From a virus: a stretch of 26,556 bases of DNA. The position numbers and the translations under genes were made by a program. Positions 1 through 26,556 of this stretch are shown one piece after another. The notes beneath the pieces are model-generated. The model did not search any database, was not told the origin of the DNA, and saw only the letters and a program-made list of their open reading frames with translations. The DNA lies in the IMG/VR virus record IMGVR_UViG_3300027784_000033, positions 1-26,556 of that record; one strand, given 5' to 3'. The stretch's first letter is position 1. Each line of letters begins with the position of its first letter.

Positions 1-1
1 C

Positions 2-178
2 ATGGACGCCGGGGAGCTGGATCAGGATGAGGCCGTGGGGGCGCTGGCGGAGGCGCTGGGCGTGGCCCGGGATATCGCGGAGGCCCTGCTGGAGGAGGCT
101 GACCAGCGTACCAGCGCCAACCGTCAAGCATCCCGCTCGCTGGCCCGTGCCCGCAACCGGTTGGAGGCCGTGAAGTAA
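2..178 (+). CDS. C-terminal part of an upstream gene (possibly portal protein), partial
   Basis: An open frame runs from the window edge to TAA at 176-178. Its 58 visible codons encode a strongly helical, charged sequence (LAEALGVARDIAEALLEEAD, then SLARARNRLEAVK). An ATG at position 2 could be a true start, but the frame may continue upstream. The stop overlaps the next ATG (TAATG), so it is translationally coupled to the head morphogenesis gene. In phages of this layout the portal gene sits here, and a portal C-terminus is the simplest reading. A small independent protein cannot be excluded. No motif identifies it by itself. Confidence 0.5.
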   Translation: MDAGELDQDEAVGALAEALGVARDIAEALLEEADQRTSANRQASRSLARARNRLEAVK

Positions 179-1005
179 TGGGCAAGCTCCTGTTCGGGCG
201 CAACGAGGATTCCCTGCACCGCACCCAGCAGCGGCGCATCGGCAGTCACCGCCGGAAGATGCGTGAGGTACTGCGCAAGGGGCTGGAGGACGCGTACGAG
301 GCGGCGGCGCGGAGCGTGGAGAATGACGGGGATGCAGGGGCCGCGGGGCGCCGGGCGCTGGAGGTGTTGGAACGGGAGGCGCGGGACCCGGTGCTGGCGG
401 AGTACGAGAGCACGGTCAGGGAGGCGTCGGACCGGCTGGCCAAGGCAGCGCGGCGCCGCCGGCAAGGCAAGTCCTACCGCGGTTGGGGCCGGCACAGGAA
501 GGATGAGGCCAGTGCGGTGGAGCGTGCGATCGATACGTGGCTCGCCACCCATGCGGCGGAGCGGATCACCAACATCGAGGACACCACGCGGGGGCAAGTG
601 CGCCGCATCGTGTCCCGGGCACGCCGAGACGGGGAGGGGGTGCAGGATATCGCCAAGCGTGTCCGCGACGTCGGCCCGCAGTTCTCCCGCTACCGCTCCC
701 AGATGATCGCGCGCACGGAGACCCTTGCCGGGTGGATGGGCGGGGAAGCCGCCACCGCCAAGCAGATGGTCCCGGACATGGGCAAGGAGTGGATCAATGG
801 GGGCGATGATCGGGTACGCGGGGACCCGGGCGGGCGCTGGGCGGACGCGGATTACAGCCACTATCATATCCACGGGCAGGTCGTGGGCATGGATGAACGC
901 TTCGACGTGGACGGGGAGCTCCTGGACCACCCCGGCGACCCGGGCGGCAGCGCGGCGAACGTGATTAACTGCCGTTGCGTGTTAGGGTATGTGGAGCAGG
1001 ATTAA
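178..1005 (+). CDS. Phage head morphogenesis protein (Mu gpF / SPP1 gp7 family)
   Basis: 275 residues. The N-terminal 110 residues are helical and very basic/acidic. The C-terminal half carries the family signature in order: ARTET (178-182), KEWINGGDDRVR (203-214), HIHGQVV (230-236), HPGDP (251-255) and the terminal NCRC (264-267). Members of this family (Phage_Mu_F) are minor head proteins, bound to the portal and present in few copies; SPP1 gp7 helps DNA ejection and Mu gpF is needed for head assembly. Start and upstream stop overlap (TAATG at 176-180). The position just before the protease and capsid genes fits the family. Function by family is secure; the exact role in this phage is inferred. 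Confidence 0.88.
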   Translation: MGKLLFGRNEDSLHRTQQRRIGSHRRKMREVLRKGLEDAYEAAARSVENDGDAGAAGRRALEVLEREARDPVLAEYESTVREASDRLAKAARRRRQGKSYRGWGRHRKDEASAVERAIDTWLATHAAERITNIEDTTRGQVRRIVSRARRDGEGVQDIAKRVRDVGPQFSRYRSQMIARTETLAGWMGGEAATAKQMVPDMGKEWINGGDDRVRGDPGGRWADADYSHYHIHGQVVGMDERFDVDGELLDHPGDPGGSAANVINCRCVLGYVEQD

Positions 1006-1016
1006 CGGACCGTGTG

Positions 1017-1045
1017 TTTACAACTCCCCGTTCATGCAGTAGTTT
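1017..1045 (+). promoter_or_regulatory. Candidate sigma70-like promoter before the protease/capsid genes
   Basis: TTTACA (1017-1022), 17 bp spacer, TAGTTT (1040-1045) lies in the 68 bp gap between the head morphogenesis and protease genes, one of the few real gaps in the late operon. A second overlapping candidate is TTCATG (1031-1036), 17 bp, TATTCT (1054-1059). Either could boost capsid gene expression. This rests on consensus matching only. Confidence 0.3.
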
Positions 1046-1073
1046 GGCGGTGGTATTCTAGGGGGCCTGAACT

Positions 1074-2147
1074 ATGGGCACGAAGAATCAAGACGATTGG
1101 ATGGCGCAGTGCGTGCCGGAGAAGATCGGCGAGGGGTACGATTACGACCAAGCGGTAGCGGTGTGCCTGTCCATGTACGAGGAGAACCAGGGCGGGGAAG
1201 GCAGCGGCGACCAGCCCCAGCCCGGCGACAGCAACCCGGACGGGCGCCAGCCCCCGGGAACCATCAGTACGCTTCAGGATAGCAAGGGGGCCACGGTGCG
1301 GGCTTTCTCACACAGCAAGGGCGGCCAGCAAGGGCGCACAAAGGACGCCAGCGGGGAGCGCAAGCTTGTGGATTTTCCGCTGGACGTGAAGCAGGCCAAG
1401 GCCAACGATAGCGGCGACGTGGAGTTCGAGGGCTACGCCAGCGTCTTCGGCGTGGTGGACTCCGACCTAGATGTAATCGCTCCGGGCGCGTTCAGCGAAT
1501 CGCTGAAGCAGTGGCGGGAGGCCGGGCGCATGCCCCCGCTGCTGTGGCAGCATGATTGGGCGAACCCGATTGGGCGGTACGATGAGATCCGGGAAGACGA
1601 ACAGGGCCTGTACGTCCGCGGGCGCTTGTTCGTTGGCGATATCCCCGCGGCCCGCCAAGCGGCCCGCCTGATCCAGGAACGCGCTATCGACGGCCTGTCC
1701 ATCGGCTTCATGCCGCAGCCTCCGGTCACCATGGACGAGTACACCCTGGTCCGCACGTTCTTCAAACTGGATCTCCTGGAGGTATCGGTCGTCACATTTC
1801 CGGCGCTGGAAGTGGCCCGGATCGATGCCGCCCGGGAGGCCAGCAAGCAGGCCGGCAACAAGCAGGCCGAGCAGGCCGGGGAGGGCGGCAACGACGCCGC
1901 GATCCAAGCCGGCGACATCCCGCGACTGGAGACCTTGGCGGAGGCCGAGGCCCTGCTCCGGCGTGCGGGGTTCAGCAAAAACGCGGCCACGCGCTACGTA
2001 TCCGGGCTCCGGAACCTAGTGGCCGCGGAAGACAGTAGCTCCCGGGGTGAGCCCGGGGAGGAAGGTAACGGCGAGGAGTTGGCCAAGCAGCTCCACGCCA
2101 TTGCAAGCAAGCTCACCACGGGAGGAAATAACCATGAGCACGCATGA
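1074..2147 (+). CDS. HK97-family prohead protease (peptidase S78) with Cys-containing N-terminal extension
   Basis: 357 residues. The protease core spans about 98-252. It has the catalytic-type His in LLWQHDWANPIGRYDEI (H160) and the nucleophile-type Ser in GLSIGF (S209), followed by the conserved LLEVSVVTFPAL strand. In HK97-like phages this enzyme digests the delta/scaffold domain of the capsid protein and itself during head maturation. Ahead of the core is an extension of about 95 residues: a small domain with two Cys (C13, C31; pattern CVPEK...AVAVCLSMYEE) and a Pro/Gly/Ser-rich linker. After the core is a Lys/Gln/Ala-rich linker and a helical tail (ALLRRAGFSKNAATRYVSGL). The start has GGGGG at 1061-1065 as ribosome site. 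The end overlaps the capsid gene start by 14 bp. Confidence 0.92.
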   Translation: MGTKNQDDWMAQCVPEKIGEGYDYDQAVAVCLSMYEENQGGEGSGDQPQPGDSNPDGRQPPGTISTLQDSKGATVRAFSHSKGGQQGRTKDASGERKLVDFPLDVKQAKANDSGDVEFEGYASVFGVVDSDLDVIAPGAFSESLKQWREAGRMPPLLWQHDWANPIGRYDEIREDEQGLYVRGRLFVGDIPAARQAARLIQERAIDGLSIGFMPQPPVTMDEYTLVRTFFKLDLLEVSVVTFPALEVARIDAAREASKQAGNKQAEQAGEGGNDAAIQAGDIPRLETLAEAEALLRRAGFSKNAATRYVSGLRNLVAAEDSSSRGEPGEEGNGEELAKQLHAIASKLTTGGNNHEHA

Positions 2148-3435
2148 TGTGAAGCAGGCGGTCGACGAGATGGGCCGCGCCTTTGAGCAGTTCAAGAGCT
2201 ACCACGACGAGGCCCTTGGGCAGAAGGCGGATCAGTCGCACGTGGACGCGCTGGTGAAGGAGGCGCAGGAGAAGGCCAACGCTGCGGTTAGCGACCTGTC
2301 CGAGAAGCTGGACAGCAAGGCCGGCGAGCTGGCGGCCCTTCGCGCTGCGGTGCAGCGGGGCGTCGGGCAGGCCGGTTCGGACATGGGTCTGGACCCGGAA
2401 GCCAAGGCGCGGAAGTTCGAGGGCATCACCGGGCAGGAGGAAGGCGCCCTAACCCCGGACGCCGTCACTGATTACGCCAAGGCGTTCAGCGGCTACCTCC
2501 GCCGCGGCGAGGCCATGCCGGCCGAAGTGGCCAAGGCCATGCAGGTCGGCCGGGACCCGGAAGGTGGCTTCTGGGTGGAGCCGGACACGGACGGGCGGAT
2601 CGTCAGCAAGATCTACGAGACGTCTGCCGTGCGCCAGGTGGCCAACGTCACCACCATTGGCACCGACGCGCTGGAAGGCCCGCTGGACCTAGATGAGCCG
2701 GACTCCGGCTGGGTCGGCGAGACGGAGGACCGCCCGGATACCCGCAGCCCGCAGGTTGGTAAGTGGCGCATCCCGGTTCATGAGCAGTACGCCCAGCCGC
2801 GGATCAGCCAAAAGATGCTCGATGACGCCATGGTGGACGTCGAGCAGTGGCTGGAGGACAAGGTCGCGCGCAAGCTGGCCCGCGGGGAGAACCAGGCGTT
2901 TGTCAAGGGCAACGGCAGCAACAAGCCGCGCGGGTTCCTGTCCTATGACCTCGGCGACCCCGATGGCACCAACTGGGAGCGCATCCCGTACGTGGAGACG
3001 GGCGCGGACGGTGCGTTCAGCACCTCCAACGGCAGCGGTGGCGACGTGCTGATCGACGCCATCTATGGCCTCAAGGAGGAGTACCGTACCAACGCCACGT
3101 GGGCCATGAACCGCAGCGTGGAGGCGGAGGTGCGCAAGCTGAAGGACGGTCAAGGGAACTACCTCTGGCAGCCGGACTTCAGCCAGCGCAACGGCAGGGC
3201 TATCCTCGGAGCGAACATCATTAACTTCGAGGACATGCCGGGCATTGCCTCCGACTCGCTGTCCATTGCCGTGGCGGACTGGGAGGAGGCGTACCAGATC
3301 GTGGACCGGGTGGGTATCCGGGTGCTCCGCGATCCGTACACCGGCAAGCCCTTCGTGAAGTTCTACACCACCAAGCGCGTCGGCGGTGGTGTGGTGAACT
3401 TCGAGGCCATCAAGCTCGTCAAGTTCGCTGCTTAA
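2134..3435 (+). CDS. Major capsid protein, HK97 fold
   Basis: 433 residues, starting at ATG 2134 behind GGAGGAA (2121-2127). A longer frame from 2047 lacks a ribosome site and lies inside the protease gene. Residues 1-110 form a charged coiled-coil delta domain that acts as built-in scaffold, so no separate scaffold gene is needed. The shell part has typical HK97 signatures: GGFWVEPDTDGRIV (144-157), a SAVRQVANV helix, DSGWVGETEDRPDT, the P-domain stretch ISQKMLDDAMVDVEQWLEDK, and KGNGSNKPRGFL. The C-terminus has DPYTGKPFVKFYTTKRVGGGV. The adjoining protease presumably removes the delta domain at about residues 105-140; the exact site is not visible. Confidence 0.95.
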   Translation: MSTHDVKQAVDEMGRAFEQFKSYHDEALGQKADQSHVDALVKEAQEKANAAVSDLSEKLDSKAGELAALRAAVQRGVGQAGSDMGLDPEAKARKFEGITGQEEGALTPDAVTDYAKAFSGYLRRGEAMPAEVAKAMQVGRDPEGGFWVEPDTDGRIVSKIYETSAVRQVANVTTIGTDALEGPLDLDEPDSGWVGETEDRPDTRSPQVGKWRIPVHEQYAQPRISQKMLDDAMVDVEQWLEDKVARKLARGENQAFVKGNGSNKPRGFLSYDLGDPDGTNWERIPYVETGADGAFSTSNGSGGDVLIDAIYGLKEEYRTNATWAMNRSVEAEVRKLKDGQGNYLWQPDFSQRNGRAILGANIINFEDMPGIASDSLSIAVADWEEAYQIVDRVGIRVLRDPYTGKPFVKFYTTKRVGGGVVNFEAIKLVKFAA

Positions 3436-3451
3436 AGCGGCGTCGGTACTG

Positions 3452-3473
3452 GCCCGGGGCACGTGCCCCGGGC
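3452..3473. other. Perfect 22-bp palindrome after the capsid gene
   Basis: A perfect inverted repeat, with half-site GCCCGGGGCAC and its complement, lies 16 bp after the capsid stop and 22 bp before the next ATG. In RNA it would form a very stable GC hairpin. No T-tract follows, so it does not look like a standard intrinsic terminator. It could be a partial terminator or an mRNA 3'-end stabiliser that sets capsid expression apart from downstream genes. Confidence 0.6.
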
Positions 3474-3495
3474 TGCCTAACAAGAGGGCAAGGTT

Positions 3496-3900
3496 ATGAC
3501 TCAGCGGGATATCCACACCAACATCGATAGCGCACTGGCCATCAAGCCGGACCAGTACGCCAGCGGGGAAACCAACAGCGAGGGCGCTGTGGACCTGCAG
3601 GGGTACGGCTCCGCCGCGATCCGCGTCGTGGTGGGCGCTGTGGACACGGCAGGCGTCACCATTAAGGTCCAGGAGCGGGACAGCGAGTCCGATGACTGGG
3701 CCGACGCGGACGACGATCACCTGCAGGGCAGCAACGCCCGGGAGCTGGAGAGTGACGACGCGGAGAGCGTGGTCGAGATGGGGTACACCGGCTACAAGCG
3801 GTATATCCGCGTGCTCGCGGATGCCAGCACCGGCGACGCCCACCTTGCCGCCGTGGTTGAGCGCGGGCACCCGGGCGTGCGTGTAAGCAAGGAGGACTAA
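3496..3900 (+). CDS. Small accessory head protein, candidate capsid decoration protein
   Basis: 134 residues, acidic, and rich in predicted beta strands (SAAIRVVVGAVDTAGVTIKVQ, KRYIRVLADAS, DAHLAAVVERG). It begins with TQRDIHTNIDSALAIKP, a stretch resembling conserved proteins found right after the capsid gene in other siphoviruses. The ribosome site is AAGAGGGCAAGG upstream of ATG 3496. Position and beta-rich make-up suggest a particle-surface or head accessory protein, but no catalytic or fold motif proves it. The next gene follows after 3 bp. Confidence 0.6.
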   Translation: MTQRDIHTNIDSALAIKPDQYASGETNSEGAVDLQGYGSAAIRVVVGAVDTAGVTIKVQERDSESDDWADADDDHLQGSNARELESDDAESVVEMGYTGYKRYIRVLADASTGDAHLAAVVERGHPGVRVSKED

Positions 3901-3903
3901 TCC

Positions 3904-4179
3904 ATGCCCAAGGTCCGCTTCAAGCGTAACTTCAAGTACGCGCTGGACGGCGTGGACGTGGTGACTTACCCGGCCAACACCGCCCGGGACGTGCCGGACG
4001 CGGTTGCCCGCTCCGCCGTGCGTCAAGGCGCGGCGGAGATGGTGCAGGAGGGTGCCGCCACCGCCAAGGGCGGGGCATCCAAGGGCACCGCCACCAACCG
4101 TTCCACCGGTGCCCAAACCAAGGCCAATCAGGGCGCCAGCGGCGGAGGTCGCAAGGTAGAGGAACAGGGAGGGACGTAA
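3904..4179 (+). CDS. Small head-region protein, unknown function
   Basis: 91 residues. The N-terminal half is compact (KVRFKRNFKYALDGVDVVTYPANTARDVPDAVARSAVRQGAAE). It resembles the small proteins between capsid and connector genes in other phages, with a VKF-strand, a YPAGT-like strand and a helix ending in GAA. The C-terminal 40 residues are low-complexity Ala/Gly/Thr/Lys, likely disordered. The ribosome site GGAGG lies at 3892-3896, and the next gene begins directly after its stop (TAAGTG). Function is not known. Confidence 0.6.
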   Translation: MPKVRFKRNFKYALDGVDVVTYPANTARDVPDAVARSAVRQGAAEMVQEGAATAKGGASKGTATNRSTGAQTKANQGASGGGRKVEEQGGT

Positions 4180-4845
4180 GTGTCCATCCTGCAGCCAAGG
4201 GGCCATGAGCTGGTCGAGGGCGGGAACCTCGACCAGCTCGACCAGTACAAGCAGGAGGCCGCGGCGTGGGCGGTGGCGCCGGAGGACGATCCGGCGCTGC
4301 CCGGCATGCTGCGGCTCGCTGCGGGGGTGGTGGAGCAGCGCACGGGCCGGGGGCTGGTGCCCCGGGAGGTGTGCTGGCTGTACGACGCCCACGAACCCCG
4401 CCCCGGGGCGGGCACGTCCTGGCAGACAGCGCCGTTGCACCCGCTGAACTACTGGGAGCCGGGCGGGGAGTTACGGGTGCCGTGGCCCGCCGTGAGCGAG
4501 GTGGTGCAGGTGGAGGTACGCACGGGGCCGGATACGTACGACGCTGTGCCGGGCGAGCACTACGTTGTGCGCATTGATGGTCCGCGCCGCCCGGCCCGGG
4601 TGGTGGCGCCGCCTACGGTGCCGTGGCTGCCGCCGTATGAGGCGGAAGGTGCATACCGCGTGACGGCCAAGCACGGCCCGCAGGAGGGGGAAGACCTACC
4701 CGCGGACCTCAAGGGCGCCATGTTCCAGCTCCTGTCCTACCTCTACGAGCACCGGGGCTGCGACGCTCACGATGCGTGGAGGCGTAGCGGGGCCGCCGCC
4801 ATTGCCCCGCGCGCCGCGCGTAGCGTCACCGGGAGGGCTGGGTAA
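4180..4845 (+). CDS. Head-tail connector protein (HK97 gp6 / phiE125 gp8-like)
   Basis: 221 residues, GTG start at 4180 directly behind the previous TAA, with AGGGAGGG at 4167-4174 as ribosome site. The first part is helical (LRLAAGVVEQRTGRGLVPREV). The middle has beta strands with PWPAVSEVVQVEV and a YVVRIDGPRRPARVV element. The end has the family's packing helix (LKGAMFQLLSYLYEHRG). These features match the gp6-like connector family, which forms the ring beneath the portal. The start of the next gene overlaps its stop by one base. Confidence 0.8.
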   Translation: MSILQPRGHELVEGGNLDQLDQYKQEAAAWAVAPEDDPALPGMLRLAAGVVEQRTGRGLVPREVCWLYDAHEPRPGAGTSWQTAPLHPLNYWEPGGELRVPWPAVSEVVQVEVRTGPDTYDAVPGEHYVVRIDGPRRPARVVAPPTVPWLPPYEAEGAYRVTAKHGPQEGEDLPADLKGAMFQLLSYLYEHRGCDAHDAWRRSGAAAIAPRAARSVTGRAG

Positions 4846-5195
4846 TGCCCTGTGACGTAGGCCCCGGGGATCTACGCTGGCGGGCCACCTGTAAGCGCCG
4901 TCAGCAGGTGGCGGACGGCACCTCCTGGAAGTGGGAGGTGTCGGAACTGCCGCCCGTGCCAGCCCTGTTCCGCAGCGTTAGGCCGGAGCCCGTGGCCGGG
5001 CGGGACCGGGAGCACGAGCACCGGGTGGCGGAGCTGGTGGTGCGCCATGGCACGGACATGCAGTTCGACGATATGGTGGCCATTGACGGGCAGGAGCGGG
5101 ACTACCGGGTCATCGGTGTGGAGCACCCGTACCGGGGCCGCTACCGCCGTTGGATGCGCGTCCACCTCGCGTGGCCGCGTACGAACGAGGAGTAG
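4845..5195 (+). CDS. Head closure / head-tail joining protein (SPP1 gp16-like)
   Basis: 116 residues, a small beta-barrel type protein. It has a GDLRWRATCKRR strand, GTSWKWEVSELPPVPALFRSVRPE with the usual W, HRVAELVVRHGTDMQFDDMVAIDGQ, and YRVIGVEHPYRG near the end. This pattern fits the phage head-tail joining family, which closes the portal channel after DNA packaging and docks the tail. It starts at ATG 4845 inside the TAATG junction with the connector gene. Confidence 0.8.
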   Translation: MPCDVGPGDLRWRATCKRRQQVADGTSWKWEVSELPPVPALFRSVRPEPVAGRDREHEHRVAELVVRHGTDMQFDDMVAIDGQERDYRVIGVEHPYRGRYRRWMRVHLAWPRTNEE

Positions 5196-5197
5196 CC

Positions 5198-5602
5198 ATG
5201 GGTCGCCGGCACAACAGCACCAAGCAGCTTCTGCAGGCGTTCAAGGATGGGGCACAAAAGAACGTGTCGGAAGCGGCCCGGGTCCTGCAGGGGGAGGTAC
5301 GGAAGAAGCTCCGCGGGCCGCGTAGCGGGCGCACGTACCCGGTGCCGGATACCCAGCAGACCTATACCGCTTCCGCCCCCGGCGAGCCCCCGGCACGGCG
5401 CACCGGGGAACTCGCAAGGAGCTACCAGACGCACGAACCGATGAGTGGCACGCCGGAGGCGTACGTGGGCACGGACTCCCCGTACGCGCTACCGCTGGAG
5501 AAGGGGACGCGGCGAATGGCCGCGCGTCCGCACTTCCGCCCCGCGGCGAAGGAGAACCTGCAGCGGTTGCACCGGATCATGACCCGCAAGGTGGAACCAT
5601 GA
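5198..5602 (+). CDS. HK97 gp10-like tail completion protein
   Basis: 134 residues from ATG 5198. The frame is open from 5150, but that part lies within the previous gene. An N-terminal amphipathic helix is followed by the family hallmarks: SAPGEPPARRTGELARSY, YVGTDSPYALPLEKGTRRMAARPHFRPA and a C-terminal helix. HK97 gp10 family proteins act at the head-tail neck in tail completion. The end overlaps the next start by four bases (ATGA at 5599). Confidence 0.88.
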   Translation: MGRRHNSTKQLLQAFKDGAQKNVSEAARVLQGEVRKKLRGPRSGRTYPVPDTQQTYTASAPGEPPARRTGELARSYQTHEPMSGTPEAYVGTDSPYALPLEKGTRRMAARPHFRPAAKENLQRLHRIMTRKVEP

Positions 5603-6054
5603 CGGAGCCGGAGGACATCGAGGAGACCCTAATCGCAGCCCTGCGGGAGGACGCGGCCCTGCGGGAGCTACTGGCCCCGTCGCCCCTGCACAACGATGCT
5701 ACGCCCGGGGTATGGGAGGCGTGGGCGCCGGAACAGCAGGCGGAACCATACCTGACGTTGGTAGGGGACTACGCCCCGGCGGAGACCCCGTGGGCGCTGC
5801 GTACGGGCACGGTGGACGTGCATATCTGGGACCGCGGCCCGGGGTACAGCAACGCCCGCAAGATCCGCGACGCAGTGTTGCAGGCGCTGGATCGCAGGAC
5901 GTTCGGCAGCCAGCGCACCGGGTACAGCATACGGGTATTCGCGGGCGCGGACGCCCCCGTTAGCGAAGACCAACCGGGTCAGGTACACTGGCTCCAAGCG
6001 TTGGATGTAAGGTACTGGCGGCAGGCCGATTTGGAGGCAATGAGCAATGGGTAA
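5599..6054 (+). CDS. Tail terminator protein (DUF3168 / gp17-like)
   Basis: 151 residues. It shows the DUF3168 pattern: a first helix LIAALREDAALRELL, a core strand AEPYLTLVGDY, then TGTVDVHIWDR with the following helix NARKIRDAVLQAL, and the final strand QALDVRYWRQ. Proteins of this family cap the tail tube and set its final length together with the tape measure. The start overlaps the gp10-like stop (ATGA) and the end overlaps the tube gene start by 8 bp. Confidence 0.85.
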   Translation: MTEPEDIEETLIAALREDAALRELLAPSPLHNDATPGVWEAWAPEQQAEPYLTLVGDYAPAETPWALRTGTVDVHIWDRGPGYSNARKIRDAVLQALDRRTFGSQRTGYSIRVFAGADAPVSEDQPGQVHWLQALDVRYWRQADLEAMSNG

Positions 6055-6649
6055 CAACGCAAAAACAGGGTCGCTCCGTAAGGAGTCGCTGCGGAACTTG
6101 CTGGTGGACGCCGGGGCCGTGTACCTGAATTACGGCGAGGAGGATGAGCGGCTGCTGGGGGCCACCCAAGGCGGCGCGTCCTTCAACGTGGAGCAGGAGG
6201 TCCGGGAGATCGAGGTGGACGGTGCCCGCGGCCCAATCAAAGGCGGTCGGCGCGTGGTGGAGGAGCATGCGCGGATCACCGTGAACCTGATGGAAATGAC
6301 GCCGGAGAACCTGGAGATTGCCCTGTTCGGCGCCGAGGCCGCGGACAACGGCAGTGATGGGGGCAAGAAGGTCACGCGCAGTATCAGCACCCCGGGGGAC
6401 AGCGCATACTTTAAGAACATCGCCCTTGTTGGGGATATCGCGGGCAGCAGCGAGCCCGCAATCTTCCTAATCAAGAACGCCATGGCGGATGGCAACTTCG
6501 AGCTGACCACCGAGGACCAGGACGAGGCGGCGGTGGAGGTGCAGTTCACCGCGCACTTTGACCCGGAGGCGCTGCACGAATCCCCCTGGGAGATCCGCAT
6601 GCCGGCGCTCACGGAGGATGACGGCAGCGACAACGGCGGGGAGGACTAA
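6047..6649 (+). CDS. Major tail tube protein
   Basis: 200 residues. Residues 20-85 give the tube signature: AVYLNYGEEDERLLGATQGGASF, then VEQEVREIEVDGARGPIKGG and ITVNLMEMTPENL. The rest is beta-rich and ends with a Glu/Asp-rich tail. This is the single-layer tube family of long-tailed siphoviruses that polymerises around the tape measure. The following chaperone start overlaps its stop (TAATG at 6647-6651), with GGGGAGGA upstream as a strong ribosome site for that gene. Confidence 0.88.
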   Translation: MGNNAKTGSLRKESLRNLLVDAGAVYLNYGEEDERLLGATQGGASFNVEQEVREIEVDGARGPIKGGRRVVEEHARITVNLMEMTPENLEIALFGAEAADNGSDGGKKVTRSISTPGDSAYFKNIALVGDIAGSSEPAIFLIKNAMADGNFELTTEDQDEAAVEVQFTAHFDPEALHESPWEIRMPALTEDDGSDNGGED

Positions 6650-7011
6650 TGGCACGCGCTACCATCCGGGACCTCAATGCAGGGGACGTTATCGACCTTG
6701 CCGATATCCTCGCGGAGTGCTGGGATCACCTCGACTTTTCGCTGGTGCAGCAAGCCCAGCAACAGTCCACTGCGGGCGATGCGTCCCTGCGAATGCAAGT
6801 CGGCCAACATATCGTCGGCGTAGCGCTCAAGCACGCACGGGAGCCGCTGGTGTGCCTTGTGGCGTCCCTGTACGAGGAGGACGTGGAGGCCCTGCGGAAG
6901 CGGCCCCCGACCGCGATCCTGGACGCGCTGGAGGCCGTGCTGGATTCCCAGGAGGGGCGGGATTTTTTCGAGAAGGGGCGGTCGCTGCTGGGGACCGCGG
7001 GGCGTACCTAG
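6649..7011 (+). CDS. Tail assembly chaperone, short product (gpG-like)
   Basis: 120 residues, helical and unlike other genes here. It begins ATIRDLNAGDVIDLADIL and ends with TAG at 7009-7011. It sits between the tail tube and tape measure genes, where nearly all long-tailed phages encode gpG/gpGT chaperones that coat the tape measure before tube assembly. The frame contains a slippery site at codons 105-107 that gives access to the longer product described separately. The assignment comes from context and the frameshift, not from sequence similarity. Confidence 0.82.
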   Translation: MARATIRDLNAGDVIDLADILAECWDHLDFSLVQQAQQQSTAGDASLRMQVGQHIVGVALKHAREPLVCLVASLYEEDVEALRKRPPTAILDALEAVLDSQEGRDFFEKGRSLLGTAGRT

Positions 7012-7328
7012 ATTTCGTTGCTCGCCGTTACGGATGGGGACCCGCGGAGCTTGCCCGGGTGCCCATCCGGCATTGGTGCCCCATGCGGGAAAGTGGCCGC
7101 CGTGCTGAGGTGGAAGAGTGGAAAGAGGTACGTCGCGGGCACGTTCTTACAGCCTACCTCCTGGGCGCCTTCCCGAAGATGCAGTGGAGCAAGGCGCTGG
7201 AAAAGACCGGGCTAGGGGTAGGTGGCAGCGGTAAGCAGCAGGCCCCCAGCAAGCGCCAGGCCCGCCGCAGTAAAGAGGACATATTAGCCCGGGCGGATCG
7301 GATCAGGAGGGCGGACCTTGGCATTTGA
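6649..7328 (+). CDS. Tail assembly chaperone, frameshifted long product (gpGT-like)
   Basis: Expected product of join(6649..6969, 6969..7328): 107 residues shared with the short form plus 119 residues from the -1 frame, 226 in all. The extension reads as real protein (YLDFVARRYGWGPAELARV, then MRESGRRAEVEEWKEV and LTAYLLGAFPKMQW) and ends in a basic tail. The extension frame has no start of its own near the junction, and its stop overlaps the tape measure start by 11 bp. In lambda the equivalent GT form recruits tail tube subunits to the tape measure. Function is inferred from that system. Confidence 0.82.
6963..6998 (+). promoter_or_regulatory. Programmed -1 frameshift site: slippery heptamer and hairpin
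   Basis: The heptamer T_TTT_TTC at 6963-6969 is in register with the zero frame (codons GAT TTT TTC) and is a canonical X_XXY_YYZ site. Eight bases downstream a perfect 6-bp stem, GCGGTC (6978-6983) with GACCGC (6993-6998) and a 9-nt loop, sits at the spacing expected for a stimulatory structure. Slippage moves ribosomes into the -1 frame, which stays open to TGA at 7326-7328. Confidence 0.88.
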
Positions 7329-9372
7329 GCTCTTTAACGTCGTTGGCCGCCTAGCGCTGGACGGGCACGATGAGGTCGTATCGGGCCTCAATGAAATCGA
7401 TCAGGGGGCGGAGCAAACCCAAAACGGGTTCGATCAGCTAGCGGACGGGATCGAATCCTCGGGCCAGCGTATATCCAGCGCTGGCGACACCCTTTCTAAA
7501 ACTGTTACCGGGCCGCTGGCTGCTGTGGGGGCGGCGGCGACGGGCCTGGTGTCCAATTTTGCCGGTGCGGCGGATGAGGTCGAAAAGACCTCGCAGATGC
7601 TCGGCATATCCGGGGAACGATATCAGGAAATCGAGTACGCACTGGGGCAGATTGCCGGGATGGGTGCCCCGGAGGCGCAGCGTTCGCTTGAGCGACTGAA
7701 CCAGACGGTTGCGGAGGCCCAGCAGGGCAGTGACAGCGCGACCCAAGCGCTGCAGGACTTGGGGTTCAGTCAGCAGGAGATTGCCGACGGCGCCATTGAT
7801 ACGGAGGAGGCGTTCAACCGGGCAATCCAACAGATCGAGAACGCTGGGTCGCAGTCTGAGGCCACTGGCGCCGCGATGGAGTTGTTCGGGCGCCGTACCG
7901 GGCGGCAACTAGCCCCGGCGCTGCGGGAATCGGAGCAAGCGTTTAACGACGTTGCGGAGTCAATTCCGCACGTGTTCACCGAAGAGCAGCGGGAAGCCGC
8001 CGCTGCGTTCAACGATCAGTGGGACGACACAACGCGCACCCTGCAAGGGGTGGGCTACGAGGTGGCGGAGGCCCTGCTCCCGATCATCGAGAGCTTCACC
8101 GAGTGGCTGGAGCAGGACGGGGCGGAGGCCCTGGAGCGCTTCGCGGACCGGATTATCGGGCTCGTGGAGGGTTTTAGGTCCCTTCCCGGCCCGGTGCAAA
8201 GCGCGGTCGTCAAATTTACCCTATTTGCCGGTGCCCTTGGCCCGGTCCTGTCCATTGTGGGCCGTGTGCTCGGCCCTGTGGGCCGTTTAGTGCGCCTGCT
8301 GGGCAACCTGCGGGGTGCTACAGTCGCCGCTACAGTGGCGAAAGCGGCCCTTGCTGCCCCGTTTGTGAAGTTCCTCGCCATCGGCGCAGCGGTGGCCGCG
8401 GCGGTTTATGGGGTTTATCGGGCGCTCCAGCAGATCAGCGCGGTCAGTGAAGCCGTGGGCAGTGCCATGACCGGGCTCGGGGAGCGGATCAGTGATACGG
8501 GCAGCGTGATCCGCTCCTGGGGCGGTACCGTGGGCAGCGTGTTTTCCGAAGCCGGTAGCGTGATCCAGGGCTGGGCGCAGAGCGCCATTAGTGCGGTCCA
8601 GGGCTGGGCGCAGAGCGCCATGAGCGCCGTTAGTGAGCTCGGGTTTGCTGGTGCCATCCGAGCCGCGTTTAGCGCCGCGCTGGACGCGAAGCGGGAGTGG
8701 GCACAGCAGGGCCTTGAGGTCATTACCGGGTGGGTAACGTCGGCACTGGAGGCCGTTGGTGCGTTCACCCTGGCGCGAGCTATCGGGAACGCCGTGAACC
8801 AGGCGCTCACGGTCCTGCGGGAGTGGGCCGGGAACGCGGCGGGTGTGATCGCTGATTGGGTTGGGCTGGTCCCGTCCATTATCGCTGGCGGGGCTTCCGC
8901 GGTCGGCGGGGCTATGCAGAATATGGTGTCCGGTGCCTGGGACGTCCTGCGGGGTTGGGCTGACAACGTGATGGAACTATTCCGCACGATGCCCCGGATG
9001 GTGGTCCAGGCGATCGGCAACATGGCCCAAGCGGTGGTCGAGCAGTTCATAAACATGGCCCGCGGTGCAATCAATGCCGTCCAGAATATGTTCTCCGCCA
9101 TCGTGGGTAACAGTATCCTCCCGGAGCTCCGGGACCGGGCCGGGGAGGAGATGGCCGGGATGGCTGAGGACTCCATGGGCAGCGCGGCGGACATGGAGCG
9201 CGGCGTACAGGGCCACCTTGATGAGATTGACGGGCCGTCCGGGCGCAGCAACGGCGCCGGCCCGGGTGGTGGGCAAAACATCGATATGCGCCATGCCGTG
9301 ATACGTGACGACCGCGACATGCTGGATCGCATGAGACGCCAAGGTGTTGATATATCGGGGGCTGCAGCATGA
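7318..9372 (+). CDS. Tape measure protein
   Basis: 684 residues. It starts at TTG 7318, chosen because AGGAGG (7305-7310) sits 7 bp ahead and no better start exists nearby. The N-terminus has the TP901-like pattern (SKTVTGPLAAVGAAATGLVSN, 60-80) and coiled-coil regions. Residues 297-325 and 334-368 are strongly hydrophobic, as in tape measures that contact the membrane during DNA ejection. Residues 398-550 carry Trp-centred repeats (QGWAQSA, REWAQQG, REWAGNA, RGWADN), including an 11-residue tandem pair. At about 1.5 angstrom per residue, the length predicts a tail near 100 nm. It overlaps the next gene by ATGA. Confidence 0.92.
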   Translation: MAFELFNVVGRLALDGHDEVVSGLNEIDQGAEQTQNGFDQLADGIESSGQRISSAGDTLSKTVTGPLAAVGAAATGLVSNFAGAADEVEKTSQMLGISGERYQEIEYALGQIAGMGAPEAQRSLERLNQTVAEAQQGSDSATQALQDLGFSQQEIADGAIDTEEAFNRAIQQIENAGSQSEATGAAMELFGRRTGRQLAPALRESEQAFNDVAESIPHVFTEEQREAAAAFNDQWDDTTRTLQGVGYEVAEALLPIIESFTEWLEQDGAEALERFADRIIGLVEGFRSLPGPVQSAVVKFTLFAGALGPVLSIVGRVLGPVGRLVRLLGNLRGATVAATVAKAALAAPFVKFLAIGAAVAAAVYGVYRALQQISAVSEAVGSAMTGLGERISDTGSVIRSWGGTVGSVFSEAGSVIQGWAQSAISAVQGWAQSAMSAVSELGFAGAIRAAFSAALDAKREWAQQGLEVITGWVTSALEAVGAFTLARAIGNAVNQALTVLREWAGNAAGVIADWVGLVPSIIAGGASAVGGAMQNMVSGAWDVLRGWADNVMELFRTMPRMVVQAIGNMAQAVVEQFINMARGAINAVQNMFSAIVGNSILPELRDRAGEEMAGMAEDSMGSAADMERGVQGHLDEIDGPSGRSNGAGPGGGQNIDMRHAVIRDDRDMLDRMRRQGVDISGAAA
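8564..8628 (+). repeat. 33-bp tandem repeat in the tape measure gene
   Basis: Two near-identical 33-bp units begin at 8564 and 8597 and encode IQGWAQSAISA and VQGWAQSAMSA. The 11-residue unit with one Trp matches the aromatic 11-residue periodicity known from many tape measure proteins. It probably reflects recent unit duplication, a route to changing tail length. Confidence 0.75.
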
Positions 9373-11048
9373 CGAATAGCAACGGCTGCCCGGACCCGTG
9401 CCAGGGGCAATCAGCGGACCTGCAGACGGAAAACAATCCGGGCTTCGAGGTCCACGACGCAGACGGCAACCGGGTACTCGGCCCCTACGACTCCGAACAG
9501 GAAGCGCAGGATGAGCGGGGGCGTATCGAGATCAAGGCTCCGGGGGTGGATTACCGGATCACGCACCCGGATGAAGGCAATCTGACGCGGCGGTACGGCG
9601 ACAGAAGCGTTCTTGAAACCTTCCTGGATGGGTACACCATCGGCGAGGCCCCGGGCAGCACGTCAAGTGAGCCCCTTTACGATATCCACGATCAGGAAGG
9701 TGATGCGGTCATGGGGCCGTACGAGTCCCAGGAGGAAGCACAGGATGAGCTTGACCGCATTGAAATAACCGAGGTCCCTGCAGCGGGAAGCTATCGCGTG
9801 AAGCACCCGAATGAGGGGCGCCTGGGGGAATTTAGCAGCGAATCCAAGGCGCAGGAATTCCTTGATGGGCTCACCGTCGAAGAAGTGGATCGTCACTTCA
9901 TAAAGAATGACCGGGGCGAGTATATCGAGGGGCCGTTTGATACTGAGGAACAGGCCCAGGACGCCATCGACCAAGATTATTCGGACGGAATCAAGTCCAT
10001 GGAGAAATGGGGTGGCGATGGCAAGACAGAGCCCTACGACCTCGATGAGCTTACCAAGGATCAGTTCGACGATAATTTCGCCAAGGATATGGCCGGGCTT
10101 AAAGATCAACCGAAGTTTGACCCGGATAAATCGGCGGAGGAACAGGAAGCGCGGTACTACGTAAAGGACGCCAGAAACGAGCGCGTGGCGGGGCCGTTTG
10201 ATTCGGAGAAACCCGCGTACGAGGCACTGGAGCGGCGTGCTAGTTATTCTGTAGGGGCGGACGATGTTGAGCAGTTTTGGGCGGATTACTACAAGCAGGA
10301 GGGGGAGAAAGGACCGTTCGAGACGAAGCTAAAGGCCCTTCATGCGATCCGCGAGGAACGGGGGTTTTCCCTTCACGGCGTCGGCGCTGGGACCTGGGGC
10401 CTGGACACGAATTGGTACGTCTACGGCCCGGGGATCGGGAACGAGGGCCTGGGGCCGTTTGAGAACCAGCGGGCGGCACTGGAAAGCACCGTCACGGGTA
10501 ACGGGTGGTCTGTTCGCCGGGAAAGTTTCCGCGGCCACTATGTGCGGGACCCACGGGGTGCCAAGGTCGCCGGATACTTTCGCGACCGTTTGGATGCGCT
10601 GAAAGCGGTGGAACGGAAGAGTCGGGATTACAGGGTGGAGAATCTAGACCCGGGGGCGGATCGGTTGCTGGCCAGTAGCGAGGGGGAGGCGGAAACCATT
10701 ACCGTCCCTGAATTGCGGAGCCGGATGGATCAGCAAGCCCCGGAAATGGACACCGATGACTTCGACGTTAATGATTACGAGGACGCGCGGCGGCAGGAAC
10801 AGCTAGATGAACTGGATGCTAAGGACCCGGACGAGGACGACCCGGACGAGGAGGACGCTACCGACCTGGAGGAAGTGAGCCGGGAAACGTCCACCGTCTA
10901 CGTCACGGAGGACGGTGCGGAGGATTCCCCGCCCGAGGGTAGTGAGCCGTACCTGGAAGTGGAGCGCGTGGAAACCATCCTGATCCAGGACCCTTCCACC
11001 GGGCGGCGCTGGCGCATACACTTCAACCACGACGGGGGCACCGAATGA
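9369..11048 (+). CDS. Acidic tandem-repeat protein of the tail module (GPY/GPF modules), unknown function
   Basis: 559 residues, not a protein I recognise. It contains seven copies of a roughly 30-residue module: a strand such as FEVHDADGNRVL, the motif GPY or GPF, then D-(S/T)-E-x-x-A followed by a helix. The motif triplets lie at residues 38, 116, 188, 275, 315, 362 and 402 (the last is GYF). A second module, YR(I/V)xHPxEG...FLDGxT, follows copies 1 and 2 (residues 62-90 and 142-169), so the first 170 residues are a duplicated A-B pair. The C-terminal 110 residues are extremely acidic (KDPDEDDPDEEDATDLEE). The gene overlaps the tape measure and hub genes by ATGA junctions, which places it in the tail operon. 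It may be a structural tail protein, but this is inference. Confidence 0.7.
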   Translation: MTNSNGCPDPCQGQSADLQTENNPGFEVHDADGNRVLGPYDSEQEAQDERGRIEIKAPGVDYRITHPDEGNLTRRYGDRSVLETFLDGYTIGEAPGSTSSEPLYDIHDQEGDAVMGPYESQEEAQDELDRIEITEVPAAGSYRVKHPNEGRLGEFSSESKAQEFLDGLTVEEVDRHFIKNDRGEYIEGPFDTEEQAQDAIDQDYSDGIKSMEKWGGDGKTEPYDLDELTKDQFDDNFAKDMAGLKDQPKFDPDKSAEEQEARYYVKDARNERVAGPFDSEKPAYEALERRASYSVGADDVEQFWADYYKQEGEKGPFETKLKALHAIREERGFSLHGVGAGTWGLDTNWYVYGPGIGNEGLGPFENQRAALESTVTGNGWSVRRESFRGHYVRDPRGAKVAGYFRDRLDALKAVERKSRDYRVENLDPGADRLLASSEGEAETITVPELRSRMDQQAPEMDTDDFDVNDYEDARRQEQLDELDAKDPDEDDPDEEDATDLEEVSRETSTVYVTEDGAEDSPPEGSEPYLEVERVETILIQDPSTGRRWRIHFNHDGGTE

Positions 11049-12841
11049 GCGTTTACGGGGAACTCCGCCAGACGGTCCGCGTTGCCGGGGAGGCAGTATG
11101 GGCGCATGACTGCGCCATACAGGAAGGTCTCCGGGAACTGACCCGTGTTTCCGTGGTGGTGGAGGACCCGGAGTGGGCGCCGCGCCCTGGCGATACGCTG
11201 CAGGTTGACCAGGAAGTGGACCTTCCCGGTGGTGGGGTGTGTACATACAGTGTCACGGCGGGGATAACCGATGTCACGGAGGCCCGCGGCAACGTACACA
11301 CGTTCTATCGCGTGGAGGCCCGTGGGGAGGGGTACGTCACCCGGCACCGGCGCCTGCTCCGCACTTGGCGCAACAAGCCAGCGGAGCAAATAATCGAGGA
11401 AGCGTTTGCGGAGGCGGCGCCCGAGATGGATTTATCGGGGGTGGACGCTGGTGCGGGCACTGTGGGGGAGTACGACAGCCGCTATGACTCCCTCTACGAC
11501 CTCATGGATACCCTGGCGGAGCGCTTCGGGTGGGCCTGGCGGGTACAGGATGGGGTACTGTACTGGCGAGACCCCAACACTCTCCCTGGGCCTGATCTCA
11601 ATGCGTCGGACATTGAGCGCGGGACGCTGCAGGTGCAGCGCTCGCTTGACAGCGTGTTCAACGTTGCTCGGGTAGTAGGGTATGAGTACGAGCATGAATC
11701 CGTAACTAAGCGCGTGGAGCCCGGGGAGTGCCTGCGGGCTGTATCCATACCGGGGAAGCGTATCCTGTCCGATGAATGGGAGGTAGTGGGGCAGGCGCAG
11801 GTCACGGAGGGGCTGGAGGACTGGATCGGGTCTGTGGGGCGCGTAGGGGACGGCAGTAAGATGGAGCTGGACCCACCCCTGGGCAACCCGGATTGCAGTG
11901 GTGCAGAGGCTGTGCGTGCCCGTGTAGAGTGGGACGTACGGCGCCCTGTATGGGTGCGGGCACAACGTAAGGACAGTATCGCTGTCTACGGGCGCCGGGA
12001 GGCACCGCCCCTCTCTGATGACGGGAGCCGGTCAATCAGTAGCGCCCGGGATAAGCTGGAAGCGTACCTGAGAGAACATGCCTGGCCCCCGGTGAGCATA
12101 CAGGCTGGTCTCGTGCGCCCGGACGTCCGTGCGGATCAGGTGGTGGCGGTAACGCTACAGGACCCGCCCGTGGAGCGGACGCTGATCGTAGAGCGCGTGC
12201 GGCGGACGGTATCCGGGAACGACCTGCAGGTGGAAGTGGAACTAGCCACCCCGGAGGAAAACGGGGGTAGTACCGCGGGGGCTGCAGCCAATAACAATGC
12301 AGGCGCGACCAGGGTGGCGCAGACAGACCCCAACCCGTTGCGGGAAGCAGTACGTCGGGTGGAGCACCTTGAGCGAGACGCTATGTCCTCGGGCACCTTG
12401 CGCGGTGCTAGTGCCCGCTCCCTGGGCGACCTGGAAGAGACGGAGGGTCATTACGGTCGCTGGGGCTGGGCTGGTGCCGTGGAGGCGGAGGGCGCCCCGG
12501 TGGCCGCGATTGCAGGTCGCTGGGGCTGGGCTGGTCGCTGGGAGCCCACTGTGGATTGGGCCACACCTGTGGTCTTCGGACGTTGGGGCGCCGGAAGCAT
12601 TCAATACACGGACACGGCCCGCGCCGCGAACCGTGTTTGGGCGGCTTCCCGGACGCTGCGAACGGGGGCAATTAAACCGCGCGTACGTTGGGAGGGCGCC
12701 TGGGTACTGCCGGACGATGAGATGACGGATGAACCGCGGGGCTTGGTCGTTGGTGGCGAAATGGTCATGCCTGTTACACTTACACCAGACCCGGGAACCC
12801 TCGTCGTGGGGCAAGAATTTACAATGGGGAGCACGCAATGA
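11045..12841 (+). CDS. Baseplate hub / tail-associated protein (gp27/gpD-hub-like)
   Basis: 598 residues. The beta-rich N-terminus (1-100) contains RPGDTLQVDQEVDLPGGGVCTYSV. It is followed by the helix-strand unit typical of hub proteins: PAEQIIEEAFAEAAPEMDL (112-130), then YDSLYDLMDTLAERFGWAWRV and GVLYWRDP (148-177). Residues 335-400 form another hub-like element (ARDKLEAYLREHAWPPVSI, VERTLIVERVRRTVSG). The C-terminal part after an Ala/Asn linker (408-422) has GRWGWAG twice and FGRWGAGS, a likely separate tip or carbohydrate-contact domain. The position after the tape measure fits a tail-tip hub. The family assignment is by fold-like pattern, so moderately sure. Confidence 0.68.
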   Translation: MSVYGELRQTVRVAGEAVWAHDCAIQEGLRELTRVSVVVEDPEWAPRPGDTLQVDQEVDLPGGGVCTYSVTAGITDVTEARGNVHTFYRVEARGEGYVTRHRRLLRTWRNKPAEQIIEEAFAEAAPEMDLSGVDAGAGTVGEYDSRYDSLYDLMDTLAERFGWAWRVQDGVLYWRDPNTLPGPDLNASDIERGTLQVQRSLDSVFNVARVVGYEYEHESVTKRVEPGECLRAVSIPGKRILSDEWEVVGQAQVTEGLEDWIGSVGRVGDGSKMELDPPLGNPDCSGAEAVRARVEWDVRRPVWVRAQRKDSIAVYGRREAPPLSDDGSRSISSARDKLEAYLREHAWPPVSIQAGLVRPDVRADQVVAVTLQDPPVERTLIVERVRRTVSGNDLQVEVELATPEENGGSTAGAAANNNAGATRVAQTDPNPLREAVRRVEHLERDAMSSGTLRGASARSLGDLEETEGHYGRWGWAGAVEAEGAPVAAIAGRWGWAGRWEPTVDWATPVVFGRWGAGSIQYTDTARAANRVWAASRTLRTGAIKPRVRWEGAWVLPDDEMTDEPRGLVVGGEMVMPVTLTPDPGTLVVGQEFTMGSTQ

Positions 12842-13248
12842 AATCGGTGAGCTGGCAATCGGTCGGAAACGAAATCATGCCCAGCGGGCATGAAATGCTT
12901 GCCGCGCTCGTGGCGGGGGAGGAAACGGGGCTGCGGTTTGATCGTTTTCGGTTACTGGATGAAAATGAAACGGAAATCGAAACGACTGATGCCGTGTCGT
13001 TTGAATGGAGTACGCTGGAGGATATCGACGGGGCGATGGTACAGGGGTCCACAGTGGTTCCCGGTAGCAGCGTAACCAGCGACGTGCATTATATCGAGCT
13101 CCTCAATAACCTGGGGGACGCGGTTGCACGGGCGGAACTGGACGATCCGATCGAATCCGGGCAGGCGGTCCTGATTACCCGGATGGACTTCTTCGGCAAC
13201 CCGGACAAGCTGCAGGATTACGACCCAAACAATAACGGGGACGATTAA
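12838..13248 (+). CDS. Small tail-tip protein, unknown function
   Basis: 136 residues, acidic, overlapping the hub gene by ATGA. It looks beta-rich (GLRFDRFRLLDENETEIET, VHYIELLNNLGDAVARAEL, QAVLITRMDFF) and ends in a low-complexity DYDPNNNGDD tail. The pattern of a strand followed by NxxGxxVARAEL and ITRMDFF looks like a folded domain, but I do not recognise the family. Position suggests a tail-tip or fibre-attachment component. Confidence 0.6.
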   Translation: MKSVSWQSVGNEIMPSGHEMLAALVAGEETGLRFDRFRLLDENETEIETTDAVSFEWSTLEDIDGAMVQGSTVVPGSSVTSDVHYIELLNNLGDAVARAELDDPIESGQAVLITRMDFFGNPDKLQDYDPNNNGDD

Positions 13249-13259
13249 GGGGCGCGGTT

Positions 13260-13841
13260 ATGACCATTGGATCTTTCACCATTGGCGGCGCCAGTATTGG
13301 CGGCACAGCGGATGCACAGCCGCCTGACGTCAGCCCACTGGACCTAGCCCTCGCGCAGATTGTGGTTCGCGCGGAGAACGGCCCTGTGCTGGAACAGGCC
13401 GGGGTTAAGGTCTACCGCGCCACCGGGTACAAGACGGAGGAGCTGGACGACAAGCTGACGGACGAGGACCTCGCTTACCTGTGGACGGAGCGCGGGGAGT
13501 TCCTGGACCTGGCGGGGGCGTACAAGGATGAGCCGGATACGTTAGTCACCGACAATAAGGGCCGCGTCAAGTTTCGCGCCCCGGGCGGCGTGTACGATAT
13601 CCGCTTCCAGCACGGTGATGACGTGGACTGGTGGCGGGGCTATCGCATGGGCTTGGCGGAGGCCCGGGACGTAGGTACACAGGATCAGGAGCTACCTAAA
13701 GCCGGGGAGGTGTTAGGGTTACTGCCCGGGGCACCGGATGCACAGGACAACGGGGCACCGAGCGCGGTGCTAGTGGTACAGGACGGGGAGGCCCGCTGGG
13801 CGACGCTGGATCAGCTCGCCGGGTGGCTGGACAACGGATAA
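13260..13841 (+). CDS. Tail protein with carboxypeptidase-regulatory-like beta-sandwich
   Basis: 193 residues. After a Gly/Ile-rich N-terminus (IGSFTIGGASIGGTA) comes a strand-rich core: ENGPVLEQAGVKVYRATGY, LVTDNKGRVKFRAPGGVYDIRF (written here in parts), then the Trp-rich VDWWRGYRM. The combination of a TDNKGRVKF turn and a PGGVYDI edge is typical of Ig-like carboxypeptidase-regulatory sandwiches, often used in phage tail tips as joints. The C-terminal part (VLVVQDGEARWATLDQLAGWL) resembles the segment preceding fibre genes. It lies between the tip and fibre genes. The fold is inferred. Confidence 0.55.
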   Translation: MTIGSFTIGGASIGGTADAQPPDVSPLDLALAQIVVRAENGPVLEQAGVKVYRATGYKTEELDDKLTDEDLAYLWTERGEFLDLAGAYKDEPDTLVTDNKGRVKFRAPGGVYDIRFQHGDDVDWWRGYRMGLAEARDVGTQDQELPKAGEVLGLLPGAPDAQDNGAPSAVLVVQDGEARWATLDQLAGWLDNG

Positions 13842-13865
13842 CGGGATCACCAAGAGGTAAAAGTC

Positions 13866-15737
13866 ATGACGGAAGAGCGTTTTGCGCTGTACAACCAAGC
13901 GAAGGCAGAGCTGGGGGCGTCGGTAGACGAGGAAACAACTACCCTAGTCCTAACGGAACGGTCCAGTACCCTGGATGATGCCCTGGGGCACGTGGACAGC
14001 GAGGCCACACCACCGGTCGTGGTGGCGCTGGTGCTGGATGACGGCGAACACTGGGAGGCCGTGCGCGTCACGGGCTGGGACAGCGATAACGGTGAGGCGA
14101 CGGTTGACCGCGGTGCATGGGACAGCGAGGCCCGTGCGTGGGACAGTGGTACGCCGGTTGAGCTCCGGGCGGTGGCAGCCGTGTACGAGCAGGCGTTTGA
14201 CCGGATCGGGGACCTGGAGGGTAGCGTAGAGGCACTGGAGGGCAAGGATACCTTACTCGCTAGCAACAACCTTTCCGATTTGGATGACGCCGAGCAGGCC
14301 CGGCAGAACCTTGAGTTGGATGGGGCGCTCAAGGCGTCCAACAACCTCTCCGATTTGGCTGACGCTGAACAGGCCCGGCAGAACCTTGAGGTGGATGGGG
14401 CGCTCAAGGCGTCCAGCAACCTTTCCGATTTGGATGACGCCGAGCAGGCCCGACAGAACCTTGAGGTTTCTCACAAGGACCATGTTCTTCCTTTAGAACG
14501 CGGCGATCATATCGGTGAAAGCGCCATAGATTCGCAGCTCACGCGCCCCGAGGATGAAGATGGTGAACCACAGGGGGCTAGGGGCAAGGAATCTATCATC
14601 CTCGGCAACAGATCCTCCGTTCCTTCCGACGCAAACGGGGCCATTGTTATCGGCAACGATGTAAGAGTGGAAGGAGGCGAAGAGTCCGTTGTTATAGCTG
14701 GCAACCTGGATGAAGTGAGTGTAAAACCCGGGAAACAGTCCCTCGTTGTGAATTGTAGGGGGGACGTGGACACTTCCGAGTCCGTTGTTCTTTGCAGTTA
14801 CGGCAAAGTTGACGGCGGAGGTTGGGGGGCGAACTTTTGCTTCCTTAATTGGGGCGAGGTGATTGGGCGCCAAAACATTAGCTTCGTTAATCAGGGGAAA
14901 GTAGACGGCCAAACCAATGTTTGCTTCTTTACTTGGGATGATGTCGAAGGGGACTACAATGTTGCACTTCATTGTTGGAGGGATGTCGTAGGGGTCTACA
15001 ACGTTCTGGCTCAAACTTGGGATGATGTCGAAGGGGACTACAATGTTGCACTTCATAGTTGGAGGGATGTCGTAGGCAGCGACAATGTTGCAATCCAAAA
15101 CCAGGGGGAGGTCCTGGGTGATTACAACATCGCTATTGGTGGCCAGGCGCTGGGTCCGGACAACGAGAAAGTAAACAACACCGTTTCCTTGGGGTCGAAG
15201 GGTACCAACCCCGCTAAAGCAAAGGGGGATGACGCGATCGCGATTGGAGGTGAAGCCGAAGCGGAGTCCAACTCCATCGCGATCGGTTCCGTTAGTTCGG
15301 CAAAAACCGGGACGAATCAAGTAGCGGGGTTCCCCTTGGCAGCGCACAAGGGGGACGAAGAAACTTTTTGGGACCGAAGTGGGCAGAAGGGTGTTCTGCG
15401 GGCGGTCAAGGACACTGTGGACGACGCTTCCGGGGCAAGCGTCGCCATCCCTGTGCCGGATGGGACAGTTCTGTTTGTAGACACTGTGAGCCTCGTGGTG
15501 CGGAGCACGGACAGCCCCGATGGGAACGTAAATGTTCACGTTCACGCTGATGGCACGGACCTCGTAAACGAGGACCGGGCTGCAGGGGACTGGAGCGAGT
15601 GGCACCGGCACCGTTGGGACGCTGACTCCCTGGACGGCATCCCGGGCGGCACGGACCTAGAAGTGGAAGTAGGTAGTACGGACAGCGGCTCCGCTGAAGT
15701 GGAAGTGATCCTGGAAGGTATCTTGGTCAACAAGTAA
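13866..15737 (+). CDS. Tail fibre protein with NLSDL repeats and YadA-like beta-roll
   Basis: 623 residues. Residues 1-110 form an attachment domain (VVVALVLDDGEHWEAVRVTG, VDRGAWDSEARAWDSGT). Residues 133-201 are three 25-residue units (NNLSDLDDAEQARQNLE), a motif common in phage fibre shafts. Residues 243-476 are about 14-residue rungs such as DVEGDYNVALHCWR and DVVGVYNVLAQTWD, ending in AIAIGGEAEAESNSIAIGS, which is nearly canonical YadA/Hia head repeat. Residues 520-623 are a beta-rich tip with LFVDTVSLVVRS and LEVEVGSTDS. Most likely a trimeric receptor-binding fibre. The ribosome site AAGAGG is at 13851-13856. GC is visibly lower after about 14470. Confidence 0.82.
   Translation: MTEERFALYNQAKAELGASVDEETTTLVLTERSSTLDDALGHVDSEATPPVVVALVLDDGEHWEAVRVTGWDSDNGEATVDRGAWDSEARAWDSGTPVELRAVAAVYEQAFDRIGDLEGSVEALEGKDTLLASNNLSDLDDAEQARQNLELDGALKASNNLSDLADAEQARQNLEVDGALKASSNLSDLDDAEQARQNLEVSHKDHVLPLERGDHIGESAIDSQLTRPEDEDGEPQGARGKESIILGNRSSVPSDANGAIVIGNDVRVEGGEESVVIAGNLDEVSVKPGKQSLVVNCRGDVDTSESVVLCSYGKVDGGGWGANFCFLNWGEVIGRQNISFVNQGKVDGQTNVCFFTWDDVEGDYNVALHCWRDVVGVYNVLAQTWDDVEGDYNVALHSWRDVVGSDNVAIQNQGEVLGDYNIAIGGQALGPDNEKVNNTVSLGSKGTNPAKAKGDDAIAIGGEAEAESNSIAIGSVSSAKTGTNQVAGFPLAAHKGDEETFWDRSGQKGVLRAVKDTVDDASGASVAIPVPDGTVLFVDTVSLVVRSTDSPDGNVNVHVHADGTDLVNEDRAAGDWSEWHRHRWDADSLDGIPGGTDLEVEVGSTDSGSAEVEVILEGILVNK
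14262..14470 (+). repeat. Three 75-bp tandem repeats in the fibre gene
   Basis: Copies begin at 14262, 14337 and 14412 and encode (A)SNNLSDLDDAEQARQNLE plus the linker LDGALKA. They differ at only a few positions, so they arose recently by duplication or are kept alike by recombination. Units of this type make up shaft segments in phage fibres. Confidence 0.9.
14592..15293 (+). repeat. Beta-roll repeat region with an 84-bp DNA duplication
   Basis: About sixteen 14-residue rungs, with hydrophobic pairs such as NVALH, SVVIA, NISFV and AIAIG. Within it, 14931-14992 and 15015-15076 are almost identical at DNA level, a period of 84 bp or two rungs, so the roll has grown by duplicating rung pairs. 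The last rungs (AIAIGGEAEAESNSIAIGS) match YadA-type head repeats closely; the earlier rungs are Trp/Asp-rich variants. Confidence 0.8.
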
Positions 15738-15748
15738 AGGAGCCGGGA

Positions 15749-16429
15749 ATGTCTTCGTTAGTCCTGGACCCGCTGCAGCGGATAACGAGGTCCGAGTTCC
15801 ACGGAGGAACAACGGCGGTGGTGGCCTTTTGTGAGCATACCTATGGTTCGAGCTACTATTGCGAAGAAGCCCATGGTTCGCTCCAGCCGGAGGACGTAGG
15901 AACGGGGCCGTATATGGTTGGCCCAAGGAAGGACGCAATTAGGACAATGCCTTGGTGGTTCGATGACGTACAAAGATGGAAATTCGTTTACGAAAGAATA
16001 GGCCTCAAGGGCGTAGCATTTGAGTTACCAGACAACTGGCCTCCTCCCAGTATAGTACCTGTGGGCGAAGAAGCACCAGAAGGTGTGACAGTTGTTCCTG
16101 TGTCATACCCCCTGTCCATCGACAAGTTGACGCAACCCGAGTTCCGCCCGGCGGTGGCAAATCGTTTCGCGCCGGGCGTGGATCCGAGGTTCTACATATT
16201 CGTCCGCGGCAGGGCGGACGCCGATGACCTCCACCCAAGATTTTCATGGTATCTGTCCCGGATCCGCGAATGGCGCGTCCCTTATCGCGTGATTGAGGTC
16301 ACTCGTCCCGCGTGGGAGGACCAGCCGACGGGCCTAGGTGGGAGGCAATGGCTGCAGTGGCTGTACGCGCCATTCATGGGAGGATTCAATCTAGGGGCCG
16401 ACGTGGCCTATGAGGATTGGACGCCATGA
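15749..16429 (+). CDS. Orphan tail-tip-region protein, unknown function
   Basis: 226 residues, no family recognised. It starts at ATG 15749 behind AAGGAG. It is rich in aromatic residues and Pro (MPWWFDDVQRWKFVYERIG, LPDNWPPPSIVPVGEE, WLQWLYAPFMGGFNLG) and has two Cys near the N-terminus (FCEHTYGSSYYCEE). There is no signal peptide and no membrane segment. Base composition is lower in GC than the neighbouring structural and lysis genes, like the distal part of the fibre gene. Coming directly after the fibre, it could be a fibre chaperone, a receptor-binding accessory or cargo. None of these can be shown from sequence. Confidence 0.6.
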   Translation: MSSLVLDPLQRITRSEFHGGTTAVVAFCEHTYGSSYYCEEAHGSLQPEDVGTGPYMVGPRKDAIRTMPWWFDDVQRWKFVYERIGLKGVAFELPDNWPPPSIVPVGEEAPEGVTVVPVSYPLSIDKLTQPEFRPAVANRFAPGVDPRFYIFVRGRADADDLHPRFSWYLSRIREWRVPYRVIEVTRPAWEDQPTGLGGRQWLQWLYAPFMGGFNLGADVAYEDWTP

Positions 16430-16450
16430 CTCGCCCGGGAAGGAGTAACT

Positions 16451-16891
16451 GTGAACGATTCCCAGAACCTGCACTATTTTGAGCCGGGCGAGTTTCGCGA
16501 ATGGTGGGGCCGGATGGACCCTCGCTTGCTGGTGTTACTGGATACCTTGCGCCATCGCTACAGTTACCCGATCGCCATCTCCCCGCACCCGCGGGCCATT
16601 GGCCGGGAGGACGGGGGTAGCTCCTGGCATGATTACAAGACGCACGGGCGCGTGTACGCGGTGGACGTGCTGCCGGCGGACAGCCAGCGGCGGGAGCGCA
16701 TGCAGTGGTTAGTGGAGGAGGCCAAGCGGTTGGGTTTTACCGGCATTGGCGTCTACCCTAATTGGGACCCCCGCCCGGGCTTGCACGTGGATACCCGGAC
16801 GGATCGGGAGCCGGGGGACCCGGCGACGTGGGGGTACGCAGACGGGGAGGCCGTGGCCCTGCCCGATGCCCTGGCAGCAATAGACGATTAA
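16451..16891 (+). CDS. Endolysin, M15-family peptidase
   Basis: 146 residues, GTG start at 16451 behind AAGGAG (16439-16444). The motif SSWHDYKTHGRVYAVDV places H60 and D72 as zinc ligands, and LHVD (H112, D114) supplies the third ligand and the general-base region. This matches the phage M15 pattern SxH...G...AVD...HVD seen in peptidoglycan D,D/L,D-peptidases. It has no signal peptide or SAR helix, so release through a holin is expected. The following genes are small membrane proteins and spanins, completing a lysis cassette. Confidence 0.85.
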   Translation: MNDSQNLHYFEPGEFREWWGRMDPRLLVLLDTLRHRYSYPIAISPHPRAIGREDGGSSWHDYKTHGRVYAVDVLPADSQRRERMQWLVEEAKRLGFTGIGVYPNWDPRPGLHVDTRTDREPGDPATWGYADGEAVALPDALAAIDD

Positions 16892-16931
16892 CTGGACGTG
16901 GTACACTGGACACGGCCAAATTCTTGACCAA

Positions 16932-17189
16932 ATGGGTGGAGGCGTGACGGACAATGACCGCCAAGCAAGCCGCTGGTTGCGTGCGCCAATGGGAGCAGAG
17001 GGCCTTGCATTCCTTGCAGGAATTGTATTGGCGACCAGCGGGGCGACTCTCGCTGTGGCTAATTGGGTCGATAATCGGGTTGACGCTCGGATTAACGCTG
17101 CACTTGCTGATGAGCTGACCGAGATGCAAATGACCCTGATCCGTATTGAGCACCGATTGGATGCGGTAGAGAAGGAACAGGAAGAATGA
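16932..17189 (+). CDS. Small membrane protein with C-terminal coiled coil, lysis cassette
   Basis: 85 residues with one membrane segment (GLAFLAGIVLATSGATLAVANWV, given as the region about 24-46). A charged coiled coil follows (ELTEMQMTLIRIEHRLDAVE). The start is uncertain: ATG 16932 has no clear ribosome site, while GTG 16944 has GGAGG only 1 bp ahead. The stop overlaps the next start (ATGA). It could be an antiholin or membrane partner of the holin; there is no direct evidence. Confidence 0.6.
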   Translation: MGGGVTDNDRQASRWLRAPMGAEGLAFLAGIVLATSGATLAVANWVDNRVDARINAALADELTEMQMTLIRIEHRLDAVEKEQEE

Positions 17190-17476
17190 CCGGTGATGCT
17201 AACGAGCATCCTGACCCGGAACGCTGGTGGCGTCACCGCCGCTGGATGGGCTGGTACGGGGTAGCAGGGGCCACGGGCAGCGTCATCGTGGGCGTGGTGG
17301 TCACGGTGCTGGTGGATGCCAAGACGGCCGAGGCCCTGCGCCCCTTGTTCTCCCTGTCCGTGTGGAGCCACCTAACACTCACCCTGCTCTACCAAGGCGG
17401 AGCGTCCCTGGTGGATGCCGTGGCGCGGCTGCGTCATGGCGGCAACGGTAACGACGCAGGAGGACCGCCTCGATGA
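17186..17476 (+). CDS. Candidate holin
   Basis: 96 residues with a basic, Trp-rich N-terminus (ERWWRHRRWMGWYG). There are two hydrophobic segments, GATGSVIVGVVVTVLV (about 29-44) and LFSLSVWSHLTLTLLYQGGASLV, and a hydrophilic Gly-rich tail. Size, two membrane segments and position between endolysin and spanins fit a class II holin. It overlaps its neighbours by ATGA on both sides. No family motif is evident, so the call rests on topology and context. Confidence 0.62.
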   Translation: MTGDANEHPDPERWWRHRRWMGWYGVAGATGSVIVGVVVTVLVDAKTAEALRPLFSLSVWSHLTLTLLYQGGASLVDAVARLRHGGNGNDAGGPPR

Positions 17477-17733
17477 GAGACTGGGTACGCGGTGCCGTGG
17501 GCGCCCTGTTGGCCGCGCTGGCTGGAGCGGCATGGTGGTTCCGCCGGCAAGCGCAGCGGCAGGAGGACCGGGCGGAGCAGGAGCAGGCCCGGGCGGACCG
17601 GGCCGAATCGGAACAGGAGGTGGCGCGCGATGCGCGGGACAAGCGGCAGGACGTGGAGCGCGCTGGTGCTGGTAGTGCTCGCCAGCGGCTGCGGGACGAT
17701 TGGACAGCAGGAAACGGTGGTGACGGTGAGTGA
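17473..17733 (+). CDS. Rz-like inner membrane spanin subunit
   Basis: 86 residues. An N-terminal anchor (GAVGALLAALAGAAWWF, about 7-23) is followed by a long charged coiled coil rich in Glu, Arg, Gln and Ala. It is shorter than lambda Rz (153) but has the same plan. The ribosome site AGGAGG is at 17458-17463. Its 3' part overlaps the start of the Rz1-like gene in another frame, the classic arrangement of i-spanin and o-spanin, which together fuse inner and outer membranes at the last lysis step. Confidence 0.78.
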   Translation: MRDWVRGAVGALLAALAGAAWWFRRQAQRQEDRAEQEQARADRAESEQEVARDARDKRQDVERAGAGSARQRLRDDWTAGNGGDGE

Positions 17734-17863
17734 ATGCGCGTGGACCCAGCCGCTGATCCTGCAGCCCGGGGACGCGGACGCGGTTAGCGACCAGCTCGCC
17801 GTCCAGATCCTGCAGCATAACGAACTATGGGAGCGCCACTGCGGCGCACAGGGGGACAAGTGA
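17630..17863 (+). CDS. Rz1-like outer membrane spanin lipoprotein, overlapping Rz
   Basis: 77 residues from ATG 17630, in the +1 frame relative to the Rz gene, with AGGAGG (17615-17620) 9 bp ahead. A signal peptide with lipobox ALVLVVLASGC puts the lipidated Cys at residue 21. The mature part has two further Cys (C36, C71) and the usual Rz1 look (QPLILQPGDADAVSDQLAVQ, HNELWERHC). It overlaps Rz by 104 bp and extends 130 bp beyond. The frame is open from 17492, but no lipoprotein start exists there. Confidence 0.82.
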   Translation: MRGTSGRTWSALVLVVLASGCGTIGQQETVVTVSECAWTQPLILQPGDADAVSDQLAVQILQHNELWERHCGAQGDK

Positions 17864-18192
17864 CCCCGGACCCCACCAACCCCACCACCTACCTACTGAT
17901 CGGCGCCTGTGTGGCCGCTGTGGCGGCCCTGTGGCTACTGGCGGCCGTGGTGCGCGTGTTAGGCGCGCTGCGCAGGCGCTGGGAGCACCAAGCGCGGGAG
18001 GCGGCGGAGCAGGAGTTATCCCGCGCGGGCAGCCGCGCCTTGCGTTGGGCCGCTACAATTGAGGGCGGGGACCCGCTGGATTGGGCAGTGGATGCGGTGC
18101 TGGTGGACGCCAGCCAGGCCGTACGCACCCTGTCCCTGAGCCGCCAGGATGTGCGGCGCAGATTGGAGGCGAGAGATTATGTCCATCATTAA
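17860..18192 (+). CDS. Small membrane-anchored protein, unknown function
   Basis: 110 residues from GTG 17860, which overlaps the Rz1 stop (GTGA) and has GGGGG just upstream. An alternative ATG at 17827 lies within Rz1 and lacks a ribosome site. One membrane segment (YLLIGACVAAVAALWLLAAVV) is followed by a basic-acidic helical region ending in SRQDVRRRLEARDYVHH. A role in lysis or as a second holin is possible; it is not a recognised family. Confidence 0.55.
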   Translation: MTPDPTNPTTYLLIGACVAAVAALWLLAAVVRVLGALRRRWEHQAREAAEQELSRAGSRALRWAATIEGGDPLDWAVDAVLVDASQAVRTLSLSRQDVRRRLEARDYVHH

Positions 18193-18340
18193 ACCTCCTT
18201 ATACGGACACGGATACGCAGGAGGACCGTAATCGGTTGCGGATCGCCTGGATCAAGGGATTTTTGTCCGGGGCGCTTACCTTCGCCGCGGTGGTCCTGGG
18301 GGCGTTCCTGGGCAGCATGGTGGCGCTGTTGACCGTTTAG
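18179..18340 (+). CDS. Very small single-pass membrane protein
   Basis: 53 residues from ATG 18179 with GGAGG (18165-18169) 9 bp ahead. An in-frame ATG at 18149 has no ribosome site. A polar N-terminus (TDTDTQEDRNRLRIAW) is followed by a C-terminal membrane segment (GALTFAAVVLGAFLGSMVALL). It overlaps the previous gene by 14 bp and is the last gene before the long non-coding region. It may be an accessory of the lysis cassette. Confidence 0.55.
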   Translation: MSIIKPPYTDTDTQEDRNRLRIAWIKGFLSGALTFAAVVLGAFLGSMVALLTV

Positions 18341-18910
18341 GGGCGTACCCGGGGCCACCCTACCGGGGCCACCCCAAACGCCACGCACAGGGCCGCTACG
18401 GCGCCGTACGGGCGCGTAGGCCCCGGGGTTGCGCCCTGCCCGGGGCCGCGCTACGGTGGCCCCACCTACCCACCCGGGGCACACCGCCCCAACCCTAACC
18501 GCACCAACCGTGCCCAACCGCTGCCTAACCGTACCTGCGGTTAGAGCGGTTAGCCTGTAACTGCCTGCGTTGCCGGCGGTTTTTGGCTGGTATGGTTTTT
18601 GCTACGCGCGGGCGTACGTACGCGCGCGTACGTGGGGCGCACGTTTGCAAACCGGGGTGCGTAGTGCGGTTGGTGCGGTTAGGGTGTGGGTAAGTTACTG
18701 GTTGCGCGGGCAAAAGTGCCTAACCGTAGCCCTAACCGCACGGGGTGCGGTGCGGTTGGTGCGGTTAGGACCCGGGGTGCGCTTGCAATACGGGGTTGAC
18801 CTTTCGCAGCAGTACCGCCCCCGCGTACACGCGCGCGTAGGCCCCGCCCCGCTGGCGTCCTGCCCGCCGCTGGCGTACACTGGGGGCCGGAACGGAGAAA
18901 GAGGCCAGCT
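18341..18910. other. Gene-free repeat-rich region, candidate replication origin or control region
   Basis: 570 bp without a credible gene. The first part (18341-18480) is very GC-rich, with a repeated CCGGGGCCACCC and its inverse. The middle (18494-18769) carries many TAACCG-core repeats in both orientations. T-rich patches lie around 18576-18602. Alternating purine-pyrimidine tracts lie at 18612-18634 and 18822-18839. It separates the lysis genes from the replication genes. Iteron-like repeats next to replication genes suggest an origin; operators for a phage regulator are the main alternative. Confidence 0.6.
18494..18769. repeat. Iteron-like repeats, consensus CCTAACCGCACC in both orientations
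   Basis: Forward copies are at 18494-18505, 18524-18535 (CCTAACCGTACC), 18719-18730 (CCTAACCGTAGC) and 18731-18741. Inverse copies, GGTGCGGTTAGG, are at 18672-18683 and 18758-18769. Partial copies (GCGGTTAG or GTGCGGTTGG) are at 18537, 18546, 18665 and 18750. 18525-18531 and 18538-18544 form an inverted pair that could fold or bind a dimer. Confidence 0.8.
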
Positions 18911-20452
18911 ATGCAGGATATGACGTTCAAAACCCCGCCGATGGAGCATCAGCTCCGGGCACTGGAGGTAAGCCGCGATGCCCCGGCGTTTGCGCTGGTC
19001 ATGGAGCAGGGCACGGGGAAAACGAAAGTGACGATTGACACCGCGGCGTACCTGTACGCACGGGGGCGGATCAATGCCGTGCTGGTTCTGTGCCCGAGCG
19101 GCCTGCAGCGCAACTGGACCAGCAAGGAGCTCACCAAGCATCTACCGGACCACGTGCCGCGGCGCGCGTACGCGTGGACCCGGCCACCCAGTACCAAGCG
19201 GGAACAGCGGGGGCTTGAGCACCTGCTGGAGCCCGGGTGGGAGCTACGGGTGCTGGCCATGCACTATGAGGCCATCCTGACGGAGAAGGCCAAGGCGTAC
19301 CTCCGCCGCTTTGTGCGCGGGCTACGGGTGATGATTGTGGCAGACGAGGGGCATTACCTGAAGAACCCGGATGCGAAGCGGACGCCGCTGGCGTGGAAGA
19401 TTGCCAGCGCGTGCCCGTACCGCCGCATCCTCACCGGCACGCCGATTACGCAGGGGCCGCTCGATGTGTACGGGCAGTTCCGGTTCCTGGAGGGCCGGGA
19501 GCAGGGCAGTATTATCCCGGAGTCCCGGTTCACGACGTTCCGTGCCCAGTACGCGGACACGCGGAAAATTACGCTTGAGGGGCAGGGCAAGAACGGGCGG
19601 GATATAGAGTTCGAGATTGTGGAAAACTACAAGAATCTCAATGAGCTGGAGCGCGTGCTGGCCCCGTACTCCTTCCGCGTGCGTAAGCAGGATTGCTTGG
19701 ACCTGCCGGACAAGGTGTACCGCACCCGGGACGTGGAGATGACGGGGCGGCAGCGGCGCCTGTATCAGGAGCTGCTGGACCAGGGGGCGGCGCTGCTGGA
19801 CCCGAAGCCGGGGCAGGATCCGGAGGAGGCGCTGTGGCAGGCCCTGACGGACCCGGATACCCCGGCGGTGGTGGCGGAAAACGCCCTGTCCCTGCAGATG
19901 CGGCTCCAGCAGGTGCTCGGCGGGTACGTACAGCCGCAGGACGATGCGCCGCTGGAGCGCATCGAGGGGCCGAACCCGCGGATTGCTGCCCTGCTGGATG
20001 AGGTTGAAGCGTACCCGGTGAAGACCGTGGTGTGGTGCCGGTTCCGCCATGAGGTGGAAGCGGTGGCGCAGGCGTACCGCGACGCACAGGGCCGGCACAG
20101 CGACCACTACCCGGCGGTGTACCACGGGGAGGTGAGTGGCGACCAACGGTGGGACAACGTACAACGGTTCCAGGAGGACCCGGACTGCCGCCTGTTTGTG
20201 GCCACGCCGGACACCGGGGCGCGGGGTATTGATCTGTACGCTGCAGGCCATACGGTTTTCTATTCGTGCTCGCCCAACTACGAGCACCGCACGCAGGCGG
20301 AGGACCGGATGCACCGGCAAGGGTTCACCGGCGACGTGCCCCTGTACACCGACCTGCAGGTGCCGGATACGGTGGATGAGCGGGTGGTGGAGCTACTGCA
20401 GAACAAGGATAAACTCGCCACGGCCTTCCAGTGGGGTGCGGGGGTTGCGTAG
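18911..20452 (+). CDS. SNF2-type DEAD/H-box helicase
   Basis: 513 residues. It has Walker A MEQGTGKTK (31-39), a Walker B variant ADEGH (144-148, Gly in place of Ala of DEAH), motif III LTGTPI (174-179), and in the second RecA domain TVVWCRF, ATPDTGARGIDL and the motif VI region QAEDRMHRQGF (462-472). Single-chain SNF2-like helicases of this size are common at the head of replication modules in siphoviruses, where they probably remodel or unwind DNA at replication or recombination sites. Position directly after the iteron region supports that. The start is ATG 18911 with GAGG 6 bp ahead. Confidence 0.92.
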   Translation: MQDMTFKTPPMEHQLRALEVSRDAPAFALVMEQGTGKTKVTIDTAAYLYARGRINAVLVLCPSGLQRNWTSKELTKHLPDHVPRRAYAWTRPPSTKREQRGLEHLLEPGWELRVLAMHYEAILTEKAKAYLRRFVRGLRVMIVADEGHYLKNPDAKRTPLAWKIASACPYRRILTGTPITQGPLDVYGQFRFLEGREQGSIIPESRFTTFRAQYADTRKITLEGQGKNGRDIEFEIVENYKNLNELERVLAPYSFRVRKQDCLDLPDKVYRTRDVEMTGRQRRLYQELLDQGAALLDPKPGQDPEEALWQALTDPDTPAVVAENALSLQMRLQQVLGGYVQPQDDAPLERIEGPNPRIAALLDEVEAYPVKTVVWCRFRHEVEAVAQAYRDAQGRHSDHYPAVYHGEVSGDQRWDNVQRFQEDPDCRLFVATPDTGARGIDLYAAGHTVFYSCSPNYEHRTQAEDRMHRQGFTGDVPLYTDLQVPDTVDERVVELLQNKDKLATAFQWGAGVA

Positions 20453-20473
20453 GCCCCTCGCCCCGTGTAGGGT
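20445..20473 (+). promoter_or_regulatory. Candidate promoter for the gene at 20512
   Basis: TTGCGT (20445-20450), 17 bp, TAGGGT (20468-20473). The -35 overlaps the end of the helicase gene, and the spacer contains GCGTAGGCCCC, an 11-mer that also occurs twice in the region before the helicase. Confidence 0.35.
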
Positions 20474-20511
20474 GGTAGCCACGCTAACAGAAAGCAGAAG
20501 GAGACAACGCG

Positions 20512-20901
20512 ATGACGGTTTACGTAGCGCAGGAGGTCACGGACCGGAGCGGCAACCTTGTCCACGACTTGTCCCCGGCAACGCGATGGGGCGAGCTGGA
20601 GTTCCTGATGCCGAGCGGCCCGGTGGCCCTGAACCCCCAGCCGATGGTCATGGAGCTGCGGCATAAGCTGCGCAATTATAGCGACGAGGACCTGTTGCTG
20701 GCCATTGGCGACCCGGCGGTGATTGGTGCCGCGGTGGCTATTGCAGCGGAAATGAACCGAGGGCGCGTCCGTGTGCTGCGGTGGGATAAGCGCGCCGGGC
20801 CGGTGCGGGAGGAGTGGAACGCCCGGATGGGCCGGCACGTGGAGCGGCAGCGGGGCGATTACGTGGAGGTGCCGATGAACCTTCGCGGGCAGCAGGTGTG
20901 A
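20512..20901 (+). CDS. Conserved phage protein, unknown function
   Basis: 129 residues. The signature ELRHKLRNYSDEDLLLAIGD followed by PAVIGAAVAIAAEMNRG and VLRWDK (48-93) recalls a small protein family common near phage replication genes, usually described only as hypothetical. It has a mixed alpha/beta look with a basic C-terminal part (ARMGRHVERQRGDYVEV). The leader AACAGAAAGCAGAAGGAG precedes the ATG. Function unknown; a DNA-metabolism accessory is plausible from context. Confidence 0.72.
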   Translation: MTVYVAQEVTDRSGNLVHDLSPATRWGELEFLMPSGPVALNPQPMVMELRHKLRNYSDEDLLLAIGDPAVIGAAVAIAAEMNRGRVRVLRWDKRAGPVREEWNARMGRHVERQRGDYVEVPMNLRGQQV

Positions 20902-20934
20902 AGCAATACTTTACGACTGAAAGGAGAAAGGGCC

Positions 20935-21474
20935 ATGATTGATTTCGAGGGCGAAGCCCAACAGGGGCCAACCCAAGAGCAGCTCTCCCGCGTTGCTGCC
21001 CTGGCGGAGCAACAGGTGGATCTGGAGCAGCGAATCGAGGAGGTGGAGGCGGAGCTAAAGCGGCTAAAGGGGGAGCACCGCAAGGTTGCGGAGGACGCGC
21101 TGCCGGAGGCCCTGCAGGAAGCCGGGTTGTCGTCCGTCACGACGCAGGATGGCACGAAGGTCGAGGTGAAAGAGAAGCTCTATTGCAGCGTGCCCAAGGC
21201 CCGCAAGGAGTGGGTAAGGCAGTGGCTGGAGCAGCAAGGGCACGGCGCCCTCGTGCAGTACCGCGTCGTCGCGTCGCTGGGCAAGGGGGACCATGACCGG
21301 GCGTCAGAGCTGGTGCGCATGCTGCAGGAGCAGGGCGTACAGGCGGGGCAGGAGGCAGACTTCCATACCGGGCAGCTCAAGTCCCTGCTGTCGGAGCTGA
21401 TCCAGGACGGCGAGGACGTGGACCTGTCGCAGTTCGGCGCCCACCTACGCCGCGCGGCCGAGGTAAACAGGTAG
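20935..21474 (+). CDS. Conserved phage protein with N-terminal coiled coil, unknown function
   Basis: 179 residues. Residues 18-48 form a coiled coil (QVDLEQRIEEVEAELKRLKG). The rest resembles a frequent phage family, with EALQEAGLSSVTTQDGTKVE, an EKLYCSVPKARKE element, WLEQQGHGALVQYRV and a final HTGQLKSLLSELIQDGE. Relatives often lie beside SSB, polymerase or primase genes. No enzyme motif is present. The leader is CTGAAAGGAGAAAGGGCC-ATG, matching the shared early leader. Confidence 0.72.
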   Translation: MIDFEGEAQQGPTQEQLSRVAALAEQQVDLEQRIEEVEAELKRLKGEHRKVAEDALPEALQEAGLSSVTTQDGTKVEVKEKLYCSVPKARKEWVRQWLEQQGHGALVQYRVVASLGKGDHDRASELVRMLQEQGVQAGQEADFHTGQLKSLLSELIQDGEDVDLSQFGAHLRRAAEVNR

Positions 21475-21545
21475 CGAGCACGGGTGTTGAGCGGGCCGCA
21501 CCCTGTAAACGAGGCCCGTTGATCGCAACGCAACGAGGTGAAGCA

Positions 21546-22406
21546 ATGAGCACGAAAAAGGGCCAACAAGTAGCCACCAAGGACACGGGCCAGGAGCTGG
21601 CCGTGACGGGTATGTTTGAGGCCGAGGAAGCGCAGGGGTTTGAGCACGCGGACCGGGACAGCTTTGCTATTCCGTTCCTGCAGCTCCTGCAGAAGATGAG
21701 CCCGCAGGTGGACGAGGGTGAGGACGGGTACGTGGAGGGCGCGCGGCCCGGCATGTACGTCAACACCGTCACGGAGGAGCTGTTCCAGGGGGACCCGGGC
21801 GTGCTGGTGGTGCCCTGCCACTACGAGCGCCGGTTCCTGGAGTGGGTGCCGCGTAGCGCGGGCGGTGGGTTCGTGGCGGACCACCCGCCGGAGCACGGGC
21901 TGAAGCTGATGCAGCAGACGACGCGGGATGAAAATAACCGGGACATCCTGCCGGAGTCCGGTAACGAGCTGCAGGATACCCGCCAGCACTACGTCCTCAT
22001 CCTGCGCGAGGACGGGAACTGGGAACCTGCTATCGTCAGCATGACCCGAACCGCGCAAAAGGCGTCCAAGCGGTGGATGACGATGATGCAGAACATCAAG
22101 TGGCCCCGCAAGGGTGGCGGTTACTTCACCCCGCCTATGTTCTCCCACGTCTACCGCCTGGGGGTGCAGCGGCGCAGCAACGACCAGGGGACATGGTACG
22201 TGCCCAACCCCGGCAAGGAGCGTGCGCTCGGCGAGGGGGACGAGGAACTGTTCCACGCCGCCAAGGGCTTCCGAGACCAGATTGTGCAGGGGGAGGCGCG
22301 TGCCGCCTACGACTCTGTTGACACTGGTGGCGGGGAGGCCCAAGGCAATGCCACCCCGGGCGCCGGCCCGGACCCGGCAGATGGGGACGACGACATTCCG
22401 TTCTGA
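21546..22406 (+). CDS. SSB-like phage protein with DDDIPF tail
   Basis: 286 residues from ATG 21546 (GAGG at 21535-21538; an earlier ATG at 21519 has no ribosome site). The core includes FAIPFLQLLQKMSPQV, GVLVVPCHYERRFLEW, a QKASKRWMTMMQNIKW helix and FTPPMFSHVYRLGVQRRSND. The last 30 residues are disordered and acidic and end in DDDIPF, the tip used by single-stranded DNA-binding proteins to recruit partners. It resembles a phage family that likely replaces classical SSB. The gene lies between replication genes. It is not an OB-fold SSB by obvious sequence, so DNA binding is inferred. Confidence 0.75.
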   Translation: MSTKKGQQVATKDTGQELAVTGMFEAEEAQGFEHADRDSFAIPFLQLLQKMSPQVDEGEDGYVEGARPGMYVNTVTEELFQGDPGVLVVPCHYERRFLEWVPRSAGGGFVADHPPEHGLKLMQQTTRDENNRDILPESGNELQDTRQHYVLILREDGNWEPAIVSMTRTAQKASKRWMTMMQNIKWPRKGGGYFTPPMFSHVYRLGVQRRSNDQGTWYVPNPGKERALGEGDEELFHAAKGFRDQIVQGEARAAYDSVDTGGGEAQGNATPGAGPDPADGDDDIPF

Positions 22407-22425
22407 TCCGCGCTTGCGGTAGGGT
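22396..22425 (+). promoter_or_regulatory. Weak candidate promoter for the primase gene
   Basis: TTCCGT (22396-22401), 18 bp, TAGGGT (22420-22425). The sequence from the -10 onward (TAGGGTAAGGTAGCGACG) closely resembles that at 20468 (TAGGGTGGTAGCCACG), which favours a shared control element over chance. Confidence 0.28.
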
Positions 22426-22436
22426 AAGGTAGCGAC

Positions 22437-22465
22437 GGCCCCGGGGTACGCTCCGGGGCCTTGTT
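22437..22465 (+). terminator. GC hairpin with TTGTT, terminator or 5' leader hairpin
   Basis: GGCCCCGG (22437-22444) and CCGGGGCC (22453-22460) form an 8-bp stem with an 8-nt loop, followed by TTGTT. It can end transcription of the SSB-like gene, or it can be a 5' hairpin of a transcript started from the promoter just upstream, before the primase ATG at 22492. Confidence 0.5.
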
Positions 22466-22491
22466 ACCTACGGACAACGAACGGGGTGAGC

Positions 22492-24030
22492 ATGCCGGAC
22501 CAGAAAGACGAACTCATCAGTATAATCCACGAAGCATTCCGGGGGCGGGAGGACGTTTACGGGGTTTTCAACCTGTCCCAATCCCAAAACCCAACCACCG
22601 TAAAGGTGCAGGGCCGCGGCCAAACCATCAAGGGGCCGGTGACGGCGGACCTGTGGCGGCAGCACCTGCAGGGGGAGATCCAGCTCGGCATCGTGCCGAT
22701 ACGGCTGGACGGCACCTGTTGGTGGGGTGCCATTGATATCGACGTATACGACATGGACCTGTCGGCGCTGGAGCAACGGGTGCGGGAGCGCACCCTGCCG
22801 CTCACTGTGGCGCGCACCAAGAGCGGCGGCGCCCACCTGTACCTCCTGCTGTCCGAGCCCACCCCTGCGTCGCTGGTGCGCCGCAAGCTGGGGGACTGGG
22901 CTGTGAGCCTCGGCTACCCGGGCGTGGAGATATTCCCCAAGCAAGACCAGCTCGCCGGGGAGGATGACGTTGGCAACTGGCTTAACATGCCCTACTGCGG
23001 CGCCCTGCAGGATTGGGACGGGTGCCGGCGGTACGCGGTTGAGCAGGGGGAGCCGGTAGCGCCGGATGAGGTGCCCCTGGCGATCAACGCCCGGCGCATC
23101 GATGCGGCGACGCTGGAGGCGGTGGAGCCAGTAGGTGGGCCGGTAAGCGATGGGCCGCCGTGCCTGCAGTCCATGGCGTTGCACGGGGTGCCGGAAGGGG
23201 GCAGGAACGAAGCCCTGTTCAACTTCGCCGTCTACGCCAAGCTCGCGCACCCGGACACGTGGGAAGATAAGGTCAACGAGTACAACAGCCAGTTCATGAC
23301 CCCGCCGCTGGGCTTCCAGGAGGCGGCGGATATCGTGAAGTCCCTGCGGCGCAAGGATTACGTGTTCCGCTGCGATACCGAACCGCTCAAGGGCTACTGC
23401 AACAAGGACGTCTGCAGGGGCCGCCCGTTCGGTATTGCCGCCAGCGCGGGCAAGAACGAGCCGGACGTGATCGTGGGGGACATAACCCAGCTCCGCACCG
23501 ACCCGCCCGTGTGGTACGTGACGGTGAACGGGGTGCGGCTGCGGATGGCAACGGACGACCTGATGAATCAGTACCGGTTCGCCAAGCGGTGCGTTGAGGT
23601 GCTGTGCTACTTCCCGCAGCGGATCAAGGACAAGGACTGGCAGGGGTTCCTCAACGAGCGGCTGCAGGTGGCGGACGTGGTGGAGGCGCCGGAGGACAGT
23701 AGCGTGGTTGGGCAGTTCAGGATCCTGCTCGATGAGTTCGTGTCCCGTAACTGGCGGGCGCGGGATTGGGAGGACATCCTGCGGGGGATGCCGTACCATG
23801 CGGAGGACGGGTACGTGTATTTCCGCAGTGCTGATCTGCGCAACTACCTGCAGGCGGAAGGGTTCCGTGATTTGGGGGTTAAAGACCTGTGGGCGGAACT
23901 GCGGGATCAGGGGGCCGTGCATAAGCAGAAGAGCATCAAGGGGCGCAATACCAAGCTCTGGGCGCTGCCGCAGCCGGATGAGCAGGATGAGCCGTACACG
24001 ACGCCCCGCACCGACCAACCGGACTTCTAG
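22492..24030 (+). CDS. DNA primase, TOTE-type archaeo-eukaryotic primase domain
   Basis: 512 residues from ATG 22492 (GTG 22486 in the same frame is an alternative). The catalytic set is visible: AIDIDVYD (D82, D84), the RTKSGGAHLYLLL stretch (H115) and GVEIFPKQ (E146), with GNWLNMPYCG next. This is the archaeo-eukaryotic primase type first described in TOTE conflict systems and widely used by phages. Residues 224-292 look like a PriCT-type helical region (HGVPEGGRNEALFNF, PPLGFQEAADIVKSLRRK). A Cys cluster C294, C303, C308 before RPFGI may bind zinc. The C-terminal 180 residues are helical and probably contact DNA or a helicase. It likely primes phage replication. Confidence 0.88.
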   Translation: MPDQKDELISIIHEAFRGREDVYGVFNLSQSQNPTTVKVQGRGQTIKGPVTADLWRQHLQGEIQLGIVPIRLDGTCWWGAIDIDVYDMDLSALEQRVRERTLPLTVARTKSGGAHLYLLLSEPTPASLVRRKLGDWAVSLGYPGVEIFPKQDQLAGEDDVGNWLNMPYCGALQDWDGCRRYAVEQGEPVAPDEVPLAINARRIDAATLEAVEPVGGPVSDGPPCLQSMALHGVPEGGRNEALFNFAVYAKLAHPDTWEDKVNEYNSQFMTPPLGFQEAADIVKSLRRKDYVFRCDTEPLKGYCNKDVCRGRPFGIAASAGKNEPDVIVGDITQLRTDPPVWYVTVNGVRLRMATDDLMNQYRFAKRCVEVLCYFPQRIKDKDWQGFLNERLQVADVVEAPEDSSVVGQFRILLDEFVSRNWRARDWEDILRGMPYHAEDGYVYFRSADLRNYLQAEGFRDLGVKDLWAELRDQGAVHKQKSIKGRNTKLWALPQPDEQDEPYTTPRTDQPDF

Positions 24031-24041
24031 GAGAATGCAGA

Positions 24042-25547
24042 ATGAGGAAGCGTGCCGTGTTTGGCGCCCCGGGCACCGGAAAAACGACGCGTCTGCTGAC
24101 ACTGGTAGGGCAGTGGGTGGAGCAGGGGGTGCCGCCCAAGGAGATCGCGTTCGTGGCGTTCACCCGGCAAGCGGCGTACGAGGCCCGGGCGCGGGCTATG
24201 ACCATGCTGGGGCTGACGGAGGAGAAATCCCTGCCCTATTTCCGGACCCTGCACAGCATGGCGTACCGGGAGCTCGGCATGGATCGCTCGGAGGTGATGC
24301 AGCCGGCGGACTGGAAGGAGCTGTCCGCGCTGCTGAACCTGCCCCTGTCCGGCACCGATGACGCGGACCCGTGGGAAGGTCCGGGCGTGGTGCAGGGCGC
24401 TGCCCGGGCGGCCAAGGTGCGAGCCATCATGACGATTATCCACTACCACCGGGCCAAGGGCGTGAGCCTCGATTGGGCATGGCGCCAGCATGGGCAGGGG
24501 GTGGACTGGCATGAGCTGGAGCTGGTGGAGCGGACGATTCGCACCTACAAGCAGGACACCGGGAAGCATGACTTCGCCGATATGCTGGACCTCTACCACC
24601 GAGAGGGGCCGCCCCTGCCCGTGCGCTACGGGGTGGTGGACGAGGCGCAGGACCTGTCCCCGGTGCAGTGGTCCGTTGCCCGCCGCGCGCTGCGGGAGGC
24701 GGACGAGGTAGTGGTAGGTGGGGATGACGACCAATCTATCTACCAGTGGGCCGGGGCGGACGTGGAGGAGTTCCTGTACGAGGCCGGGGTGTCGCAGGTG
24801 GAGGTGCTGGAGCGAAGCCACCGGTTACCCCGGGCGGTGTACGACTTTGCGACCGATATCCTGCGCCGGGTACGCGGCCCCCGCCAGCCCAAGCATTGGG
24901 GGCCGGATGACCGCCCGGGGGCGGTTGAGTGGCTTGCGCGGCGGGATCAGCTCGACATGCGCGAGGGGGAGTGGCTGGTGCTGGGGCGCAACGGCTGGCA
25001 CCTGCGAAACATCGTTAAGCAAGCGAGGCTTGAGGGCGTGCCGTACGTGGTGCAGGGGCGCCAAGGGTGCCGGCCCCACCATGTGCAGGCTATCGTGACT
25101 TGGGAACGGCTGCGGGCCGGCAAGCGCGTGCGGGCTGAGGACGCGCGGGCGGCGGCTGATTTCACCCCGGGCCTGCAGGTGCCGCAGGGCTGGGACAAGG
25201 ATGAGCGGGTGAGGTGGCAGGACCTGCCCGCGGTGCCGGAGCCGCGGATATGGCACGAGGCCCTCGCCGCGTTGCCGGTAGACGACCGGGAGTATTACCG
25301 AGCCGTCCTGCAGCGCGGGGAGCGCCTGCAGGACCCGCCCCGGGTGCGCATTGACACCATCCACGGCAGCAAGGGCGCGGAGGCGGATAACGTAGCGTTG
25401 CTCACAGACATGACGCGACGTAGTTACCAGGGGTATCGGCTGGACCCGGATGCGGAGCACCGGGTGTACTACGTAGGGGCCACCCGGGCGCGGGAGCGGC
25501 TGGTGGTGCTGGCCCCCACTTGCCCGCGGCACTACGAAATCGGGTAA
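24042..25547 (+). CDS. UvrD/PcrA-like superfamily 1 DNA helicase
   Basis: 501 residues. All motifs are present: Walker A GAPGTGKTT (8-16), Ia AFTRQAAYEAR (39-49), II VVDEAQDLSPVQW (198-210), III VGGDDDQSIYQWAGAD (225-240), IV ERSHRLP (257-263), V TIHGSKGAEADNV (439-451) and VI YYVGATRARERL (476-487). It is shorter than bacterial UvrD (about 720 residues), so accessory subdomains are reduced. It is expected to translocate 3' to 5' on single-stranded DNA. The gene follows the primase stop by 11 bp with AGGAGAA as ribosome site, so the two are probably cotranscribed. Confidence 0.93.
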   Translation: MRKRAVFGAPGTGKTTRLLTLVGQWVEQGVPPKEIAFVAFTRQAAYEARARAMTMLGLTEEKSLPYFRTLHSMAYRELGMDRSEVMQPADWKELSALLNLPLSGTDDADPWEGPGVVQGAARAAKVRAIMTIIHYHRAKGVSLDWAWRQHGQGVDWHELELVERTIRTYKQDTGKHDFADMLDLYHREGPPLPVRYGVVDEAQDLSPVQWSVARRALREADEVVVGGDDDQSIYQWAGADVEEFLYEAGVSQVEVLERSHRLPRAVYDFATDILRRVRGPRQPKHWGPDDRPGAVEWLARRDQLDMREGEWLVLGRNGWHLRNIVKQARLEGVPYVVQGRQGCRPHHVQAIVTWERLRAGKRVRAEDARAAADFTPGLQVPQGWDKDERVRWQDLPAVPEPRIWHEALAALPVDDREYYRAVLQRGERLQDPPRVRIDTIHGSKGAEADNVALLTDMTRRSYQGYRLDPDAEHRVYYVGATRARERLVVLAPTCPRHYEIG

Positions 25548-25565
25548 CTTTTTCGCGCAAAGGGG

Positions 25566-25594
25566 TTACGACGACCGAAGGGGCGAGGTATAGT
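25566..25594 (+). promoter_or_regulatory. Promoter candidate before the gene at 25639
   Basis: TTACGA (25566-25571), 17 bp, TATAGT (25589-25594) lies in the 91 bp gap after the helicase gene. The -10 matches consensus at five of six positions, the best of the window. Confidence 0.55.
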
Positions 25595-25638
25595 AGTAAT
25601 CAACGTAAGGGGAAGAACACACAGAAAGGAGAACGGCC

Positions 25639-25806
25639 ATGAACTACAACGACCTGCTCAACGATACCCACGGGCGCCGCCTTATTGAAGCTGTCGAGGA
25701 GATCAAGAGCGACCTGCGGGCCAATCCCAACGATGAGGACAAGAAGAACCTGCTGCTGGCCGCCAAACACGACCTGTACGACTACGCCGGGTTCTGGTAC
25801 GAGTAA
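25639..25806 (+). CDS. Small acidic protein, unknown function
   Basis: 55 residues from ATG 25639 behind the shared leader (CACAGAAAGGAGAACGGCC). The sequence is helical and charged: LLNDTHGRRLIEAVEEIKSD, NDEDKKNLLLAAKHDLYDYA, ending GFWYE. It has its own promoter candidate upstream and a strong hairpin right after its stop, so it looks like an independent early gene. No family recognised. Confidence 0.65.
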   Translation: MNYNDLLNDTHGRRLIEAVEEIKSDLRANPNDEDKKNLLLAAKHDLYDYAGFWYE

Positions 25807-25812
25807 GAGAAA

Positions 25813-25834
25813 CGGGGCGCCCCAAGGCGCCCCG
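25813..25834 (+). terminator. Strong GC hairpin between two small early genes
   Basis: CGGGGCGCC (25813-25821) pairs with GGCGCCCCG (25826-25834) around a CCAA loop, a 9-bp perfect stem starting 7 bp after the stop codon of the small acidic protein. No T-tract follows. It may end or stabilise that transcript, or shield the 5' side of the following ribosome site. Confidence 0.5.
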
Positions 25835-25858
25835 GTCCACAGAAAGGAGAAAGCAGCC

Positions 25859-26004
25859 ATGACGAGCAAGACGTACAGCAACAGGTCCAACGCCCGCCGC
25901 GCCGCCCGGCCCGGGTGGTGGCACCTGACGGCAACTTTACGCTGCTGCCTTTGGGTACGCGGTGGACATTTATCGCAAATATCGAGAACGTGGAGGAACC
26001 AACC
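25859..26004 (+). pseudogene. Small early gene with apparent -1 frame disruption
   Basis: A perfect shared leader (CACAGAAAGGAGAAAGCAGCC) precedes ATG 25859, and the first residues, TSKTYSNRSNARRAAR, look genuine and recall small phage proteins with an NRSNARRAAR start. After the CCCGGG at 25910-25915 the original frame becomes a shadow of the next gene. The -1 frame from 25915 reads plausibly (VVAPDGNFTLLPLGTRWTFI) and runs without stop into the MSENEE gene at 26005. Either one base is missing in the G-run (mutation or read error), or the ribosome shifts. The end given here is the point where the next gene starts, not a stop codon; the unshifted frame continues to a TGA near 26143. Confidence 0.45.
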
Positions 26005-26463
26005 ATGTCGGAGAACGAAGAGCACGTCGAGCAGGAGCAGCAGGATCGCTACCCAGCCCGGTACCCGCAGGAAGGCACCAAGAAAGCTGGCATCTGGGCC
26101 GAGCTGGATCGGCTGGATTCCACCGGCGAGCTCGCGAACATGAAGCGGGGCGACATCGTGGAGCATCTTGTCAGCATGGGCTTCAACCGTGGCAGTGCCG
26201 GCAGCGACTACCAGGAGTGGCGCAAGTATTACGGGCGCACCAAGAAGCGGGACCAGAACACAATCCGTGAGACGGTGGAGCGCATCTGTCAGGAGGAGCT
26301 GGAGCTGCACGGGCCGGAGGATCTGCGGCGGAAACACGTAATCGCCCGCACCCGACAGCTCGGGATCACCGACGGGTCCGCGTCCGTCGCGTGGCAGAGC
26401 TGGAAGAAGGCCAACCTGGAGCCGCTGCTGGAGTCGCTGGGCACGGAAGACGAAGAGGGTTGA
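26005..26463 (+). CDS. Protein with duplicated helical domain, unknown function
   Basis: 152 residues from ATG 26005, with GGAGGAA at 25992-25998. The N-terminus is Glu/Gln-rich. Two units align without gaps: residues 46-74 (GFNRGSAGSDYQEWRK at the end) and 107-135 (GITDGSASVAWQSWKK), sharing Gly, GSA, Gln, Trp and Lys positions. Each unit looks like two or three helices, as in helix-turn-helix DNA-binding domains. A small DNA-binding regulator or replication accessory is possible but unproven. The stop TGA overlaps the -35 of the next promoter. Confidence 0.65.
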   Translation: MSENEEHVEQEQQDRYPARYPQEGTKKAGIWAELDRLDSTGELANMKRGDIVEHLVSMGFNRGSAGSDYQEWRKYYGRTKKRDQNTIRETVERICQEELELHGPEDLRRKHVIARTRQLGITDGSASVAWQSWKKANLEPLLESLGTEDEEG

Positions 26464-26488
26464 CAACGGCCCCCGGGCCGCGTAGCGT
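26460..26488 (+). promoter_or_regulatory. Promoter candidate for the gene starting at 26547
   Basis: A perfect -35 TTGACA (26460-26465), 17 bp, TAGCGT (26483-26488). It overlaps the stop codon of the previous gene, and a hairpin follows at the expected transcription start. Confidence 0.55.
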
Positions 26489-26492
26489 AAAG

Positions 26493-26520
26493 GGTGCGGG
26501 GCTGGTGTAGGCCCCGCACC
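26493..26520 (+). other. 10-bp leader hairpin before the last gene
   Basis: GGTGCGGGGC (26493-26502) pairs perfectly with GCCCCGCACC (26511-26520) around an 8-nt loop. It starts about 5 bp after the -10 element, so the transcript would begin with, or within, this stem, which could protect its 5' end. The shared ribosome-site leader follows directly. Confidence 0.6.
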
Positions 26521-26546
26521 AACAGCACCAGAAAGGAGAAAGAGCC

Positions 26547-26556
26547 ATGGGCTGGA
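26547..26556 (+). CDS. Start of a further early gene, cut by the window edge
   Basis: ATG 26547 follows the shared leader ACCAGAAAGGAGAAAGAGCC. Only MGW and one base are visible, so no function can be given. Promoter, hairpin and leader upstream make a real gene likely. Confidence 0.55.

Follow-up and report, generated by a model that had tools for sequence, protein, structure and literature searches.

The window analyzed here—a 26,556-nucleotide stretch of viral DNA, positions 1 to 26,556 of IMG/VR virus record IMGVR_UViG_3300027784_000033—carries a set of tail genes in which the gene for a 559-residue acidic modular protein lies between those of a tape measure protein and a gp27/gpD-like hub (Table 1). 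Further upstream are the HK97-type capsid gene, a tail completion gene, and the major tail protein gene; a tail assembly chaperone, likely made by programmed -1 frameshifting as judged from its reading frames, precedes the tape measure. The slippery stretch of the chaperone genes is in codon phase, and the -1 frame, open as far as 7328, extends past the start of the tape measure gene. The hub is matched by Phage_GPD (E 1e-4, below the curated cut-off), by the baseplate hub family phrog_196 (E 2.5e-4), and weakly by YQBQ-like profiles; its C-terminal third contains a repeated GRWGWAG motif that no family match explains. Downstream of the hub are two proteins without a family (136 and 193 residues; 12838-13841) and then a fibre-like protein (13866-15737), which carries a weak YadA-type stretch along with three repeats of the NNLSDLxDAEQARQNL type. 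As no tail sheath was recognized among the tail-gene products scanned, the phage is likely a siphovirus.

Table 1. Features of the 559-residue protein and its neighbouring genes, in window coordinates.
Feature	Coordinates	Strand	Basis
Tail assembly chaperone, G/GT-type pair	6649..7328	+	slippery T_TTT_TTC at 6963-6969
Tape measure protein, 684 aa, upstream neighbour	7318..9372	+	phrog_8462 E 7e-33, phrog_58 E 1.5e-28
559-aa acidic modular protein	9369..11048	+	ATG start, TGA stop; codon usage fits the frame; ATGA overlap with each neighbour
N-terminal leader, residues 1-21, contains CPDPC	9369..9431	+	low confidence in AlphaFold2 model
Domain D1, residues 22-97: GPY half at 38 and YRITHPDEG...FLDG half	9432..9659	+	motif, duplication, domain scores
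Domain D2, residues 99-175: GPY half at 116 and YRVKHPNEG...GEF...FLDG half	9663..9893	+	AlphaFold2 model
Domain D3, residues 176-245: GPF half at 188 and degenerate EPY half at 221	9894..10103	+	motif, domain scores
Domain D4, residues 261-345: two GPF halves (275, 315)	10149..10403	+	motif, unit model, domain scores
Domain D5, residues 347-432: one GPF half (362) and one GYF half (402)	10407..10664	+	motif, unit model, domain scores
Acidic segment, probably disordered, residues 433-520	10665..10928	+	34/88 residues D or E
Putative C-terminal beta-hairpin, residues 521-559, ILIQDPSTGRRWRIHF	10929..11045	+	predicted strands 534-540, 547-553
gp27/gpD-like hub, 598 aa, downstream neighbour	11045..12841	+	Phage_GPD, phrog_196, YQBQ-like matches

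The open reading frame has the codon usage of a gene: its codon score is 0.19 in frame, while the two alternative frames score -0.23 and -0.77. The ATGA overlaps described in an earlier, sequence-only reading of this DNA are present at 9369-9372 and 11045-11048; this coupling to both the tape measure and the hub, together with the tail context, supports that reading's view of the gene as a true member of the tail operon. Base composition agrees: third-position GC (GC3) is 0.71 in this gene and 0.62-0.77 across the tail-tip block (7318-16429), whereas every other scored gene lies at 0.80-0.88. This match speaks for the gene having been inherited together with the tail-tip genes. The block itself may be a cassette that was separately acquired or is faster evolving, as the composition suggests. 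Near the N terminus, the CPDPC sequence (residues 7-11, window 9387-9401) is possibly a metal site or a disulfide.

Repetition within the protein is well beyond chance. The pattern G[PY][YF]-x(4-7)-A occurs seven times, at exactly the residues that had been claimed (38, 116, 188, 275, 315, 362, and 402), while 20,000 shuffles of the protein gave a mean of 0.09 occurrences and a maximum of 3. The best ungapped self-alignment scores 114 (shuffles: mean 40, maximum 55), and residues 20-97 and 98-177 form a tandem duplication with 44-46% identity. The consensus proposed earlier, GP(Y/F) followed by D(S/T)E, is looser than stated—the copy at 402 is GYF, and D(S/T)E is found only at 38, 188, and 275 (loosely at 116). 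The residues conserved across the modules (G, P, Y/F, and A) look structural rather than catalytic, and this suits a binding or spacer role.

A second element, YRxxHPxEG...FLDG, had been described as a separate module interleaved with the first. It is indeed duplicated along with the GPY unit; however, it is best read, from sequence comparison, as a diverged copy of that unit and the partner half of each GPY copy. A 36-position unit model recognizes nine copies, a circular result because all nine are in its training set, and leave-one-out models were therefore compared with shuffles. Seven of the nine copies beat all 200 shuffles, and the copy at 362 was matched by 2 of 200. The second YR-HP copy reaches 22.5 bits (above 200/200 shuffles) with a model that includes the first YR-HP copy, and only 6.2 bits with a model of the seven GPY copies alone. 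The first YR-HP copy fails alone (1.2 bits, reached by 9/200 shuffles); it is assigned as a unit because of the identity between the first and second tandem repeats.

The modularity thus stands, and the count of seven modules plus a second type can be refined: the predicted architecture is five domains of about 80 residues, each made of two beta-beta-alpha halves, with ten half-modules in total. Beyond the first duplication the halves pair as 188/EPY221, 275/315, and 362/402. Six of the ten domain pairs score above 500/500 shuffles (D1-D2, D1-D4, D2-D3, D2-D4, D3-D4, and D4-D5), two come near this level (D1-D3, reached by 3/500; D3-D5, by 1/500), and two are weaker (D1-D5, 22/500; D2-D5, 13/500). 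Structure prediction, proposed earlier for residues 26-175, was confident for D2: AlphaFold2, with D1 as the sole aligned relative, gave pLDDT 89.7 and pTM 0.74, and a predicted order of E-E-H-E, E-E-H-E (bbab-bbab). Folding the whole protein from its sequence alone gave pLDDT of about 83-92 over residues 101-170 and a poor model beyond residues 100-180, with low values elsewhere and a mean of 44. The C-terminal hairpin is tentative because its pLDDT is about 50.

The half-module is apparently not novel but a known tiny phage fold that many phages carry singly. Foldseek searches of predicted viral proteins (BFVD) matched one half to many phage proteins of 44-70 residues, at 1.1-1.6 A over 36-38 residues, with probabilities of 0.99-1.00 but E-values of only 0.08-0.6; examples are K7QJF6 (Escherichia phage phAPEC8), A0A873WA39 (S-H38), and I2GUC8 (AP22). 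The whole protein also matches two PHROG families of unknown function, phrog_10621 (E 2.3e-7) and phrog_3002 (E 1.3e-6). Because most of these relatives of the module are small phage proteins that stand alone and have no known function, the gene could be cargo (a moron) with a role inside the host cell, such as multivalent inhibition of a host protein, and its place in the tail operon would then be incidental. We consider this very unlikely, given the coupling at both ends, the absence of a composition break against the tail-tip block, and a slot that normally holds a tail gene.

One of the small phage proteins matched by Foldseek is named 'SPOR domain-containing', and SPOR domains are known to bind denuded peptidoglycan glycan (PMC6895207). 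For the whole protein, Pfam SPOR (PF05036), DUF6316, and DUF4170 come near or above their cut-offs, with no single stretch sufficient alone: the summed SPOR score is 27.8 against a cut-off of 21 bits, and the best single stretch scores 12.7 bits. When the record that holds the window was searched in six frames, SPOR and DUF6316 came up below cut-off only. Likeness to SPOR consists of a GPF turn followed by a helix, two pseudo-repeats per domain, and a weak profile match in the right register; the unit profile aligns, at E 0.0047 and a probability of 3%, with the beta2-beta3-GPF-alpha2 part of the four SPOR domains of E. coli, against E 0.66 for a reversed control. However, the SPOR fold is beta-alpha-beta-beta-alpha-beta, a four-stranded sheet with two helices (PMC6895207), whereas D2 has one extra predicted strand per half. 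The glycan-binding Gln in beta1 of SPOR is absent at the aligned position (two residues before the GPY/GPF glycine or its equivalent) in all ten halves. D1-D4 are net acidic, while the SPOR criterion is a basic patch for denuded glycan. Because the predicted strand order differs and the Gln is missing, the module should not be filed as SPOR; in shape, the half-modules weakly resemble the C-terminal half of a SPOR domain.

Searches of the PDB gave no convincing fold match: the best E-values from Foldseek were 0.59 and 0.83, and VIA reached a Z of 3.9 at most. SPOR structures are absent among the matches listed, which is not evidence against the SPOR likeness. Near the top of the structural list are YegP / DUF1508 and YaiA structures, which share a small beta-beta-alpha arrangement with the module; their Z-scores are only 3.2-3.9, tied with unrelated chains, and the profile comparison was null (E about 0.6). 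The best PDB sequence match, the GYF domain of GIGYF2, has the strand-GPF pattern in common and was set aside as not significant (E 0.43).

Relatives of the whole protein were not found in the phage, plasmid (DNA and protein), viral-contig, or genome-contig collections at the sensitivity used; the contig scans work by exact matches to short peptides, and remote relatives may escape them. The motif, searched as a DNA pattern, occurred in seven viral contigs, none of which encodes more than one module in the frame of the match. The hub, tape measure, 193-residue, and 136-residue proteins returned only remote tape-measure similarity. Capsid relatives were found at 29 loci, and the array is absent from 18/18 capsid-relative records searched, two of which have one weak module match each. 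The ten-module array is an orphan: a known unit in what appears, by these comparisons, to be a new array and placement. One capsid relative, a contig of 10799 bases from IMG record 3300000557_000110, is nearly the same virus, with 99.8% DNA identity over 9114 bases; the contig ends at window position 9114, inside the tape measure gene and short of the 559-residue gene. An 8-kb contig (L025) has two capsid-gene matches about 6.6 kb apart (1-789 and 7369-7965), which could reflect a circular sequence opened within the gene, duplication of the capsid gene, or an artefact of assembly.

The position of the gene can be compared with that of other phages. Between tape measure and hub, Stenotrophomonas phage TPWB-10 has a distal tail protein, Dit (phrog_33, E 1.6e-20), and S-LBS1 and CGphi29 have proteins of unknown family; phiC2 has a 'putative LysM' protein (p21) between its tape measure and the next large tail gene. 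That the gene was inserted, as first proposed, is thus doubtful—since the slot is normally occupied by a protein, the gene seems to replace another rather than to come in addition. None of these slot proteins resembles the 559-residue protein, in which Pfam profiles detected no LysM domain (E up to 1). Clear similarity to a distal tail protein is also absent, with no Dit family match in PHROG profiles (E up to 1) and no meaningful BLASTP similarity to the TPWB-10 Dit.

The protein might nonetheless replace Dit in linking the tail tube to the hub, its repeats serving as ligand-free spacers. It lies in the exact Dit gene slot, PHROG and Pfam profiles detected no Dit among the tail-gene products scanned, and conserved module positions that are structural only would suit a spacer. 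However, this explanation is unlikely when set against the lack of similarity to Dit, a chain of five beads with an acidic disordered tail that is unlike a ring-forming beta-sandwich, and the chance that the 136- or 193-residue product is the real Dit.

The very acidic tail reported earlier is real (residues 433-520, 39% D+E). The protein as a whole is 24.3% D+E, the highest value in the set, and 11.1% K+R; most other structural proteins of the phage are also acidic, several of them, including neighbours, at 16-21% D+E, and exceptional acidity was accordingly dropped as an argument for function. Acidic structural proteins are expected of a phage of a halophile, and a halophilic source is presumed here: the phage habitat looks salty, and the acidity of the protein is probably for the most part a halophilic adaptation. 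An acidic and partly disordered protein translationally coupled to both tape measure and hub could instead be an assembly factor that stays out of the virion—a chaperone for either partner, released before tail completion—and single modules are common as small phage proteins that look non-structural. The usual G/GT-type tape-measure chaperones are apparently already encoded upstream, and we know of no chaperone with a five-domain GPF-module architecture; such a role is quite unlikely.

The reading that we tentatively favour, at somewhat under an even chance, is that of a tail-tip-associated structural protein of a siphovirus that acts as a multivalent envelope-binding arm. We infer its presence in the virion, its location at the tip, and its contact with glycan from the gene's slot, its coupling within the operon, a base composition shared with the tail-tip block, and the weak likeness to SPOR. 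Each of the roles suggested earlier, as a tail decoration, a tail-tip spacer, or a polysaccharide-contact protein, may apply. Five tandem domains of paired half-modules, encoded between tape measure and hub, would most likely sit close to the hub, fixed to the distal end of the tail tube. There they could form a flexible multivalent arm that touches envelope or wall glycan as the phage adsorbs or its DNA enters; in high salt, the acidic segment would help by keeping this arm soluble and extended. Against the arm stand a SPOR signal that is a sum of weak stretches, a differing predicted topology, and the missing Gln, as well as single-module phage proteins that are mostly small, stand-alone, and without a known virion role. 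The bolder proposal of a new class of tail-tip protein—one in the Dit/LysM slot, derived by serial duplication of the GPF module, and serving a halophile phage as a multivalent wall- or glycan-binding arm—is rather unlikely as a whole. If it were true, such an arm would have arisen from a fold that is common among phages in the form of orphan microproteins. A ten-copy array in a tail operon offers a tractable way to ask what the GPF module binds.

Among known systems, Dit is comparable in its slot between tape measure and hub and in possible saccharide contact, and evolved Dit with carbohydrate-binding modules exist (PMC10688798); in contrast, neither sequence similarity to Dit nor a Dit core was detected in the 559-residue protein. 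Dit is marked by ring-forming belt and galectin-like domains, and the full-length model to be set against them has a mean pLDDT of 44. The LysM tail protein p21 of phiC2 (XkdP type) shares the slot before a large tail gene and a candidate wall-binding role; phiC2 has a tail sheath, whereas none is recognized among the tail genes here. Small single-module phage proteins appear to share the beta-beta-alpha unit with its GP(Y/F) turn, but they consist of one module in 44-70 residues with no known tail role, while here ten modules make up a protein of 559 residues encoded in a tail operon. The protein would add another kind to those that phages place between tape measure and hub.
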